Source: Pseudomonadota bacterium
GTDB lineage: Bacteria; Bdellovibrionota; UBA1018; CAIMNF01
Direction of reading: 5' to 3'
DNA length: 64,000 nucleotides
NCBI GenBank assembly: GCA_027486675.1
Contig: JAIXOQ010000005.1
Location: 62,001-126,000 of the forward strand
Shown: positions 1-64,000 of the stretch, one piece after another
How positions within the stretch are numbered: position 1 is the first letter of the stretch
Layout: each line of letters starts with the position of its first letter
The notes under the pieces: model-generated
Told to the model about the DNA's origin: nothing
Seen by the model: only the letters and a program-made list of their open reading frames with translations
The model's database searches: none
Translations under genes and position numbers: made by a program

Positions 1-60
1 CAAGCGACCCCTGCGCGGAGCTCATCCAAAAGAATAGATTTCAACATCGAAGCCCGCTGA
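1..60 (+). CDS. 3' end of an upstream gene (partial)
   Basis: The first 60 bases form an uninterrupted frame of 19 codons ending in TGA at 58-60, a few bases before the next gene. This is most simply the C-terminus of a gene cut by the window edge. The visible residues are polar and basic and show no recognisable motif, so no function can be given. A chance open frame of this length is quite possible. Confidence 0.35.
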   Translation, partial: QATPARSSSKRIDFNIEAR

Positions 61-124
61 AGCTCCTTTGTTCTGCGACACACTGCATCTACAATCGGGA
101 AGTACCACGAAAGCGAACACGCTC

Positions 125-940
125 ATGACCATCAAAAGTTTTGTGACAAATAAACTCCACTCAATCGAACGCTTCGCCACGCTCCCATTAGTCGCTCAAC
201 CAAAAAATCTGCTTTACCCAAATGGCTATCATACGTCTCGCCTGGAAGAGTTTTGGGGGGGCGAAGCTCTGCTGGCATTCTTGGATAACGTCGTAGCAAC
301 CCGATTCGAAGGATCACAACCTCTCCCCGGCTATCCTTTCCGCAGGTCATTGCTCACTGACCAGGACATTTTTGACCCGGCTAGCCCTATTCTTCAATTC
401 TGTCTTCAAGAAGCGATTTTAAAGCTAGTTAAAAGCCATCTCCCATTCGAGCCATTCCTGCGCTCCGTAGAACTCTGGGTAGACACTGCCGAGGTAAGTC
501 AAAACGGCCCAATTGAAACGCAATATTATCATTTGGATGGTGACGATTCTTACAATCTGAAATGCTTTCTTTATTTAAGCGATGTAACACTAGAGCACGG
601 TCCATTCACTTTCTTTCCGGTGCATTATAAGTCCGCAACCTCCCTGATCGGCCGACCACGGGGCATAAACAACACCTCACGTATTAAAGATAACTCCCTG
701 GAGAGCCCTGAGAAGAAAGGTGTGCATTTTGTAGGTACCAGAGGTTCCTTGATTTTTGCCGATACCTGCTGGGGGTATCACAAAGGATTGCTGCCGAGAG
801 TGGGTCGTCGAATCTTGTTCACCTTTCAATTCACCAGCAAAAATCCATACTGGGGCCCGGTAATGGTCATCCCGGACCAACTTCGTGATTCGGTAAAGCA
901 AAAAGAAATGAAACAAATACTTACGAAGAAGAACAAATAA
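125..940 (+). CDS. PhyH-type Fe(II)/2-oxoglutarate dioxygenase
   Basis: The protein of about 271 residues resembles phytanoyl-CoA dioxygenase-like non-heme iron oxygenases. The facial triad is visible as H136-x-D138 (in YYHLDGDD) with a distal H219, followed by an Arg pair near 228-229 that would bind 2-oxoglutarate. Enzymes of this family hydroxylate small molecules using O2 and 2-oxoglutarate; the substrate here is unknown. It sits 2 bases before legB in a nonulosonate locus, so tailoring of a sugar or its acyl chain is a reasonable inference. The ATG at 125 was chosen over a TTG at 68 because the upstream stretch looks non-homologous; neither start has a good ribosome binding site. Confidence 0.7.
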   Translation: MTIKSFVTNKLHSIERFATLPLVAQPKNLLYPNGYHTSRLEEFWGGEALLAFLDNVVATRFEGSQPLPGYPFRRSLLTDQDIFDPASPILQFCLQEAILKLVKSHLPFEPFLRSVELWVDTAEVSQNGPIETQYYHLDGDDSYNLKCFLYLSDVTLEHGPFTFFPVHYKSATSLIGRPRGINNTSRIKDNSLESPEKKGVHFVGTRGSLIFADTCWGYHKGLLPRVGRRILFTFQFTSKNPYWGPVMVIPDQLRDSVKQKEMKQILTKKNK

Positions 941-942
941 AT

Positions 943-1920
943 ATGGCAGATAAAATCTTGGTCACTGGTGCAGGCGGCTTTATTGGTTCTCATCTTTGCG
1001 AAGAATTAGTTAAAAAAGGTCATAAAGTACGTGCATTAGTTCGATATAATTCACAAGGCAGTAAGGGGTGGCTGGAGAAATCCCCCATAGCGAGCGAGAT
1101 CGAGTTCATCGCTGGTGATGTTCGAGACTACGATATGGTTCGGCGAGCTATGCATGGCGCGACAGAAGTGATGCACCTCGCTGCCCTGATTGGAATTCCC
1201 TACAGCTATGATTCACCTTTGGCCTACATAAGAACGAATATCGAGGGCACCTACAATATTCTTGAATGCGCCCGCCAATCGAATGTAGCGCGGGTATTGG
1301 TTACCTCGACCAGTGAGGTTTATGGATCAGCTCTTTTTACTCCCATCTCAGAGGAGCACCCTCTCCAACCGCAATCACCTTATTCTGCGAGTAAGATCTC
1401 AGCGGATCAACTCGCGCTCAGCTACAATCTGAGCTTTGATACTCCAGTGGTGGTCGCACGTCCATTCAACACGTTCGGACCCCGACAATCCACAAGAGCA
1501 GTCATTCCTACGATCATCACACAAATGCTAAAGAATAAAGGACAAGTCAAACTTGGCTCTTTAAACACTGTGCGTGATCTTACTTTTGTCGAAGATACAG
1601 TTCGAGGCATGATTGCGATTCTTAAGACTGATCACTTCATTGGGAAATCAGTCAATATCGGGACTGGTCAAGCAAAGAGCATTCAAGAAATTGTTGAGAC
1701 CCTACAAAAGATCTCAGGCTTAGACATTCGTGTAAAAACTGATCCCGCTCGAATCAGGCCAGAGAAAAGTGAGGTGCTCACTTTGATCAGCGATAATAGG
1801 CAACTCCGCGAGCATTCCTCTTGGACTCAGCAAGAGTCCATGGAGTCGGGACTGACCAAGACGTATGAATGGATTAGTAGAAATCTCGAAGCATATACGG
1901 TTGGTTCGTACCATGTTTAA
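943..1920 (+). CDS. legB: LegB-like NAD-dependent sugar-nucleotide 4,6-dehydratase
   Basis: This 325-residue extended short-chain dehydrogenase has the Rossmann motif G9xxG12xxG15 and the catalytic Y147-x3-K151, with a TSEVYGSA stretch just upstream. LegB makes the 4-keto-6-deoxy sugar nucleotide that opens the legionaminic acid branch. In Campylobacter-type pathways the substrate is GDP-GlcNAc. The assignment rests on family resemblance plus the adjoining LegC-like aminotransferase, whose ATG lies inside the end of this gene. The start is 2 bases after the dioxygenase stop, so the three genes are probably co-transcribed. RmlB-like or WbpP-like dehydratases are alternatives, but the context favours LegB. 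Confidence 0.85.
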   Translation: MADKILVTGAGGFIGSHLCEELVKKGHKVRALVRYNSQGSKGWLEKSPIASEIEFIAGDVRDYDMVRRAMHGATEVMHLAALIGIPYSYDSPLAYIRTNIEGTYNILECARQSNVARVLVTSTSEVYGSALFTPISEEHPLQPQSPYSASKISADQLALSYNLSFDTPVVVARPFNTFGPRQSTRAVIPTIITQMLKNKGQVKLGSLNTVRDLTFVEDTVRGMIAILKTDHFIGKSVNIGTGQAKSIQEIVETLQKISGLDIRVKTDPARIRPEKSEVLTLISDNRQLREHSSWTQQESMESGLTKTYEWISRNLEAYTVGSYHV

Positions 1921-3106
1921 CCCAGAGAAAAGAAAGCGCATTCCGCTTTCAGAACCCTTGCTTTATGGAAACGAAAAAGAGTGGGTGCTGCGCTGCCTCG
2001 AGAGTAACTGGGTTTCATCCTCTGGCCCCTTCGTCGAGCAGTTCGAAGATGAGATTGCCCAGTCAGTAAACGCCCCTCACAAGAAAAGCGTTGTGACGGC
2101 AAGCGGGACAGCTGCACTCCATTTAGCCCTGCTGACTGCCGGCGTTAAGCCCGGAGAACTTGTGCTCGTGCCTACTCTCACATTTATTGCGACGGTAAAT
2201 GCAATCAACTATGTGGGGGCAGAGCCTCTTTTCTTTGGAAGTGACTCCCGACTCTGCATGGATCTGAACTCTCTAGAAGAGTTTCTACAGAATGAGTGCA
2301 GAAAAGAAGGGGCCCACTTTGTACACAAGAGCAGCTCTAGACGCATCTCAGCTGTCATGCCAGTTCATGTCCTTGGCTTTACTGTCGACGTCTTTAGACT
2401 ACGCAGTCTTTTTACGGATTCCTCCGTTGCAATCCTTGAAGATGCTGCCGAGTCCATGGGAAGCCTCGTCAAGTCGCCGATCACAAATGATTGGGTTACA
2501 TCCGGTACCATCGGGGACCTAGGCTGCTATTCCTTTAACGGAAATAAGATCATCACATCCGGAGGAGGTGGTTCAATTGTTGGGAACAATCAGGAGTGGC
2601 TCAAACGCTGTAAGTATCTTGCAAATCAAGCGAAGGATGACGCCCTATTCTTTGAACATCACAGCGTTGGTTATAATTACAGAATGACAAGCCTAGAGGC
2701 GGCACTGGGTATTGCCCAACTTAAGAACCTATCGACCTCTATCGAGCGACGCACACGGATTCATCTCCAATACAGAAATCACTTGAAGAACGCGGACAAT
2801 GTCGAAGTCATCGAAGGCTTATCGACTGAACAGCCAAACTACTGGCTAACCGCCGTACGAATAAAAAACTGGAACCTTGACCAACTGAGGTCAGGAATCT
2901 TCAAACTTCAGGAGCTTGGAATTGAGGCTAGGCCTGTATGGACATTGAATCACACTCAGGCTCCTTACAGAAAGTGCGCTACATTCAAGCCTCAATCTTC
3001 AGAGGCTGACTACCCAAAGATACTATGCATACCAAGTTCTTCAAATTTGACAGAAGAGGAAGTTGGTTTCGTGGCAGACAACGTAGTCCGCATTGCCGCT
3101 CATTAA
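1913..3106 (+). CDS. legC: LegC-like PLP-dependent sugar aminotransferase
   Basis: This is a DegT/DnrJ/EryC1-family aminotransferase of about 397 residues. The pyridoxal-phosphate lysine is K212 in a YSFNGNKIITSGGGG stretch, and D177 in LEDAAE would contact the pyridine nitrogen. LegC transfers an amino group to C4 of the 4-keto-6-deoxy sugar nucleotide made by LegB. The ATG at 1913 overlaps the last codons of legB, which fits translational coupling; a longer in-frame start at 1865 would overlap legB by over 50 bases and is less likely. The rest of the pathway (LegG, H, I, F) lies 9 kb downstream on the same strand. Confidence 0.87.
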   Translation: MFNPEKRKRIPLSEPLLYGNEKEWVLRCLESNWVSSSGPFVEQFEDEIAQSVNAPHKKSVVTASGTAALHLALLTAGVKPGELVLVPTLTFIATVNAINYVGAEPLFFGSDSRLCMDLNSLEEFLQNECRKEGAHFVHKSSSRRISAVMPVHVLGFTVDVFRLRSLFTDSSVAILEDAAESMGSLVKSPITNDWVTSGTIGDLGCYSFNGNKIITSGGGGSIVGNNQEWLKRCKYLANQAKDDALFFEHHSVGYNYRMTSLEAALGIAQLKNLSTSIERRTRIHLQYRNHLKNADNVEVIEGLSTEQPNYWLTAVRIKNWNLDQLRSGIFKLQELGIEARPVWTLNHTQAPYRKCATFKPQSSEADYPKILCIPSSSNLTEEEVGFVADNVVRIAAH

Positions 3107-3119
3107 AGGCAAATGAGTC

Positions 3120-4832
3120 ATGAGGAAACGCAGTGTCACGACCTTCTTGAAGTACGTTATTGATGGTGCTTCTCCACTAGAACGTTGGATCGCTTTCAAA
3201 CAAAAAAAAGAAGTCCCTTCTCGGGAGATTTCCAGATCCGCAGACCTACTACGTTCGCTGGTCGGACTTTCTGCGATGCGAAATACGGAAGAAGCCTCAA
3301 AAAAACAAAGAGTCATCTTAGTGGAAGCACTCTTTGAACATCCCGGCTGCAATTACAATAGCTGGCTCGTAGCGGAGTTACTTCGCGGTATCTCTAAAAA
3401 GACCACGAAGATTTTAGCGATTACTCGGCACAAGAGTTCTAGCGCCACGCAAGTGATGCACGCACTTGGAGCTTCCGAGGTGATCTATTGGAGCGGCCGT
3501 GTGAGATTTCAGGACCGACTGAAAGCCCTTGTTGATGCAATCAGGGTATTCAAAAAAGTCACTTGGGACCCATCACGGGGTTGGAGCGTCCAGGTTGATG
3601 GCGTGGAAGTGGGAGACCTGCTGCACGACGATCTACTCCGAAAGGCAAACCTCCCAACGAACCAGAACAAGAACCTATTGTTGTTCGGTGCCATTTATTT
3701 TTCTCTCATGCGACTTCGCGGCTACAAGGCAATTATAAACTCTTATGGAATTTCAGATATTATCGTGTCGCACGATGTTTATCTCGATTTCGGTCTTTTT
3801 CATAAGGCTGCGCCATCTGAGGTAACTCTTTGGGGATGGTTTGGCACTCAGAGATTCCAGATTCATCAGACGAATGAAAATAGAAGTACAATTTTAAAGC
3901 CGAAGTATCAGACGGAAGACCTATTAGGTTCAATCCTCTCTACTCGGGATGCTTCGTGGATCAGAGAGCACTACCACTCACTGATGGCGGCTCGAGCTCA
4001 AGGTAAGTTCGTACGCAACTTCGATGAAAACAATGTGAATTGGGGGCCTCTTCAAGACTCGCAGGGGAAAAGGAAGACGGAGATACCTAAGATTCGTATC
4101 GTGGTTTTTGCGCACATATTTGTAGATGCCGTGAACTACGCCGAATGGCGGCTATTTCCTGACTACTACATCTGGCTAGAAGAGACTTTAATTGCACTTG
4201 CAAAGAATCCTAAGGTCTCAGTATTAGTGCGCCCCCACCCTTCCGAAAAAAGCTATGAAGTTTCTGTGACCGTTGAATCCCTGGTGGATAACATTCGGGC
4301 AAAATATCCTGATTTTGACTGCAAAATATCCTCAAAATCCGATCCGATTTTGTCAGTGCTTTCGAGTTGCGATTTAGTAGTGACGGCCGCAGGCACCATT
4401 GCAATTGAAGCCCCGGCCTACGGGGTGCCCACGTTGGTAGCCGCCTCGATCAGAACAGAACAAGCCGGTGCAATCATTCAGCCCAAAAGTCGCGCAGCGT
4501 ATCTGGAGCTATTACAAACGATTGATAGCCCACCTAAACTGACAGCTGATCAGATTACCCATGCACAGGCTGCCTGCTGGGCGGATCTAGAATACACCGA
4601 GGTACCCACCCAGCTGAATTTTGATGCGGAGGCTACATCCCTCGCAGATCGAAAGAGGGAGTGGTCAAAGTACGTAGAGACTCTGACAGCCGCTTTTGAA
4701 CAAAAAAAATCAAATCAGCTGGATGATCCGCTCATTACTTGTTTTCTGGAAGCACATCACAGGGATGTAGGAGATCTTGCCCCTCACTTGAGGCGTCAGA
4801 TTCAATTGATCAATGGCAAGAAACTAGCCTAG
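3120..4832 (+). CDS. Large GT-B-like glycan synthesis protein, candidate nonulosonate transferase
   Basis: A 570-residue soluble protein without signal peptide. The C-terminal half has a phosphate/nucleotide-binding look: a VLVRPHPSE segment, then a GTIAIEAPAYGVPTLVA segment, as in capsule-synthesis (KpsS/KpsC-like) and CDP-glycerol-type transferases with a GT-B fold. The N-terminal half, about residues 60-230, has a Rossmann-like start (VILVEALFEHPG) but no family I can name. It follows legC by 13 bases, so it may transfer the CMP-nonulosonate made here. That role is inference. Its end overlaps the convergent GT2 gene by 4 bases. Confidence 0.55.
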   Translation: MRKRSVTTFLKYVIDGASPLERWIAFKQKKEVPSREISRSADLLRSLVGLSAMRNTEEASKKQRVILVEALFEHPGCNYNSWLVAELLRGISKKTTKILAITRHKSSSATQVMHALGASEVIYWSGRVRFQDRLKALVDAIRVFKKVTWDPSRGWSVQVDGVEVGDLLHDDLLRKANLPTNQNKNLLLFGAIYFSLMRLRGYKAIINSYGISDIIVSHDVYLDFGLFHKAAPSEVTLWGWFGTQRFQIHQTNENRSTILKPKYQTEDLLGSILSTRDASWIREHYHSLMAARAQGKFVRNFDENNVNWGPLQDSQGKRKTEIPKIRIVVFAHIFVDAVNYAEWRLFPDYYIWLEETLIALAKNPKVSVLVRPHPSEKSYEVSVTVESLVDNIRAKYPDFDCKISSKSDPILSVLSSCDLVVTAAGTIAIEAPAYGVPTLVAASIRTEQAGAIIQPKSRAAYLELLQTIDSPPKLTADQITHAQAACWADLEYTEVPTQLNFDAEATSLADRKREWSKYVETLTAAFEQKKSNQLDDPLITCFLEAHHRDVGDLAPHLRRQIQLINGKKLA

Positions 4833-5689
4833 ATCATTTTCTTGAGCCGGAGCCAGATGGGTTTGAAGGGCTGAAATACCTTTAAGTGACCCAGTTCTTT
4901 TAGAACAATCACAAGGAAGTAAAAAAGGTAAAACTTTGAAACTCCTCTGACATATTCAGAAAAACTCATTTGGCTTTTGATTTGACGAAAGACTGCAGCC
5001 ATCTCACGAAAACCGTCTCTATATCGTTGAGCTCCAAGGCCGCTGACATCAAAGTTTGCAATCACTGTCTGGCTCCGAAGTTCTGGAAGTCCTGCCACAA
5101 CCATCCGGAGTAAATGATCATAATCCGATGCCTGTTTGAGATCCGTTCTGTAATTTCCAACCTTCTGAAAGGCTGTTGTCTTATACAAAACTCCCTGATG
5201 GCAGACGCGATTGTATCCCAATAAAGCCTCCCTCACGCTCCCTTGAACAGTCCAAGAATATTGGACAACCCCATCCTTTTCGCGGTTCACTCCAGCAACG
5301 AGCCACTCCGCTGATGTGTTGGCGTCTAATTCCTTCGTGAGCCTACTCACTGCAAGAGCGTCAGCGCATGTATCACCACCATTTAGAAACCAAAGCACCC
5401 GACCCGATGCCGCAGCAATGCCATCATTCATTGCTGAATAAATTCCTCGCGGTTCTTTTTCAATGCGGCGAATCACAACTTTATCTTTGGGCAAAATGGT
5501 CTGTGCCTCATTCACGACCACCTCGTTCAGTTCCGGACTGGAGTCTACAATGACCCATTCCCAGAGACCTGCTCCCAGTGAAAGGGATGAAATACTCTTA
5601 AGGGTACTTCTCAGGCCACTTGGATCCTTGTAGGAAATCGTGATGATCGAGAGTTGGGGTGTAGGAGAGCCGGATGATGGGTTCATCAT
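4829..5689 (-). CDS. Family 2 glycosyltransferase
   Basis: A 286-residue GT-A-fold transferase. The N-terminus has the family 2 pattern (LSIITISYKD), then the WcaE-like block PRGIYSAMNDGIAAASG and a LNGGD metal/nucleotide site in place of a classic DxD. It would use a nucleotide sugar and act at the cytoplasmic face of the inner membrane on an undecaprenyl-linked acceptor. It is the last gene of a three-gene minus-strand unit with WecG-like and GDP-mannose-epimerase-like genes. The C-terminal region is hydrophobic and basic and may contact the membrane. Donor and acceptor cannot be read from the sequence. Confidence 0.85.
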   Translation of the reverse strand: MMNPSSGSPTPQLSIITISYKDPSGLRSTLKSISSLSLGAGLWEWVIVDSSPELNEVVVNEAQTILPKDKVVIRRIEKEPRGIYSAMNDGIAAASGRVLWFLNGGDTCADALAVSRLTKELDANTSAEWLVAGVNREKDGVVQYSWTVQGSVREALLGYNRVCHQGVLYKTTAFQKVGNYRTDLKQASDYDHLLRMVVAGLPELRSQTVIANFDVSGLGAQRYRDGFREMAAVFRQIKSQMSFSEYVRGVSKFYLFYFLVIVLKELGHLKVFQPFKPIWLRLKKMI

Positions 5690-5708
5690 AGTGAGATTAT
5701 AACTTTCG

Positions 5709-6485
5709 CTAACGGAGTGCCCTTGGCCAGCGCACCATGATGCTGAAAATAAACTTGGGATTCACATACAAATATCGCCGCCAGAGACGCCTTGGTTCCT
5801 GCAGGAGTCGATGGAACCACTGCAATCCCGACACCTTCATCCAATTGGGAGCATCAGCAACAAGTCCAGAATTGATGTCAAAGGCAGCACCAACGCCAAC
5901 AAAGAGGGCTTTAGGATAGAGTCGGCTCCAGCGATGCATCCATGCTTCTTGTTTTGGAGTACTCAACCCGATCCACACCACATGGGGTGACTTCTCAGAC
6001 AACAGGCTTAACAAAGACGACTCTTCGGCATCAGTCAAAGACCGAAATGGAGGAGTGTACCAGCCACTGATTTTGGTATTCGGGTACTTGGAACGAATGC
6101 ACTGAATCAAGAGCTCCGCTACGCCTTCTTTCCCACCCAAAAGGAAGTGTGTGATCTCTGTGCCCTCGGTTGCTGCTATGAGCTTCCACATAAACTCAGG
6201 TCCATAGACACGAGTCATGGAGCGAAAACCCAAAGACCGGCCTAACCATACGGTCGGCATCCCATCGGGTAACACCAGCGTTGCTTCCTGAAAAATACTT
6301 GCTAGTTTCTGACTTTCCTGAGCCTCAATGATTCCGTGCACTCCAGTGACAGTGAAATACGGACCATGATTTTCGGACGTATTGTCACGGGCGAGCCTCG
6401 CATGCGTGAGCCCACATTCAACGGCCTCACTCATAGAAATAGCGCTCACGGGAACGCCTAAGATCTCAACAGCTGCTGTACGCAC
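5709..6485 (-). CDS. WecG/TagA/CpsF-family glycosyltransferase (GT26)
   Basis: The 258-residue protein matches GT26 throughout. Near the N-terminus it has TVTGVHGIIEA, then LVLPDGMPTVWLGR (catalytic Asp region). Further on come FLLGGKEGVAE, VWIGLSTPKQE and GVGAAFDINSG, with a basic C-terminus ending in the usual LLQEPRRLWRRY. The family adds ManNAc, its uronic acid or related sugars as the second residue on polyprenyl-diphosphate-linked sugars. Translation starts at a GTG. It lies 19 bases upstream of the GT2 gene and 23 bases after the epimerase, suggesting one operon. Confidence 0.9.
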   Translation of the reverse strand: MRTAAVEILGVPVSAISMSEAVECGLTHARLARDNTSENHGPYFTVTGVHGIIEAQESQKLASIFQEATLVLPDGMPTVWLGRSLGFRSMTRVYGPEFMWKLIAATEGTEITHFLLGGKEGVAELLIQCIRSKYPNTKISGWYTPPFRSLTDAEESSLLSLLSEKSPHVVWIGLSTPKQEAWMHRWSRLYPKALFVGVGAAFDINSGLVADAPNWMKVSGLQWFHRLLQEPRRLWRRYLYVNPKFIFSIMVRWPRALR

Positions 6486-6508
6486 AAATCAGGGTTCTGA
6501 CTCTCAAA

Positions 6509-7501
6509 CTAGCGGGCATTCGCAGCAGCGGAATGCACTTGGTCACTGATCCAGCCATAGGTAGCTCGAGTGCCCTTTTCAAGGGACTCACTTGGCGACC
6601 AGCCCAGCTTCTCTTGGATCAGTCTATTGTCAGAGGTGCGGCCCCGAACGCCGACAGGACCTGGAATATTCACGATATCCAGCTTCTTTCCAGCGATCTT
6701 CATAATCATTTTTGCGTAGTCATTGATGGAGATCATTTCTTCAGAACCCAAATTAACGGGGCCAGAAAAATCAGACTTCATCAGGCGACGTATTCCTTCA
6801 ACACATTCGTCGACATGGAGGAAGGAGCGAGTCTGAAGGCCATCGCCCCAAATTTCAATCTTACCTCCATCCTTTGCCGAGGCAATTTTTCTACATAGGG
6901 CCGCGGGAGCTTTTTCTCTCCCACCTTGCCATGTGCCCTCAGGACCAAAAATATTGTGGAATCGAGCGATACGAACTTGCATCCCAATGTTGCGCTGATA
7001 GGCCAGGTAGAGGCGCTCACTAAAAAGTTTTTCCCAGCCGTATTCGCTGTCTGGCTCTGCAGGATAAGCGGAGGCCTCGGAACATTTTGGATTGCCTGGA
7101 TCCTCTTGGTTGTAGGCAGGGTACATACAGGCAGAACTCGAATAGAAAATTTTCGCCATTTGTTTGGCTCTACGATTTGTTTCTGCGACGTTCAGATTAA
7201 TCGTCGCAGAATTTTGTAGAACATCGACATCGTGTTCGCCGGTAAAAATGTAACCGGCACCGCCCATGTCGGCTGCGAGTTGGTAAATTTCATCGACCCC
7301 TTCGCCGATGACCAATTTGACGGTTGCTTGATCGCGCAAGTCAGCAACAAAAAATTCATCCGCGTGAGTCGGAGAAAACTCAGGGCGTTTGAGATCGACT
7401 CCCCTCACCCAATAACCTTCGGACTTTAACCGCTTGACTAAATGACTTCCGATGAATCCGCCTGCCCCGCAAACGAGGGCTGTTTTACGCTTTTCTTGCA
7501 T
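6509..7501 (-). CDS. GDP-mannose 3,5-epimerase-like sugar-nucleotide epimerase
   Basis: A 330-residue extended SDR protein close in pattern to plant-type GDP-mannose 3,5-epimerase, which makes GDP-L-galactose. The N-terminal GAGGFIGSHL binds NAD. Family hallmarks follow: AADMGGAGYI, a SSSACMYP segment with the acid/base Cys, YGWEK with the catalytic Tyr and Lys, RFHNIFGPEGTWQGGREKAP, and a C-terminal GVRGRTSDN. The start ATG has no Shine-Dalgarno sequence and a promoter-like element ends 5 bases before it. It is the first gene of a three-gene minus-strand unit. If the call is right, the glycan may contain L-galactose or L-gulose-type sugars. Confidence 0.85.
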   Translation of the reverse strand: MQEKRKTALVCGAGGFIGSHLVKRLKSEGYWVRGVDLKRPEFSPTHADEFFVADLRDQATVKLVIGEGVDEIYQLAADMGGAGYIFTGEHDVDVLQNSATINLNVAETNRRAKQMAKIFYSSSACMYPAYNQEDPGNPKCSEASAYPAEPDSEYGWEKLFSERLYLAYQRNIGMQVRIARFHNIFGPEGTWQGGREKAPAALCRKIASAKDGGKIEIWGDGLQTRSFLHVDECVEGIRRLMKSDFSGPVNLGSEEMISINDYAKMIMKIAGKKLDIVNIPGPVGVRGRTSDNRLIQEKLGWSPSESLEKGTRATYGWISDQVHSAAANAR

Positions 7502-7506
7502 TTTGT

Positions 7507-7536
7507 TAATATGTGAGACCGTCGGAACACCGTCAA
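7507..7536 (-). promoter_or_regulatory. Sigma70-like promoter for the epimerase unit
   Basis: On the minus strand a TTGACG -35 box (7531-7536) is followed after 18 bases by ATATTA (7507-7512), or after 17 bases by the overlapping CATATT. Only five bases separate the -10 box from the start ATG at 7501, so transcription should begin at or next to the start codon. No ribosome binding site is present, which fits a leaderless mRNA. Confidence 0.55.
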
Positions 7537-7552
7537 GGCGATAAGCGAGACT

Positions 7553-7581
7553 TTGCCCAGCTAGCGACCAAAAGCTAATAA
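7553..7581 (+). promoter_or_regulatory. Sigma70-like promoter for the asnB-led unit
   Basis: TTGCCC (7553-7558) and TAATAA (7576-7581) are 17 bases apart on the plus strand, in the 153-base divergent gap between the epimerase and asnB. A transcript from here would have a leader of about 65 bases and a GGAG about 10 bases before the asnB ATG. Confidence 0.45.
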
Positions 7582-7654
7582 AAAGACCAGCAATTCCTGA
7601 CCTCCAGGATTAAGCTGACGGGATCTATCAATTTCACTCTGGAGTGCGTTTTCT

Positions 7655-9517
7655 ATGTGCGGCATCGCCGGCTTTACTTCTCGAAATGACCCCGAGCTCA
7701 TGGGGCAGATGCTGACCGCGATCGAACACCGCGGCCCAGACGATGGGGGCGCCTACTTCAGTGCAAATCCGGAAGTTTCGCTAGGGATGCGACGGCTCAC
7801 TATTCTGGATTTGGCCGGCGGCAAGCAACCCATGGACTCCAAAGATGGGTCCTGCACCATCGTCTTTAACGGAGAAATCTTTAACGCCTCTGATCTCAGG
7901 AAGGATCTGGAGTCCTCTGGCGTTCAACTCAAGTCTCGCAACTCTGATACAGAGGTTCTGCTCGAACTCTACGCACAGCATGGGCCAGGCATCGCCAGGA
8001 AACTGAATGGAATGTTTGCGTTTGCGATCCATGACCGAAAGCGAGGAATTCTTTACGGTGCACGGGATCCCTTTGGGATTAAGCCATTTTATTACTCACG
8101 ACCTAAGGATCAATCGTTTGTTTTCTCGTCGGAACTGAAGAGTCTTTTGCAAGACAAGACTGTCCCCCTCAACATTCGACATAACGGACTAGCTCATTAT
8201 CTGGGCTTACAAATTGTTCCAGCACCGGGAACGATCATTGAGGGCGTCGAAAAGTTACCTGCGGGCCATGAGTTTATTTTTGCCTTAGAAAAAAGATCTC
8301 TGAGTGTTCAAAAATTTTGGTCCCCACCTTTGTCGCAATCCAAAAATCGATTCACTGAGGAACAATGGATTGAAAAGATTCGCACGACGCTTCCAGAGGC
8401 CTTAGACCGCTGGGTTCAGAGCGACTTTCCTATAGCCCTCTCTTTATCCGGTGGACTTGACTCTTCAATCATCACTGCATTGTGCGCGAAAATGAAGCTT
8501 CAGAAGGAATTGCACACCTTCTCTATCGTTTTTCCAAATCACAGCGAACTGGATGAATCAGCTGGTGCTTTAAGCATTTCAAGAAAATGGAATACAACAC
8601 ACCACGAAATTAAAATCACCCCCGAGGATGTCATCAATAGTCTTGAGGACATGGTCGGGACCCTGGATGAACCCTACTCGGGTGGTCTCCCGTCCTGGTT
8701 TCTTTACAAAGAGATGACAAAACACGCCAGAGTGGCGCTGAGCGGCACAGGCGCAGATGAGCTCTTCGGAAACTATGGGAAGTGGATCCCACATGAGCAG
8801 CCCTATCGCAGGCTAAAAAGAAGCGTGAAACATCTCATGCGCGGACAAACTCTCCGCGGGCTAACTAAAAATTCTTTTGCAAGTCTCTACCCTGTTAACT
8901 TCATCGATGCCGAAAAAGAGACCCTTCTTAGCCCTCAAGTTCGCAGCAAAGTCACGGAATGGACTGAGGACTTTATCGAGCGGCACGCCGAACAACAGAA
9001 TAACCAAAATTATAACGCCCGAGATCGTGTGGCTGAGCTTGACCTCTCCGTGCAGCTTCCAGAGGAGTTCTTGCATGTGACCGATCGTTTTGCGATGCGT
9101 TTTTCTATCGAAGCGCGCACTCCGTTTTTGGACATGGAGTTCGCAGAAATGGTTCTCTCGATTCCTTCGACCCAAAGAACATCTGCAGGCAGTTTAAAGT
9201 TCTTATTGCGGGAAGCCTTTCGTCCCCTACTGACTGACCCTGTGCTCCATGCGCCAAAGCGAGGATTTGTCCTTCCGATAGCACAGTGGGCACGCAAAGA
9301 ATTGCAGCCCATGGTGGAAGAATATCTATCCAAGCAAAATCTTGAACTCCATGGCTTCTTTAACTACGAGAAAGTTCGAAAACTAGTTCAACAAACAGAA
9401 CTTGGAAACATTACTGCTGCCGAACAACTTTGGAATGTACTGATGTTTCAGATTTGGTACCTGAAGGTCTTTCGGGGCAGATTCGCCGACACTTCTTCAG
9501 GGGGATTACTGCATTGA
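7655..9517 (+). CDS. asnB: AsnB-type glutamine-hydrolysing amidotransferase
   Basis: At 620 residues this is full length for the AsnB/WbpS family. The N-terminal Ntn glutaminase starts with the nucleophile C2 (MCGIAG), and the C-terminal synthetase domain has the PP-loop SGGLDSS at 265-271. In general such enzymes make asparagine. In O-antigen loci, relatives such as WbpS convert sugar carboxylates to carboxamides, and its place as first gene before a glycosyltransferase and flippase favours that here. The asnB name reflects the family; the sugar role is inference. Its TGA overlaps the TTG of the next gene. Confidence 0.85.
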   Translation: MCGIAGFTSRNDPELMGQMLTAIEHRGPDDGGAYFSANPEVSLGMRRLTILDLAGGKQPMDSKDGSCTIVFNGEIFNASDLRKDLESSGVQLKSRNSDTEVLLELYAQHGPGIARKLNGMFAFAIHDRKRGILYGARDPFGIKPFYYSRPKDQSFVFSSELKSLLQDKTVPLNIRHNGLAHYLGLQIVPAPGTIIEGVEKLPAGHEFIFALEKRSLSVQKFWSPPLSQSKNRFTEEQWIEKIRTTLPEALDRWVQSDFPIALSLSGGLDSSIITALCAKMKLQKELHTFSIVFPNHSELDESAGALSISRKWNTTHHEIKITPEDVINSLEDMVGTLDEPYSGGLPSWFLYKEMTKHARVALSGTGADELFGNYGKWIPHEQPYRRLKRSVKHLMRGQTLRGLTKNSFASLYPVNFIDAEKETLLSPQVRSKVTEWTEDFIERHAEQQNNQNYNARDRVAELDLSVQLPEEFLHVTDRFAMRFSIEARTPFLDMEFAEMVLSIPSTQRTSAGSLKFLLREAFRPLLTDPVLHAPKRGFVLPIAQWARKELQPMVEEYLSKQNLELHGFFNYEKVRKLVQQTELGNITAAEQLWNVLMFQIWYLKVFRGRFADTSSGGLLH

Positions 9518-10782
9518 AAGTAGCGCATCTTTGCAAGACCGACTCTGACGGCGGTGCGGCTAAGGCGGCATATCGGCTGCATGACGGTCTTGTACGTCAT
9601 GGAGTGAGTTCCTCTTTCGTGGTGGACATCAAAGCCACAACGGATTCTACGGTTTTTGGACCAACTTCCCATTTTTCAAAGTTATGGGCCCGAGCGGTAG
9701 GTCACTTGGATCGATCCCTCTTACGATTCCATCAGACAGAAACACCAGGACTCCGATCTTTGAACTGGCTGGGCACCGGCGCTTTAAACCGTGCCCTGTG
9801 CATGAATCCTGACATCCTTCATCTTCACTGGATTGCCTCAGGCCTCGTGCGATTGGAGAAACTCCGAAACGTTCAGGTTCCGGTGGTGTGGCGTTTACCG
9901 GATATGTGGCCCTTCTTAGGGCTGCAACACTATGCGACTGATGACACTAGGTGGATTCATGAGCCAGGGGCTGTACCAAAGCCAACAGGAGAAACGGGAT
10001 TCGACCTGGATCAATGGGTCTATTCACGGAAGCAACGTGTCTATCGTGATATTCCGAATCTCACGCTGATTGCACCCAGCCGTTGGATGAAGTCCTGCAT
10101 AGAGAAAAGCTTTCTGTTTAAAAGTCGCCCTGTGGAGTGGATCCCTACCGGTCAGAATTTGGCAGTCTACCGTCCCATCGAGCAGAACATTGCGCGGCAA
10201 ATTCTTCGTCTGCCCGAGTCAAAGAAGCTCGTCCTGTTCGGCGCGATCAATGCGATGGGCGATCCCAGAAAAGGGGCCGATCTCTTGGATGCAGCCATTC
10301 AAGGGATCGCCCAAACCGATGAATCTAAGGATATCGAGTTGGTCGTATTCGGCTCTCCGAAACAAAGAGGCCAACAACGGATTCATGGTCTAAACGCACA
10401 CTTCTTAGGTGAACTGCATGACGATACAACACTTGCGTTAGCATACGCGGCCGCCGATGTCTTCGTGGCACCATCCCGTGAAGAGAATCTGGCGAATACA
10501 GTGATTGAATCTTTGGCCTGTGGCACTCCCGTTATTGCCTTCAATATTGGGGGAATGCCGGACGCTGTGGTCCCAGGAAAATCAGGATGGCTCATTGACC
10601 CATTTCGGATTGATGGGCTAGCGCAAGCACTTCTGGAGGCGGTTCAATTGCCTTTAGATGCTCAGAGAGCATTCCGAGATTCCTCCCGACTTCACGCGGT
10701 GGAGAATTTTTCGATCGACCGTCAGTGTCGCGCAACGTTGAACCTCTACGAGTCGATCTTTAGAAGGAAGACAAACGGATGA
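9514..10782 (+). CDS. Family 4 glycosyltransferase
   Basis: A GT-B enzyme of about 422 residues. It begins with VAHLCKTDSDGGAAKAAYRL, the acceptor-side glycine-rich loop typical of GT4. It ends with APSREENLANTVIESLACGTPVIA, the donor-binding EX7E-like segment. The start is taken as TTG at 9514, overlapping the asnB stop and preceded by AGGGGG; a longer frame from 9430 would lie inside asnB. The retaining transferase would use a nucleotide sugar at the cytoplasmic membrane face. Sugar specificity is not visible. Confidence 0.85.
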   Translation: MKVAHLCKTDSDGGAAKAAYRLHDGLVRHGVSSSFVVDIKATTDSTVFGPTSHFSKLWARAVGHLDRSLLRFHQTETPGLRSLNWLGTGALNRALCMNPDILHLHWIASGLVRLEKLRNVQVPVVWRLPDMWPFLGLQHYATDDTRWIHEPGAVPKPTGETGFDLDQWVYSRKQRVYRDIPNLTLIAPSRWMKSCIEKSFLFKSRPVEWIPTGQNLAVYRPIEQNIARQILRLPESKKLVLFGAINAMGDPRKGADLLDAAIQGIAQTDESKDIELVVFGSPKQRGQQRIHGLNAHFLGELHDDTTLALAYAAADVFVAPSREENLANTVIESLACGTPVIAFNIGGMPDAVVPGKSGWLIDPFRIDGLAQALLEAVQLPLDAQRAFRDSSRLHAVENFSIDRQCRATLNLYESIFRRKTNG

Positions 10783-10858
10783 ACACGACCCGTATCGAAT
10801 CATTAAAGCTTTTACAAAAAGTCACGAAGTTTCTCCATCTTTGCATTGCCTGCTCCAA

Positions 10859-12496
10859 ATGAAAATGACCCTAAGATCTCGTATTAGTTCGATCGCTCAG
10901 TTTGTAGGAAGAAAAACGGTCCTACTTATATTAGGCGGTCTTGGAGCGGGGCTCCTTTTCGCACTGGTTGAGGGCCTTCTCGCCCAGAAAATTCAGCTCC
11001 TTTTGTCCGTGAATCTTGGACTCGCAGAATCAACGATCATCCCGGTTGTATTGCTCGTGATTGTTCGCGCTTTTGTCCAAGCAATACAGACGAATCTAGA
11101 AGGTAAGCAGCTCGAAGTGTTTAAAGCAGAGCAGCGCATCCGAATCTGCGAAGACGCATTCGTTCATAGCATGATCGGGCCAAGTGAAGTTTCAACTCGG
11201 TTTAATGAGACCGTAAACTATGCGGCACAATTCATTAACTACGTCCAAAGGACTGCATATACGGGTGTCGTATCCGCTGGAATCTTGGGATTGATGTTTT
11301 ATCGAGAAAGTCGCCTCGCGATCTGGGCGCTTATTGCCCTGGTCTTGACTGCTCCGGTTATTCTACTCGCAAACCGTGCGATTGGACGTGCTGGTGCCGG
11401 TCTCAGCGAAGGATATACCAAGATTAGTGCGCGCCTCCTCAGTGGAATTCGCAATATCCTATTTCTTAGGATCATCGGGATGGCCTCGCATGAATCGGCA
11501 GCCACATCAAAACAGATTGAAGATGTTTACAGTCAATTCCGAAAATTTTTCAATATCAACTCAGTTTTTTTAATACTTCCCCAACTGGCTGGCGCGCTCA
11601 TCATTGGCTTCCTCTGGACTCTGGGATTAACAAGGTATGGTCTAACCCCAGCCGAGCTCATTGCTTTCATCTATCTTGTTTTACGACTGTCTCAAAATGC
11701 GGCGCAAACTGCTCATACTTTAAGTTCATCCATTTTTTATCGGAGTGCGTTCCTAACTTTGCTGCGAAGTGAAAACAAAAATAAAAAAGACTTAAGGATT
11801 ACGGTCTCTCAAGAGGATTTGGGATTCACTCCGATCACAGGCTGGAAGAGTGAAGGGTGCTCGCTGCAATTCGATCCCCCTTTTGGCACGCAGATACGCT
11901 TTCCCAATTTTAAAATACCCGTCAACGCCCTTACCGTGATTACCGGACGCTCCGGAAGTGGGAAGTCGACGCTTATTTCGCTTCTCATCGGAGAGCTCGC
12001 CCCGGATTCCGGTAGTCTTGAAATCAACGGACTCCAAGCCACGGTTCTGAAAGATTGGATTCGACGGCAGGTAGCCTACGTTGGGCCGGAATGCTTCCTG
12101 GTACAGGGCACAATTCAGACAAATATCCTCTATGGCAACAGGAAGGCACAAACTTGGAGTCCACTTGAAAAACAGAACCAAATTCTTCGTGCGTTAGAAT
12201 TGGCCAGTTGTCAGTTCGTGAACGACCTGAGCAAGGGCCTCGACCATACCATCACTGAGAATGGAGAGGGTCTATCCATGGGGCAAAAACAGCGCCTCGC
12301 ATTGGCCCGCGCTCTGCTCAACGAACCAAAGATTCTCATCCTAGATGAGGCCTCAGCGAACTTAGATGCATCCACTGAACACGACATCATAGAAACTGTC
12401 CGAGGACTCACTCAGAAAATGACCATTATTGCTATCTCACATCGAGATACCTGGTTGGATGTCTGTGACCATCATATTCATCTGGAAGCTAAATAA
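10859..12496 (+). CDS. ABC transporter, fused membrane and ATPase domains (PglK-like flippase)
   Basis: This single polypeptide of about 545 residues has an N-terminal membrane domain (about 1-310, several hydrophobic helices) and a C-terminal ATPase. Walker A is GRSGSGKST, the signature is LSMGQKQ (a Met replaces Gly of LSGGQ), Walker B is ILILDEA and the switch is ISH. Single-chain exporters of this layout in glycan loci, such as PglK, flip lipid-linked oligosaccharides. The ATG at 10859 was preferred to TTG 10841. A 27-codon frame that starts at 10779 within the previous stop and ends at 10862 overlaps this ATG and may only serve coupling. A Wzx flippase is also present in the locus. Confidence 0.8.
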   Translation: MKMTLRSRISSIAQFVGRKTVLLILGGLGAGLLFALVEGLLAQKIQLLLSVNLGLAESTIIPVVLLVIVRAFVQAIQTNLEGKQLEVFKAEQRIRICEDAFVHSMIGPSEVSTRFNETVNYAAQFINYVQRTAYTGVVSAGILGLMFYRESRLAIWALIALVLTAPVILLANRAIGRAGAGLSEGYTKISARLLSGIRNILFLRIIGMASHESAATSKQIEDVYSQFRKFFNINSVFLILPQLAGALIIGFLWTLGLTRYGLTPAELIAFIYLVLRLSQNAAQTAHTLSSSIFYRSAFLTLLRSENKNKKDLRITVSQEDLGFTPITGWKSEGCSLQFDPPFGTQIRFPNFKIPVNALTVITGRSGSGKSTLISLLIGELAPDSGSLEINGLQATVLKDWIRRQVAYVGPECFLVQGTIQTNILYGNRKAQTWSPLEKQNQILRALELASCQFVNDLSKGLDHTITENGEGLSMGQKQRLALARALLNEPKILILDEASANLDASTEHDIIETVRGLTQKMTIIAISHRDTWLDVCDHHIHLEAK

Positions 12497-12498
12497 TT

Positions 12499-13686
12499 AT
12501 GGATAAAGAGAATCCTAAAATTGCGATCTCCACCACCACCAGAGCAGACTTTGGACTGCTTTCCACGCTCGGCAATGCTTTGCAAAGCCATACCAAGCTC
12601 AACTACTCATTTTGGGTCAGTGGCGCACATCTGGAGCCTGAGTTTGGTTTAACCCTAAGTGAGATAGAGTCTTCCGGTTTGAAAATAGGCCCTAGATTCT
12701 CCACATGGTCAAAAGAGTCCAACTCGCTGATGCTCGCGAAGACGATAGAACAGGTCGACCGTCACATAAGAACAGTGGAACGGCCAGATGCAATGATTGT
12801 TCTAGGGGACCGATTTGAAACTCTTGGGGTTGCTCTAGCTTCCCACTTAAATCTAGTACCGATTATTCACCTGCACGGGGGAGAAGTCAGTGAAGGCGCA
12901 TTTGACGAAGAGTGCCGTCATGCGATCACCAAATTATCATGTAGGCATTATTGCGCCTCTGATTTGAGTCGGCGCCGTATTCTACAAATGGGGGAAAGCC
13001 CTGACGCCGTCTTAAATGTCGGGGCATTAGGCATTGAGAACACCTTAAAATCCAGTGACTCCAATCACACGGAAGTTCTGAAGAAACTTGGTCTACCACC
13101 CGAACAACGATTCATCTTGTGTACTCTCCATCCAGATTCTCGTAACCCAAAGAGTTCTTCGGAGAATTTTTGTATATTGAAAGAGGCTCTCGACCAGTTT
13201 CCTGATCATGGCGTCATATGGACTTACCCAAATACAGACCAGGGTTATGAACCGATTCTTTTAAGCCTCCAAGAACTTCAACAACATGAAGGGAAAGATG
13301 GGAATCGCTACTTGATTAGAAAAAGTCTAGGACTGTCTCTTTACAATCAGACTTTGCGTCATGCTGATGTTTGTGTAGGCAACAGTTCTAGCGGCTTAAT
13401 CGAAGCTTCGGCCCTACAAACACCATGCGTCAATATTGGGGATCGACAGTTGGGACGCGAGCACGGAAGTCCTATGTTAAATACTCCCTTCCAGACCGAT
13501 TCAATCGTAAAAGCAATCAGTGAAGCCATTCGTCTCAAAATGGATTCGAACACCTTGTATCGACATCCGTTCGGCATGGGTGATACCTCAAAACGGATCG
13601 CAGAAGATCTTGAACTTTGTTTTGAGCGTGGAGACTTTTTCAATCGAAACGGAAAGTCATTTCAATTATTAGAGGTGATGAAGTGA
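12499..13686 (+). CDS. legG: LegG/NeuC-type hydrolysing sugar-nucleotide 2-epimerase
   Basis: A 395-residue GT-B-like epimerase. Family marks include the N-terminal TTTRADFGLL, the acid segment VLGDRFE, HLHGGEVSEGAFDEECRHAITKLS, and GNSSSGLIEASAL near the C-terminus. NeuC-type enzymes invert C2 and hydrolyse off the nucleotide, releasing a free ManNAc-type sugar. In the legionaminic route the product is 2,4-diacetamido-2,4,6-trideoxymannose. It begins 2 bases after the ABC transporter stop and overlaps legH by 4 bases, opening the run legG-H-I-F-ptmF. Confidence 0.9.
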   Translation: MDKENPKIAISTTTRADFGLLSTLGNALQSHTKLNYSFWVSGAHLEPEFGLTLSEIESSGLKIGPRFSTWSKESNSLMLAKTIEQVDRHIRTVERPDAMIVLGDRFETLGVALASHLNLVPIIHLHGGEVSEGAFDEECRHAITKLSCRHYCASDLSRRRILQMGESPDAVLNVGALGIENTLKSSDSNHTEVLKKLGLPPEQRFILCTLHPDSRNPKSSSENFCILKEALDQFPDHGVIWTYPNTDQGYEPILLSLQELQQHEGKDGNRYLIRKSLGLSLYNQTLRHADVCVGNSSSGLIEASALQTPCVNIGDRQLGREHGSPMLNTPFQTDSIVKAISEAIRLKMDSNTLYRHPFGMGDTSKRIAEDLELCFERGDFFNRNGKSFQLLEVMK

Positions 13687-14294
13687 GCAATACAATTGTC
13701 ATTCTAGGATCGGGTGGGTTTGCTCGCGAGGCGTACTTTCACCTTCGCGACGCTGGGATTTCCAGCGTCTTTTTTGATACGCACTCCTCGCGGGAGTCAG
13801 TAGTCATCGCAGAACAGGAAGTCGAGGTCGTCAAAAAACCAATGCAGATTTTAAATCACCGATTTATTGCGTGCATTGGCGATCCAAAAGCTCGACAAGC
13901 GGCAGTCAGAGATGCGCTGGAGGCGGGTCTGAAACCAGCGCCCACATTCATTCACCCTAAAGCAATAACATACGATGTTCAGTTTGGAGTCGGGGGGATC
14001 GTAACCCCTTTTTGCATAATCACAACCCATGTGAAAATCGGAAACTACGCACTCATCAACTGGCATACATCTGTTGGGCATGACACTACTATCGGTGATT
14101 TTGTGACCGCTTATCCAGGGAGTCGGATTTCTGGAAATGTGGCCATTGGGGATCGCGTTTTGATTGGCGCAGGGGCCTTTATTAAACAAGGTCATTCCAT
14201 TGCATCAGACGTAATTATCGGAGCACAGGCTGCCGTAGTGAAAGACATCACAAAAGCGGGTACCTATAGTGGTGTACCCGCGCGAACCCACTGA
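13683..14294 (+). CDS. legH: LegH/NeuD/PglD-type sugar N-acetyltransferase
   Basis: A 203-residue protein with an N-terminal Rossmann-like sugar-nucleotide domain (ILGSGGFAREAYFHL) and a C-terminal left-handed beta-helix of hexapeptide repeats from about residue 90. The helix carries the conserved INWHTSVGHDTTIGDF stretch with the catalytic His. PglD-like enzymes acetylate the C4 amine from acetyl-CoA, here the amine added by LegC. The start is a GTG in a GTGA overlap with legG. NeuD-type O-acetyltransferase of sialic acids is the main alternative; the presence of LegC supports N-acetylation. Confidence 0.85.
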   Translation: MSNTIVILGSGGFAREAYFHLRDAGISSVFFDTHSSRESVVIAEQEVEVVKKPMQILNHRFIACIGDPKARQAAVRDALEAGLKPAPTFIHPKAITYDVQFGVGGIVTPFCIITTHVKIGNYALINWHTSVGHDTTIGDFVTAYPGSRISGNVAIGDRVLIGAGAFIKQGHSIASDVIIGAQAAVVKDITKAGTYSGVPARTH

Positions 14295-14309
14295 GTAAGA
14301 GCTCCTATC

Positions 14310-15350
14310 ATGAAAACAAAAAATACATTAATCATCGCGGAAGCTGGAGTGAACCATAACGGATCGCTTGAGAGAGCTTTAGAGCTCGTCCGAATTGCTG
14401 CGAAGAGTGGTGCTGACATCGTTAAATTTCAGACCTTCATTGCATCCGATATCGTTACGCCTTCAGCAGAAAAGGCTGAATACCAAAAACTCAACGACCC
14501 TGCGACGGGTCACTCGCAATATGAAATGATCAAGAGTCTCGAACTCAGCAGACCTCATCATTTCGTTCTCAAGGAGGCCGCTGCGGAGCTAGGGATCGAC
14601 TTCCTTTCTACAGCCTTTGGTGTAAGTGATTTACAGTTTTTGATCAAAGATCTTGGAATGAAGCGCATTAAAATCGCTTCTGGCGAGATCACTCACAAAC
14701 GCTATCTCGAGGCCGTAGCGGGTTATCGACTCCCTACTATTTTATCCACCGGAATGTGCACACTTCCTGAAGTTCGGGCCGCTGTAGATCTCCTTTTTAA
14801 AAACGGATTAAATGCTGATCTCTTGACCTTGCTTCATTGTGTATCGGAATACCCAGCTCCGCTTGGGACGATCAACTTGCACGCGATGCTGCAACTAAAA
14901 AGTGAGTTTGGATGCGAAGTGGGTTATTCAGATCATTCTTTAGGTTCGGAGGCGTGTTTAGCCGCAGTGACTCTGGGTGCAACGGTGATAGAGAAACACT
15001 TCACATGGTCAAAAAAGGCAGAGGGCCCTGACCATCTCGCAAGCATGGAGTCCGAAGAGCTTTCTCAGCTCGTGCAGAGTATACGAAGGACTGAGCTCCT
15101 TTGTGCAGGAAGTGGGATCAAAACTCCATCCGCTATTGAGAAAGAAACCGCCCTACGCGTCCGTCGGGGTTTAGTGGCAGATCGGTCCATTCAAAGAGGA
15201 GAAGTATTTACAGAGAATCTGTTGAGAGCGAAACGTCCTGAGGGTCAAGTGAGTGCCTGGCGAATCGACGATTTGATTGGAAAGGTGTCCCTGAATCACT
15301 ACAAAGCGGATGATCCAATCTTAAGTGTGGAACTTTCGGAGGAGAAATGA
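14310..15350 (+). CDS. legI: LegI/NeuB-type nonulosonic acid synthase
   Basis: The 346-residue protein has the NeuB TIM barrel followed by a C-terminal SAF (antifreeze-like) domain from about residue 285. Visible marks are IIAEAGVNHNG, IVKFQTF, KIASGEITH, STGMCTLPEV, EYPAPLGTINL, GYSDHSLG and TVIEKHFTW. It condenses phosphoenolpyruvate with the 6-deoxy-ManNAc-type sugar from LegG to give the nine-carbon acid. LegI versus NeuB cannot be settled from sequence alone, but LegB, LegC and LegH nearby favour legionaminic acid. The next gene starts within its stop codon (ATGA). Confidence 0.92.
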   Translation: MKTKNTLIIAEAGVNHNGSLERALELVRIAAKSGADIVKFQTFIASDIVTPSAEKAEYQKLNDPATGHSQYEMIKSLELSRPHHFVLKEAAAELGIDFLSTAFGVSDLQFLIKDLGMKRIKIASGEITHKRYLEAVAGYRLPTILSTGMCTLPEVRAAVDLLFKNGLNADLLTLLHCVSEYPAPLGTINLHAMLQLKSEFGCEVGYSDHSLGSEACLAAVTLGATVIEKHFTWSKKAEGPDHLASMESEELSQLVQSIRRTELLCAGSGIKTPSAIEKETALRVRRGLVADRSIQRGEVFTENLLRAKRPEGQVSAWRIDDLIGKVSLNHYKADDPILSVELSEEK

Positions 15351-16060
15351 GTTATTGCGTAGCTATTATTCCTGCTCGTGGGGGCAGCAAAGGCCTTCCC
15401 GGGAAGAATATTCGAATGCTGATGGGAAAGCCATTGATCGTCTGGAGTATAGAGATGGCTCAGAGTCTTCCGGATTTAATCCAAGAGGTTTGGGTTACCA
15501 CGGACTCAAAGGAGATTGAGCAAATTTCAACTGCTGCCGGCGCAACCGTCTGGAAGAGACCTTCAGAGATTTCACAAGATTTATCTCCTGTTTCTGAAGC
15601 AGTCCTAAACGCTCTTGAACAACACAATCACAAGGGTGGGACAACACCCACGCACTTTGTTTTGCTTGAACCGACATCACCTTTACGAACCCGAGAGATG
15701 GTCTCTCATGCAATCCATCAAATAACTTCGTCTTCCCAGTACAATTCAGCTGCGAGCTTTTCACCGGCTCCCGTAAATCCACACCGCATCTGGAAGATCG
15801 TCGGTGGTGAGCCCAAAACTTTTATCGACGGAGTCGACCCTTGGCTCCCCAGACAAAAGCTACCTGAGGCTTTCTTTATAGATGGAGGAGTTTACTCGGT
15901 GCGCACTGACGTATTCCGGAAAACGGGGGGAGATTTTTTTGCGCCTCCATGCAGTGCGGTTTTATCCCCCCCAGGCGAGATTGTCGACATTGACCACGAA
16001 ATCGACTTTCAAATTGCAGAAATCAAACTCAAGAAAAGACTCTTCAAGGAGCCAAAATGA
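15347..16060 (+). CDS. legF: LegF/NeuA-type CMP-nonulosonate cytidylyltransferase
   Basis: At 237 residues it matches the CMP-sialic acid synthetase core. The N-terminal nucleotide-binding motif is IIPARGGSKGLPGKN, then come KPLIVWSIEMA, LLEPTSPLRT and the late Asp-containing VDIDHEIDF. It activates the nonulosonic acid with CTP to CMP-sugar, the donor for transfer to lipid or protein acceptors. It overlaps legI and ptmF by 4 bases each, so the three proteins are likely made in concert. The C-terminal phosphatase domain found in some homologues is absent. Confidence 0.9.
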   Translation: MSYCVAIIPARGGSKGLPGKNIRMLMGKPLIVWSIEMAQSLPDLIQEVWVTTDSKEIEQISTAAGATVWKRPSEISQDLSPVSEAVLNALEQHNHKGGTTPTHFVLLEPTSPLRTREMVSHAIHQITSSSQYNSAASFSPAPVNPHRIWKIVGGEPKTFIDGVDPWLPRQKLPEAFFIDGGVYSVRTDVFRKTGGDFFAPPCSAVLSPPGEIVDIDHEIDFQIAEIKLKKRLFKEPK

Positions 16061-16995
16061 ATAACAAAAATCGAGATCTTAGATTGGCTGTGATGGGATT
16101 GGACGGACCGGGAAACGGCCACCCCTTTTCATTCTCCGCCATCATCAATAATTACCAAGAAGCCCCAATGCGTGAGGCCGGATGGGGAGTGATTGCAGAT
16201 TACTTATCCGAACGACAGTCAGATGAATTCGGCATCGACGGAGTCAAGATCACTCATGCATGGACACAAGATCCGGACATGACTCAATTGCTTTGCAAGG
16301 CTGGAAACATTCCAAATGCCTGTAAGGATCGAACAGAGCTTTATGATAGAGAAGTCATCGACGCTGTGCTTTTAGCAAGGGACGATGGCCACAGTCACTG
16401 GGAATTTGCTCAGCCCTTTTTAGACCTTGGAATTCCTGTCCTGGTGGACAAACCACTTTGCACGAGTCTTTCGGACTACCGTAAATTTGAACCCTACATT
16501 AGAAATGGGCTCATTATGTCGGCTGCCGGAATGAAATATGCGCCTGAACTCTCTCAAATTAAGGGAACCGAGTTTGATTTAAATTCACATGTCATTCGAG
16601 GAATCATCTCCAATGGATGGGATCGATATGCGATTCACATCATCGACGGCTTGCTCGGTTCCACAACTGCACGGCCAACTTCTGTTTTTGGAACGGCTTT
16701 AAGCACTGATGGATTGACCGCAACCATCAGGACAAATAGCCAGCAACACTGGATCATTACTGCAGCCGGCGACGGTTCTCGAGTAGCAAGGTTTGACTGG
16801 ACAGGTCCGTTTCCTCATAAATCCGTAGATATCACTAGCAACTTTTTGATGTTTCGGACTCTACTGCATGGATTCATCAAACAGGTTCGTACCGGAGAAC
16901 CTCAACGTGATCCTAAAGAGCTTGCTTTATCCATTCAAATATTGGCAGCAGCACGGAATAGCGTCGAAACCCAAGCATGGGTTGATCTGCAGTAG
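16057..16995 (+). CDS. ptmF: PtmF-like Gfo/Idh/MocA-family oxidoreductase
   Basis: The 312-residue protein has a Rossmann N-terminal half and the Gfo/Idh block VDKPLCTSLSDYR, where the Lys is the usual catalytic residue. It begins with VMGLDGPGNGHPFSF, unlike a classic GxGxxG. In Campylobacter PtmF and PtmA are assigned to supplying the glucosamine precursor for GDP-GlcNAc in the legionaminic route. Here PtmA follows 26 bases later and PtmE is two genes away, which supports that role. The exact reaction remains poorly settled for the family. Confidence 0.75.
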   Translation: MNNKNRDLRLAVMGLDGPGNGHPFSFSAIINNYQEAPMREAGWGVIADYLSERQSDEFGIDGVKITHAWTQDPDMTQLLCKAGNIPNACKDRTELYDREVIDAVLLARDDGHSHWEFAQPFLDLGIPVLVDKPLCTSLSDYRKFEPYIRNGLIMSAAGMKYAPELSQIKGTEFDLNSHVIRGIISNGWDRYAIHIIDGLLGSTTARPTSVFGTALSTDGLTATIRTNSQQHWIITAAGDGSRVARFDWTGPFPHKSVDITSNFLMFRTLLHGFIKQVRTGEPQRDPKELALSIQILAAARNSVETQAWVDLQ

Positions 16996-17021
16996 AGATA
17001 AAAAAGGGACAGTCCATTTCA

Positions 17022-17819
17022 ATGAAAAATTTAATCGATATTAAAGATAAAGTTATCATCATTACAGGTGCCGGCGGAATCATCGGGAGTCAGCTCTGCA
17101 AAGACTTTACTGAGGCAGGCGCTAAAATATTTGCCATGGATGTCTCCAACGATGCACTAAAAACTCTTTCGCATCTTGAGGGACAAAATCTAGCTTGCTT
17201 TGCTGCTGATGTATCCAATCAAGCCTCCGTAGCGTCTTCACTCAAGGAAGCTCTTCGCTGTTTTGGCAGAATTGACGCGCTCATTAATAATGCAGCCACC
17301 AAGACCTCGGACGTAAGAAGCTTTTGTGCATCAGTGGAAGCCTATTCCCTAGAGACTTGGCGGGAAGTCATGTCGGTGAACTTAGATGGGGCATTCATAA
17401 TGGCCAAAACATTCGGCGAATGGATGGCAGAGAACGGCGGAGGATCCATAGTACAAACTGCATCGATTTATGGCTTGGTTGGGCCTGACGAACGCATCTA
17501 CGAAGGTTCATTTTATTTGGGTGGAAAGATATCAACCCCCCCTGTGTATTCAGCGTCTAAGGCTGGACTCATCGGCCTAACGCGACACCTTGCAACCCAC
17601 TGGGCAAAGTCAAAAGTCCGCGTGAATACTATTGCTCCTGGTGGTGTCGAGAGCGGACAGAACGAAGAGTTTCAGAGGTTATACTCTGAGCGCGTTCCCA
17701 TGGGACGCATGGGAACGACACAAGAACTTTCTGGTGCCTATGCCTACTTCGTTTCTGATGCGTCGACCTATGTTACGGGGCAACTCCTATGTGTAGATGG
17801 CGGATGGACCGCTTGGTAG
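17022..17819 (+). CDS. ptmA: PtmA-like short-chain dehydrogenase
   Basis: A 265-residue classical SDR. It has the cofactor loop TGAGGIIGSQL, the NNA motif (LINNAATK), a Ser in TASIYGLVG and the YSASK catalytic pair, then INTIAPGGV-type residues. PtmA is linked to legionaminic acid precursor supply with PtmF. The insertion between the Ser and Tyr motifs (about 20 residues, RIYEGSFYLGGKISTPP) is longer than in most SDRs and agrees with PtmA-like members. It converges with the minus-strand ptmE gene across 17 bases. Confidence 0.78.
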   Translation: MKNLIDIKDKVIIITGAGGIIGSQLCKDFTEAGAKIFAMDVSNDALKTLSHLEGQNLACFAADVSNQASVASSLKEALRCFGRIDALINNAATKTSDVRSFCASVEAYSLETWREVMSVNLDGAFIMAKTFGEWMAENGGGSIVQTASIYGLVGPDERIYEGSFYLGGKISTPPVYSASKAGLIGLTRHLATHWAKSKVRVNTIAPGGVESGQNEEFQRLYSERVPMGRMGTTQELSGAYAYFVSDASTYVTGQLLCVDGGWTAW

Positions 17820-17836
17820 AGCGGTTATGAAATCGA

Positions 17837-18904
17837 TTAGCTTAGGTTAGAAAAAACCGTAGAAAAGTCTTTTTGAGCCTGCTCAAAATCTTCCATTCGT
17901 CCGATATCTAACCAGTACTCGTTAATCAAATACGAATCCACGCGACAAGATTTTTCGATCGCTTGATCGATCAAGGTAGTCATATCAATCCGATCTGACC
18001 CATTGATCCAATCCAATACCATTGGTTCCAAAATATAAATCCCAGCGTTAATCTGGAATCTTTGGATGGGTTTTTCTTCCACACGTACGACGCCAAAACT
18101 ATCGGTACGTACGACCCCGTAAGGCACTTGAACTTCGTAATCTCGAACCCCTATTGTAATTGTGTTCTTTCGTTCTAAGTGAAAAGCCAACATGCGCCCA
18201 ATATCAACAGAGGTCAGCAGATCACCATTCATGACGACGACAGGAGATTGAATCGGCTTTGGCAAAAGCCCTAATGCACCAGCGGTTCCGAGACTACTTG
18301 ATTCCGTTAGGTATTGAATATCTACGCCGAAGTGCTTCCCATCTTTGAAATGGTTTTGGATTTGATCTTTTTTGTAATTTACCGAAATAAAGAATTTAGA
18401 AAATCCAAATCCAGCAACACTTTCGACAATAGTCTGAAGAATTGGCCTTCCGCCTACTGGCAACATGGGCTTAGGACACGTCTCAGTCAAAGGCCGGAGC
18501 CTGAGGCCTTCTCCCCCGGCCATCAAGACGACTGAGGTTTCTTGGGTGGCTTTGTCCAAAGCTTCGGCTGTTTCGGGATAGGCGGCAAATACGTCCACGA
18601 TCAAGCCAGCTGGGTCAAGCACCGGGGCAAAACGAACACCTGCGCGCCTGAGTCGGACTCGAGCTGGACCTTTTGGCTCCCGTTGTCCTATGACCGCAGG
18701 TCGTGGATTCATCACATCTACAATCCGAGTATCCAAACCATTATTCTTTAAAAGGGCTCGACGTATGTCACCATCGCTCAGGGAGCCCACTAACTTGCCT
18801 GAACCATCGACAACAAATAGCACCTGAGTACCGGCGGCATTCAATAAGGACATGGCGTCTTTAATGGATTTGGAACTGAGAACGAGCCAGCTATCGACCT
18901 TCAT
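17837..18904 (-). CDS. ptmE: PtmE-like CBS-domain sugar-1-phosphate guanylyltransferase
   Basis: The protein of about 355 residues has two CBS motifs at about 1-115, containing LVGSLSDGDIRRALL. A nucleotidyltransferase domain follows, with the signature LMAGGEGLRLRPLTE and then CPKPMLPVGGRPIL. PtmE makes GDP-GlcN from GlcN-1-phosphate, committing the sugar to the GDP-linked legionaminic route. CBS domains usually bind adenosyl ligands, so feedback or energy sensing is possible. It alone runs opposite to the leg/ptm genes. ATG 18904 was chosen; a GTG one codon earlier is also possible. A promoter-like element ends 8 bases upstream. Confidence 0.85.
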   Translation of the reverse strand: MKVDSWLVLSSKSIKDAMSLLNAAGTQVLFVVDGSGKLVGSLSDGDIRRALLKNNGLDTRIVDVMNPRPAVIGQREPKGPARVRLRRAGVRFAPVLDPAGLIVDVFAAYPETAEALDKATQETSVVLMAGGEGLRLRPLTETCPKPMLPVGGRPILQTIVESVAGFGFSKFFISVNYKKDQIQNHFKDGKHFGVDIQYLTESSSLGTAGALGLLPKPIQSPVVVMNGDLLTSVDIGRMLAFHLERKNTITIGVRDYEVQVPYGVVRTDSFGVVRVEEKPIQRFQINAGIYILEPMVLDWINGSDRIDMTTLIDQAIEKSCRVDSYLINEYWLDIGRMEDFEQAQKDFSTVFSNLS

Positions 18905-18912
18905 CACATGAG

Positions 18913-18941
18913 TTTATACAACGGCCGCATCTCAGTGTCCC
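18913..18941 (-). promoter_or_regulatory. Promoter-like element before ptmE
   Basis: On the minus strand GGGACA (18936-18941) and TATAAA (18913-18918) are 17 bases apart. The -10 box is 8 bases from the ATG, so the leader would be one or two bases at most. No Shine-Dalgarno sequence fits in between. Confidence 0.4.
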
Positions 18942-19007
18942 AGGCGGTTTTGCGATCGACACATAAACAGAGATCAAGCAGCTTAATCACAAAAGAAGGA
19001 GTCATTC

Positions 19008-19748
19008 TTGAGTAAACGAACATTGTTAATTACGGGTGCAAGCAGTGGGATGGGCTGGTCATTAGTGGATCACTTGAAGAAGACCTTCACCATCCATGCG
19101 GTGGCACGCAGAACCGACAAAATCATCGGATACTTCAAGGATTCCGTCTTTGCCCACCACTGCGATTTGGGAAACGAAAGTGATGTTTCAAATCTCGCTC
19201 AAAAAATCGAACTAGAGATTCGACCCACTCACGCAATTTTAAATGCAGGAATCATGACGCAGTCTAAGATTGCGGATCTATCCCGCGCAACCTTAGTACG
19301 AACTTTACAAGTCAATGCACTGGCAAACTTATCTCTTCTGCAGGCCTGCCTAAATGTGATGAATGAAAAAGAGTTTGGACGGATCGCTGTCGTCACCTCA
19401 GGTGCTGTTTTTAACTGTGCGCCCGGTTATGGAGCCTATTCAGCCTCAAAAGCGCTATTAAACGCTTTGGTTGTAACGGCGGCAAAAGAGCATGCTGCCC
19501 GAGATATAAAAATTAACCTAGTGAGCCCAGGCCCAGTGAGATCCGAAATGGCACCGCAAGCTACGTTAGATCCATCTGTCGCGCACAGCACTTTTGATTA
19601 CGCTCTGAATGTACCTGCGGATGGGCCTACAGGCAGGTTCTTTTGGCTCGGGCATGAAGTGCCACTGGTTCCTGACTTTGGCGGAACAGATTGGTTAAAT
19701 GCAAAACCAGGAACCACGCTAACACCCTTAAATCAGCACAAATCCTAG
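19008..19748 (+). CDS. Short-chain dehydrogenase of unknown substrate
   Basis: A 246-residue classical SDR with TGASSGMGWSLV as the cofactor loop, LNAG in place of NNAG, and the YSASK catalytic pair. It differs from PtmA in spacing and is not an obvious duplicate. The start is TTG at 19008, preceded by a clear AAGGAG about 10 bases away. It leads a plus-strand unit that continues with the amidotransferase gene ptmG after 36 bases, so it may act on the same sugar or on its acyl group. No more specific role can be read. Confidence 0.75.
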   Translation: MSKRTLLITGASSGMGWSLVDHLKKTFTIHAVARRTDKIIGYFKDSVFAHHCDLGNESDVSNLAQKIELEIRPTHAILNAGIMTQSKIADLSRATLVRTLQVNALANLSLLQACLNVMNEKEFGRIAVVTSGAVFNCAPGYGAYSASKALLNALVVTAAKEHAARDIKINLVSPGPVRSEMAPQATLDPSVAHSTFDYALNVPADGPTGRFFWLGHEVPLVPDFGGTDWLNAKPGTTLTPLNQHKS

Positions 19749-19784
19749 CAACGATTTGCGCTTTCGTGAAAGAATAGGACTTAA

Positions 19785-21098
19785 ATGAATCAGTCTTGGA
19801 AAGTGAGTTTCGGAACTTCAATATCCGATTTTGAACCTGGCGTTAAATCTTCAAAAGCGCTTTATGGTCTTCCGCTGGAGGTAAAGTACTGCAAGCAATG
19901 CACTATGACCAACCAGAAGCCAAGCTCAGAGAAGGAATACAACCACAACAGAAACACCAAAAAACATACCTTGGACTTCAACGAGGATGGCGTCTGCTCT
20001 GCTTGCCGAAATAACGAAGCAAAAAAATCCATCGTCAATTGGGCAGAACGTGAAAAAGAGCTGATGGACCTGTGCGATCGATACCGCAGCAAGGATGGCA
20101 GTTACGACTGCATAGTTCCCGGGTCAGGTGGAAAAGACAGTTTTTTTCAATCCCACGTTTTAAAATACAAGTACGGCATGAATCCGCTCACAGTCACGTG
20201 GGCTCCCCACATCTATACGGACTGGGGCTGGAAGAATTTCCAAGCCTGGATTCATTCGGGATTTGATAATTATCTCCTGACTCCCAATGGACGCACGCAT
20301 CGTTTGTTGACCCGCTTGGCGATGGAGACTTTGTTCCATCCGTTTCAGCCTTTCATGCTTGGGCAAATGTATTTTGGGCCAAAAATCGCTGCAAAGTTAG
20401 GGATTCCTTTAGTGTTTTATGGCGAAAATGCTGCTGAATATGGAAATCCAATTGAAGAAAACTCCAAGGCAGAAAAGGACTGGTCCTATTTTACCTCTCA
20501 AGCAGATTCGGAAATCTATCTTGCGGGCGTTTCCATTGCTGATTTAAAAGGGCGTTTTAAGTTGACTCATGGTGACCTCGAGCCATACATGCCTGCAGAT
20601 CCAAATGAGCTGGATCGACAGGAGGTGAGAGTGCATTACTTGGGTTACTATTTGCAGTGGCACCCGCAAGCGAACTATTACTACGCCGTAGAGCATGGGG
20701 GCTTTCAGGCAGCACCAGAGCGAACCCCAGGAACCTATAGCAAGTACAACAGCATTGACGACAAAGTCGATGACTTCCACTACTACACGACACACGTGAA
20801 GTTTGGAATCGGACGTGCTTCCTATGAAACTTCACAAGAAATTCGGAATGGTGAAATCGACCTTGAAGAAGGAATCGCGCTGGTGAAGAAATATGACGGC
20901 GAATTTCCAGAGCGTTTTACAGATGAAATCTTCAAATACCTGAGCATCAATCCCAAAGAGTTTCCGGAAGCAAGCCGCCAGTTTGATGCTCCACAGATGA
21001 CTCGACAGAGTTTTGAGGAACTCACGGATTCATTCCGCTCGCCTCACCTATGGATGAAGACCGGTCAGGGCTGGGCACTCAGACACACACGGCAATGA
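19785..21098 (+). CDS. ptmG: PtmG/PseA/WbpG-type N-acetyl sugar amidotransferase
   Basis: At 437 residues it is full length for the N-acetyl sugar amidotransferase family. A zinc-type Cys set (C36, C39, C71, C74) precedes the ATP pyrophosphatase loop PGSGGKDS (112-119), and the middle has YGENAAEYGNP. The family uses ATP and ammonia to turn an N-acetyl group into an acetamidino group on nonulosonic acids or their precursors. Ammonia comes from partner HisH and HisF homologues, and both follow here with 4-base overlaps. The predicted product is an acetamidino form of legionaminic acid. Confidence 0.88.
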   Translation: MNQSWKVSFGTSISDFEPGVKSSKALYGLPLEVKYCKQCTMTNQKPSSEKEYNHNRNTKKHTLDFNEDGVCSACRNNEAKKSIVNWAEREKELMDLCDRYRSKDGSYDCIVPGSGGKDSFFQSHVLKYKYGMNPLTVTWAPHIYTDWGWKNFQAWIHSGFDNYLLTPNGRTHRLLTRLAMETLFHPFQPFMLGQMYFGPKIAAKLGIPLVFYGENAAEYGNPIEENSKAEKDWSYFTSQADSEIYLAGVSIADLKGRFKLTHGDLEPYMPADPNELDRQEVRVHYLGYYLQWHPQANYYYAVEHGGFQAAPERTPGTYSKYNSIDDKVDDFHYYTTHVKFGIGRASYETSQEIRNGEIDLEEGIALVKKYDGEFPERFTDEIFKYLSINPKEFPEASRQFDAPQMTRQSFEELTDSFRSPHLWMKTGQGWALRHTRQ

Positions 21099-21895
21099 TT
21101 CTCAAATCATCGGGGTTCGTCAGAGTCATTGCTCGGATGGATATCAAAGGAGCTCGGCTTATCAAGCCTGTTCGGCTAGAGGGAGTCAGACCCGTTGGAA
21201 TCGCTGGACCATTCGCCACCCGATACGCTGAAACAGGTGCAGATGAACTTCTTTTGATGGACGCAGTAGCCAGTTTATACAGCCGAAATCAGCTAGGAGA
21301 CCTGATCCAGCAAATCACCGAGTCTGTCTTTGTACCTATCACCGTAGGCGGAGGCATCAGAAGTGTCGAGGATGCCAGGGCAGCCTTGCGCAGCGGCGCT
21401 GACAAAATTGCGGTCAATACGGCAGCAGTGCAAAGGCCCGAATTAATACGTGAGATTTCTGAAGAATTTGGCCGCCAGTGTGTTGTGCTTTCGATAGAAG
21501 CCAAACGAAATCAAGCTGGATACTTTGAGGTTCTGCTCAATGGTGGCCGAGATCTTACGGGCAAAAATATGCTGGACTGGGTCCATCAGGCTGTTCATCT
21601 TGGCGCAGGTGAGGTTCTTCTGACCTCAGTGGATCATGAGGGGACCCGAGCTGGATTTGATCTTGAGATGTATCACGCATTGAGGCCGAGCGTTTCTGTT
21701 CCTCTGATCCTCAGTGGCGGGTTCGGCTCTGAAGCCCATCTCGATGAACTCATCGCGTCAGGCCCGATTCCAGAAGGTCTTGCTTTTGCCGATGCGCTCC
21801 ATTTCGATCGCATGACGATTTCGCAGATCAAATCGCATCTAACGCAGAGATCACTTTCTATCCGGCCCTACGCCTTTGACAGAGGTGGAGCATGA
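21095..21895 (+). CDS. hisF2: HisF paralogue, ammonia-channel partner of sugar amidotransferase
   Basis: A HisF-like TIM barrel of 266 residues. The position of catalytic Asp11 of histidine-pathway HisF is kept (D16 in RMDIKG), but the residue matching Asp130 is glutamate (E135 in VLSIEAKR). The loop after D16 reads KGAR instead of KDGR. Loss of the second catalytic Asp argues against imidazole-glycerol-phosphate synthesis and for use as an ammonia conduit to PtmG. ATG 21095 overlaps the ptmG stop; a longer frame from 21050 would run inside ptmG. The gene ends in a 4-base overlap with hisH2. Confidence 0.87.
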   Translation: MILKSSGFVRVIARMDIKGARLIKPVRLEGVRPVGIAGPFATRYAETGADELLLMDAVASLYSRNQLGDLIQQITESVFVPITVGGGIRSVEDARAALRSGADKIAVNTAAVQRPELIREISEEFGRQCVVLSIEAKRNQAGYFEVLLNGGRDLTGKNMLDWVHQAVHLGAGEVLLTSVDHEGTRAGFDLEMYHALRPSVSVPLILSGGFGSEAHLDELIASGPIPEGLAFADALHFDRMTISQIKSHLTQRSLSIRPYAFDRGGA

Positions 21896-22533
21896 GGTCG
21901 AGAGTAGCCATCATCGATTATGGCTTAGGCAATCTGCTTTCCGTGGAGCGGGCCTTACTGGCCAATGGTGCGGAGTCAGTTCATCGCGTGGAGACAGTGC
22001 AGAGCTTCGACCCGATAGATTTTACTCACATGGTTCTGCCTGGTGTTGGCTCTATCAAAGCGGGAATGGCTCGATTGAGTGATACTGGCTTAATCCCTGC
22101 GATCAGAGCCTGGCGCGAGTCCGACCGTCCGCTGCTTGGAATTTGCCTAGGGATGCAAATGCTGATGGATTTTAGCGAGGAAGATGGCGGGCATTCTGGT
22201 ATCGGAATTTTTAGGGGAAACGTAGTGCGGCTGCCCACTACGGGAGCGGACGGAGTACCTCTAAAAGTGCCGCACATCAATTGGAGTTATGTGCAGAATC
22301 AGTCGCCAGACCATCCGTACCTCTTAGATGTTTCACAAGAGGCAACTTTCTACTTTGTTCACTCTTACGCAGTGCCCGCAGATCCATCATTGGAAGGCCT
22401 GATTTTAAGAATTGGCGATCGACCCTATGTTGCCGCTCTAGTCCGTGGAAAAACGTTGGCCTGCCAATTTCACCCTGAGAAAAGTGGACATTGGGGGAAA
22501 AAACTTTTGACTGGTTTTATTGCAGGAATATAG
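21892..22533 (+). CDS. hisH2: HisH paralogue, glutaminase subunit
   Basis: A 213-residue class I glutamine amidotransferase of the HisH type. The triad is visible: C85 in LLGICLGMQ and H194/E196 in QFHPEKS. It would release ammonia from glutamine and pass it through the HisF-like barrel to PtmG. Overlaps of 4 bases tie ptmG, hisF2 and hisH2 into one translational unit. None of the other histidine genes is nearby. Confidence 0.9.
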   Translation: MRSRVAIIDYGLGNLLSVERALLANGAESVHRVETVQSFDPIDFTHMVLPGVGSIKAGMARLSDTGLIPAIRAWRESDRPLLGICLGMQMLMDFSEEDGGHSGIGIFRGNVVRLPTTGADGVPLKVPHINWSYVQNQSPDHPYLLDVSQEATFYFVHSYAVPADPSLEGLILRIGDRPYVAALVRGKTLACQFHPEKSGHWGKKLLTGFIAGI

Positions 22534-22613
22534 CGAGTTTCAGAAGTTAAAAATGCGTCACCATGCGCTTGATTGATGATTCCGGGCACAACTTGTATGC
22601 TGATCCAACACGG

Positions 22614-23588
22614 ATGAACCATCAAAAAATCGTATTTGAGCCCTGGAGTTTGGGCGATGTTCTCATTGTAGCCACTGTAGTATCAACTCTACCGATCACA
22701 GAGGTTACAATCGCTTGTTCTAGACGATGGATCCCATTACTTGAGGCTGCGTGGGAGAAGAAAAAGATTAAGTCACCTCTTTCCACAGTTGCGATCGACC
22801 TCGATTACACAACTCATCATCGTTTTTATAAAATCTTTGGAATCAAGTGTCGAGAGGATCGATCCAGATCCGGCGACGTAGTGATCAGCGTTCGTGGTGA
22901 TCCAAGAGATTTCATCGCGGCGCTTTTGCTCTTTCCAAAAGCAACTTACAGATTTTCGGGGTGGTTACGATTCCTTTTGAGAAGATCAGGAGCGTTGAGT
23001 ACTTTTCTTTTAAACCTTTTTCCAACTCTAAAGGTACGTATGGTTCGTAATCGATACCACCAGTGGGGGGACGCGCTTGGCTGTGATCTAGAAAGCCTTG
23101 ATCAACGAGTATTTCCTAAATTTTCGGACGCTCAAAATCAAAGAATCCTGATTCATGTAGGAGCACAATGGGGCTCCAAACGTTATCCACACTTCAATGA
23201 CTTGACTGCTTTCCTGAAATCCAAAGGCCATTCCGTAAATATTGTCGGTGGTCCAGGTGACTCAAAGCAGTTCTCTGATTTAGGAGTCAAGGAAATGAAA
23301 GACGCGGAACTAGTAGAGGCTATTGTACAATCACACGTTTTGATCTGCTGTGATTCTGCCCCTTTGCATTTAGCAGCGTTTCTTTCACATCCAGCAATAC
23401 CCCTGTTCCACGTCACGAATCCTACAGAATGGTGTCCGCCCGGCTATCCAAAAATCGCTTCACCCGACTGCCCAAATGGATTAGAAGCTAAAAGGGGTTA
23501 TGCCCAGAACGAGCCCCTACCTGGCTGGACCGATGCGAAAGAGGTTTGTGAAAGGATTAGCCTAATCTTATCTGGACGAAGAGATTAG
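22614..23588 (+). CDS. Family 9 (ADP-heptosyltransferase-like) glycosyltransferase
   Basis: The protein of about 324 residues resembles GT9 enzymes. It starts with an IVFEPWSLGDVLIVATVV segment like the GDxLl motif, carries HVGAQWGSKRYP near the middle, and ends the donor domain with CDSAPLHLAAFL. GT9 enzymes usually transfer heptose to lipid A core, but divergent members in O-antigen loci use other sugars. The sequence is more divergent than WaaC/WaaF. ATG 22614 fits the family N-terminus; ATG 22563 would add 17 residues. It converges with a polytopic membrane gene. Confidence 0.75.
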   Translation: MNHQKIVFEPWSLGDVLIVATVVSTLPITEVTIACSRRWIPLLEAAWEKKKIKSPLSTVAIDLDYTTHHRFYKIFGIKCREDRSRSGDVVISVRGDPRDFIAALLLFPKATYRFSGWLRFLLRRSGALSTFLLNLFPTLKVRMVRNRYHQWGDALGCDLESLDQRVFPKFSDAQNQRILIHVGAQWGSKRYPHFNDLTAFLKSKGHSVNIVGGPGDSKQFSDLGVKEMKDAELVEAIVQSHVLICCDSAPLHLAAFLSHPAIPLFHVTNPTEWCPPGYPKIASPDCPNGLEAKRGYAQNEPLPGWTDAKEVCERISLILSGRRD

Positions 23589-23606
23589 AACGAAAACTCG
23601 ATGCGA

Positions 23607-25019
23607 TTATGCGGAATGCGATCGGGCCATATTCTTCGATTGTTTGACGCCAAAAGCCCCTAAAATTCCACCGAGGCCGATCCAAAACCAGTTTCCGTTG
23701 AAGGGATTCTCCAGTCCCACATTAAAGAGCGCATACCATGCTGCGGCACCAGTCAGTGAAAACTGAAAGGCTAGCACTAAGTTTCCATAGACGTCTTTCA
23801 GGCGTGTCAAGGCAGCAAGCAACAACACCATCAGTGGTACGAGACCTACAACCCCCATTCGAAAAAGTAGCGCTAGGTAGCTATTGTGAGGCCCAGAAAT
23901 TCTACGACCCTCAGAAGTGATCACATCTCCGTATAGGACCGAACGAACCACTGGCGGTCCAAAGCCAAAGCCGAACCAAGGCCGCGTTCTCCATGCATCT
24001 ATTGTTTGCTCCCAAAGGTACCCCCGCCACGCCGCATATTCCCCACCGATCATTTGAGGCGCTTGCGCGATGGGCCGCACCTCTTCAAGCGCTTTCACAT
24101 CCTCACCGTGAAGAATCCTATAGTTCCAGCTTTCAGCGCTCAGGGAAGAAGTAAAAAACTGTTGACTCGCCTCGCATCCAGACTTTACTCCAAGCTGCTT
24201 CACGTTACCCAAACTAAAAAGAACTAAAACCGCGAAAATCCCGAGGATAGTGGCAAAAATGTAGCGCCTGATGGGCTTAATAGATTTGACTCCAGCGACC
24301 AAGAGGGGGATGTGGATCACAATCAAACCAAAGATCAGCGTTTTCTTTAGATAAACCAAAATTTGGCCAATCATCAAACTACCTGTTGCTAAAGACGCAA
24401 AAAACCAGCCTAGACGGGGAAGGGGGAAGGCAAAGAACCAAGGCATCAGTTGCGCAATCGGCTCACTGCCGGCAACTCCACCCAAAGCCATGGTTCGAGT
24501 GCCGACCAGGGATTGAAAGACTTCATCCGCTGTATACAAAGCTGATGCCAAAAGAGAGCCCAATGGGATGAGTATCACTAAGAATTTCCAATTGGTTTTA
24601 AGCAGACAATAACCCCATATGACCCACAAGCTTTGATAGACCAGTGCAAAATCGCGAAGTCTAGCTGCAGCTGTGAATCCTCCATCCTCAAACCAAGACC
24701 AAATAAACCTAAAAAAGCAGCCAAATATCCATGAGCCAAAGACCAAAAGCAGCCAAGGCGGAGACAGGAATGCCTTTCCGTTACGAATCTTGAGGTAGCT
24801 GGAAAGCAATGCGAGAAATAGAGCGACTTCACCGACATAGAGGGGTAGACCGAGAAGCGAAATATGCAAATAAGAGAATGCTTTATTGAAAGTTCCTAAC
24901 AAGACCAAATAAAGCATGACCAAAATATCTAATTTGGATAGATGACCACCGAAGCCCTTCAACAGAGTTCGTAAATGGGTGATGCGTGTTTGGGTCAATT
25001 GCAGGTTATCGCTCGCCAT
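23607..25019 (-). CDS. Polytopic O-antigen ligase/polymerase-like protein (first copy)
   Basis: The protein of about 470 residues has ten or more hydrophobic segments and a large periplasmic loop. That loop carries WRGYLWEQTIDAWRTRPWFGFGFGP and, later, GPHNSYLALLFRMGVVG, the pattern of the Wzy_C/WaaL family. Such proteins polymerise O-units or ligate glycans to lipid A or protein in the periplasm. The frame stays open to 25259, but that extension is basic, lacks similarity to the family and overlaps the divergent methyltransferase, so M at 25019 was chosen. A second member of the family lies 1.2 kb away. Confidence 0.78.
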   Translation of the reverse strand: MASDNLQLTQTRITHLRTLLKGFGGHLSKLDILVMLYLVLLGTFNKAFSYLHISLLGLPLYVGEVALFLALLSSYLKIRNGKAFLSPPWLLLVFGSWIFGCFFRFIWSWFEDGGFTAAARLRDFALVYQSLWVIWGYCLLKTNWKFLVILIPLGSLLASALYTADEVFQSLVGTRTMALGGVAGSEPIAQLMPWFFAFPLPRLGWFFASLATGSLMIGQILVYLKKTLIFGLIVIHIPLLVAGVKSIKPIRRYIFATILGIFAVLVLFSLGNVKQLGVKSGCEASQQFFTSSLSAESWNYRILHGEDVKALEEVRPIAQAPQMIGGEYAAWRGYLWEQTIDAWRTRPWFGFGFGPPVVRSVLYGDVITSEGRRISGPHNSYLALLFRMGVVGLVPLMVLLLAALTRLKDVYGNLVLAFQFSLTGAAAWYALFNVGLENPFNGNWFWIGLGGILGAFGVKQSKNMARSHSA

Positions 25020-25244
25020 CTCTTGGATCACTTGCTCGCGACCTCTTTTGATTTCATAAAGTTCTATTCTCGCTAGGCGTACATGAAAATTCGAGCTGGA
25101 GTTTCGGCTTAGAGTATCGCAGGTGCTTCCTTTTTGAAGAAATGCCTTTTGATGCCTCCGGACATAAACCATTCTCGTCTTAAGCAGTGTTGGTCGTCCC
25201 CTCAAATGCCTTTCAGTCCATGCCGTGTCACAATAAAAGACGTC

Positions 25245-26225
25245 ATGAAAAGATCTCATTTCACAGAATATCTTCAGAACGACTACGACCTGGTTACGAA
25301 TGATGTTGAGGACATCCGCACCGGTGTTTTACTCAAAAAATCCACCGGCACCGAAGTCGAGATACGAAATGGAATTCCACGTTTTGTACCGAGCGAAAAC
25401 TACGGAAACAGCTTTGGTTTTCAGTGGAATCAATTCAAGAAGACTCAGCTCGACAGTGCGGTCGGACTTCCATTGACCGAGAACAGATTTTTAAAGAGCA
25501 CACGCTGGACTCCAGAAGAACTCAAAGGAAAGAAGGTATTAGAAGTTGGTTCTGGTGCCGGCCGATTCACTGAGATTTTCGTGAAATATGGAGCAAAATT
25601 GGTCAGCTTCGACTACAGCGAGGCCGTAGAAGCCAATTGGAGTAGTAACGGAGGTAAAGGAGAATTCCTCCTGTTTCAGGGGGATCTTTATTCGATTCCG
25701 TTCCCAGATGAATCCTTCGATTACGTTTTTTGTTATGGAGTTTTACAGCACACGCCAGACCCGGACCGTGCGTATCAAGCTATTCTAAAGAAATTAAAAC
25801 CCGGTGGAAAGATTTCGATTGATTACTACCTCAAAACACTCCGTCCAAGTCCCTGGAGCACTCCTAAATACTTCTGGAGACCACTCACCAAGCGTTTAAA
25901 GCCAGAGAGCTTGTTCAAGATCATCTCTTTCTACATTCCTCTCTGGCTACCAATCGATACATTTCTGCGTCGAATTCCAAAGCTAGGCGGTGCATTACTA
26001 ACCTTGATGCTCATTCCATGTTGGAATTATGTAGGTTTAGGCTTGAACCGAAAACAAAGACTCGAATGGGCGATTCTCGATACCTTTGATGCATTGAGTC
26101 CTGCTTATGACTATCCAAAAACTTTAAATCAAGTTCGCCAGATGGTGAGTTCACCAGCGAATGGAAAAGTGGAGGTCTTCTACGGAAGCAATGGGGTGGT
26201 AGCTAATGTACAGAAGCTGCCTTAG
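25245..26225 (+). CDS. Class I SAM-dependent methyltransferase
   Basis: A 326-residue protein with a Trm112-like N-terminal segment (TEVEIRNGIPRFVP) before the methyltransferase fold. Motif I is VLEVGSGAGRFTEIF and the post-I acidic residue lies in LVSFDYSEAVEAN. A FDYVFCYGVLQHTPDP stretch follows. Proteins of this layout are common in glycan loci, where they methylate sugars or chain ends; the substrate here is unknown. The start at 25245 is divergent from the ligase-like gene, with about 225 bases between the chosen starts. The 3' end overlaps the convergent second ligase-like gene by 23 bases. Confidence 0.75.
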   Translation: MKRSHFTEYLQNDYDLVTNDVEDIRTGVLLKKSTGTEVEIRNGIPRFVPSENYGNSFGFQWNQFKKTQLDSAVGLPLTENRFLKSTRWTPEELKGKKVLEVGSGAGRFTEIFVKYGAKLVSFDYSEAVEANWSSNGGKGEFLLFQGDLYSIPFPDESFDYVFCYGVLQHTPDPDRAYQAILKKLKPGGKISIDYYLKTLRPSPWSTPKYFWRPLTKRLKPESLFKIISFYIPLWLPIDTFLRRIPKLGGALLTLMLIPCWNYVGLGLNRKQRLEWAILDTFDALSPAYDYPKTLNQVRQMVSSPANGKVEVFYGSNGVVANVQKLP

Positions 26226-27486
26226 ATAACCTTCCACCCCGAAAGGACTCCAACAAAATCCACCCAATGAGTACCGCATGGTTGATCACGAACAGAGGCT
26301 GATCAAACATGCCGAGGACAAAGAGGGCAGCCAAGGCCGCAAATCGCACCCCTCCCTGAATAGCAGAATTCCTGAAGCATAGAAAAACTCCGAAAGAGTA
26401 GACTGCAAAAAATAGAAAACCGAAAATCCAGCCTCTTGCACGAAACTGCTCAAGAAAGAGATTGTGCGAATGAGCAGGAATTACCGCGCGTGCATCAAAC
26501 GATGCCTGGGATACACAAGGATTCCCGAGAGGAGAAGCCCTGATCACATCCAACGTGACCAGGAATGTCCGTTTTCTAAACTCCACATTGTCAGATGCGG
26601 TTTTCTCAAGGCCTTCAACCCTTTTTAGGTCTTCAGAATAAAGTTTTTTCATGAATTGGGGGCCTCGACTCAGGAGGATCGGCTTGGGTGTCAAGATCAC
26701 TGAAAGAAGCACAAGGGCGGCGGTAGCGGAAATTCCAGCGAGGATGAACTTATATTTTAATCCTCGATGAAACACGAGGTGACACAAAAATGCGAACAGG
26801 GCGATAAAGATCGCCAAGACTGCTGCCCTTTGGCTCGTAGAAAAGGTTAAAGACCAAAATATGCCTGCGATGCACCAATGCCTCAAAGATGGCGCTCCCT
26901 TCCGGAGAGCTAAAAAAAGCCAAGGTAGAAGAACCAGGATCTTTGCGAGGGACTGCCGACTAAAGACTGAACCTAGCACTTCGTCCCCAGCCTCACGGAT
27001 GTCGCGAAGGACGGACTCAGCACTGAAGAGAGTTTCACTTAATTTTAGACTACCCGGCTTCCATAGAATATCGAGCAAGCAGAGAACCGCTATGAGGATC
27101 ATCCAAAAATGAACCACCATCGATCTACGAGTATCCGATGATTGGTAAAGGAACAGGGCCACTAGCGTTCCAATGCTGACCGCCACCCATTCCCGAACAA
27201 CGTTATTTGGAATTCCGGCGCAGCCAAAATTAGCAATGAAAGAAGCAATCATCCCGAGGCCAAGAAAGAACAGTACCCTCACCTCGGTGGAATGGAAGGA
27301 ACGCTTGAGAAGAGCAGCGTGAACAATCACAACGATAAATGCGGGGGATAGCAGCTTGACCGTGTTCAGAGGTCCCAAGCCCCATCCTTCCGGTGTGATC
27401 GCAGCCATTGAGGGAAGAATAGAAAGAGCTGCAGAAAGTAAGAGAATCCAATTCAACAGTCTTCCACCTAGAGTAAAATCAAACAT
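26203..27486 (-). CDS. Polytopic O-antigen ligase/polymerase-like protein (second copy)
   Basis: A 427-residue inner membrane protein with about ten hydrophobic helices and a central periplasmic loop. The family motif AHSHNLFLEQFRARGWIFG is present near residue 340, preceded by VIRASPLGNP. One copy may polymerise repeat units (Wzy) and the other ligate them (WaaL) or serve a second glycan. Sequence alone cannot assign them. TTTTGGGG precedes the ATG at 27486, which is 50 bases from the divergent Wzx gene. Confidence 0.8.
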   Translation of the reverse strand: MFDFTLGGRLLNWILLLSAALSILPSMAAITPEGWGLGPLNTVKLLSPAFIVVIVHAALLKRSFHSTEVRVLFFLGLGMIASFIANFGCAGIPNNVVREWVAVSIGTLVALFLYQSSDTRRSMVVHFWMILIAVLCLLDILWKPGSLKLSETLFSAESVLRDIREAGDEVLGSVFSRQSLAKILVLLPWLFLALRKGAPSLRHWCIAGIFWSLTFSTSQRAAVLAIFIALFAFLCHLVFHRGLKYKFILAGISATAALVLLSVILTPKPILLSRGPQFMKKLYSEDLKRVEGLEKTASDNVEFRKRTFLVTLDVIRASPLGNPCVSQASFDARAVIPAHSHNLFLEQFRARGWIFGFLFFAVYSFGVFLCFRNSAIQGGVRFAALAALFVLGMFDQPLFVINHAVLIGWILLESFRGGRLSKAASVH

Positions 27487-27536
27487 TCCCCAAAACTTAC
27501 CTCTGAAACGAGTCGTTCGCGATAGTCTAAAGGGAC

Positions 27537-28799
27537 ATGACCCGACGGATCTGGATCAAAATTGCTTCATGGACCTTCGTCGACCTGATTGGGACCCGCC
27601 TATTAGACGCGGGTATCACCTTCCTTGTCATTCGGAGCCTGCCGACAGAGTCCTTTTCAGGGGTTGCGTTAGCCCAAGCTTTGATTACACCCTGGCTCAT
27701 TCTTTTCGTCCCGCCAGCCGCAATTATTTACCGCGATTACCGGATCTGGAAGGCGGAAGGCGCAGAGACCCTGGCCTGGAAACTCAGCGTGCTCAGGACT
27801 TACGGATTTGTAGCCTGGCTTCTGGCCACCACCTTTGGGAGTGCTATTTTTCTGGTGATCTGGAGACAAGCAGAAATCAGCCATCTCATCTGGGCCTGGA
27901 CCCTAACCCTTGGAATATACATCTCAGGGGCTGACCGGGAATTTTTACGCCTTGAGCTTGCGCCCAAGCGAGTCGTATTCATTACATTTGTCCAAAAGTC
28001 TTTAGTACTTCTTGGCTTTGGATCAGCACTCCTCTTTGCGCCTGAACATTTAATGCCGATTCTGGCGACATCGATTATTTTTTCCTATGGAGTCTATTCC
28101 CTGGCTCTACGGAGTTGGGCACAAAGCGCATGTGGCATGCGTGCTCCAAAAGTTCCTCTTCGGGAATCTATTCTCTCTCTGACGACACAAATGCGCGAGT
28201 ACTTGATTTGGAATCATGCGGGTGGAGTGCTATTCGGTTGGATTCAAAGCATGGATCTTTTTATGGCGGGGCTTTTCGGACTCCCTGCAATAGACACGGG
28301 CCTTTATGCAGTGGCTGTAAAATTCGCAAACTTTGTTTCTATTGTGCCCAATGCACTCACGAATACCTTCTCAGTCTGGCTATCGAGGGAAGACCAATCC
28401 GGAAGGCATACACTTGTTCGAGTAACACTTACTATCCTTTGCACCGGCGCTATCACAGCCCTGGCAATTATTATGTTAGCCCCCTACGCACTCGAATGGG
28501 TTGGAAATGATCGTTGGTCAAGTGCCGAGAAAGAACAAATCCTTGCCTGGATGGGATCACTTTGCATCGGGGGCGTTCTGCTCTCCGCGGGTACAGGCTT
28601 CATGCTTTGGCAGTCGATTAAGGGAAATGTGAAGAAGACCCTTTTCTCAATTCATCTACCGGCAGCGGTGATCGCAGCCATAACATATACAATCGCATTG
28701 AAAGCAGGAGGTCTGACTGCAGCAGCTCATGCAAGCGCCATTGTAGGAGCCGCCTTCCTAGGTTTAGGCCTTTTTTCGACCCGGGGTGAAACAAAGTGA
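27537..28799 (+). CDS. Wzx-like polysaccharide flippase
   Basis: A 420-residue protein with about 12 predicted membrane helices in the MATE/MOP style of Wzx. Charged residues are placed between helices and no soluble domain is present. It would flip undecaprenyl-diphosphate-linked O-units to the periplasm. Sequence identity among Wzx proteins is low, so the call relies on topology, length and the neighbouring glycosyltransferases and Wzy-like proteins. AAGGG precedes the ATG by a few bases. Together with the PglK-like ABC protein at 10.9 kb, it gives the locus two potential exporters. Confidence 0.75.
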   Translation: MTRRIWIKIASWTFVDLIGTRLLDAGITFLVIRSLPTESFSGVALAQALITPWLILFVPPAAIIYRDYRIWKAEGAETLAWKLSVLRTYGFVAWLLATTFGSAIFLVIWRQAEISHLIWAWTLTLGIYISGADREFLRLELAPKRVVFITFVQKSLVLLGFGSALLFAPEHLMPILATSIIFSYGVYSLALRSWAQSACGMRAPKVPLRESILSLTTQMREYLIWNHAGGVLFGWIQSMDLFMAGLFGLPAIDTGLYAVAVKFANFVSIVPNALTNTFSVWLSREDQSGRHTLVRVTLTILCTGAITALAIIMLAPYALEWVGNDRWSSAEKEQILAWMGSLCIGGVLLSAGTGFMLWQSIKGNVKKTLFSIHLPAAVIAAITYTIALKAGGLTAAAHASAIVGAAFLGLGLFSTRGETK

Positions 28800-28899
28800 A
28801 GCCATCGGCTCTCTACAACTGGGACGCAAGAATTGCTCAATGCGGAATACAAGGCCTCTGGGATGGAATCACGCAGAATATGCAGCAAGGGAAAGAACT

Positions 28900-29880
28900 A
28901 TGAAATGGCTGATCTGGGGAACCTTAGATTTCGAAGACGGGCTTGGAGGAGTTGAAGTTTATAGTCGTTGTTTAGCGCGAGAACTTCGGAAGAAGGGCAT
29001 TACTGTCACACTCTCAAACGATCCCGAAGCCGTGCATTTTGATGCCTGGGATGTAGTTCAAACGCATGGTACGAGTATCTTTAAGAAGAATATTAAGACC
29101 AAAGGTGTGCGCCTCCATACCTTGCATGGGAGCACCTTTGAACGCATGTGGGCGTGCCGTGAGTTTTTTTGGCTCGGTGGTTATTTTGCAGGCTTGAGGG
29201 AGCGCCGCGGAATTTTGGAGTCGGACGGCGTGCTGAGTGTTCATGGAAAATTGCATTGGGCAAAAATGGCGGAGCGACATGGAAAACCGTTTCTCGTGTG
29301 TGGTAACGGATGGGATGCGGCGCCTGAACATCAGCCGCCTGTGAACACACAGATTCAGCGCCCAGCGATTCTCTTCATCGGTCGAGGGGACGATCCAATG
29401 AAGAATGCACCGTTCTTTTCTGAACTTGCAGCAAGATCGCGTAAGGAGGGAGAGATCTGGAATTGGTTTGCAGCCCCGGGTTCTGGCTTTGAAAACGATT
29501 CAAGTGTGCAACCCACTGGTAGGCTCACATCCGCTGAGGTCCGCGATTGGATTGAAAGCGTCGATGCTGTAGTTCTCCCTTCTCTTTATGAGGGTCTACC
29601 ACTTGTGGTTTTAGAAGCTCTTGCTGCTGGAACCCCTACGCTTGCAAGCACAGTGGGTGGAATCGGCACGCTGTCCGACGCGTTGCAGGGCTTCACACGG
29701 TTTGTCGATCGCCATCCGAGCGAATGGATGCGTGCTTTGCGAGAGGCAATCACCCTTGAGCCCACACGGGAGATGCGACGGAACATCAACAGAGGCCACC
29801 TCGATTCATGGGCAGACGTGGCGCAACGAGTATCTCATTTTGCAGAGACCTTACTCGCACGAAAGCGGGATTCCAAATGA
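28900..29880 (+). CDS. Family 4 glycosyltransferase
   Basis: The 326-residue GT-B protein begins MKWLIWGTLDFEDGLGGVEVYSR, the typical GT4 acceptor loop, and has VLPSLYEGLPLVVLEALAAGTPTLAS, the EX7E donor segment. The ATG at 28900 has an AGGGA 8 bases upstream. A longer frame from 28786 overlaps the flippase end but adds 38 residues without family character. It overlaps the next GT4 gene by 4 bases, so the two probably act in sequence on the same lipid-linked chain. Confidence 0.82.
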   Translation: MKWLIWGTLDFEDGLGGVEVYSRCLARELRKKGITVTLSNDPEAVHFDAWDVVQTHGTSIFKKNIKTKGVRLHTLHGSTFERMWACREFFWLGGYFAGLRERRGILESDGVLSVHGKLHWAKMAERHGKPFLVCGNGWDAAPEHQPPVNTQIQRPAILFIGRGDDPMKNAPFFSELAARSRKEGEIWNWFAAPGSGFENDSSVQPTGRLTSAEVRDWIESVDAVVLPSLYEGLPLVVLEALAAGTPTLASTVGGIGTLSDALQGFTRFVDRHPSEWMRALREAITLEPTREMRRNINRGHLDSWADVAQRVSHFAETLLARKRDSK

Positions 29881-31019
29881 ATCATCAAAGCGCAATTTTT
29901 TGGTGCCCCGAGGAAAGGGGAGGCATAGCAGATTACTTCCGGCATTTGTCACCCAGCGTTTCCACCCTCCTGAGAGCTCGCGGCATCACATGCACTGAAT
30001 GGCGAGGTCCTATGAGCGAAGAACGAATGAGGATGCTCAGGGAGAACCCACCAACGTTTTTATGGATTCAACATGAATTTGGATTTTTTGGTAGCAAGGT
30101 GCCGCTCCTAAACACCTGGCCGAAGATGATTTCGTCAGTTCGTAATTCCTCAAAAAACATGAAGATCTTTATCACCGCTCATACAGTACTGCCGCCGGAC
30201 TTCGAATACCCAGTGCGCGGGACAATTTTCCAAAAGTTCTTAAGAATTCTTGTCAATCGATTCCTGATCAAGAGCCTCCGAAGAGGTTGGATGTGGTCAA
30301 CATTTGAGCACGCTGATGCCGTATTCGTACATTCTCAGCATCAAGCAGATTGGATCATGAGTTCAGGCGTACCTACTGATCCTAAGGTTATTCCTCACTA
30401 TGTACCCCCAAGACTCGAGATCACTGAGTACTTTCAGAGTCTTGAAGATCGATCTAGAAAACGGATTACTGTGTTCGGATATCAATCCACGGACAAAGGT
30501 CAGGACATCGCGATCGCGGCCCTTGAGCATCTAAGAATCGATTACAACATAGATGCCGAGTTAGTCATTGCTGGTGGAGCACGGAGGGAAGAGGACAAAT
30601 CGTATTCCGCTTCTCTTCTGGAAGAGATACGCAATAGAGACCTTGAGTCTGAAGTTAAAATTCTAGGTTTTATCCCAGAGTCGAAATTGGGACATGTCTA
30701 TGAGGCGAGTGACGTAATCCTCGCACCATTTCGATTCACTTCTGGATCTGGCTCACTTGTTCGAGCTTTGGCGCAAGGATCAGCAGTTGTTGCATCAGAC
30801 CTTCTACTCAATCTTGAGATCGCAGAGCGTTCACCAGGATCACTCTGTTTTTTCCAGACTGAGAATCCGCAAGATTGTGCGCGTGCTATTGCTGAAGTCC
30901 TGCAGAATGATTCGCTTAGAAGTAATTTGAAAGAGTCTGCACAAAAATACGCAAAGAACAATAATTTGCACATCTGCGCTGAACTGATCGCCAATCATAT
31001 CACCGCAGGGTCTGAATGA
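29877..31019 (+). CDS. Family 4-like glycosyltransferase with atypical donor motif
   Basis: The 380-residue GT-B protein has an N-terminal WCPEERGGIADYFRHL loop and a C-terminal DVILAPFRFTSGSGSLVRALAQG segment. The first Glu of the usual EX7E motif is not visible there; SGSGS takes the place, as in some divergent GT4 members. Part of the chain resembles UDP/GDP-sugar GT-B donor domains (ITVFGYQSTDKGQD). ATG 29877 overlaps the preceding stop. The last 20 bases overlap a convergent GT4 gene. Activity is likely but less certain than for its neighbour. Confidence 0.75.
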   Translation: MNHQSAIFWCPEERGGIADYFRHLSPSVSTLLRARGITCTEWRGPMSEERMRMLRENPPTFLWIQHEFGFFGSKVPLLNTWPKMISSVRNSSKNMKIFITAHTVLPPDFEYPVRGTIFQKFLRILVNRFLIKSLRRGWMWSTFEHADAVFVHSQHQADWIMSSGVPTDPKVIPHYVPPRLEITEYFQSLEDRSRKRITVFGYQSTDKGQDIAIAALEHLRIDYNIDAELVIAGGARREEDKSYSASLLEEIRNRDLESEVKILGFIPESKLGHVYEASDVILAPFRFTSGSGSLVRALAQGSAVVASDLLLNLEIAERSPGSLCFFQTENPQDCARAIAEVLQNDSLRSNLKESAQKYAKNNNLHICAELIANHITAGSE

Positions 31020-32031
31020 GTTTACGCGCGACATCAGATGGACTTGGTGCAGCACCGACTACTGATCCCTTTTTTGTATTTTGTGATCTTAGCAAAGAGC
31101 TAACCCACAGCTCTGGGTTCCTTGGGTCTAGGAATTCAATTTCCCCGCTAAAGCCATCCAACACTTCACGTAAGACCGGAATGTCAGAAATAATCAACGG
31201 TGTTCCAAGAAGCCCTGCTTCAACCGGTGGCCGACCGTAACCTTCATACTCCGTTGGAAAAACGAGGGCACGTGCACCCTGAATCAGAGTATTTAACTGC
31301 CGATGATTTACGGAACCTAAATATCTTATTCTTGAGTCACAGTAGGGAGAAGCCTCCGACGAAAGGGTTACCGCGAGAGGGAAATCCAAGTTGGAATGGA
31401 CATAGGCATCCATAAGCGGAAGGAGACCCTTATGAGGTTTGCGATTACCCACCAATAGAAAATATTTGTCTGGCACAAATGAGAAATGACTTAGGTCCCG
31501 AGAAAGTGTTTCGAGGGATGCACGATCTGGGGACTCAAAACCATTGGATAGAATGCCGATCTCCTCGATTCGGCGACCGCTCCATTCTGAAATATCCTTA
31601 CGCATCGTCTGGGACACGGTGAACAAGTGGTCTGCCCGCTGAATCGAACGCTTCAAAAGAAACTCGTAGTACTGAATGTGGAGGAATCCACCAAACTTCA
31701 GGTGGTTTAAATCATGAACAACTTGGGCGTAGCGACAAGGAAGGATCGGAAAACTCTCAAAGCTCGGATTAAAATAGAGGTCTATATCTTCTCTCTTTAA
31801 AATCCACGGCACCTCAACCATTGCCTGAGGGGCAAGAAACGGTGAATGCGCCTGGATACTAGGAAAGGACTCGGAGAGCAAAAATTTCTTATGGATCAGA
31901 ATAGAGATTCGGCATGAATGCTCCCATTGCCGTCGAGTCATATCCAATCCCCATAACAATGTTTCGGTGTAACGCCCGATGCCATGGGCCTCAGGCAAAA
32001 TGGATCTTGCGTCGATTAGAATGTGCTGCAT
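31000..32031 (-). CDS. Family 4 glycosyltransferase
   Basis: A 343-residue GT-B enzyme resembling the mannosyltransferase-like GT4 group. It opens with ILIDARSILPEAHGIGRYTETLL, has FLLVGNRKPHKGLLPLM at the start of the donor domain, and PTEYEGYGRPPVEAGLLGTPLI as the EX7E motif. It lies at the right edge of the glycan locus on the minus strand and overlaps the end of the plus-strand GT by 20 bases. Donor and acceptor are unknown. Confidence 0.85.
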   Translation of the reverse strand: MQHILIDARSILPEAHGIGRYTETLLWGLDMTRRQWEHSCRISILIHKKFLLSESFPSIQAHSPFLAPQAMVEVPWILKREDIDLYFNPSFESFPILPCRYAQVVHDLNHLKFGGFLHIQYYEFLLKRSIQRADHLFTVSQTMRKDISEWSGRRIEEIGILSNGFESPDRASLETLSRDLSHFSFVPDKYFLLVGNRKPHKGLLPLMDAYVHSNLDFPLAVTLSSEASPYCDSRIRYLGSVNHRQLNTLIQGARALVFPTEYEGYGRPPVEAGLLGTPLIISDIPVLREVLDGFSGEIEFLDPRNPELWVSSLLRSQNTKKGSVVGAAPSPSDVARKLIQTLR

Positions 32032-32050
32032 CGGCCCCTAGTTTACCGCT

Positions 32051-32521
32051 TCACGCAGCTTTACGCTCATTGTCCTGCCGTTTTGAGATCTCTATGACTG
32101 GCGCAAACGGTCCAGGTTCAGATTCTTTCCTTCTCCAGGAGATCTGCATCGGGTAGAAAAGTTTGTGCAAAAATACATACCGTAGACTCATGCGCAGAAA
32201 TAAGTGGAGAAAGGTATGTTCTCGTTTTGGGTTCCAGATTCGCAGTCCCATCAAATGCAGCCCAACCGTAGCCTCAGTGAGCTTCATATAGAAGACCCGA
32301 TTGAGGAGTCCCGCATAAAGTACGCCCGCTAAGAGGCCCATTTTAGTCCCGAGGCGAACTGTCGCCTGGACATGATCAGGGTCGGCTGTGCCCACCTCTG
32401 AATAAAGGGTCGCAAACAGGGCCCCCGAAAGAGCAACGAGTACAGAAATAATGCCCTCTGCAGCTAGGTCAATGATGAACGCTGCCGTGCGAGCAGCGAA
32501 TAGAGAGCGTTGAGACGCCAT
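32051..32521 (-). CDS. RDD-family membrane protein
   Basis: The 156-residue protein has the namesake pattern in its first helix (RTAAFIIDLAAEG) and two further helices. A VGLHLMGLRIWNPK segment, common in RDD proteins, joins the later helix. RDD proteins are small inner membrane proteins with a proposed transport role; function here is unknown. A perfect 10-bp palindrome ATCGGCCGAT lies about 10 bases upstream at 32531-32540. The gene is separated by 71 bases from the AmpG-like gene. Confidence 0.8.
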   Translation of the reverse strand: MASQRSLFAARTAAFIIDLAAEGIISVLVALSGALFATLYSEVGTADPDHVQATVRLGTKMGLLAGVLYAGLLNRVFYMKLTEATVGLHLMGLRIWNPKREHTFLHLFLRMSLRYVFLHKLFYPMQISWRRKESEPGPFAPVIEISKRQDNERKAA

Positions 32522-32592
32522 TAATTACCTATCGGCCGATATATTATTGACTAAAGATGTGTCGCAGAGGGCACTCCAATAACGCAGGGCGT

Positions 32593-33819
32593 CTAAGACT
32601 GAACATCAACCTGAGCGCGGAAGCGCGCAATTTTTGGAAGCATGAGTAGCCCAGGGAGAGCAATTAATGCACAGAAGACGTAAAATCCAGTCCAGCCCAT
32701 ATTTTTTGCCATGAATCCTGTTGGCATTGCAAAGAGACTGCCAGAAACCGCCATGAGGCTGCTCATGAGTGCAAATTGAGTCGCTGTGAAGCGAACAGAA
32801 ATCAGAGAACCCATGAAGGCAAGATAGGCCGCAGAACCCATACCGCTCGCCAAATTCTCAAAGACCATCACCCAAGAGAGCGTGAACTCTGAATGACCCG
32901 TACCATCCAAAGCTGAAAATGCTGCTGTGCTTAAGGCCTGAAGTACACCAAAGCCGATCAATGACTTCATAATCCCAATACGTAAAAGTAATGCGCCGCC
33001 TAAGATTCCTCCGCCTATGGTGGCCAACATCCCTAAGCCCTTTGCAATAGCTGCGTATTCCGTCTTGGTGTAGCCCTGGGAAAGAATGAAAGTCACATTC
33101 ATATTTGCGGCCATGTTGTCGCCAATTTTATAAAGCAAGATAAAGAGCAACATCACGAGCGCCCCTCGCTGCTGAAAAAAGTCACGGAAAGGCTCAATAA
33201 CAGACTCTCTGAGAGACTTTGGCAGTGATACCGAAAGTTCTTTCTCTGGAACGAGCAGTGTGCCAACGATTCCTAGAGCGAGCATACCCGCCATAATTTG
33301 ATAGACTCCGCTCCAAGGAAGAATGTCTGCCAGCACCAAGGCCCCCGCTCCGGCAATAATCATTCCCACACGGTAGCCTGTTGTGTGGATTGCTGAGGCA
33401 AGGCCTAAGGACTTTCCAGGAAACGATTCAATTCTAAATGCGTCGATGACGATGTCTTGAGTTGCAGAACAAAGTGAAACTGCGATCGCAAGAGCTGCTG
33501 TCCACCACGGTGAGTTGAGTGGATCCGCCCGGGCTAAAAGTAGGATGGCAAAAAAAAGACCAATCTGGGTGCAGACAATCCAACCCTTTCTGCGGGGCAG
33601 GCGTGGAATCCTGAAACGATCTACAAGTGGGGACCACAAAAATTTTAAGGTGTAAGGAGTTTTTACAAAAGCGAAAATGCCGATCAAGGTGAGATCTACT
33701 TTTTGATCCGTCATCCAAGCTTGAAGCGTAGAGCCCGTCAACAGGAGAGGAAGACCCGAAGAAACACCAAGAAAAAACTGTGCAATCCAAAGACTGCGCG
33801 CGAGCTTTTGATCACTCAT
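32593..33819 (-). CDS. AmpG-like major facilitator permease
   Basis: A 408-residue protein with 12 predicted helices. The N-terminal QFFLGVSSGLPLLLTGSTLQAWM and the KFLWSPLVDRF loop are typical of AmpG, the inner membrane importer of anhydro-muropeptides for cell-wall recycling. SATQDIVIDAFRIE is a further family mark. It overlaps tadA by 4 bases, which suggests co-transcription but no functional link. A beta-lactamase gene, often near AmpG functionally, is not seen here. Confidence 0.85.
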   Translation of the reverse strand: MSDQKLARSLWIAQFFLGVSSGLPLLLTGSTLQAWMTDQKVDLTLIGIFAFVKTPYTLKFLWSPLVDRFRIPRLPRRKGWIVCTQIGLFFAILLLARADPLNSPWWTAALAIAVSLCSATQDIVIDAFRIESFPGKSLGLASAIHTTGYRVGMIIAGAGALVLADILPWSGVYQIMAGMLALGIVGTLLVPEKELSVSLPKSLRESVIEPFRDFFQQRGALVMLLFILLYKIGDNMAANMNVTFILSQGYTKTEYAAIAKGLGMLATIGGGILGGALLLRIGIMKSLIGFGVLQALSTAAFSALDGTGHSEFTLSWVMVFENLASGMGSAAYLAFMGSLISVRFTATQFALMSSLMAVSGSLFAMPTGFMAKNMGWTGFYVFCALIALPGLLMLPKIARFRAQVDVQS

Positions 33820-34271
33820 GAGTTTGGTTTTCTTTTCTTCTTAAAGTAATCCTTGAGGACATCGCTACAAAACGGATCTGCCTCAAGTGTGCACTCGAAT
33901 CGATGATTGAGGCGTGTGTCTTGATGGATAAGATATCCCAGGCTAACAGCTCCTCCTTTTGGATCTAACGCTCCATAGACGACGCGCCCGATCCGGGCAA
34001 GCTGCATAGCACCCAAACACATGGTGCAAGGCTCAAGTGTCACATACACTTCCGCATCCAGCAGGCGCCAGCTCTTGATGTTTTGCGCTGCGTCCCGGAT
34101 GGCGAGAATTTCTGCGTGGCCAGAAGGATCGCCTGTGCTCTCTCGTAGATTGTGTCCGCGCCCAATCACTTTCCCATGAAGCACTACAACCGCACCCACG
34201 GGGACCTCATCTTTGACTTCTGCAAGGTACGCCTCACGTAACGCTTCAGCCATCCACAACGACGATTGCAT
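33816..34271 (-). CDS. tadA: tRNA-specific adenosine deaminase TadA
   Basis: The 151-residue cytidine-deaminase-fold enzyme has the zinc and proton-shuttle motif H52-A-E54 and P81-C82-T-M-C85. It makes inosine at the wobble position of tRNA-Arg(ACG). The length fits the family and the full catalytic set is present. The start overlaps the end of the upstream PilZ gene by 26 bases, and its stop overlaps the AmpG-like start. Confidence 0.92.
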   Translation of the reverse strand: MQSSLWMAEALREAYLAEVKDEVPVGAVVVLHGKVIGRGHNLRESTGDPSGHAEILAIRDAAQNIKSWRLLDAEVYVTLEPCTMCLGAMQLARIGRVVYGALDPKGGAVSLGYLIHQDTRLNHRFECTLEADPFCSDVLKDYFKKKRKPNS

Positions 34272-34989
34272 TTGCAGCCTCTTTCATAAATCGGGTTGAG
34301 ATGACCTTCAGCGCCCTCTTCGATTTCCTATCGAGATCAATAAATCGGACGCCGATCCCTTTTGGATGAGTCACCGTGCTTCGTGCGGTCCAAATCACCT
34401 GTCCTTGCCAGTTAAATTCATGGGAATCATAGGTGCCAACAACGTTTACCCACTCAAAGGGTTGGAAGTTGGATGGGGATTTGATGAAACAACCCTTTGG
34501 GGAAAGGTCCAGAATCTGCCCGGTCGATTGGGCTGCCGGACGAGACTTCACCGTCACTGCGATATGAGTCATTCCAGCGATCCCAAACTCCCACCATCGT
34601 ATTTTTGGAAACAGAAATGGAGTGATCAATTGCCCACGACAAAGGAGCCAAACATGGAGCTGCACCAAGACCCCTAAAGCAAACGCATAGAGCTTGAGAC
34701 TGGAATTGGAGTAGTTCACGAGAAGAGAAGCTGAAAAGTAAAAGCTGAGCACCTGTGCCACAAGGAGGGTGTGCCAGGCCCACTTCTTAGTTTCACGAAT
34801 TCCGACTCCGGTCAGCACCCACAAGGCACTCAGTACATAGAAGAGAGGGGAAAGGAGAATGCTAAAGACGCCCCGACTACTGAGCTCGAAGACGATTCCG
34901 CTAAAGACGGGAAACACAACAGGGAACGCGATCATGACTAGGCTCATGAATCTGAGGTACCGGGAAATCCACTGCCTCTGTACCCGCAT
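34246..34989 (-). CDS. Membrane protein with C-terminal PilZ-like domain
   Basis: The protein of about 247 residues has four or five hydrophobic helices in its first 140 residues. A PilZ-like domain follows at about 160-240. The second PilZ motif is clear (ILDLSPKGCFIK, D/NxSxxG), while the RxxxR motif is only partly matched, so cyclic-di-GMP binding is likely but not certain. The start at 34989 was chosen because an upstream extension would overlap the divergent methyltransferase. A palindromic AGTATACT 7 bases upstream may provide the -10 box. Confidence 0.72.
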   Translation of the reverse strand: MRVQRQWISRYLRFMSLVMIAFPVVFPVFSGIVFELSSRGVFSILLSPLFYVLSALWVLTGVGIRETKKWAWHTLLVAQVLSFYFSASLLVNYSNSSLKLYAFALGVLVQLHVWLLCRGQLITPFLFPKIRWWEFGIAGMTHIAVTVKSRPAAQSTGQILDLSPKGCFIKSPSNFQPFEWVNVVGTYDSHEFNWQGQVIWTARSTVTHPKGIGVRFIDLDRKSKRALKVISTRFMKEAANAIVVVDG

Positions 34990-34996
34990 CCCTTGA

Positions 34997-35004
34997 GTAT
35001 ACTG
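34997..35004. promoter_or_regulatory. Palindromic AGTATACT, possible shared -10 box
   Basis: Only 22 bases separate the divergent start codons at 34989 (minus) and 35012 (plus). In their middle lies the palindrome AGTATACT, which contains TATACT on both strands. Each copy is 6-8 bases from the start codon it faces, so both transcripts would start at or next to the ATG. No convincing -35 boxes are visible. Confidence 0.4.
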
Positions 35005-35011
35005 AAGACAG

Positions 35012-35671
35012 ATGCGAGTCCTACTCCCCTTACTTTTATTTTTCGCCTTCCCCGTCAATTTTTCGTTCTCTACTGACTTCGAGGCGATTACTGGCGAAAC
35101 CGTCCAAGAAAATGATCTGCTCTGGGATAGTTATTACCGCTCCAAGGTCCGAGCCGAGCACGATATCCCCATTCCATTCGTCAAAGAAGTTTCGCGGAGC
35201 TGGCCACGAGGGGGGCGCATTTTAGTGCCCGGCATGGGCGAAGGACGCAACGCGCTATTTCTGGCCGAAATGGGTTTTCAGGTGACTGGAATTGATATCT
35301 CGGAGGTCGCAGTCCATCGCGCCGAAGCTTTAGCTAAGAATAGGAATCTCCAGCTGAAGTCTATTATTTCCGACGCCCTTAAATATCCGCTCGAGCACGA
35401 ATATTATGACGCTATTGTGCTGTCACTGTTTCAGCTCAGGGCGCTTTTTCCAAAACTTAAGGATGCGCTGAAACCAAAGGGTCAGTTTTTGATCTATCTC
35501 CAACTTGAGAATCGCCAAAAGCCGGGAAAACCGGCGAACAAGGAACCCTATAATTTTGCAGTAAAAGAGGGAGAAGTAGAGTCGATGTTTAGCTCTTGGA
35601 GGACCGTGGTCAGAAGAATTGAGAAAGCAAAGTCGCTTCGTTATGTTGCCCTGGTCTTGGAGAAACCATGA
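35012..35671 (+). CDS. Class I methyltransferase with N-terminal signal-like segment
   Basis: A 219-residue protein. Residues 1-20 (MRVLLPLLLFFAFPVNFSFS) look like a signal peptide or membrane anchor. A class I methyltransferase fold follows: motif I is ILVPGMGEGRNALFLAEMG, then VTGIDISEVAV, in the TehB/thiopurine-methyltransferase style. SAM is cytoplasmic, so an exported methyltransferase would be odd; a membrane-tethered cytoplasmic enzyme or a wrong start are alternatives. No internal Met precedes motif I closely. It overlaps rsgA by 4 bases. Confidence 0.75.
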   Translation: MRVLLPLLLFFAFPVNFSFSTDFEAITGETVQENDLLWDSYYRSKVRAEHDIPIPFVKEVSRSWPRGGRILVPGMGEGRNALFLAEMGFQVTGIDISEVAVHRAEALAKNRNLQLKSIISDALKYPLEHEYYDAIVLSLFQLRALFPKLKDALKPKGQFLIYLQLENRQKPGKPANKEPYNFAVKEGEVESMFSSWRTVVRRIEKAKSLRYVALVLEKP

Positions 35672-36609
35672 AAGCGACAGGCACGGTCTCTGAGCTTTAT
35701 CCGAAACAATGCAAAGTGCTGCTGGATGGTAGCCAAGAGTTTTTACTCTGCTCTTACAAACGCTCAGCCTTGATCCCTCGCGAAAGTGACGTACGGGAGA
35801 GGTCCCCAGTAGCGCCGGGGGACCGAGTTCATGTGGAACGAAGTGGAACCAATGACGGCGTTGTTGTTGAACTCCTGACCAGAAAAAATGCTTTGCAACG
35901 CCGTGCCCCTGACAAAGAGGGGCCGGTGGTCCACACCATTGCCGCAAACATTGACCTCCTCTGCATTGTCATGAGCGTCAATGACCCAGAGTTCAATGCA
36001 GGCTTACTGGACCGTTATTGGGTTGCTGCTATCGCGGAAGATATCTCGGCGATTTTGGTGCTCACAAAAATGGACTTAGGTTTAGACCCAAGAATGATCG
36101 AACAGAAAAAGCTTTACGAGTCGCTCTCCTTACCGATCTATCCAGTCTTTCAAGAGAGTACACCCGAAGACCTAGGAGCCTTAAAGGACTTCCTCACAAA
36201 GAAAATCGTGGTTTTTTGCGGCCAATCTGGGGTTGGCAAGACTTCGGTACTGACCAAGCTGAGCGGGAGAGATGTCGGACGCATCGGAGAAGTCAGCACC
36301 GCAACGGGCAAGGGAAAACACACCACTACGACCTCAAGAGTCATCCCGATGGATCAGGAGACCTTATGGATCGACACACCTGGGGTGAGAGAGTTTGCTT
36401 TAAGCGATATCAACCCTAACCGCTTGATCTCATGTTTTCCTGAGATTGAGGCCCTCCCAAAAGAGGAATGGGCAACCCAGGCAAGGTACGACAGTTATTT
36501 GAGAATCAAAGCATCGATTGAGGAATCAGCCGCAGCAATGGGGCCCACTTATCCTAAGCGTGAGCCCCGCCCAACGACAATTCCGCCGAAACCTGGGAGA
36601 CGTAGGTAA
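35668..36609 (+). CDS. rsgA: Ribosome maturation GTPase RsgA, zinc knuckle missing
   Basis: A circularly permuted GTPase of 313 residues. An OB-fold precedes the G domain, with the G4 motif TKMD (133-136) before G1 (GQSGVGKT, 185-192) and G3 (DTPG). RsgA proofreads late 30S assembly. In most homologues the C-terminal domain holds a CxxxxCxHxxxxxC-type zinc site; here only C256 remains (SCFPEIEAL), and helix-forming residues follow. The GTPase part looks intact, so this may be a zinc-independent variant. Confidence 0.88.
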   Translation: MKATGTVSELYPKQCKVLLDGSQEFLLCSYKRSALIPRESDVRERSPVAPGDRVHVERSGTNDGVVVELLTRKNALQRRAPDKEGPVVHTIAANIDLLCIVMSVNDPEFNAGLLDRYWVAAIAEDISAILVLTKMDLGLDPRMIEQKKLYESLSLPIYPVFQESTPEDLGALKDFLTKKIVVFCGQSGVGKTSVLTKLSGRDVGRIGEVSTATGKGKHTTTTSRVIPMDQETLWIDTPGVREFALSDINPNRLISCFPEIEALPKEEWATQARYDSYLRIKASIEESAAAMGPTYPKREPRPTTIPPKPGRRR

Positions 36610-36611
36610 GA

Positions 36612-37757
36612 CTACTTCCGATCGAACGTCTCTTTCGCAATGATCAGACGCTGAATCTGGGATGTACCTTCATAGATCTGATAGATCTTTGCGTCACGCA
36701 TCAGCTTTTCTACAGGATATTCCTTGGAATATCCGTATCCACCAAAGACCTGCACAGCATTGGTTGTCACTTGCATTGCCATGTCGGCAGCAAATGCTTT
36801 TGCCATAGCTGCAAGTTTAGTATTTCTCCGACCTTCGTCAATTTCCCATGAACAACGCCAAACCAACATGCGGGCCGCCTCAATGTCCTTCGCCATATCT
36901 GCAATCATGAAACTGATCGCTTGGTAAGACGCAATCGGCTGACCGAAAGTCTTTCGCGTCGTCGCATAGTTAATCGCCTCATCCATCGCACGACGCGCTA
37001 GCCCTACGGCACCTGCCGCTACTACAGGACGGGTGTGGTCAAACGCACTCATCGCGATCCGAAAACCATCCCCTTCATTTCCTAAACGGTACTTTGCAGG
37101 AATCTTTACATTTTCAAAGGTCAGCGAGCGGGTATCTGAACACCGCTGCCCCATGTTGTCTTCTTTCTTTCCTACCGTGATGCCCGGAGTGTCCCTAGGC
37201 ACCATAAAACCCGACATCCCCTTATGTTTTTGAGATTCATCCGTATAAGCCAAGACAAAGTACCAAGACGCAACCCCACCGTTGGTAATCCACATTTTTG
37301 AACCGTTGATGATGTACTCATCACCCACTTTTTTTGCTGTCGTTCGAATACCAGCCACATCAGAGCCAGCACCTGGTTCAGTCACAGCGTAGGCTGCAAA
37401 CAAAGGGGCTTCTGTGAGTTGTCCTAAGAAGAATTTTTTCTGCTCCTCGTTACCAGAAACGATCACCGGAGCTGCGGCCAATGTGTTTGCTTCCATCGCG
37501 GTAGCAATACCCGTGCAACCGTACGCGACTTCTTCCGTAATGATCGCGCCGTCTAAGACACCAAGGCCCATTCCGCCGTATTCAGCAGGAATATGCGTAT
37601 TCATTAACCCGAGTTCCCAGGCCTTCTTTGCGACCTCTTTTGGAAATTCACCCGTACGATCGTGGTGCTCTGCCACCGGGATCATCACGTCCTTTGCAAA
37701 TTTTCGAGCGGTATCTTGGAGAGATTTCTGATCATCACTGAGGTCAAAACTAATCAT
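36612..37757 (-). CDS. Acyl-CoA dehydrogenase
   Basis: At 381 residues this is a typical soluble, short/medium-chain type acyl-CoA dehydrogenase. Visible marks are [21 protein letters not shown], and the catalytic glutamate E363 in [11 protein letters not shown]. It introduces a trans-2 double bond into acyl-CoA with FAD and passes electrons to ETF. A strong GAGGAGG ribosome binding site precedes the ATG. Substrate chain length cannot be read with certainty; butyryl-CoA-type is likely from overall pattern. It ends 2 bases from the convergent rsgA stop. Confidence 0.92.
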
Positions 37758-37796
37758 GGTTACGAGCCTCCTCGGGGGGTTGCTAAAAGTCTAAAC

Positions 37797-38450
37797 CTAA
37801 AATGGTCCAGGGGGAATTCCATGTACAAGTAAAGCTCGGTCAAAATGTTTAAAGGACTGCCCAGCATCGTCCAAGATCTTCCGGTTTGGGCAAAGCATGG
37901 CTTCTTCTGGAAAATCTAGGGCATCCTCTGACAAAGCGAGCAACGCAGCGCGTGATGGCAGCTTTTCTTTGATCTCAGCGACGCAGGTATCGTACCACCG
38001 TTTGTCTCGCTCAGAGTCTAGGGAAAATTCTGCGATGCCTTCTACTTTGTAACGGTAAAAGAGCGGAACGTCCCGGGACCACAAAAGTGGCGGTGAATAC
38101 TTGGGCTGGTGCGCCGCATTCTTATGGGCCTTCTTTCGGTAAGAGACCCCTACGGTCAAATCCACTACTTCTCCGTGCTTGGTGGCAAGCCAAAGGTGAA
38201 CGTTCTCCCCCCAGCATCCCACCCACATTGGGGTCTGGTCCTCCATCACCTCGATCCATGCTGCAGAACCGAAGAAGATATCAGAGCCTTCGCCTAAGTG
38301 TTCTAATGCAGCTTTGCTAACGGCCGCGACAAGGAGCGGAAATTCACTACGGTCCCCGCTCACGCGGTCCGTGAGTTTGCTCACGAGCCGCGAGACAGTT
38401 GCCACAATTGGAAGCGGGGTCATATCAATCGACTTGTTTTCAGGCTGCAT
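37797..38450 (-). CDS. Conserved-looking hypothetical protein, 217 residues
   Basis: I do not recognise this protein. It is soluble and mixed alpha/beta, with no signal peptide. A segment at about 67-101 (AWIEV, WVGCWGENVHLWLA, GEVVDLTV) has the spacing Trp-Cys-His-Trp then Asp-Leu-Thr. This recalls small transglutaminase-like or papain-like folds, where a His follows a Cys, but the match is too weak to name a family. It lies 3 bases from the DUF423 gene, so it is likely in the operon with it and the aromatic amino acid hydroxylase. Confidence 0.65.
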   Translation of the reverse strand: MQPENKSIDMTPLPIVATVSRLVSKLTDRVSGDRSEFPLLVAAVSKAALEHLGEGSDIFFGSAAWIEVMEDQTPMWVGCWGENVHLWLATKHGEVVDLTVGVSYRKKAHKNAAHQPKYSPPLLWSRDVPLFYRYKVEGIAEFSLDSERDKRWYDTCVAEIKEKLPSRAALLALSEDALDFPEEAMLCPNRKILDDAGQSFKHFDRALLVHGIPPGPF

Positions 38451-38453
38451 AAA

Positions 38454-38825
38454 TTAACTCTGCTTCTTTGACTGAACCGCGAAACCGATCCAGGAGGAAA
38501 TAAGGATCACACCACCGATCGGTGTGATCGCCCCAAGGCCAGTGATGCCGGTCAGCACAAGGGCGATGAGACTTCCCGTAAAGATGCATGAGCCGAGAAG
38601 AAAGCCGATGAAGGGCAGTTTCGAGGTCGGAGCTCCTGGCCACCAAAGTGCATACCCCAACATCCCGAGCGCATGAAACTGGAGGTAAGAAATTCCGGTC
38701 TTATAAATCTCAATCGATTCTGCGCTCAACTGCGACTTCAGTGCGTGCGCACCAAACGCCCCGAGTAATACGGAGATAGCCCCTACTATCGCTGAGGTAG
38801 AAATCATCTTGGAACGAGAATTCAT
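38454..38825 (-). CDS. DUF423 small membrane protein
   Basis: The 123-residue protein has four predicted helices and the DUF423 pattern: GAFGAHALK after the first helix, YLQFHALGMLGYAL and FTGSLIALVLTGITGLGAITPIGG. Its role is unknown in any organism I can recall with confidence. It overlaps the hydroxylase gene by 4 bases. Confidence 0.88.
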   Translation of the reverse strand: MNSRSKMISTSAIVGAISVLLGAFGAHALKSQLSAESIEIYKTGISYLQFHALGMLGYALWWPGAPTSKLPFIGFLLGSCIFTGSLIALVLTGITGLGAITPIGGVILISSWIGFAVQSKKQS

Positions 38826-40555
38826 CGCAATAACCCCAGCCCACGCTCAATCATTTCGCCGTGATCTTTGTTTTGATTTCCGATTTCCTTGAGTTCGACC
38901 CGAACTGCATCCATCCACTCCGGCTGGGTCTGCCAGCCAGTCACGATCTCAAGGAGTTCAAGTCTTAGAAGCCAGTCTCTTGGGTACCGACGTCTGAGTG
39001 CGTTATAAACTTCCGTCAGTTCATATCCGACTGCTTTTCCGGAATCCCGAAAATCTCTTACTTTTTGATATAGCTCGGCCAGCATGAGCTGATCTGGTGA
39101 GAGATTTGTTTGATGTTCTCCCGTCTTTTTTGATCGCTCTGATTTTTTTTCGGCTCTCACAAAAAACTCGACTCGATCAGCAGCTCCTCCGAAAACAGCG
39201 CGAACATCGCTCGAAAGAACGAGAGGAAAATACGCAGGATCAACCCCAGTTACTTTGACGCCATCTTTTTCTGCACGGGCGTTTTCTAAAACCAGAACCT
39301 TTCCACGACCACCAAGGGATACCTCTTGCACGACGTTCCCAAAAATCCGTACCCCACCCCGGCCCATCAAACCCGTGGTGTGAAGCCGCGATCGCAGGCC
39401 TTCGAAACTGGTTGAAAGAACTCCGCGTTCAAAGAGAGGCACATAAAGTTCTTCACTGAGTTTGTAGTGTGGTACGCCGTCGGTAGTTTTATCGTTCGAG
39501 GATATCTGCTTTTCACCCCTAAATTTTAGACTCTCTATAACACCGTCACCACTCACGACATAGTCCGTCAACAGACCAGAGAACTGAACACCTGTATCCA
39601 TCACCACTGTGACTGTATTCATCGCATCGCGACCACGCCGGAGTCCTTCGACACCACCCATTCGATAAGCCATTGTTTTAGAAAACTCTTCGAGTGATTC
39701 CGTGAGTTGATCAAAGGACTCTGCGACAAAGAGCTGAGGCTGTGGGCGAGTAATGTCAAATGCCGTTTCTATACACTTCACGCTAAAAGGAAGTTTTGGA
39801 ACCCGATCACTCAAACAATGAAAGCTTTCTCGCACGGATGAAAGCAGTCCAGCACCAAAAATGAGCGGGGTTTCCATGGATCCGATGAGTCCATACTCTG
39901 TTGTCCACCAGGCCATACGCGTCAAGTACGCCGCTTCACTCACATCGGTGATACCAGCGGCCACGCCATCAAAGTAGCGTTGTGCCTCCTCCACTTCAGT
40001 GGGGCCGGCATGAGGGCTTTCCTTGATGGATGAAAGTGCAAATATGGCCGCATAGAGATCTAGGTCACTTTTTGAGATAATCGCATTGCGGGCCACCTCT
40101 CCGTACGCCTCTAAGTAACGCCGGTACCCGGAGTCTGCGAGCATCGGTGCGTGCCCTGCGGCTTCGTGAATAATATCCGGTGCCGGTGTATACCCCAGGT
40201 GCTCAAGCTTTCGAATGTCACAAGCAATCGGCAAAACTCGGATCGATAGGAATTCCAAAAAAATTGCTGGCGGGATGAACCCTTTAACCGCAACTGCACG
40301 CCATCCAAGTTTTCTTAAAGAACGATCCATCTCTGAGACCAGTGGAATGCGTTCCCGATTCATTCCAGTAATCTCAATCCCTTTGTTGTAGATGGGGTGA
40401 GCGTATTTTGAAAAAAAAGCCTGTGAAAGGCGCATGACATAGCGCCACACGGCGTGATCGATCGAAGAATAAAGGGCAGGATTTTGTTCCGTGATGTAGG
40501 CGCGGAGGTGCTCAGGTATCTCTTCGATTGGAGGGCGGTTCATCGTGTTTTCCAA
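38822..40555 (-). CDS. Aromatic amino acid hydroxylase, large form
   Basis: A 577-residue pterin-dependent hydroxylase. The non-heme iron ligands are visible as H130-EAAG-H135 and E220 (WWTTEYGL). The catalytic core covers about 1-310. The remaining 260 residues are a beta-rich domain with a charged linker near 465-490 and a helical tail, absent from the classic 260-300-residue bacterial phenylalanine hydroxylase. Large forms of this kind occur in some Bdellovibrio and Bacteroidetes relatives. The substrate is probably phenylalanine. The start overlaps tatA by 44 bases. Confidence 0.85.
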   Translation of the reverse strand: MENTMNRPPIEEIPEHLRAYITEQNPALYSSIDHAVWRYVMRLSQAFFSKYAHPIYNKGIEITGMNRERIPLVSEMDRSLRKLGWRAVAVKGFIPPAIFLEFLSIRVLPIACDIRKLEHLGYTPAPDIIHEAAGHAPMLADSGYRRYLEAYGEVARNAIISKSDLDLYAAIFALSSIKESPHAGPTEVEEAQRYFDGVAAGITDVSEAAYLTRMAWWTTEYGLIGSMETPLIFGAGLLSSVRESFHCLSDRVPKLPFSVKCIETAFDITRPQPQLFVAESFDQLTESLEEFSKTMAYRMGGVEGLRRGRDAMNTVTVVMDTGVQFSGLLTDYVVSGDGVIESLKFRGEKQISSNDKTTDGVPHYKLSEELYVPLFERGVLSTSFEGLRSRLHTTGLMGRGGVRIFGNVVQEVSLGGRGKVLVLENARAEKDGVKVTGVDPAYFPLVLSSDVRAVFGGAADRVEFFVRAEKKSERSKKTGEHQTNLSPDQLMLAELYQKVRDFRDSGKAVGYELTEVYNALRRRYPRDWLLRLELLEIVTGWQTQPEWMDAVRVELKEIGNQNKDHGEMIERGLGLLR

Positions 40556-40679
40556 GCCCCTTTCTAAAGGAACTCAATCCCTTACCCAACGCTGTACCCA
40601 AAGCAGGTAAGCGCTTTCCACCAAAGATAAGAATGACAATAAACAGAATCAGGAGATGCCCTGTGCTGAGACCAAACAT
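40512..40679 (-). CDS. tatA: TatA/E-family twin-arginine translocase protein
   Basis: At 55 residues it is a short TatA. A single N-terminal helix (LSTGHLLILFIVILIFGG) is followed by the KRLPALGTALGKGLSSF amphipathic helix with the family FGxKRLP-like hinge. TatA forms the size-adjustable channel for folded proteins. The usual acidic-basic tail is nearly absent. MFGLSTG is the natural TatA N-terminus, so ATG 40679 was preferred over a longer frame. No tatB or tatC lies nearby. Confidence 0.87.
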   Translation of the reverse strand: MFGLSTGHLLILFIVILIFGGKRLPALGTALGKGLSSFRKGLGKHDEPPSNRRDT

Positions 40680-40704
40680 TTCCTTATTTTTACCACACTC
40701 TTCA

Positions 40705-40734
40705 TTGCTGAAGCGGCTCAAATTTGGCTACATT
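40705..40734 (+). promoter_or_regulatory. Promoter-like element before the flavoprotein gene
   Basis: TTGCTG (40705-40710) and TACATT (40729-40734) are 18 bases apart, and the ATG begins 8 bases after the -10 box. The transcript would have essentially no leader. No Shine-Dalgarno sequence is present before 40742. Confidence 0.4.
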
Positions 40735-40741
40735 GGAACAC

Positions 40742-41476
40742 ATGCCTCCTGTTGCGCTTGTAGCAACCGTCGTGCGGAAGAGGGAACTCACGCCGACGGT
40801 TTTTGAGCTTTCCTTTGAAGTAGAACCAAAAATTGAGTTTAAGGCCGGTCAGTTCATCTCGCTCATCGTCCCGGGCGCGGGCCCACATGGCAGGGACTTA
40901 AGGCGCGCTTATTCAATAGCCAGCTCGCCTGATGTGCGTCCTCTCCAACTCTGCATCAAGCGGGTGGAGGGCGGTCCAGGCACGACTTTTTTGGATCGTC
41001 TTCAAGTAGGCTCTCATTTTCAGGCGATGGGCCCCTACGGTGACTTCATCGCCAAAACTCCGCCGGAGCGCGGAATGTGTTTCGTCTCCACAGGGACAGG
41101 AATTGCTCCATTCCGCTCCATGCTCTTTTCCCGTGCGCTAACTCTTGCTGCCCCCGCTCGGCCAATGATTTCACTTTTTGGCTCACGGGATGAAACGGAG
41201 CTTCTTTATGTCGATGAAATGAATAGTGTCCATGGGCACCGCTTCATTGCGGCGTTATCTAGGGCAGATGAGGCCAAAGCCAAGTCCAACAATGCTTACC
41301 GCGGGAGGGTTACGGACTATCTCAAGACCCACGAAAAGGACTTCCCTGCCACAGATTGGGACTTCTATCTTTGCGGGAGCAGCGCAATGATTGAAGAGGT
41401 AAAAGCAATTTTGACGGGGTTTGGCTTTGATAAAAAGCAAATCCACCAAGAAGTGTATTACAAAGTAAAAGACTGA
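40742..41476 (+). CDS. Ferredoxin/flavodoxin-NADP reductase-like flavoprotein
   Basis: The protein of about 244 residues has an FAD-binding barrel with RRAYSIASSP (flavin phosphate binding RxYS) and a VEGGPGTTFL segment. The NAD(P) domain has VSTGTGIAPFRSML and the late YLCGSSAMIEEV. It would move electrons between NAD(P)H and a ferredoxin, flavodoxin or oxygenase partner. The ending YYKVKD lacks the C-terminal aromatic stacking residue of plant-type FNR. TTG 40724 is an alternative start. The hydroxylase nearby uses pterin, so a direct pairing is unproven. Confidence 0.82.
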   Translation: MPPVALVATVVRKRELTPTVFELSFEVEPKIEFKAGQFISLIVPGAGPHGRDLRRAYSIASSPDVRPLQLCIKRVEGGPGTTFLDRLQVGSHFQAMGPYGDFIAKTPPERGMCFVSTGTGIAPFRSMLFSRALTLAAPARPMISLFGSRDETELLYVDEMNSVHGHRFIAALSRADEAKAKSNNAYRGRVTDYLKTHEKDFPATDWDFYLCGSSAMIEEVKAILTGFGFDKKQIHQEVYYKVKD

Positions 41477-41491
41477 ATCATTTTTCGCTGC

Positions 41492-41579
41492 GGAGAGGTG
41501 GCAGAGTGGTCGAATGCACCGGTTTTGAAAACCGGCGTTGGGCAACCAACCGTGAGTTCGAATCTCACCCTCTCCGCCA
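41492..41579 (+). tRNA. tRNA-Ser(UGA)
   Basis: The 88-base gene folds as a class II tRNA. The acceptor stem GGAGAGG (41492-41498) pairs with CCTCTCC (41569-41575), then G and an encoded CCA. The anticodon stem CCGGT/ACCGG closes the loop TTTGAAA with anticodon TGA at 41526-41528. A long variable arm identifies serine. The T-arm holds GTTCGAATC. It reads UCA and other UCN codons. Copies of its 3' end occur downstream. Confidence 0.95.
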
Positions 41580-41663
41580 TTTGCACGAAAAAAAAAGCTG
41601 CCTCACAAAAAGTGGGCAGCTTTTTTTGTTTGTGCAAATGGCGGGTGATATGTCGAACTCACG
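41551..41663. repeat. Inverted repeat made from the tRNA-Ser 3' end
   Basis: Two perfect blocks of the tRNA 3' region recur in inverted order downstream. CCGCCATTTGCAC (41574-41586) pairs with 41632-41644, and CGTGAGTTCGA (41551-41561) pairs with 41653-41663, with about four bases lost between the blocks in the right arm. The arms enclose the terminator hairpin. The structure spans about 113 bases and includes the CCA end of the mature tRNA. Confidence 0.85.
41595..41627. terminator. Rho-independent terminator after tRNA-Ser
   Basis: AAGCTGCC (41595-41602) pairs with GGCAGCTT (41615-41622), with an inner CAC/GTG pairing around an A-rich loop. A run of seven T residues follows on the plus strand, and a run of A residues precedes the stem, so it could act in both directions. 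Confidence 0.85.
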
Positions 41664-41726
41664 CACGAAGAGTTCGGCGGCGTAGGCATTTTTTGAGCGT
41701 GACGCGAAAAAAAGGGCTCGCAGCGT

Positions 41727-41744
41727 CAGGCGCCTTCGCGCCTG
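41727..41744. repeat. GC-rich hairpin in the tRNA-adjacent spacer
   Basis: CAGGCGC and GCGCCTG form a perfect 7-bp stem around a CTTC loop. A related CTCGCA...CCTTCGCGC sequence recurs in inverted form near 41800-41826. The spacer between the tRNA repeats is rich in such palindromes and holds no credible gene. Confidence 0.6.
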
Positions 41745-41840
41745 TTATCAGCCAGGATGGCGGATAAAGCGAGAAGCCCGGGAAGCTGCGCTTTAGCCTG
41801 AGCGCGTCAGCGCGAAGGTTGCGAGCGGGATGCGAGCAAC

Positions 41841-41860
41841 AATCTTACCCTCTCCGCCAC
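41841..41860 (+). repeat. Direct partial copy 1 of the tRNA-Ser 3' end
   Basis: This 20-base stretch matches the tRNA 3' end at 41561-41580 at 18 of 20 positions, including the CTCTCCGCCA acceptor end. It lies 280 bases downstream of the original in the same orientation. Confidence 0.8.
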
Positions 41861-41900
41861 GCAGGGGTCGAGGTCACTTCGAGGGCAGGAGCCCGAGATG

Positions 41901-41915
41901 AATCTCACCCTCTCC
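41901..41915 (+). repeat. Direct partial copy 2 of the tRNA-Ser 3' end
   Basis: AATCTCACCCTCTCC is identical to tRNA bases 41561-41575 and lies 60 bases after copy 1. It stops just before the GCCA end. Repeated tRNA 3' ends are a usual trace of site-specific integration, but no integrase is left here. Confidence 0.75.
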
Positions 41916-41972
41916 TGTATTTTCCTGCACCACAGTTTGAAGTCCCAAAATCTATTGCTAACATTTGGATCT

Positions 41973-42272
41973 ATGGACTTAACGCTCATGCAAGCCCTCT
42001 TTCCATTGGTAGGGATCCTCATGATCATTGCAGGGGCGGCAGTCTTGATGCACGCAAGGCGGCTTTACTAGGGAGACCAGGATCGATCCATTCAAGATAA
42101 ACTCCTGAATGATCTACGGGGCGCTGTAGACGTTGTGTTTCTAATACCCATTATGGTGATCGCATTCGATCTCCCGAGCGCAGCACAAATCCGACGCCTC
42201 ACCTCTACGTACACTGCTGGCATGCTTTACTTAAGCGTCGGAGTGCTCATATTTATGGCTTCGCGCGGATAA
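41973..42272 (+). pseudogene. Small membrane-protein gene with in-frame TAG
   Basis: From ATG 41973 a frame of 32 codons encodes a hydrophobic helix (LVGILMIIAGAAVLM) and ends at TAG 42069-42071. The same frame continues open for 66 codons to TAA at 42270-42272 and encodes two more hydrophobic stretches (VVFLIPIMVIAF and AGMLYLSVGVLIFMA) joined by a charged loop. The join looks natural, so a protein of about 99 residues with three helices was probably cut by an amber mutation. TAG is used as a normal stop elsewhere in the window. No family is recognised, and a true 32-residue small protein is the alternative. Confidence 0.5.
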
Positions 42273-42315
42273 CTCGGAGCCGTCGCCGCTTCTCAGGCAG
42301 ATGTTTCCGAGTCCC

Positions 42316-42349
42316 AAGCCCGAAGTCCGGTCGAACGGCACTTGGGCTT
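42316..42349. repeat. Strong hairpin in spacer
   Basis: AAGCCC (42316-42321) and GGGCTT (42344-42349) pair, with AAGT/ACTT and CCG/CGG inside and one bulged G. No T-run follows on either strand, so it is not a standard terminator. The stretch 42273-42470 shows no gene. A second inverted repeat, TTCCTCAT (42421-42428) with ATGAGGAA (42445-42452), lies nearer the toxin gene. Confidence 0.6.
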
Positions 42350-42470
42350 AAAATCCCTCGATCTAATGATTTCAATCGCTTAGACCCAGCCGCCCCCTTT
42401 GGCATGGCCTTGCATAGGAATTCCTCATTGAACTGGCTTCAAACATGAGGAAATACGATGACTTGCAAGG

Positions 42471-42486
42471 ACGACATATATGTCGT
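42471..42486. promoter_or_regulatory. Perfect 16-bp palindrome, likely antitoxin operator
   Basis: ACGACATATATGTCGT is a perfect palindrome that overlaps the ATG of the toxin-like gene at 42480. Its position at the head of a toxin-antitoxin-like pair, whose second gene has a helix-turn-helix domain, fits an autoregulatory operator. Binding is inferred. Confidence 0.5.
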
Positions 42487-42812
42487 ATTATGAAAGTGAG
42501 AGAATACAGCTGCGCGACTACTTGGGCCGCGGTATCGAGTTGGCTGAAACAACCTGGGCACATATACAGGACGCACATCCTGAGATCACCCTGTAAGAGA
42601 TTCGCTCGGTGCTAACGAATCCACTAGAGGTTCGGCAGTCCCTACAGCAGAGCTTTGTCGAAATTTTCTATCAGGTTCACACCGGAGGGAAGCAAAGGTT
42701 TAGGGTAGTTGTTGTAAAGGTACTCAAAGATGGTCTCTTCGTATCAACTGCAATGACAACCGCCGCGATGAAGAGTGGACGAACCATTTACCGGAATGGA
42801 GTAGGACAATGA
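42480..42812 (+). pseudogene. RelE/BECR-fold-like toxin gene with in-frame TAA
   Basis: ATG 42480 opens a 38-codon frame with TTWAHIQDAHPEITL and stops at TAA 42594-42596. The same frame then runs on to TGA at 42810-42812 with EIRSVLTNPLEVRQS, FYQVHTGGKQRFRVVVVKVLKDGLFVSTAMTT. Joined, the 110 codons read as one small protein. It resembles the BECR-fold nucleases (phage-borne, RelE-like), in which W-HI--HPE, NP-EV-QS and VVVK blocks occur in this order. The stop falls between two conserved blocks, so it is a nonsense mutation rather than a gene end. A GTG at 42609 could restart translation of the C-terminal part. Confidence 0.7.
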
Positions 42813-43210
42813 GGATTCTTTATGATGTTGAACGGGACTACGCTGAAGTCTTCTTTAAAAAAGATGAGAATTATGGAGAGGAAGTGAATGCTTTTATCAC
42901 GACCTTCAAGTCGGAAAGGAACGGCAAGATCGTCGGTTACGGCTTTGAAGCAGCGAGCAAAACCTTGTTTGACTACGACCTCTTATCTCCAAGCTTAAGG
43001 CTCGCCGCTCTACTCCGAATGCTTAGGGCAAAGGGAGCCCTAACTCAGGAACAAGCAGCAAGTAGAATTGGTGATATCACAGTTCGCCACTATCAACGCC
43101 TCGAGTCTGGCGAGGAGAATCCTACACTAGGCACGATCGAAAGCATGATGACTGCATTTCCTAATGTAGATTTCTCAGTCATCCTCAAGCATAAAATCTC
43201 CGCTGCATGA
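42809..43210 (+). CDS. DUF2283-HTH fusion, antitoxin-like
   Basis: The 133-residue protein joins two parts. Residues 1-60 resemble DUF2283 (ILYDVERDYAEVFF, then GKIVGYGFEAASKTL), common in toxin partners. Residues 70-130 form an Xre-type helix-turn-helix (LTQEQAASRIGDITVRHYQRLESGEENPTLGTIESM). It overlaps the interrupted toxin frame by 4 bases, the usual coupling of such pairs. It would neutralise the toxin and repress the operon, probably at the palindrome over the toxin ATG. The gene itself looks intact. Confidence 0.75.
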   Translation: MRILYDVERDYAEVFFKKDENYGEEVNAFITTFKSERNGKIVGYGFEAASKTLFDYDLLSPSLRLAALLRMLRAKGALTQEQAASRIGDITVRHYQRLESGEENPTLGTIESMMTAFPNVDFSVILKHKISAA

Positions 43211-43323
43211 GTATCAACTTGTCACCACAGCCCCACAGACGTGCTGAAATCTTCATGAGGGTTTCTCAAGTTTCCGAAGGAAAATGAGCTAGAAGAAACT
43301 TGGCCAAGAATTAGGAGTAGCAA

Positions 43324-43692
43324 ATGTCCTCATACGTAGTTTGGATCGATCAAGAACACGCTAAAATCTTTAAATTCTTGCCGGGCGGCAAGACTGAGAA
43401 CCAATCAGTGCAACGGCACACCCACGAACACCACAGCGCCCCAGACCAGAATCATCAAAAGGGTCATGACGCTTTCTACCATGACGTTGCTTCCCATTTA
43501 AAAAGCGCACAAGAGATCCTTTTAGTGGGGCCAGGTCTTGGCAGAGACCACTTTAGAACTCACCTGGAAAAACACCATCACGCCGAACTTCTCAAGCACG
43601 TGATCGGATCTGTCGCGATGGATCACCTCACGGATCCGCAAATTATTGCCGAGGCCCGTAAGGTCTTCAAAAAGAAAGACCTTTTTCTTTAA
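43324..43692 (+). CDS. Pelota/eRF1 domain 3-like 'translational machinery' protein
   Basis: The 122-residue protein begins VVWIDQEHAKIFKF, has a His-rich stretch at about 32-50, then AFYHDVASHLKSAQEILLVGPGLGRDHFRTHL and DHLTDPQIIAEARKVF. This is the small proteobacterial family often labelled translational machinery protein, related to eRF1/Pelota domain 3. Cellular function is unproven. It has a good TTAGGAG ribosome site. It lies outside the tRNA-linked patch in character. A perfect palindrome CTTGGCCAAG at 43299-43308 lies upstream. Confidence 0.8.
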   Translation: MSSYVVWIDQEHAKIFKFLPGGKTENQSVQRHTHEHHSAPDQNHQKGHDAFYHDVASHLKSAQEILLVGPGLGRDHFRTHLEKHHHAELLKHVIGSVAMDHLTDPQIIAEARKVFKKKDLFL

Positions 43693-43708
43693 ATCGGACC
43701 AAGAAGGC

Positions 43709-44788
43709 CTAAATCTTTCTTTTCTTGAATTTCGGAATCACGTACTGAGCACCAACCGATATCTGTGTGGATGGCGCCACAAGGGCTGGAGCATCATCTG
43801 TAAAAGTTCCACGCCCCTCACTCATGGCTCGCACTGAACCTTCCAGTGCAAGAGATCGATTCACGCGAATTAACACACTACATGCGGCCCAGTTTGAGTG
43901 ATCGTAATTCCTGCGCTGAAAAGAACCCGTAGCTTGGATGTTTGGATTTGAGAATCGTAGAAATATTCCCGCGATTGGGTTGTTTCCATAGGGCACGGAG
44001 CTTTCATCGCTCCAGCCACCGGTAGTGGATGTGATGCGGCGCAAGCCATTGCCCCCACTAAATTTGCCGCCATATCCAGCCATTAAGACATTCTGTTTAC
44101 CAACGATTCCACCGATACCCACTTGATATTCAGTCGCAAACTCAAGACCGCCGATATAGCGAAGCTTAGGCGTACGATTTGGAATCATGGTCACACCGTT
44201 TTCCACTGATACCGAAACAGCTTCATGCGTTGCGCGAGTACCGACATGCACCGCATCCACCGACACACCGCCTAAGGCATAAGCGAACACCGCATTCCCC
44301 GCTTTGTAGCCAACTAGGTAATCCAAGTTAGCGTGGGTCATGAGTTTCGTTTCCCCTTGGACAATGAGTGGGCCGCTATAGACCGTGTTTCCGATAACGG
44401 GGTGATCGTCTGGGCTACACGGAATTTCGTCTAAGCTGTACTCCGCACCATACTTTAAGTCGACAATACGCATAGGACCCGACTGATCTGTGATCTCAAG
44501 GCGACTGCGTTTTCTTGAGAGGGTAAAGACTGGGGTAATTCCTACCGGTAGGTCCGTACTGAGAAGGGGACTGGTTGAGGTACCGTTCAACTTCGCTTGA
44601 GCGATCCCTGCGTTCAAATCCTTCACGATCAAATCAAGGGCGTGAGTCGCCTTCGGTTTGTTCCCGCTGATTCGCATGCCAATCCCGTAAAAAAGCTGTT
44701 CGTTCACAAAACCGCGCCCAGGTTTGAATATCGTTCCAGAATCCTGAGCTTGAGCCGAAATCAGAATAAAGAGAGACAGGAATACCAA
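43709..44788 (-). CDS. Exported, probably outer-membrane-associated hypothetical protein
   Basis: A 359-residue protein with a signal peptide (VFLSLFILISAQAQ). The chain is rich in alternating beta patterns and glycine (GGIVGKQNVLMAGYGGKFSGG, IFLRFSNPNIQATGSFQRR), as in beta-barrels or beta-rich surface proteins. No family is recognised. The start is TTG at 44788 after a GGGGGG ribosome site. It is the last gene of the sigma-led minus-strand run, 24 bases after the preceding gene, so it may be part of the same regulon. Confidence 0.65.
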   Translation of the reverse strand: MVFLSLFILISAQAQDSGTIFKPGRGFVNEQLFYGIGMRISGNKPKATHALDLIVKDLNAGIAQAKLNGTSTSPLLSTDLPVGITPVFTLSRKRSRLEITDQSGPMRIVDLKYGAEYSLDEIPCSPDDHPVIGNTVYSGPLIVQGETKLMTHANLDYLVGYKAGNAVFAYALGGVSVDAVHVGTRATHEAVSVSVENGVTMIPNRTPKLRYIGGLEFATEYQVGIGGIVGKQNVLMAGYGGKFSGGNGLRRITSTTGGWSDESSVPYGNNPIAGIFLRFSNPNIQATGSFQRRNYDHSNWAACSVLIRVNRSLALEGSVRAMSEGRGTFTDDAPALVAPSTQISVGAQYVIPKFKKRKI

Positions 44789-44812
44789 GTGAACCCCCCA
44801 GGCCTACAAATT

Positions 44813-45583
44813 TCAAACCGGATCTGACTGCTTCTCTTTTACCGATTCAGGGACGGTGTCGTAAAGAATAACCGCATCCAGAGGCTCCCAGTTCGATCCA
44901 TCTTTTCGCTTGAGGGGGGTGCGGCCCTGAAATCTGCGCAGTAACTTAGTATCTACATCGAGTAGGAGCTGTATGGGTTTAAAGAATAAGCCTAAGACTC
45001 CGGCAGGCTTCATGCTGAGCCCGATCGCTTTCTGGTCTTTAGTGTCGGCTTCCTTGTTGCGATAAAATTTGAATCCCACGCTATCTCCACGCTCAGCCAC
45101 CCCAAATCGAACTTTCACAGTGTCACCGGAGTTCAACTCAGCCCACTTGGCTTTCAAATAAGGCTCTGACAAGGGGCCGGTGATGAAGTTATCACTCATA
45201 TCCTCTGTCCGGGAATCCTGAGCCGGTACCCGCTTCCCATCGACTATTTTGAAGACCTGAAAGGTGACTTTCCCCGCTGATACCTGCATCACATAGGCCT
45301 CAGACGTTTGAAGCTGCTCAAGTTCATCCGATATCAAAGTATAACCCTTAAACGAGCACTTCTCAGTCATCGCCAACTTCCCGGCAGAGTCCTCGATGGT
45401 CGTAGAAACATGTGTAATACCTTGGGCATCGGTAGTCAGAGAAGTCTTTTGAATAAAGAGTGGAGCCCCCCCCTCATCCCCAATGTTGTAAATCTTTGCG
45501 ATGCGCTCCAGGGCAAATGATTCATTTGCTAAAAATCCTGCTCCAAAAACACTCAGGAAAAACAGCACTTTACACTTGGTCAT
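44813..45583 (-). CDS. Exported hypothetical protein in lipid operon
   Basis: The 256-residue protein has a signal peptide (LFFLSVFGAGFLANESFA) and no membrane helix after it. The body is beta-rich and contains TKLLRRFQGRTPLKRKDG near the C-terminus. It overlaps the DUF1295 gene by 4 bases. Operons of this type in other bacteria often hold periplasmic lipid-related proteins such as lipocalins, but I see no lipocalin motif here and assign no function. Confidence 0.65.
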   Translation of the reverse strand: MTKCKVLFFLSVFGAGFLANESFALERIAKIYNIGDEGGAPLFIQKTSLTTDAQGITHVSTTIEDSAGKLAMTEKCSFKGYTLISDELEQLQTSEAYVMQVSAGKVTFQVFKIVDGKRVPAQDSRTEDMSDNFITGPLSEPYLKAKWAELNSGDTVKVRFGVAERGDSVGFKFYRNKEADTKDQKAIGLSMKPAGVLGLFFKPIQLLLDVDTKLLRRFQGRTPLKRKDGSNWEPLDAVILYDTVPESVKEKQSDPV

Positions 45584-46380
45584 TTAGAGCTCCTCACAAA
45601 CCACGGAATGAATGCAGACGTTGTTTTCTGATACTCACGAAATGCTTCGCCCCTCGATTTGAGTGACTGAGCTTCAGCCATAGGTATACCGGTCACCTTG
45701 AGTAGAAGATATAGGATGCTCAAAGGGCAGTACACTGTAGTCCACCCCCAAGGTGAATCAAGCGCCACAATGAAATAGCCCCACCAAATACAACTCTCAA
45801 AGAAGTAGTTTGGATGACGTGAATACCGCCAAAGACCTTCCTGACATACCTTCTTTGCGTTTTCAGGATTTGCCTTAAAACGATTGGCCTGATGATCTGC
45901 TAGTGCCTCACCGAACAAAGAAAGTACTGCAACCGACAATCCTACCCACTCTAAGAGTGAGATCTCAGGACTCGTGTTGAGACTGATCATCAAGAACGGT
46001 ACCGAAAGGAAAGCCACACTCAGGCCCTGGATCAAAAAGAATTCTAAAAATCCTCGCTCTACTTGCGGCGCGTATTTTTCTCGAAGTGCGAGATAACGCC
46101 CGTCTTCTTTCGGGTGATGTGCACGAATTCTTCTACCAAGCATCAGCGCCAATCTAAAACCCCAGGCGGAAACAACGGCTAAAATAAAAGCACGTCGATC
46201 CAATGCTCCGGGCGCCAAGAGAAAGAAGCAAAGAACGGTCAGTGGAAACGATGCTGCCCAAACAGCGTCAACGATGCTGTAGTTCTTAATCTTTATAGCA
46301 AATGCCCAAGTGAGAACCATGATCCCAGAGCAAAAAAACAAAGAAAGAATAAAGAGCTGAATTCCAGTGAAACTACTCAT
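45580..46380 (-). CDS. DUF1295 / steroid 5-alpha-reductase-like membrane protein
   Basis: The 266-residue protein has six or seven helices. The C-terminal motif WRYSRHPNYFFESCIWWGYFIVAL and the following GIPMAEAQSLKSRGEAFREYQ are those of DUF1295, related to steroid reductases and isoprenylcysteine methyltransferases. It may reduce or modify membrane fatty acids. ATG 46380 was chosen; it overlaps the preceding stop by 8 bases, and a longer frame to 46476 runs into that gene. Confidence 0.85.
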   Translation of the reverse strand: MSSFTGIQLFILSLFFCSGIMVLTWAFAIKIKNYSIVDAVWAASFPLTVLCFFLLAPGALDRRAFILAVVSAWGFRLALMLGRRIRAHHPKEDGRYLALREKYAPQVERGFLEFFLIQGLSVAFLSVPFLMISLNTSPEISLLEWVGLSVAVLSLFGEALADHQANRFKANPENAKKVCQEGLWRYSRHPNYFFESCIWWGYFIVALDSPWGWTTVYCPLSILYLLLKVTGIPMAEAQSLKSRGEAFREYQKTTSAFIPWFVRSSK

Positions 46381-46720
46381 TGCGTTTCTCGTTGAAGAGG
46401 ATGCGTTCGACAGAAGCATCTGCTGGAAGTTTAAAGGCGAGCCATAAGACATAAAGTGACATGGCGATATTTCCAAAAAATAATATTACGGGGAGAAGAA
46501 CAAACTTTCGCATCATTGAGTTTTCTCTGTAAAGAACCCAAGCATAAAAGGTCATAAAACCAAGGTAAGCATCAGCAAGGGTAGCTAAGCCCCAAGGCTC
46601 ACGACCAACATGGACAAATCCATCCCAAACACTTTCATAGGTACTGGCCCAAGCAGTCACCCCGATAATTACGGCAAGAATCAAACTAAAATAAATACGC
46701 GCACTTCGAACTGTCATCAT
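46373..46720 (-). CDS. Small DUF1475-like membrane protein
   Basis: A 115-residue protein with three helices. The GREPWGLATLADAYLGFMTFYAWVLYREN pattern resembles DUF1475 or related small membrane proteins found beside lipid-modifying genes. The function is unknown. It overlaps both neighbours. Confidence 0.65.
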   Translation of the reverse strand: MMTVRSARIYFSLILAVIIGVTAWASTYESVWDGFVHVGREPWGLATLADAYLGFMTFYAWVLYRENSMMRKFVLLPVILFFGNIAMSLYVLWLAFKLPADASVERILFNEKRNE

Positions 46721-47871
46721 AAAGAAGCCCTTTCGTTTTCTTGTTTAAATACAAAATCTAAAAATCGATCAATCGCAGAGGTGCTCAGTAACCCACCGGG
46801 CCCATTCAGATTGTAATCAAAGCCATGGGTCGCCCACGGAATGGATACAAGCGCCGATGGAACACCGTACTCTTGTAGACGCGCAAAGAGTCGTTCGCTG
46901 TGCCGAGCCCAGACCAAAGGATCATTTGGGCCGTGAAAGAGTAGCGTCGGCGGCGCATAAGAGGTCACATGATTGAGAGGCGACGCATCCTGATACTGTG
47001 TCGCAGATTTTATGGGTTCGCCACCGAGGTAGTCTCTAATAAGTCCGGGAGACTTTAAAAGATCATCTTCCTTTGCATTACGGTAGGCGAAATTAAGATC
47101 AGATGGAGCATAGAAAGCAATACAACCACGTAAGCCTGCATCACGGGTCGAGCGGAATGCCAGAGACTCAGCAATTTGTCCCCCGGCCGAGCGCCCAAGC
47201 ACTACATACCGGTTTGCATCTAGTCCAAGGGTTGTGGCCTGATTTTTTAAGAATGAAATCGCATCCCGAACATCTTCCAGTGGAGCGGGCCACTTTGCCT
47301 CCGGCGCAAGACGATAACTCACGGAGGCAACCGAAATGCCGCGATCAGCCAAGTGATGATTCAGTTTGGAAAGCTGTCTACGATCCCCACTATTCCACCC
47401 TCCCCCATGCAACACGACCACCCAGGGGTTAGACGTACCCTTTTCAGCATTACCAGGATAGAAATCGAGCTGAAGAGGAATGCCGGCATGAGTCGCGAAA
47501 GTTAGGGTTTTTATATCTACTTCAGCGTCGTGGCGACCGAGAAAGAGAGTTCGGTAGCGAACATCTATTTTGTCTGATGCATTCGTGAGACCAAGGCCAA
47601 TCTTGAACTCTTGATCCCAACGACTGAGTCCAACTACCAATTGAACTAGGGGCAGCAAGAACAGCACCAGGGCCACTGTGGTGGCGACCACCGACCCTCG
47701 CGTCTTGGCTCGTACCAATACAATCCCAGCCAAAAGAGCTAACCAATGGCCATACTCGGTGGCGCCAATTGAAACCTTCCAAAGAAACGAACTCTCGGTG
47801 CGATTAAAATACGTTAGAGAGACGAGCAGTAGAACGAGCGGGAGGAGCCCTACCCTCCAAGACTTGTTCAT
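46717..47871 (-). CDS. Membrane-anchored alpha/beta hydrolase (esterase-like)
   Basis: At 384 residues, the N-terminal 90 residues hold three hydrophobic helices. An alpha/beta hydrolase follows with the oxyanion motif VVLHGGGWNSGD, the nucleophile Ser in VLGRSAGGQIAE, an Asp in FHGPNDPLV and a late His in WATHGFDYNL. The pattern is that of the BD-FAE/hormone-sensitive-lipase type. A phospholipid or acyl-ester substrate fits the operon. It abuts the CFA-like gene with no gap. Confidence 0.8.
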   Translation of the reverse strand: MNKSWRVGLLPLVLLLVSLTYFNRTESSFLWKVSIGATEYGHWLALLAGIVLVRAKTRGSVVATTVALVLFLLPLVQLVVGLSRWDQEFKIGLGLTNASDKIDVRYRTLFLGRHDAEVDIKTLTFATHAGIPLQLDFYPGNAEKGTSNPWVVVLHGGGWNSGDRRQLSKLNHHLADRGISVASVSYRLAPEAKWPAPLEDVRDAISFLKNQATTLGLDANRYVVLGRSAGGQIAESLAFRSTRDAGLRGCIAFYAPSDLNFAYRNAKEDDLLKSPGLIRDYLGGEPIKSATQYQDASPLNHVTSYAPPTLLFHGPNDPLVWARHSERLFARLQEYGVPSALVSIPWATHGFDYNLNGPGGLLSTSAIDRFLDFVFKQENERASL

Positions 47872-48930
47872 CTACCCTTGTCCATGTCTCTTCGTGAAAA
47901 GGTAGTGGGATACACCCCACTCACTCCCATTGCGGTAGTTAAAGAGCTCCGCGCAAGACAAGTAGAAAATTCTCCAGCGCTGAAGCCAGATCTTGGCTTC
48001 GCTGTCGCCATAAACCTTCTTAAATATTGAAAGAATGGATAGGCGATTCTGATCTAAATTTTGTAACCAGGCTTCTGCTGTTCGACCGTAGTGCGTTCCA
48101 TCCCAGGCCCACTGTTTACTTAAGACGAGATCCCTTTGAAAATGTGACAAGAGTTCATGGCTCGGCATTTGGCCTCCGGTAAAGAAATACTTTCCAAGCC
48201 AATTATCCTCGCCATCTACCTCAAAGAGGTAGGAATAGGTCTTATGGGTGAAGATATGAACAAATAATTTTGCATCATCGTTCATCCACTTGGATACGCG
48301 TGCGAATAATTGTTCATAGTTACGAAGGTGCTCAAACATCTCCACACTAACAACGCGATCGAAACGACCGAACTCTGCTTCCAAGCCGGTGACTTGATCG
48401 ATGTTACGGGTCAAGACCGTGATATTTTTTAACCCTCGCGCTGCAGCCTGAGTATCGATGTACTCCCGTTGCGAGGATGAGTTTGAAAGGGCAACGATCT
48501 TGCTGTTTGGATATCGTTTTGCCATGGCAAGGGTCAACGAACCCCAGCCACATCCAAGTTCCAAGATCTTCATACCATCTAGGATTTCGGCCCTTGCCAT
48601 CGTCATTTCAAGCGCAGCGTCCTCAGCTTCATCCAGGGACTGGCATCCTGCCGGCCAGTAGGCGGAACTGTATTTACGATTCTTGCCCAGGCACAAGCCA
48701 AAGAAGTCGGCTGGAACTTCGTAATGCTGCTGATTTGCAGCCTCGGTGTGAACTGCGATGGGGGATGACTTCAAAAGATCGATATAGGCATTGGAAAAGT
48801 TCTGTCTAAGCTCAAGACTCTTTTGGTCCAGACTTTTGAGACGCTCAGAACACAACTTTCTGATCCCAGCACGAATCAAAACATCAGGGACAAAACCACG
48901 CTCCATAGAGTTGATAACACTGCTGATCAT
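47872..48930 (-). CDS. CFA-synthase-like SAM methyltransferase (second paralogue)
   Basis: A 352-residue protein with the N-terminal half of the cyclopropane-synthase family reduced. It has QQHYEVPADFFGLCLG, the SAM motif ILELGCGWGSLTLAMAK and VSVEMFEHLRNYEQL. Homologues beside true Cfa proteins methylate unsaturated acyl chains, for example in the furan fatty acid route of Rhodobacter. Whether this protein makes cyclopropanes, methyl-branched or furan precursors cannot be told. It starts 12 bases after the first CFA gene. Confidence 0.82.
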   Translation of the reverse strand: MISSVINSMERGFVPDVLIRAGIRKLCSERLKSLDQKSLELRQNFSNAYIDLLKSSPIAVHTEAANQQHYEVPADFFGLCLGKNRKYSSAYWPAGCQSLDEAEDAALEMTMARAEILDGMKILELGCGWGSLTLAMAKRYPNSKIVALSNSSSQREYIDTQAAARGLKNITVLTRNIDQVTGLEAEFGRFDRVVSVEMFEHLRNYEQLFARVSKWMNDDAKLFVHIFTHKTYSYLFEVDGEDNWLGKYFFTGGQMPSHELLSHFQRDLVLSKQWAWDGTHYGRTAEAWLQNLDQNRLSILSIFKKVYGDSEAKIWLQRWRIFYLSCAELFNYRNGSEWGVSHYLFTKRHGQG

Positions 48931-48942
48931 ATCGAATTTCCT

Positions 48943-50238
48943 TTATACCTTTCCTAGCAATGGCGCCCTACGGCACCCCGGTTTCGTAAACAGAATCTGA
49001 GAACATCCGATTGCCCTTTCGGCAAATCCACCTTCACAGTACGCGAAGTAGTACTGCCAAAGGCGATAGAGTTCGGCCGGATATCCAAGCTCAGTGATTC
49101 GGCCTTGATTCTCTTTGAGTCGCTCACCCCAGAGTCTCAGCGTCGTGGCATAGTGCGGACCGATCTCTTCCTGGTGAAATACTGAAAGATCTGTCGATTT
49201 CGAAATAGCCCCATGAATGCTTCGAATGGAAGGGATCCCAGATCCTGGGAAAATATATAGCTGGATGAAGTCGACGTTCTTTCGGGCGTATTCGTAGTAT
49301 TCATCCCGAATCGTGATTCCCTGAATCAACATTTGCCCGTTTGGCTTCAGCAGTGAGCTGCACTTATTGAAGTAGGTTTTTAAATTATTCAGGCCTACTG
49401 CCTCAATCATCTCAATAGAAACGAGTTTATCAAACTGACCCTCTAACAACCGGTAGTCCTTCAATAGAATCTTTATCCGGTCAGCTAATCCCTCAGCCTC
49501 TACACGAGCAACGGCATGTGCATACTGCTGCTTAGAAATAGTCGTGGTGGTTACCTTGCATCCGTAGTTCTTTGCAGCGTGAATGGCAAAACCACCCCAG
49601 CCGGTCCCAATTTCCAGGAGGTGATCTGCCGGAGTAAGGTCGAGCTTCCTGCAGATTCTATCGATTTTTTCTATCGACGCCTCCTGAAGGGAGGTGTGTT
49701 CGTCTTGAAAGATCCCGCAACTATACATCCACGTATCGTCTAAAAAGAGTTCGAAGAAATTATTCCCCAGATCGTAGTGGGCCTGAATGTTGGCCTGTGC
49801 TCCACGAATCGTATTTCCATTTAAGCGGTGAGCAAGGCGCTGAATGGGTGCGAGTATTGCTCCAAGCCCCCCGTCTAGGGCTAAAAGAGATTCGCGATTC
49901 GCGACGAAGATTCGAATGAGTTGCGTCAACTGATCGCAGTCCCAGTCTCCGTCGACAAAACTCTCTCCGGTCCCGATCGATCCCCCGAGTGCAATCCTCG
50001 AGTACGCCTGTCTGCGGCGAATATTCACGCGTGCACGGAGGTCCTGAGGTGCGTTTTCACTGCCACAGACATAGACCTTTTGCCCATTTGGACCTTGTTC
50101 CACGAATTCAATCCGACCATTCGGAATCGTGCGCAGCTTATTCAGCAGCATGCCTTGGCAAAATGAATCGAGCACATTACTTCCCAAAAAACTGCGTGAC
50201 GAAATCAGATCAGGGCTAATGAGTTTTTCAGCACTCAT
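48943..50238 (-). CDS. cfa: Cyclopropane-fatty-acyl-phospholipid synthase
   Basis: The 431-residue enzyme has a non-catalytic N-terminal domain and the methyltransferase domain with IQAHYDLGNNFFELFLDDTWMYSCGIF, LLEIGTGWGGFAIHAAK and VSIEMIEAVG. It uses SAM to bridge cis double bonds of membrane phospholipids, which stabilises membranes against acid and oxidative stress. Key family blocks are intact. Its end overlaps the upstream neighbour's arrangement in the tight operon and its ATG lies within the DUF1365 stop. Confidence 0.92.
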   Translation of the reverse strand: MSAEKLISPDLISSRSFLGSNVLDSFCQGMLLNKLRTIPNGRIEFVEQGPNGQKVYVCGSENAPQDLRARVNIRRRQAYSRIALGGSIGTGESFVDGDWDCDQLTQLIRIFVANRESLLALDGGLGAILAPIQRLAHRLNGNTIRGAQANIQAHYDLGNNFFELFLDDTWMYSCGIFQDEHTSLQEASIEKIDRICRKLDLTPADHLLEIGTGWGGFAIHAAKNYGCKVTTTTISKQQYAHAVARVEAEGLADRIKILLKDYRLLEGQFDKLVSIEMIEAVGLNNLKTYFNKCSSLLKPNGQMLIQGITIRDEYYEYARKNVDFIQLYIFPGSGIPSIRSIHGAISKSTDLSVFHQEEIGPHYATTLRLWGERLKENQGRITELGYPAELYRLWQYYFAYCEGGFAERAIGCSQILFTKPGCRRAPLLGKV

Positions 50239-50993
50239 AAATTTTCTCCATGGGATGGGTGTGTGTACACGGGCACGCCTTTTAACTTCAAAAGAAGCGC
50301 CTGAATGTAGATTGCAATAAATGACTTAATTGTGAGTAAAGGAAACGCTAATAAAGAGAGAGGTGTGCTTAGCCATCCGAATTCTCTTCGCTTCAGCGTG
50401 AGCGTCGCATCAAACAGCACAGCTTCTTTTCCTTGATCTCGATTCTCCATATGAATATTGAGCCGTTCTACAGGAGTAGAAAAGTTCCAACGGTAGTCCA
50501 TCGTCATTGGAAAGAAGGGAGAAACATGAAAGTTTTTTTCAAAATCGAACTGATGAGCCGCTAGAACGGCATCTGCCTCTAGAACGTAGGCGTGTCTCTC
50601 TAACCAGGGGGTATTTGTGATCTCTGCAACGATGAACTCGACATGAGAATCAGATTTATCAAAGCAGTAATAAAAACTGACTGGATTAAAACAGAAACCA
50701 AAGTAACTGACCTGCGTTAGAAGTCGAATAGGACCAAGCACTTCTTTGCCAATCCGCTGTCGCACCAATGTTTGCACGCTCTCTCGAATGGATACGGATG
50801 GGTCACCAATATAATTCGATCGTTTAAATCCAATCACCGATGGACCTCGATCTGAGCAAAGGAGCGGAAAACGAAAAATTTTCTGAACTTCATCCAGATC
50901 GATGAAGAAGAGAAGCAAGCTGTAGTTGAAGTTATGCAGCTTCGGAGAAAATCTTCGGTGCCGGATGTTTCCAATGTAAAGCGAGCTCTTCAT
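50235..50993 (-). CDS. DUF1365 protein
   Basis: At 252 residues it matches the DUF1365 family: IRHRRFSPKLHNFNYSLLLFFIDLDEV at the N-terminus, VSYFGFCFNPVSFYYCFD in the middle and FHVSPFFPMTMDYRW later. The family nearly always sits between an FAD amine-oxidase-like gene and a CFA gene, as here, and has no known reaction. The last residues are basic and follow a hydrophobic helix. It overlaps both neighbours by 4 bases. Confidence 0.9.
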   Translation of the reverse strand: MKSSLYIGNIRHRRFSPKLHNFNYSLLLFFIDLDEVQKIFRFPLLCSDRGPSVIGFKRSNYIGDPSVSIRESVQTLVRQRIGKEVLGPIRLLTQVSYFGFCFNPVSFYYCFDKSDSHVEFIVAEITNTPWLERHAYVLEADAVLAAHQFDFEKNFHVSPFFPMTMDYRWNFSTPVERLNIHMENRDQGKEAVLFDATLTLKRREFGWLSTPLSLLAFPLLTIKSFIAIYIQALLLKLKGVPVYTHPSHGENL

Positions 50994-52249
50994 AGCTGTG
51001 CTCCGAAAGTTTCGCAGACACGAAGAGCACTCTTCACCCCGTCTTCATGAAATCCGTATCCCCAGTAAGCGCCGCAGAAGTGTACCCTGTCCTTTCCGCT
51101 GACTTCCGCCCACCGTTTCTGGGCTGAGACCGCTTCTGCCGTGTAAACAGGGTGGTCATAGACAAATCGTGCAAGGACCTGAGTTGGATCAATCCGCTGA
51201 TCCATGTTGAGCGAGACGGCGAAGGTTTCCGGAGCCCGAATCCCTTGCAAAATGTTCATGTTGTAAGTGACCGCAACCAAATTGCCTTCCTGCTTTGGAA
51301 GCCAATAGTTCCATGCAGCCCAGGCTCTTCTTGATTTCGGCAGAACGGTTGAGTCGGTATGCAAAACCGTATTGTTTGGCTGGTAGGAAAAGGCTGAAAG
51401 AACGCTGCGTTCTTGCATGGTGATACTTTCAAGAATTCGCATCGTTTGGTCTGAGTGAGTAGCAAAGACCACGTGATCAAAGTTCAGTGATTGCTGACCG
51501 CTCTCAGAATTTACCGAAAGAACAACTCCCTCTTTCCCTCTGACTACGGAGCGAACCGGAGACTTCAGATGAATCTTCTTAAAGAATCCTTTTGTGAGTG
51601 GTTCGATGTAGGCGCTCGATCCACCTTCAATCACCTTCCAAACCGGGCGTTCATTCACAGAAAGCATCCCGTGATTCTTAAAGAACTGAACAAAATATTG
51701 GATTGGAAAGACTTCCATCTGTCGAGAAGACGAGGACCAAATCGCCGCCCCCATAGGCACGATATAGTTCGATTTAAAAACGTCGCTATACCCTCGAGTC
51801 TGCAGATACTTGCCAAGCGTTACACCAGCAAATGTTTCATCGCCCAAAACCTCAAGTGACTCTTTGTTAAAACGCAGGATCTCTTGGATCATCCGGTGGA
51901 AAGAGATACTGAAAACATTCTTTCGCTGAGCAAAAAGTCCGTTTAGGTCGGTGCCATTGTATTCAATGCCACTTTCCTCACCTTTAACGCTGAAACTCAT
52001 CGAAGTGTCTTTGAATCTGACACCTAACATGCCCATGAGCTTAATAAAATTCGGATAGGTCCAGTCATTGAATACAATAAATCCGGTATCAACCGCATAT
52101 TGACCCGAACGAACATTTACATCCACAGTGTGGGTGTGACCACCGATATAGTCGGCAGCTTCGAACACATGAACTTCATGATTTTTTTTGGACAACACAT
52201 AAGCGGTGGTCAGACCGGATATGCCAGAACCAATAACTGCAATTTTCAT
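50990..52249 (-). CDS. FAD-dependent amine-oxidase-like oxidoreductase of lipid operon
   Basis: A 419-residue flavoprotein with the N-terminal Rossmann motif IAVIGSGISGLTTAYVL and the following HVFEAADYIGGHTHTV; a late FCGAYWGYGFHEDGVKSA closes the flavin site. Proteins of this family sit in ECF-sigma-controlled lipid operons and are candidates for desaturating or oxidising methylated acyl chains. It precedes DUF1365 and two CFA-like genes. The substrate is inferred from this order only. Confidence 0.85.
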   Translation of the reverse strand: MKIAVIGSGISGLTTAYVLSKKNHEVHVFEAADYIGGHTHTVDVNVRSGQYAVDTGFIVFNDWTYPNFIKLMGMLGVRFKDTSMSFSVKGEESGIEYNGTDLNGLFAQRKNVFSISFHRMIQEILRFNKESLEVLGDETFAGVTLGKYLQTRGYSDVFKSNYIVPMGAAIWSSSSRQMEVFPIQYFVQFFKNHGMLSVNERPVWKVIEGGSSAYIEPLTKGFFKKIHLKSPVRSVVRGKEGVVLSVNSESGQQSLNFDHVVFATHSDQTMRILESITMQERSVLSAFSYQPNNTVLHTDSTVLPKSRRAWAAWNYWLPKQEGNLVAVTYNMNILQGIRAPETFAVSLNMDQRIDPTQVLARFVYDHPVYTAEAVSAQKRWAEVSGKDRVHFCGAYWGYGFHEDGVKSALRVCETFGAQL

Positions 52250-52253
52250 AAAT

Positions 52254-52910
52254 TTACGACCACCTCAGAGCGCGCGTGCCAACGACTGCGCCTAGAAGCA
52301 TAAGACCCACGGTAGGTGAAAAGTGCCAAACAATGAGGTGCAAAGGATTGTCATGGGGGCAGACCAAATGCATGAAGAATGCACCGACACAGGCCATAGA
52401 TGCTGCACTCCAAAGACCGGCCCACGCGAGCCGAGTAGGTGCGGCACCGCGAACCACGAAGAACAACCCTACCGACGAAAACACGGCAGAGAATGCGATG
52501 AAAAATCCACATCGGCCGCGAAGTAGGTCGACCTCAAGCGGTAGCTCGCTCGCCAAGGACAAAGAATTCCATTTCCACAGGATACAGCACGCCGCAACAC
52601 CAAGGATGAGTCCCGCAATACGGACCACCTTTTGCGTGAGCGGCCCCGCAAAGGAGGCTTCATAGGCAATCCATCCTGATGCGAGAGATCCAAGAACCCA
52701 AAGAAACGCCTCAGCAAAATAACCAAAAGACAGACTGAGCGGAAGATGTGCGTCTTCAGGCCAATTTTGCGTGATGTAGAGGACAGACAAGCCCGACAGA
52801 ACGAAGAAAAGAAAGAATATTGTCCAAAACTTGAGAGAAAACTGCTTCTGCAAAGATGATGCTTTTGAATCTGTAACGAGGTGATTGATCAAGTCTTGAG
52901 TTTTGTTCAT
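52254..52910 (-). CDS. nrsF: NrsF-type (DUF1109) membrane anti-sigma factor
   Basis: The 218-residue protein has six predicted helices. Two cysteines stand at C134 (RGRCGFF) and C184 (LVCPHDNPLHLIVWH), 50 residues apart, which matches the spacing of the redox/metal-sensing cysteines of Caulobacter NrsF. NrsF holds its ECF sigma factor inactive at the membrane until stress. It overlaps the sigma gene by 4 bases and lies 4 bases before the flavoprotein gene. Confidence 0.85.
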   Translation of the reverse strand: MNKTQDLINHLVTDSKASSLQKQFSLKFWTIFFLFFVLSGLSVLYITQNWPEDAHLPLSLSFGYFAEAFLWVLGSLASGWIAYEASFAGPLTQKVVRIAGLILGVAACCILWKWNSLSLASELPLEVDLLRGRCGFFIAFSAVFSSVGLFFVVRGAAPTRLAWAGLWSAASMACVGAFFMHLVCPHDNPLHLIVWHFSPTVGLMLLGAVVGTRALRWS

Positions 52911-53470
52911 CGAATCCTCAGCTTCTTAAGACTTCGATGAATGGAAACCTTCACAGCGGATACTGTCATTCCCGATTTTTTTGCGATTTCGGCGTACGAA
53001 AGCTCCTCGACCTTTGCAAGTTGAAGGAGTGTTCGTTCTTTCTCATTCAAGCAACGCAGAAGATCATTCATATTCGACTCCTCAGCACGAGCTGGCTCAG
53101 CTGGAATCAAATGATCAAACTCTGGTACCCACTCAACAGTTGCGATCCGTCGAGATTTGGATCGAAGAAGGTCAAAGAAGCGATACCGAGCGATCGCATG
53201 AATCCACTGAATGAGCGGAAACTCTGAACGATAGAATCCTCTTTTGCGATGAATCGAAAACAGAACATCCTGAATCAGATCTTCCACGTCGACTTCGGAT
53301 CGCTGGCGTACACTCATGATGCTCACTAAGAATGACCTCAAAATTTCCGCTACTTTTTCTAAAAAGAGCCGATAAGAATCCTCATCCCCTGCTATTCCAT
53401 CTAGAAACAGCCGGCGGAGGATCTGATCGAGTTCTTCGTTGACCGCAAAACTGCGATTCTGTTGCTTCAT
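52907..53470 (-). CDS. sigF: ECF sigma factor (SigF-like)
   Basis: A 187-residue sigma70-family protein with region 2 (VEDLIQDVLFSIHRKRGFYRSEFPLIQWIHAIARYRFFDLLR) and region 4 (LQLAKVEELSYAEIAKKSGMTVSAVKVSIHRSLKKL). It directs RNA polymerase to the lipid operon when NrsF lets go. No ribosome binding site precedes the ATG, and the likely promoter ends 5 bases upstream. The gene follows a WbaP-like gene by 55 bases. Confidence 0.9.
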   Translation of the reverse strand: MKQQNRSFAVNEELDQILRRLFLDGIAGDEDSYRLFLEKVAEILRSFLVSIMSVRQRSEVDVEDLIQDVLFSIHRKRGFYRSEFPLIQWIHAIARYRFFDLLRSKSRRIATVEWVPEFDHLIPAEPARAEESNMNDLLRCLNEKERTLLQLAKVEELSYAEIAKKSGMTVSAVKVSIHRSLKKLRIR

Positions 53471-53475
53471 AGGTC

Positions 53476-53503
53476 AATACGCCTAGCGTTGTAGAAAGGT
53501 TAC
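53476..53503 (-). promoter_or_regulatory. ECF-type promoter GTAACC-N16-CGTATT
   Basis: On the minus strand GTAACC (53498-53503) and CGTATT (53476-53481) are separated by 16 bases. The Caulobacter SigF consensus is GTAACC-N16-CGAA, so this is close. Five bases then lead into the ATG at 53470. The sigma factor probably drives its own operon, and the message would have almost no leader. Confidence 0.7.
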
Positions 53504-53525
53504 AAAGAAGAGCAATAAATTGAAT

Positions 53526-54983
53526 CTACACCGCTCCAATCCCACGGATAACGGAAAGAACCGTCTTGACGAGAATAGCCACATCGAAAAGCGTGGAACG
53601 GTTATTGAGGTAGAAGAGGTCATACTCAATGTTTGCGTGAATCGGCTCACCCCGTGCGGCACTGATCTGCCAAACACCCGTAATGCCAGGCTTCGCCTCA
53701 AGCCGCTGTCTCTGCAGCGGTGTGTAGGTCTGAACAATAAAAGGCATCTCAGGCCTTGGACCCACCAGGCTCATTTCTCCACGAAAAACATTAATCAGCT
53801 GTGGGAGTTCGTCTAAACTTGTTCTTCGTAGCCACCGCCCCAAACTAGTTATTCTCGGATCCGCAGCCGAGTCCGGGGTTGTAGCGTATTTGGGCGCATC
53901 TAAGAACATACTTCTAAATTTCAGCAATTCAAAAGTGCGGCCTCCGAGCCCTATGCGTGTTTGCCTAAAAATTGCTGGGCCAGCTGAATTGAGTTTGATG
54001 GCCAAGGAGAGCCCAAGAAAAAGTGGACAGAAAAGAATTAAAAGAACTGAAGAACAGAAGAGATCGATTGTCCTTTTGATAAAGTTATACAGAAATCCAA
54101 TCTGATGATCCCGGCGCTTCAGAATCGGGATCCCACCAATCTCGAAAAGCTCGATGTTTTGAACAAACTTTTCGTACACGTTGGGCACAATACAATATTC
54201 CAAACCGGCGGCGATACATTGATCTACTAACTGTTGGTTCCGCAGAAAGGTGGCAGAGGGTAATGCTATAAAAACTGCCTCAACGCCTAACTCCTTTAGT
54301 TTTGGGATCCAATCCTCACCACCTAGTATGGGAGCAATTTCATGAACTTTTTGCCCCGGCCATCGCAAACTTGTCCCATACCTTGAAACATCATCATCAA
54401 GAAAACCAACGGGAAGCAGTCCTAATGTCGGGCTTTGATACATTCTCTTCACCAAATGCTGACCGATCTCTCCAGCGCCAAAGATAAGCACCTTTTTGTG
54501 CGACCACCCTTTCCGGTGAAACAGTACATGCATCTGTTGGAAGAAGAATCGCTCTACATACAAAACAAAGGGGGTTAGGACAATGGCGATAGTGATGGAT
54601 ACCCGAGAGAGATAAAGAGACCGAAAATAGAATGCGAGCCCAAGCAGAATGGCTGCTCCATAGATCCCCGTTCGAAAAATGCCCCTCAACTCCTTAATGT
54701 TCAGAAGACCAATCTCCCGTCGATACATTTGCGTTTGCGCCAGAACTAAAACATAGAGCACAGCAACTGCGGCGGAGAATGAGGCGTACTCAGGCAGAGT
54801 CAAAGGTGACGATCGCTTGAGCACGTAAAGGTAAAAGAACTGCGCAGATAAGAATGAAAGAACAACTGCGCAAAAATCCGTAAAGACTTGAAATGCCGTA
54901 ATTAACCGACCCCAGAAGATGCGGCTTAGGATGACATTTTTTTGGTTGATCTTTGCGCTTGAAATAACGTGGGAGCCGCTCAT
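53526..54983 (-). CDS. Undecaprenyl-phosphate sugar phosphotransferase (WbaP/WcaJ-type)
   Basis: The protein of about 485 residues has four or five N-terminal helices, a CoA-binding-like domain (LIFGAGEIGQHLVKRM), and a C-terminal bacterial sugar transferase domain. That domain carries KRTIDLFCSSVLLILFCPLF, KFRSMF, RRTSLDELPQLINVFRGEMSLVGPRPE and KPGITGVWQ. It moves a sugar-1-phosphate to undecaprenyl phosphate and so starts glycan repeat synthesis. The start at 54983 was chosen as the frame to 55106 runs into the divergent gene. The main glycan locus lies 22 kb away. Confidence 0.88.
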   Translation of the reverse strand: MSGSHVISSAKINQKNVILSRIFWGRLITAFQVFTDFCAVVLSFLSAQFFYLYVLKRSSPLTLPEYASFSAAVAVLYVLVLAQTQMYRREIGLLNIKELRGIFRTGIYGAAILLGLAFYFRSLYLSRVSITIAIVLTPFVLYVERFFFQQMHVLFHRKGWSHKKVLIFGAGEIGQHLVKRMYQSPTLGLLPVGFLDDDVSRYGTSLRWPGQKVHEIAPILGGEDWIPKLKELGVEAVFIALPSATFLRNQQLVDQCIAAGLEYCIVPNVYEKFVQNIELFEIGGIPILKRRDHQIGFLYNFIKRTIDLFCSSVLLILFCPLFLGLSLAIKLNSAGPAIFRQTRIGLGGRTFELLKFRSMFLDAPKYATTPDSAADPRITSLGRWLRRTSLDELPQLINVFRGEMSLVGPRPEMPFIVQTYTPLQRQRLEAKPGITGVWQISAARGEPIHANIEYDLFYLNNRSTLFDVAILVKTVLSVIRGIGAV

Positions 54984-55052
54984 GTAGGGCTCTTGATACC
55001 GCACATCACCTAAAGTTGTCGACGACTCGCTTTTTGGTCCATTCTTGCGTTG

Positions 55053-55658
55053 ATGTTGGAAGTGATTTTGTATGGGCCGCTGATACCTCCTTTGAGCAAA
55101 GAGCAACTCCAGTCTCGCCTTCCTTCTCCGGCATTAAGGGTTGCTGTCGATGGAGGCTCTCATGCGCCAGTCGAGTTCGACCTTTGGTGCGGCGATGGTG
55201 ACTCCGGGCAACCGCCGCGCGGCGTTCCTTATGTTCAAAAAGAGACCCAAGATGAAACGGACTTATGTTTTGCCTTGCGGCATCTGAAGCCCAACTCTTG
55301 GACTCACCTTCATCTCGTGGGGTTTTTAGGTGGGCGAAAAGATCACGAACTTTCGGTCTTAGGTGAACTCCACGCTGCCTTACGAAAGGAAACACAAAAA
55401 ACTGCAATGCTCTACAACCAAAGGCTTGAGATTGATCTTCGGGTGTTGAGCCCAGGGTCTTATTCACTCAAGTTGAATGGGACATTTTCGGTCCTCTCTT
55501 TAGAGGAAACAAGAGTGAGTCTTTTGGGGGATTGTGAATATCAGACGGATGAGGTGACTCTTTTACCCCTCAGTGGGCGCGGCATTTCGAACTTTGCGAC
55601 TGGCAGAGTACAAATCACATGCAGTCGTCCCATTTTTGTTTTTGAGATCCAAGGATGA
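55053..55658 (+). CDS. Thiamine pyrophosphokinase-like protein
   Basis: At about 201 residues it fits the ThiN family. Visible blocks are VAVDGGSHAP, WCGDGDSGQ (the GDxDS motif), ETDLCFAL and VGFLGGRKDHELSVLGEL. It would convert thiamine to thiamine diphosphate with ATP. The C-terminal binding domain looks short and divergent. It overlaps a sodium:solute symporter gene by 4 bases, so the pair may couple uptake of thiamine or a precursor with its activation. No TPP riboswitch was seen upstream. Confidence 0.75.
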   Translation: MLEVILYGPLIPPLSKEQLQSRLPSPALRVAVDGGSHAPVEFDLWCGDGDSGQPPRGVPYVQKETQDETDLCFALRHLKPNSWTHLHLVGFLGGRKDHELSVLGELHAALRKETQKTAMLYNQRLEIDLRVLSPGSYSLKLNGTFSVLSLEETRVSLLGDCEYQTDEVTLLPLSGRGISNFATGRVQITCSRPIFVFEIQG

Positions 55659-57010
55659 ATCTATCGCTGCTGGATCAATTGTTGATTGCATTGCCCTTTT
55701 TGTTCGCTTGGTTTGGAATCTGGGTTGGACGAAAAAAAATTAAAAGTGAAGGCACCGCCGAACTTCTGGTGATGGGTCGCAGATTGCCCACATCCCTCTT
55801 CGTCTTTTCCCTCGTCTCAAGCTGGTATGGAGGCATTCCGGGTGTGACTGCCCTTGCATTTGAACGAGGGATCTTCAGTTTCATCACCCAAGGACTCTTC
55901 TGGTACGTCACGTACCTCGTGTTCGCATTTGTGCTTATTCCGAAAATTCGAAGCACAGAAGCCTATACTCTTCCCGACTTAATTGGCCGCACATTGGGCA
56001 TGCGAGCAGGAAGATCGGCAGCATTCTTAAATACCCTCAGTACACTTCCTATCGCGCCTGTTCTTACCCTTGCGGTTTTGATTCGCGCAGTGAGTAGCCT
56101 TGCTCTCCTTCCGGCTGCAGGACTCGGGCTCGCTTTGGTGCTGAGCTACTCCCTCACCGGCGGTTTAAGGTCCGTAGTCTTTGCAGAAATTGCACAGTTT
56201 TTTGCACTCATTTTGGCAGTCGTTAGTGTCGTTGTTGTTTCGTGGATCAACTATGGCCCCATCACCGATCTTCTCCATCTGTTGCCTGCTGCGCACTTGA
56301 GCCCACTCGGAGGATCAAACATAAGCGACCTCTTGGTTTGGGGCTTTGTTGCTGTAGCAACATTAGTGGACCCAACCTTCTATCAAAGAGCACTTGCAGC
56401 AAAAGATATTCGGACCGCGCAACGCGGAGTGCTCATCAGTACAGCTCTATTTTTTGCAATCGACCTCTGCACAACCGCAGGCGCACTGTATGCCAAGGCT
56501 CTCCTGCCCAACGCGGCCCCAGCAGATAGCTACATGGAGTACGCTTCTCTTTTGCTACCTTCCGGTCTCAGGGGGTTGTTCTTCGCAGGGCTGTTTGCGG
56601 CCGCCATGGCATCTGTCGATTCAGGACTCTTTCAAAGTTCGAGCATGATCACACATGACTTCTTAAGGCTCCGTAGCCTTCGGAAGAAGAACCTCCGCGT
56701 TGCGATGATCGCAATTGCTGCAGTCTGCATGCTGTGCATCCCAATCTTTCAAGATCACATCAGCGATGTCTGGCGTATTTTAGGCAGCCTCTCCGCGGCG
56801 TGCCTGGCTTTTCCCTGGCTCATGATGTTCTTTAATCCTAAACAACGTTCTTCAACCCTGTTTCTGCGCAGCCTTTGGGCTGGATTCCTCGGGACAATGC
56901 TCGGCCACGTCGCTGTTTGGCTGAGCTGGACAACCCTCGATCCGTTCTATTTGGGGCTAAGCTTCGCGGCTTTTATTTATTTCGTTGATAGAATTCGCCT
57001 AAAAGCATAG
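55655..57010 (+). CDS. Sodium:solute symporter family transporter
   Basis: A 451-residue membrane protein with about 12-13 helices. The first helices have SWYGGIPGVTALAFERG and later AYTLPDLIGRTLG; the family ALxNPL-like core lies at SYSLTGGLRSVVFAEIAQF and GLRGLFFAGLFAAAMASVDSG (the Na2-site helix). The last of these is highly typical of SSS. It uses the sodium gradient to import a small solute. Translation is coupled to the ThiN-like gene, so thiamine or a related compound is a candidate substrate, but this is inference. Confidence 0.82.
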   Translation: MNLSLLDQLLIALPFLFAWFGIWVGRKKIKSEGTAELLVMGRRLPTSLFVFSLVSSWYGGIPGVTALAFERGIFSFITQGLFWYVTYLVFAFVLIPKIRSTEAYTLPDLIGRTLGMRAGRSAAFLNTLSTLPIAPVLTLAVLIRAVSSLALLPAAGLGLALVLSYSLTGGLRSVVFAEIAQFFALILAVVSVVVVSWINYGPITDLLHLLPAAHLSPLGGSNISDLLVWGFVAVATLVDPTFYQRALAAKDIRTAQRGVLISTALFFAIDLCTTAGALYAKALLPNAAPADSYMEYASLLLPSGLRGLFFAGLFAAAMASVDSGLFQSSSMITHDFLRLRSLRKKNLRVAMIAIAAVCMLCIPIFQDHISDVWRILGSLSAACLAFPWLMMFFNPKQRSSTLFLRSLWAGFLGTMLGHVAVWLSWTTLDPFYLGLSFAAFIYFVDRIRLKA

Positions 57011-57022
57011 AGTCCCTCCTCG

Positions 57023-57865
57023 GTGGGTTGGACAAAACGATGGATCGTTGTTGTTTGTATTTTCTTGGGCCCTTTAGCTTGGGGTGGCACCCGCGTCGTG
57101 GGCGGCGGCGTCTTGTTAGCGGGCGAACATTCCGAAGTGGTCGAGCTCCTGCTTGGGTCAAACGAAAGATGCACTGCGACCTTCATCACGGATGAACATG
57201 TGCTCACGGCTGCCCACTGCACCACTCATTTTGTTCCTGCCCATCTTCCTTCACCTTTTCAGGTTCGCCAAAATTTGGGCACGGAAGGAATGCGCCTCTT
57301 TCAGGTGGAAACTGTCAAAGCTGCAAATGGAGCTTTCTCTGGCTGCCCACACCTGAGGTGGCCTTACATTGACCGAAAGTCAGCAGAGAAATGTCTAGAT
57401 CCATCGCAAGATGTTGCGATTCTTAGGATTCAGGGGACTTCCAGTGTTTGGGCGCGTCTTGCGACCGAACGCGCAAATATTGGAGACCTGGTTTCGATGA
57501 TCGGCTTTGGTCGAAATCACCTGGGGGATGAATGGATCAAAAGAATAGGCTGGAATCGCATTCAATCTCACCCAGAAAATCTTGGCTATGTGGTCGGCGG
57601 ACCCGGGTGCCCTATCCCAGGTGCTGATCCTATAGAGTCTGTTACATCGTCGGGAGACAGTGGCGGACCATTGTTCAATGCGTTAGGCGAAGTCATCGGC
57701 GTTACGAGCACCCTTAAGGTGAACAACCCCTCCATTCCGTTTGAAGACTACGAACGCCTCGAGAGCTCTTTCGCTGACATCTTGAACCCGTCTGTTTACA
57801 CATTTATTGACGAAGCGCTTCATTCATCTTTTTTAGAAAGACCTCCAATTGCAGCATGGCGCTGA
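57023..57865 (+). CDS. Secreted trypsin-like serine protease
   Basis: The 280-residue S1-family protease has a signal peptide (WIVVVCIFLGPLAWGG). Next comes RVVGGGV, a site resembling the trypsin activation cleavage. The triad is H65 (LTAAHC), D130 (QDVAIL) and S213 (SSGDSGGP). The bottom of the S1 pocket cannot be set from pattern alone. Start is GTG at 57023, 12 bases after the symporter stop. Proteases of this kind act in the periplasm or medium. Confidence 0.87.
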   Translation: MGWTKRWIVVVCIFLGPLAWGGTRVVGGGVLLAGEHSEVVELLLGSNERCTATFITDEHVLTAAHCTTHFVPAHLPSPFQVRQNLGTEGMRLFQVETVKAANGAFSGCPHLRWPYIDRKSAEKCLDPSQDVAILRIQGTSSVWARLATERANIGDLVSMIGFGRNHLGDEWIKRIGWNRIQSHPENLGYVVGGPGCPIPGADPIESVTSSGDSGGPLFNALGEVIGVTSTLKVNNPSIPFEDYERLESSFADILNPSVYTFIDEALHSSFLERPPIAAWR

Positions 57866-57893
57866 CTCTTTGATCGGTCTTAGCCCGTTGCCA

Positions 57894-57927
57894 AAGCTCG
57901 TGGCCGGAGGTCTCGGACCAAGAGCTT
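57894..57927. terminator. Hairpin between protease and OmpA genes, possible terminator
   Basis: AAGCTC(G)TGG pairs with CCA(A)GAGCTT with one mismatch and GG/CC inside. No T-run follows, so it is a weak terminator candidate. A TATGAT box at 57943-57948 may be the -10 of the next gene. Confidence 0.4.
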
Positions 57928-57959
57928 CCTAAAGCGAACTCTTATGATAACTTTAGAGG

Positions 57960-59270
57960 ATGACTAGTTTCTTAGGCCGCGTCGCGCTCCCCTCGCTGAT
58001 CTTTTGTGGAATGAGTGCATCCGCATCGCAAAGCATCAACGTTCAAACCTTTACTCCATCGACTTCAGATCAATTTGTCCTCATTGAAGATGCGAATCGC
58101 GGCACTTGGCCTAAGAAAATCAAAGGCTTTTTAGGAGTAAACTACAACTATTTGAATGAGCCATTAGTAGAAACAGACCCCCTCTTAAACGACCGTGTAA
58201 CATCGGTGATCAGCTCAGTACAAACTGTCGATGCATTTGTTGGTTACCACGTCAGTCCTCGAATCGCACTTGTAGCTGGCGCCCCCCTGCTGCACGGCGT
58301 TATGTTTCCCAATGGAACTTTTAATGCGGCCATCGGGGACGCACGGGGCTTAGCTAAAATTCGCATTACCCCAGATGACTGGCGCACCAACATCGCTTTG
58401 ATTCCGGAACTCCGTTTCCCGACGGGCAGCGCGGACAACCTCGTTTCGGATTCTTCTTTAGTATTCGTAGGTCGAGTCTCTTTAGAGCGCCAGTTTAAGG
58501 CTTTCACCCTGGGACTCAACTTAGGTTACCTGAATGCTGCAAATTCTGTTTTCAGGACAATCGACTACCGATCCCGCCTATTACTCGGGCTCGGAATGCT
58601 CGTGCCGCTCAACGATCAGTTCGGCATTAACGTAGAATACTTCGAACAATTCACCTACCCACAAAGGCAAAATCTCAACCCGAACGAACTCTACTTAGGT
58701 GGACGATACGTCTATCTTAAAAATCTGATTCTCACCGGAGGGTTTAGTCTTGGGTCCATCACCGGTCCAACGGGTCAGGACATCCGTATCGTCCTAGGTC
58801 TTCGCTATTTCTGGATGGATGAGACGCCTGAAGCCCCACCCGTTGTCCAAGAGGCACCGAAACCGATCGCAGAAGTTGCACCAGCCCCAAAGCCAGTACC
58901 ACTTGCGGTCTTCACTCCGAAGAAAATCGAAACCCTACGTGCGATCGCTTTTGCTCACAACGACGCTGAGCTCACCCCAGATGCCCTACCGGTCTTGGAT
59001 GAAGTTGCAGCCCTCATGCTCAAACACAACAAAGAATTCAAAAGAGTTCAGATTGATGGCCACACAAATAAAATTGGCCCAGATAAACTCAATGTGGAGC
59101 TTTCGCTTCAGCGAGCACAGGCGGTACGAAACTACCTCATCCTGAAAAAAGTCCCTGCAAAAAGCTTGGTCGCGCGTGGATTTGGCGCCCGTGTGCCAAA
59201 AGTACCTTACACAAATCCGGACGCCGAAGATATCAATCGGCGTGTCGAGTTTATCTTAGTCAATCGTTAG
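57960..59270 (+). CDS. OmpA-family outer membrane protein
   Basis: A 436-residue protein with a signal peptide (LPSLIFCGMSASAS). A beta-barrel covers about 45-285, and a proline-rich linker runs from about 290 (EAPPVVQEAPKPIAEVAPAPKP). The OmpA_C domain follows with RVQIDGHTN, LSLQRAQAVRNYLI and NRRVEFILV, which binds peptidoglycan. It links the outer membrane to the cell wall. GAGG lies directly before the ATG. It converges with an M14 carboxypeptidase-like gene and overlaps its end by 11 bases. Confidence 0.9.
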   Translation: MTSFLGRVALPSLIFCGMSASASQSINVQTFTPSTSDQFVLIEDANRGTWPKKIKGFLGVNYNYLNEPLVETDPLLNDRVTSVISSVQTVDAFVGYHVSPRIALVAGAPLLHGVMFPNGTFNAAIGDARGLAKIRITPDDWRTNIALIPELRFPTGSADNLVSDSSLVFVGRVSLERQFKAFTLGLNLGYLNAANSVFRTIDYRSRLLLGLGMLVPLNDQFGINVEYFEQFTYPQRQNLNPNELYLGGRYVYLKNLILTGGFSLGSITGPTGQDIRIVLGLRYFWMDETPEAPPVVQEAPKPIAEVAPAPKPVPLAVFTPKKIETLRAIAFAHNDAELTPDALPVLDEVAALMLKHNKEFKRVQIDGHTNKIGPDKLNVELSLQRAQAVRNYLILKKVPAKSLVARGFGARVPKVPYTNPDAEDINRRVEFILVNR

Positions 59271-60144
59271 CTTTTGCCCTGACATCGAACTCGATCGCTG
59301 TAGCGATACCTTCCCGGAACAGCTTCCAGTACAAGGGAGCTTTGTCTGCGTTAGCGCTGGGTAGCTCGAGTGTAATGGTTGGGATGCCTAAGTCTTGGCC
59401 GGCATAATTCCCGAGTGACCCTGGGAAAAATCCGCCCCGCACCGCACGGACTCGTTGTTGCAACTCCACACAAGTTTTTATGTATTCTTTAGAGAACCGC
59501 TCGATGGCCAGATGATCCGGCCCATCGTAGTCGATGAAGTTCAGCGGCGCATGAATCGATATAATCTTTGTGGGCTTATACTTTGCGATAAGCTCTTTCT
59601 GAAAGCGCGTTTCTGGCTCCGAGTCGGCGGTGAACCCAGGAAATCTCCGAGGATTAGATGCAAACTTGGTCTTCCACGCTTTAATTGCCTCTGCATCCCA
59701 ATCTTTTGTTCCTAAGTTTCGATTACAGTCGACCCCGTTCGCATTGGTGCGTGTTTTCGGATAATCAAGAAACCCATCTGGACTGACCAGCGGAGCGACT
59801 ATGACCTTCGACTTTGGCCATTCTTTGATTTTCTTTTCTACGTGACGTGCGACTTCGAAACCTAAATAGAGCGGCGTGATCTCATCCCCATGCACCATGG
59901 AAAAGATCAAAGTGACATTTTTAGGCTCATTATCTCCGTATTCAGCATAGATCAGGGGGCGGCCTTTGACAGATCGCCCGCCGACAATCCACTGCGTCCC
60001 TTCGCACGGGTTTTTTCCCCACTTTCGTTTCACAAAGGCTTTGTCGAGTGCGCTACAGAGCGCAGGAACCGTCGTTTCAATCTCATCTGCAAGGCACCAA
60101 GAACCAAGAAGAGAAAGGAACACTAAACTAAAGATCGGCTTCAC
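59260..60144 (-). CDS. M14 zinc carboxypeptidase-like protein, exported
   Basis: The protein of about 294 residues has a signal peptide (VKPIFSLVFLSLLGSWCLA). Zinc-site residues are in SMVHGDEITP (HxxE) and a later His in IISIHAPLNFIDYDGP; TNANGVDCNRN and ITLELPSA (catalytic Glu) complete the M14 pattern. It looks like MpaA-type murein peptide amidases that cleave the gamma-D-Glu-diaminopimelate bond, which would act in the periplasm here. GTG 60144 was chosen since the signal peptide starts there and AGGAG precedes it. Confidence 0.82.
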   Translation of the reverse strand: MKPIFSLVFLSLLGSWCLADEIETTVPALCSALDKAFVKRKWGKNPCEGTQWIVGGRSVKGRPLIYAEYGDNEPKNVTLIFSMVHGDEITPLYLGFEVARHVEKKIKEWPKSKVIVAPLVSPDGFLDYPKTRTNANGVDCNRNLGTKDWDAEAIKAWKTKFASNPRRFPGFTADSEPETRFQKELIAKYKPTKIISIHAPLNFIDYDGPDHLAIERFSKEYIKTCVELQQRVRAVRGGFFPGSLGNYAGQDLGIPTITLELPSANADKAPLYWKLFREGIATAIEFDVRAKAND

Positions 60145-60751
60145 GACGTTTTTTTCTCCTCTTGAGAAGGGCTCGAACAACAAAAACTAAAATGACCCCT
60201 GCGATTACAAACACGATGCCGTGCTCTACTTTCTTAATCCACAAAATCACTTCTTCTAAGAAATCACCGAAATAAAAAACAGAATACACAATTGCAGGAA
60301 CACTGATCAATGCTGCCAAGCCGTCGTACATTAAAAGGGATCGGTAAGGAAAATGCAGTAGCCCTGTTGAGAAAAAGATTGTTGATCGTAAACCGGGCAT
60401 AAATCGTGCTGAGAAAAGCACTTTACCGCGATGATTCTCGAGCTTCTTTCTTATCGAAGCCAAACGTGATTCATCGATGATCAACTTAAATGGCCAATAC
60501 TTTAACAAACGTTTTCCATAACGACTGCCCAACCAAAACATGAATGAATCACCGATCATGACGCCCACAAACGTCACCAAAATCATCAGATGAACATCAC
60601 AGATCCCGTAATAACAAACGATCCCTGCGGCAACTAAAGTCAGGTCTTCAGGGATTGGCACTCCAAGGCCGCAGATCAGCAGCACCAAGAAAACCACGGC
60701 GTAAGGAATCGGACCCGTGTACTCGATGAGAAAGTCGACAAGGAAGTCCAT
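60128..60751 (-). CDS. DedA-family membrane protein
   Basis: The 207-residue protein has four or five helices with DedA marks: GLGVPIPEDLTLVAAGI, GDSFMFWLGSRYGKRLL, and the SARFMPGLRSTIFFSTGLL segment with the essential Arg. DedA proteins take part in membrane lipid homeostasis; some flip undecaprenyl phosphate or phosphatidylethanolamine. It overlaps the carboxypeptidase gene by 17 bases and follows xerC by 18 bases. Confidence 0.9.
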   Translation of the reverse strand: MDFLVDFLIEYTGPIPYAVVFLVLLICGLGVPIPEDLTLVAAGIVCYYGICDVHLMILVTFVGVMIGDSFMFWLGSRYGKRLLKYWPFKLIIDESRLASIRKKLENHRGKVLFSARFMPGLRSTIFFSTGLLHFPYRSLLMYDGLAALISVPAIVYSVFYFGDFLEEVILWIKKVEHGIVFVIAGVILVFVVRALLKRRKKRREADL

Positions 60752-60769
60752 GGAGAGATCTCTAGTAGA

Positions 60770-61687
60770 TCACGAGGATGAAGTCTTTTTCCAGAGGGGA
60801 TGACTCGCGCGATAAGCATCCTCAAGATGGCCAAAGTCTAAATGAGTGTAACGCTCGGTCGTCGATAGGCTGGCGTGGCCAAGTAGCTCCTGAATGCTTC
60901 TGAGGTTTGCTCCGGCGGACAGAAGATGGGTCGCGAAGCTATGACGGAGCGCATGTGGGTGAATGCGTTTCGTTGGATCAAGATGATCCGGATGCAGTTG
61001 AGCGGCAAGAATCAAACGTTTTACCAACAAGCGTGCGACTGAACGTTGCGTCATGCGTGTTCCACCACGATTCGGAAAGAGCGATTCATCCCCTTTGGGC
61101 ACCTCACACTCGAGGTAAGCGTCTAGGTTTTTCAAAGTGCCTTCAGGAATTGGAACAAATCTCTCTTTTGCACCCTTGCCGAAGACACGCAACCAACCTC
61201 GCCGCTCCAAGACTTGCGCGCGGTTGAGTGAAGTCAGCTCGGAAACTCGAAGCCCACACCCGTATAAGAGATCGATCATCGCCAGATCCCTTGCGTCGAT
61301 CCAAGTTTGTTTTGGGATCGCATTTAGGATTCTGAGGAGTTCTTCGGGCTTAAAGGTATTGGGCAACTTTTTACTTTGTTTGGGAAGAGTCACTAAACGA
61401 CCCAAATCTCTTTTGATCCAACCGGCAAGACGCGCGTGCTTTAGAAAACTACGGATTGTAGAAAGCTTTCGAGCTCGACTAGAAGCCTCCAGCCCATCAA
61501 AAAGATGTGAAGAAAATACGCGTAGTTTTGCAGGAGTGAGCCCCGCAACCTCATTCACCGATTCTCGTGACATCAACTCTGAGAATTGACGAAGATCACT
61601 TTGATAAGCTCGGGTCGTCTCTAGGGACCACCCCTCCTGCGTTTGACCACGGTGCAAGAATTCTTCGATTGCAGAGAGAAGGGTCAC
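60770..61687 (-). CDS. xerC: Tyrosine recombinase XerC/XerD
   Basis: The 305-residue protein has an N-terminal SAM-like domain and the catalytic set R147, H245-x2-R248, H271 and Y280 (HASLSTTERYTHL). It resolves chromosome dimers at dif with a partner. The GTG at 61687 gives the usual LLSAIEEFLHRG start; longer frames overlap the divergent trmFO start. XerC and XerD cannot be told apart with certainty, but the location beside trmFO is common for XerC. No dif-like site was seen. Confidence 0.88.
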   Translation of the reverse strand: MTLLSAIEEFLHRGQTQEGWSLETTRAYQSDLRQFSELMSRESVNEVAGLTPAKLRVFSSHLFDGLEASSRARKLSTIRSFLKHARLAGWIKRDLGRLVTLPKQSKKLPNTFKPEELLRILNAIPKQTWIDARDLAMIDLLYGCGLRVSELTSLNRAQVLERRGWLRVFGKGAKERFVPIPEGTLKNLDAYLECEVPKGDESLFPNRGGTRMTQRSVARLLVKRLILAAQLHPDHLDPTKRIHPHALRHSFATHLLSAGANLRSIQELLGHASLSTTERYTHLDFGHLEDAYRASHPLWKKTSSS

Positions 61688-61736
61688 TCCTAAGAGTTTA
61701 AGAAAGTTCAGCCTCGCGGTAAACTCGCCATTCCCC

Positions 61737-63107
61737 ATGAAAACCAAAGAAATACATATTATTGGCGCAGGACTCGCAGGCAGTGAAGCCGCCTATTTTT
61801 TGGCGTCTCGGGGACATCGCGTTCACCTCCATGAAATGCGGCCACTCGTGACTACCGAAGCACATAAAACAAACAAGGCTGCGGAGCTAGTTTGTTCCAA
61901 TTCCCTGAAGTCAAAAGCACCCGGGAGTGCACCAGCACTCTTAAAAGACGAAATGCGCAGAATGGGGAGCCTAGTACTCCAAGTCGCGGACCTGCATTCA
62001 GTTCCAGGTGGAGACGCACTCACTGTCGACCGTGATCTTTTCTCAAATGCCATGGACCACGCACTGAGAAGCCATCCCAACATCACTTGGGTCAGCGGAG
62101 AAGTGACCGAGCCCTTCCCGGGTGCGATCAACCTCCTGGCTACGGGGCCCCTCACCAGTCCAAAACTCACCGAGTGGCTAGGGAAAGCAACTGGCGAAGA
62201 CCAGCTCTACTTTTATGACGCGATCGCACCCATCGTCGACGCAAAAAGCATCGATTGGGATCATGCATTCATCGCGAATCGATACGGTAAAGGCGGCGAA
62301 GAAGCCTACGTGAACTGTCCCCTAACAGAATTGGAATACAGTGCGTTCTACGACGCATTGATGTCTGCGGAACAAGTGGTTCCAAAAAACTTTGAGAAAG
62401 AAAAATTCTTTCAAGGCTGCCAACCGATTGAGGCAATCGCTGCTACGGGGAAAAATTCTTTGCGGTTTGGTGCGATGAAGCCTGTTGGGCTGAACGCTCC
62501 TGGGACTGAAAAGAAGCATCATGCAGTGATTCAACTTCGACCAGAGAACAGATCAAAAACCGCCTACAACATGGTTGGCTTTCAAACGAAACTCAAGTGG
62601 GGCGAACAGAGTCGGATCTTCCGTATGATCCCGGCCTTAAAGAATGCAGAATTTCTGCGATTGGGCTCCATTCACCGCAACACATTCGTTTGCAGCCCAA
62701 AAGCACTGCGAGCAGACCTTTCCCTGAAAAAAAGTCCTGACGTCTATTGTGCAGGACAGATCACTGGTGTGGAGGGTTACCTGGAAAGCTCGGCGTGTGG
62801 CTTACTTGCTGGCCTCTTCATTGCACAAAAATTGGAAGGCTTGCCCATCTCTGCCCCACCGGCGACAACTGCGATCGGTGCCCTACTCAGCTTTCTGATC
62901 TGCTCACCCGCTAAAAATTTTCAGCCCAATAACATCCAGTTTGGTCTCTTTGAAACCCTGCTTTTTAGAAACATGGAAGGGCTTAAGAAAGACGCGATCC
63001 GGGAGCAGATCGCCATTCAAACCAGAGAAGACTTCTCCGCCTGGAGTGATGGTCAGCGTTTGTTGACAAATTCAGGCGGTGAATCTAGGATTTCGGCATC
63101 CCTATGA
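61737..63107 (+). CDS. trmFO: Folate/FAD-dependent tRNA (uracil-54-C5)-methyltransferase TrmFO
   Basis: At 456 residues it is full length. The FAD motif [20 protein letters not shown] is followed by LHEMRP and [15 protein letters not shown], highly characteristic of TrmFO (Gid). It methylates U54 in the T-loop of tRNA with methylene-tetrahydrofolate. Its presence is informative, as enteric bacteria use SAM-dependent TrmA. The prs gene starts in its stop codon (ATGA). Confidence 0.95.
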
Positions 63108-64000
63108 ACATGGTTCGCAAACGTGATTGGATCCTCCTGACCGGCAGCTCGAACCCACCGCTTGCTGAAAAAATCGCGACGCGACTTCAGAAGCCACTTG
63201 GAAAGGTGGACATCCGTCGCTTCAGCGATGGCGAAGTTTTTGTCGAGATCAAAGAGAACGTGCGGGGTCGTGATGTATACGTGATTCAGTCCACATGTTC
63301 GCCGGCCAATGAAAGCCTCATGGAGCTTTTGATTATGATCGATGCGTTAAAACGCGCGTCGGCTAAAGAGATCAATGCGGTGATCCCTTATTACGGGTAC
63401 TCCAGACAAGATCGAAAAGTAGCGCCCCGTACTCCCATTAGCGCAAAGTTAGTTGCAAATCTGCTGACCTCAGCTGGGGCGACTCGGATCGTTTCTGTAG
63501 ATCTTCATGCGGGACAGATTCAAGGTTTCTTCGACATCCCATTTGATAATCTTTTTGCAGGTCCTGTGATCTATCAATACGTAGCAGAAACCATTAAACC
63601 GCACGGTGAGTTAGTGATCGTCAGCCCAGACGCGGGCGGCGTCGAGCGCGCTCGCAGTATGGCAAAGCGCCTGGAAGCGACCGTAGCAATTATCGATAAA
63701 CGCCGCACCGGACCAAACGTTGCGAAAGCGATGAATATCATCGGCGATGTAGCTGGAAAAAATGCACTGATCTTAGACGATATGATCGATACGGCAGGAA
63801 CGTTGACGGAGGCCGCTCAGGCAGTCAAAGATCATGGCGCTTTACGTGTTTTTGCAACGGCAAGTCACGGAGTTCTGTCAGGTCCAGCGATCGATCGCAT
63901 CGAAAAATCCACGATTGAAAAGGTGATTGTCACGGATACGATTCCACTTTCTCACTTGGGATCAGGCTGCAAAAAAATTGAGGTCGTTTCTGTATCTGAT
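63104..64000 (+). CDS. prs: Ribose-phosphate pyrophosphokinase (5' part)
   Basis: The frame runs open to the window end, about 299 codons, so nearly the whole enzyme is visible. It has [33 protein letters not shown] (ATP binding), [31 protein letters not shown] and the PRPP loop [13 protein letters not shown]. It makes PRPP from ribose-5-phosphate and ATP for nucleotides, His and Trp. The start overlaps trmFO by 4 bases. The last residues of the protein lie beyond the window. Confidence 0.95.

Follow-up and report, generated by a model that had tools for sequence, protein, structure and literature searches.

A predicted leaderless, self-activated operon of an ECF16/SigF-like sigma factor in Bdellovibrionota

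Introduction

The closest described systems to the locus studied here are ECF16 pairs of a sigma factor and its anti-sigma factor. In Caulobacter crescentus, the ECF sigma factor SigF is followed by NrsF, which carries two key cysteines, and the promoter is of the GTAACC-N16 type (PMC3511200). EcfF-OsrA of Bradyrhizobium japonicum and BcrS-AbcS of Brucella are ECF16 pairs with mapped RNA starts (PMC3420878, PMC8315932). The published SigF/ECF16 promoter reads tGTAACc-N16-CGAA, with CGAA as the -10 element (PMC3511200, PMC3420878, PMC8315932), and the ECF16 anti-sigma factor has six transmembrane regions (PMC8315932). BcrS was shown to autoregulate its operon (PMC8315932), and the same has been suggested for EcfF (PMC3420878); sigF of Caulobacter shows no strong autoregulation under metal stress (PMC3511200). 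The RNA start of ecfF was mapped 6 bp after the -10 element, at a position that overlaps the ATG as first annotated, and the start codon was re-assigned further downstream (PMC3420878).

Leaderless mRNAs are well known (PMC3616915, PMC4842269, PMC7563307). A TA-like signal approximately 12 bp upstream is taken as a mark of leaderless genes (PMC3160421), and GTG is reported to be an inefficient start codon on leaderless mRNA (PMC3616915). An autoregulated leaderless ECF mRNA has already been reported for Mycobacterium tuberculosis sigE, where the message from P2 is made by the SigE polymerase (PMC10027907); the leaderless sigE promoter is named p1 elsewhere (PMC4921905). In the open-licence literature, searched by titles, we found nothing on leaderless genes in Bdellovibrio or its phylum, on leaderlessness in ECF16, or on leaderless NrsF-linked sigma genes.

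A third relevant system is RpoE-ChrR of Rhodobacter sphaeroides. There, the SAM-dependent fatty-acyl methylase UfaM, UfaD and the DUF1365 protein UfaO produce furan fatty acids, which build up further in a strain that lacks the anti-sigma factor ChrR (PMC7380195).

Here we describe a sigma factor operon in a 64,000-nucleotide stretch of a Bdellovibrionota genome (called the window here). An earlier note on this DNA had proposed that the sigma factor gene is preceded by its own promoter and yields a leaderless message. We consider it likely that an ECF16/SigF-like sigma factor activates its own operon from this promoter and that the resulting mRNA is leaderless, with a leader of 0 to about 4 nt.

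Results

The site lies on the minus strand at positions 53503–53468 and, read directly as the reverse complement of the window, runs GTAACC-TTTCTACAACGCTAGG-CGTATT-GACCT-ATG. The -35 element GTAACC (53498–53503, minus strand), which is also present in relatives, is separated by the 16-nt spacer TTTCTACAACGCTAGG (53482–53497, minus strand) from the -10 element CGTATT (53476–53481, minus strand). Five bases, GACCT, follow before the ATG (53468–53470, minus strand), whose A at 53470 is the predicted transcription start. The spacer and the five-base distance are therefore as the earlier note had given them. Its description of the pattern as SigF-type holds exactly for the -35 element and the spacer; the -10 element is CGTA here and CGAA in the published promoter.

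The codons in frame ahead of the ATG are GCG-TAT-TGA-CCT. The TGA stop two codons upstream (53474–53476, minus strand) excludes any start further upstream, and the next in-frame ATG, GTG or TTG of the sigma ORF is codon 44, which lies beyond the invariant residues L18, Y33 and L37 in an alignment of nine sequences. The ATG is thus the only plausible start. Since the start codon is fixed by the sequence, an RNA from the GTAACC/CGTATT promoter would carry a few leader bases at most. No Shine–Dalgarno 4-mer could be seen by eye in the 16 bases before the ATG, which bears out the claimed lack of a ribosome site. This absence alone is weak evidence for a leaderless gene, because a Shine–Dalgarno sequence precedes the first start in just 23 of 55 window genes (with crudely assigned starts).

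The assembly searched comprises 2,702,274 bases in 33 contigs and is 95.3% complete. The pattern GTAACC-N15-17-CGTATT matched once, compared with no match for the reversed-pattern control. When one mismatch was allowed at spacer 16, there were seven matches in the assembly and seven in the control, and TGTAACY-N16-CGWA gave three and two, respectively. A genome-wide motif search, proposed earlier as a check, thus confirms the exact site as unique, but with loosened motifs the matches did not clearly outnumber those of the reversed controls. As one-mismatch matches equal the control, the site is distinguished only by its exactness and its location, and the motif gives no ground for claiming a wider regulon; within its own genome, the loosened searches supported no second target of the sigma factor. 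Neither of the two additional TGTAACY-N16-CGWA sites is put forward as a target: one (L102) falls within an ORF of 271 codons that runs on the opposite strand, and the other (L100) also lies inside an ORF, which we take to be SSB-like. The equality of one-mismatch matches and control would also be expected if GTAACC/CGTATT were a chance resemblance and the sigma gene were transcribed only from upstream. We regard this as very improbable: the exact match is unique, and its position is one that holds the motif in 25 of the phylum's 45 sigma loci (see below).

The sigma ORF (52907–53470, minus strand, 187 aa) encodes an ECF sigma factor that scores over the cut-offs of PF08281, PF04545 and PF04542. 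It has sigma-70 regions 2 and 4 only, and no further Pfam match was found up to E 0.01. The next gene (52254–52910, minus strand, 218 aa), whose ATG overlaps the sigma stop codon (ATGA), encodes an NrsF-family anti-sigma factor (PF06532, 68.5 bits against a cut-off of 26.8), and we therefore assign the two genes to an ECF16/SigF-NrsF-like pair. The NCBI equivalog model for NrsF (NF042994) gave 21.8 bits against a cut-off of 300; the protein is thus NrsF-family and not a strict NrsF equivalog. Both signature cysteines of NrsF are conserved throughout the 16 correctly framed alignment rows, the window protein among them; L073 (mis-framed) and L179 (no ORF) fall outside this count.

Behind the pair, seven further genes follow on the minus strand. 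The first (50990–52249) encodes an FAD-dependent amine-oxidase-type protein (PF01593) in the position of UfaD, an equivalence that we infer from its location next to the DUF1365 gene alone, with RPA2571–2569 of R. palustris as the reference order (PMC7380195). A UfaO-like DUF1365 protein (50235–50993; PF07103, E 5.9e-72) is followed by a UfaM-like methyltransferase of the CMAS/cyclopropane-synthase type (48943–50238; PF02353, E 2.3e-85), a second CMAS-type methyltransferase (47872–48930; PF02353, E 5.7e-42) and an alpha/beta-hydrolase of the esterase/lipase type (46717–47871; PF20434, PF07859). The last two are a DUF1475 protein (46373–46720; PF07343, 27.0 bits against a cut-off of 22.3) and a DUF1295 membrane protein (45580–46476; PF06966, E 4.3e-66), the latter given as the listed ORF, with a true start probably further in. 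The operon therefore holds PF01593, PF07103 and PF02353, the UfaD-, UfaO- and UfaM-type domains, in that order, and by domain and order it resembles furan-fatty-acid genes. Two more minus-strand ORFs lie behind it (43709–45583), with no Pfam match up to E 0.1; the first (44813–45583) has a relative of 30% identity in L067.

Among the loci searched, six (the window, L065, L067, L070, L073 and L078) hold the block of sigma, nrsF, amine oxidase, DUF1365, CFA, CMAS, DUF1475 and DUF1295 genes, and all six copies have a GTAACC-N16-CGTA promoter. Measured from the -10 element, the first in-frame ATG or GTG lies at gap 5 in the window and L078, at gap 6 in L070, at gap 20 in L067 and at gap 35 in L073; in L065, no such start was found up to gap 35. 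The leaderless-type layout is thus present in three of six copies (the window, L078 and L070).

Upstream of the sigma gene is a gene for a WbaP/WcaJ-type sugar-phosphate transferase (53526–55106, minus strand; TIGR03025 over cut-off). The promoter could be real and autoregulated while sigma protein is made mainly from longer RNAs that read through from this gene, with the leaderless RNA as a minor species. The WbaP-like gene shares the strand of the sigma gene and ends 55 nt before the ATG, no terminator-like site was found between the two genes, and the basal level of sigma factor needs some source. Against this, the sigma ATG has no Shine–Dalgarno sequence to serve a long RNA, and across the loci examined the upstream neighbor varies, while the promoter persists in each of the six copies of the operon. 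We judge such read-through as the main source to be unlikely. A search for sigma-70-like promoters in 53300–55200 found none (shuffled sequences gave 2.1). The earlier note had named an RNA start solely within the WbaP-like gene as the finding that would speak against its proposal. Such a start is improbable, because the WbaP-like gene is seldom there (in the stretches searched, L097 was the single other NrsF locus to have it, and no sigma gene was found there) and the promoter is preserved in all six operon copies that were found.

To place the layout in its phylum, we used a PF06532 search of 368 genomes of Bdellovibrionota, which gave 46 places in 43 genomes, with four places under the Pfam cut-off. 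All 46 (L054–L099) were examined, and a sigma ORF was present in 45, the exception being L097. In L096 and L098, the sigma ORF is not in tandem with the NrsF match; both were kept among the 45 as misses. The strict motif, GTAAC-N15-17-CG[AT]A within 130 nt upstream of sigma, was present in 25 of the 45 loci (shuffled mean 0.09) and absent from 20. Taken with the NrsF-family partner and the published ECF16 autoregulation, this recurrence argues for the self-activation that the earlier note had predicted.

An in-frame ATG or GTG stands at gap 5 in eight of these loci (L056, L058, L059, L063, L066, L078, L088 and the window) and at gap 6 in three (L068, L070 and L072). In L057, an ATG is at gap 1; in this locus, the same gene as L012, an internal stop codon interrupts the NrsF-linked sigma gene. 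Gaps of 11–35 occur in L055, L062, L067, L073, L074, L075, L076 and L082, and no ATG or GTG was found at gaps 0–35 in L060, L061, L065, L069 and L079; in L060 and L061, an in-frame ATG lies inside the -10 element itself. Allowing CGCA in the -10 element adds L054 and L064 (L064 with a GTG at gap 5) and brings the leaderless type to 12 of 27 loci, of which four start with GTG (L064, L068, L072 and L078). At gap 5, eight of 13 in-frame codons are ATG or GTG, compared with 11 of 224 at the other gaps from 0 to 29, three of these 11 being at gap 6; the binomial p of 3.5e-8 is a guide only, as start codons are not randomly placed. Among 16 loci with a countable start, none of the ten with gaps of 2–8 has a Shine–Dalgarno 4-mer inside the predicted RNA, and four of the five with gaps of 9–22 have a Shine–Dalgarno sequence. 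As this count runs only as far as the sigma domain's edge, some starts are left out, including those of L070, L078 and L062; the gaps given above come from a separate count.

For loci elsewhere, a scan of genome contigs was used, and the best 80 of 173 relatives were taken, mostly alpha- or beta-proteobacterial by their titles; five duplicates of phylum loci (L103, L104, L116, L150 and L159) were dropped, leaving 75. The strict motif is present in 62 of these 75, drawn from the best 80 of 173 relatives (shuffled mean 0.155). Among the 62, one has an ATG or GTG at gap 5 and one at gap 6, so that a gap of 5–6 is seen in 2 of 62 motif-bearing loci elsewhere against 11 of 25 in the phylum (for gap 5, Fisher p 1.3e-4). 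The gap-5 locus elsewhere (L105) has a second ATG at gap 14. The predicted leaderless layout is therefore recurrent within this phylum and rare in the proteobacterial relatives examined. The commonest gap elsewhere is 15 (17 of the 62), which supports the published re-annotation of ecfF (PMC3420878). We accordingly rejected B. japonicum ecfF as a leaderless precedent.

The distance from the -10 element to the RNA start was calibrated with the pattern TAnnnT on 268 ATG or GTG ORFs of at least 200 aa from L054–L098, using uncurated first ATG/GTG starts; the 41 genes of the window alone were too small a sample. The distance between the end of TAnnnT and the start codon is 6 nt in 18 of the 268, and the other distances from 0 to 39 have 0–8 each, except for 14 at distance 29. 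This suggests that leaderless genes are a minor class in the loci of this phylum, and the rate of 11 in 25 for motif-bearing sigma loci exceeds the general rate of 18 in 268. Because the TAnnnT peak is at 6, a gap of 5–6 nt fits the distance from -10 to RNA start in the phylum. The recurrence of this gap and the peak at the same distance lend comparative support to the leaderlessness foreseen in the earlier note. Within this preferred reading, RNA might start a few bases early and carry a leader of 1–4 nt, which would make the message near-leaderless. Short leaders do occur in the SigF family, as the RNA of the SigF target CC2907 starts at -7 of its start codon (PMC3511200). The recurrence of gaps 5–6 and their match to the TAnnnT peak weigh against this sub-case, which we consider the less probable form.

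The sigma tree has 64 rows: 44 of the 45 phylum loci (L096 was omitted) and 20 hand-picked from the 75 loci elsewhere. The 12 leaderless rows require 11 changes on this tree, at least eight of them forced by well-supported branches. Shuffled labels need 11.3 changes on average, and 246 of 500 shuffles do as well. With the label scattered in this way, the leaderless layout is ruled out as a strictly conserved trait, and on the tree it is often gained and lost. Frequent gain and loss speaks against strict conservation, and repeated return to the same spacing speaks for function; the same data fit frequent change and function, and cannot separate the two.

DUF1365 is present in 95 of the 368 genomes; in six of them (G000, G011, G029, G030, G035 and G269), an NrsF match lies approximately 1.4 kb away or closer. 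A second type of pair was seen near such genes. The ChrR model TIGR02451 matched near full length in five genomes, over the curated cut-off in G318, G283 and G291 and under it in G128 and G096; other matches were partial. In four of these five (G096, G128, G283 and G318), DUF1365 lies within approximately 4.4 kb of chrR and on the opposite strand, and hence beside the ChrR-type pair and not behind it. DUF1365/amine-oxidase lipid genes are accordingly found with two pairs: behind the NrsF-type pair in the window (45580–53470), L065, L067, L070, L073 and L078, and beside the ChrR-type pair in L183 (G318), L184 (G283), L186 (G128) and L187 (G096). No CFA match was found within the stretch of L184.

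All five ChrR-type sigma loci carry TGA[TA]C[CT]-N16-CGTAT[TA], and four of them, with L185 as the exception, have TGATC[CT]-N16-CGTAT[TA] together with an in-frame ATG at gap 6–7. The -10 CGTA of the six NrsF-type operon copies (the window, L065, L067, L070, L073 and L078) resembles the CGTAT[TA] of L183, L184, L186 and L187; the -35 element differs between the pairs, being GTAACC in the NrsF type and TGATC[CT] in the ChrR type. In L184, L186 and L187, the in-frame ATG stands 7 nt after the -10 element, and a second in-frame start led by a Shine–Dalgarno sequence follows 27–31 codons on. This arrangement suggests that these three sigma factors may have an extended and a short form.

Discussion

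The activity of the promoter, the exact RNA start, the signal and the products of the operon's enzymes are matters that we infer, and they would combine as follows. Oxidative or membrane stress would be sensed via the cysteines of the NrsF-like anti-sigma factor, and sigma factor would be released. The freed sigma factor would bind its own GTAACC/CGTATT promoter, the RNA would begin on the A of the sigma ATG or right beside it, and ribosomes would start on the 5'-terminal AUG with no need for a Shine–Dalgarno sequence. Translational coupling across the ATGA overlap would yield NrsF, which would close the loop, and the rest of the operon would supply furan-fatty-acid-type enzymes that alter the membrane lipids. 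Counted against leaderless self-activation are the CGTA form of the -10 element, the lack of a supported second target, the instability of the layout, the loci with an ATG at gap 1 or within the -10 element (L057, L060 and L061), the GTG starts of four of the 12 leaderless-type loci, the 20 of 45 loci without the motif and the weak autoregulation of Caulobacter sigF under metal stress.

Such an arrangement would tie the transcription start of a regulator to its translation start. A leaderless mRNA should escape leader-based control, and sigma factor would be translated chiefly from the primary transcript that it initiates itself. A dozen relatives with this spacing offer a testable set of candidate leaderless stress switches, and similar lipid genes are placed beside two different sigma/anti-sigma pairs. 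A broader proposal, which we put forward tentatively and with more doubt than conviction, is that self-activating ECF sigma genes of Bdellovibrionota repeatedly converged on promoters that fire precisely at the start codon, in both NrsF-type and ChrR-type pairs beside the same furan-fatty-acid-type genes. Sigma factor might then be translated well only from sigma-initiated RNA, which would make for a tight feedback switch able to operate under impaired normal initiation, and in the ChrR type the leaderless start may add an N-terminal extension (27–31 codons, in three loci) to the protein led by a Shine–Dalgarno sequence.

The locus departs from each of the described systems. Compared with Caulobacter SigF-NrsF, it has CGTA and not CGAA in the -10 element, its promoter abuts the ATG, lipid-modifying genes are part of the operon, and its anti-sigma factor misses the NrsF equivalog cut-off. 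In contrast to ecfF, the window sigma gene has no downstream start of the kind to which that gene was re-annotated, the next being codon 44. M. tuberculosis sigE belongs to a different phylum and has additional promoters. In R. sphaeroides, the anti-sigma factor is ChrR, whereas an NrsF-type pair heads the operon here; unlike in the window operon, ufaM (RSP2144) is located apart from ufaD and ufaO (RSP1091/1090).
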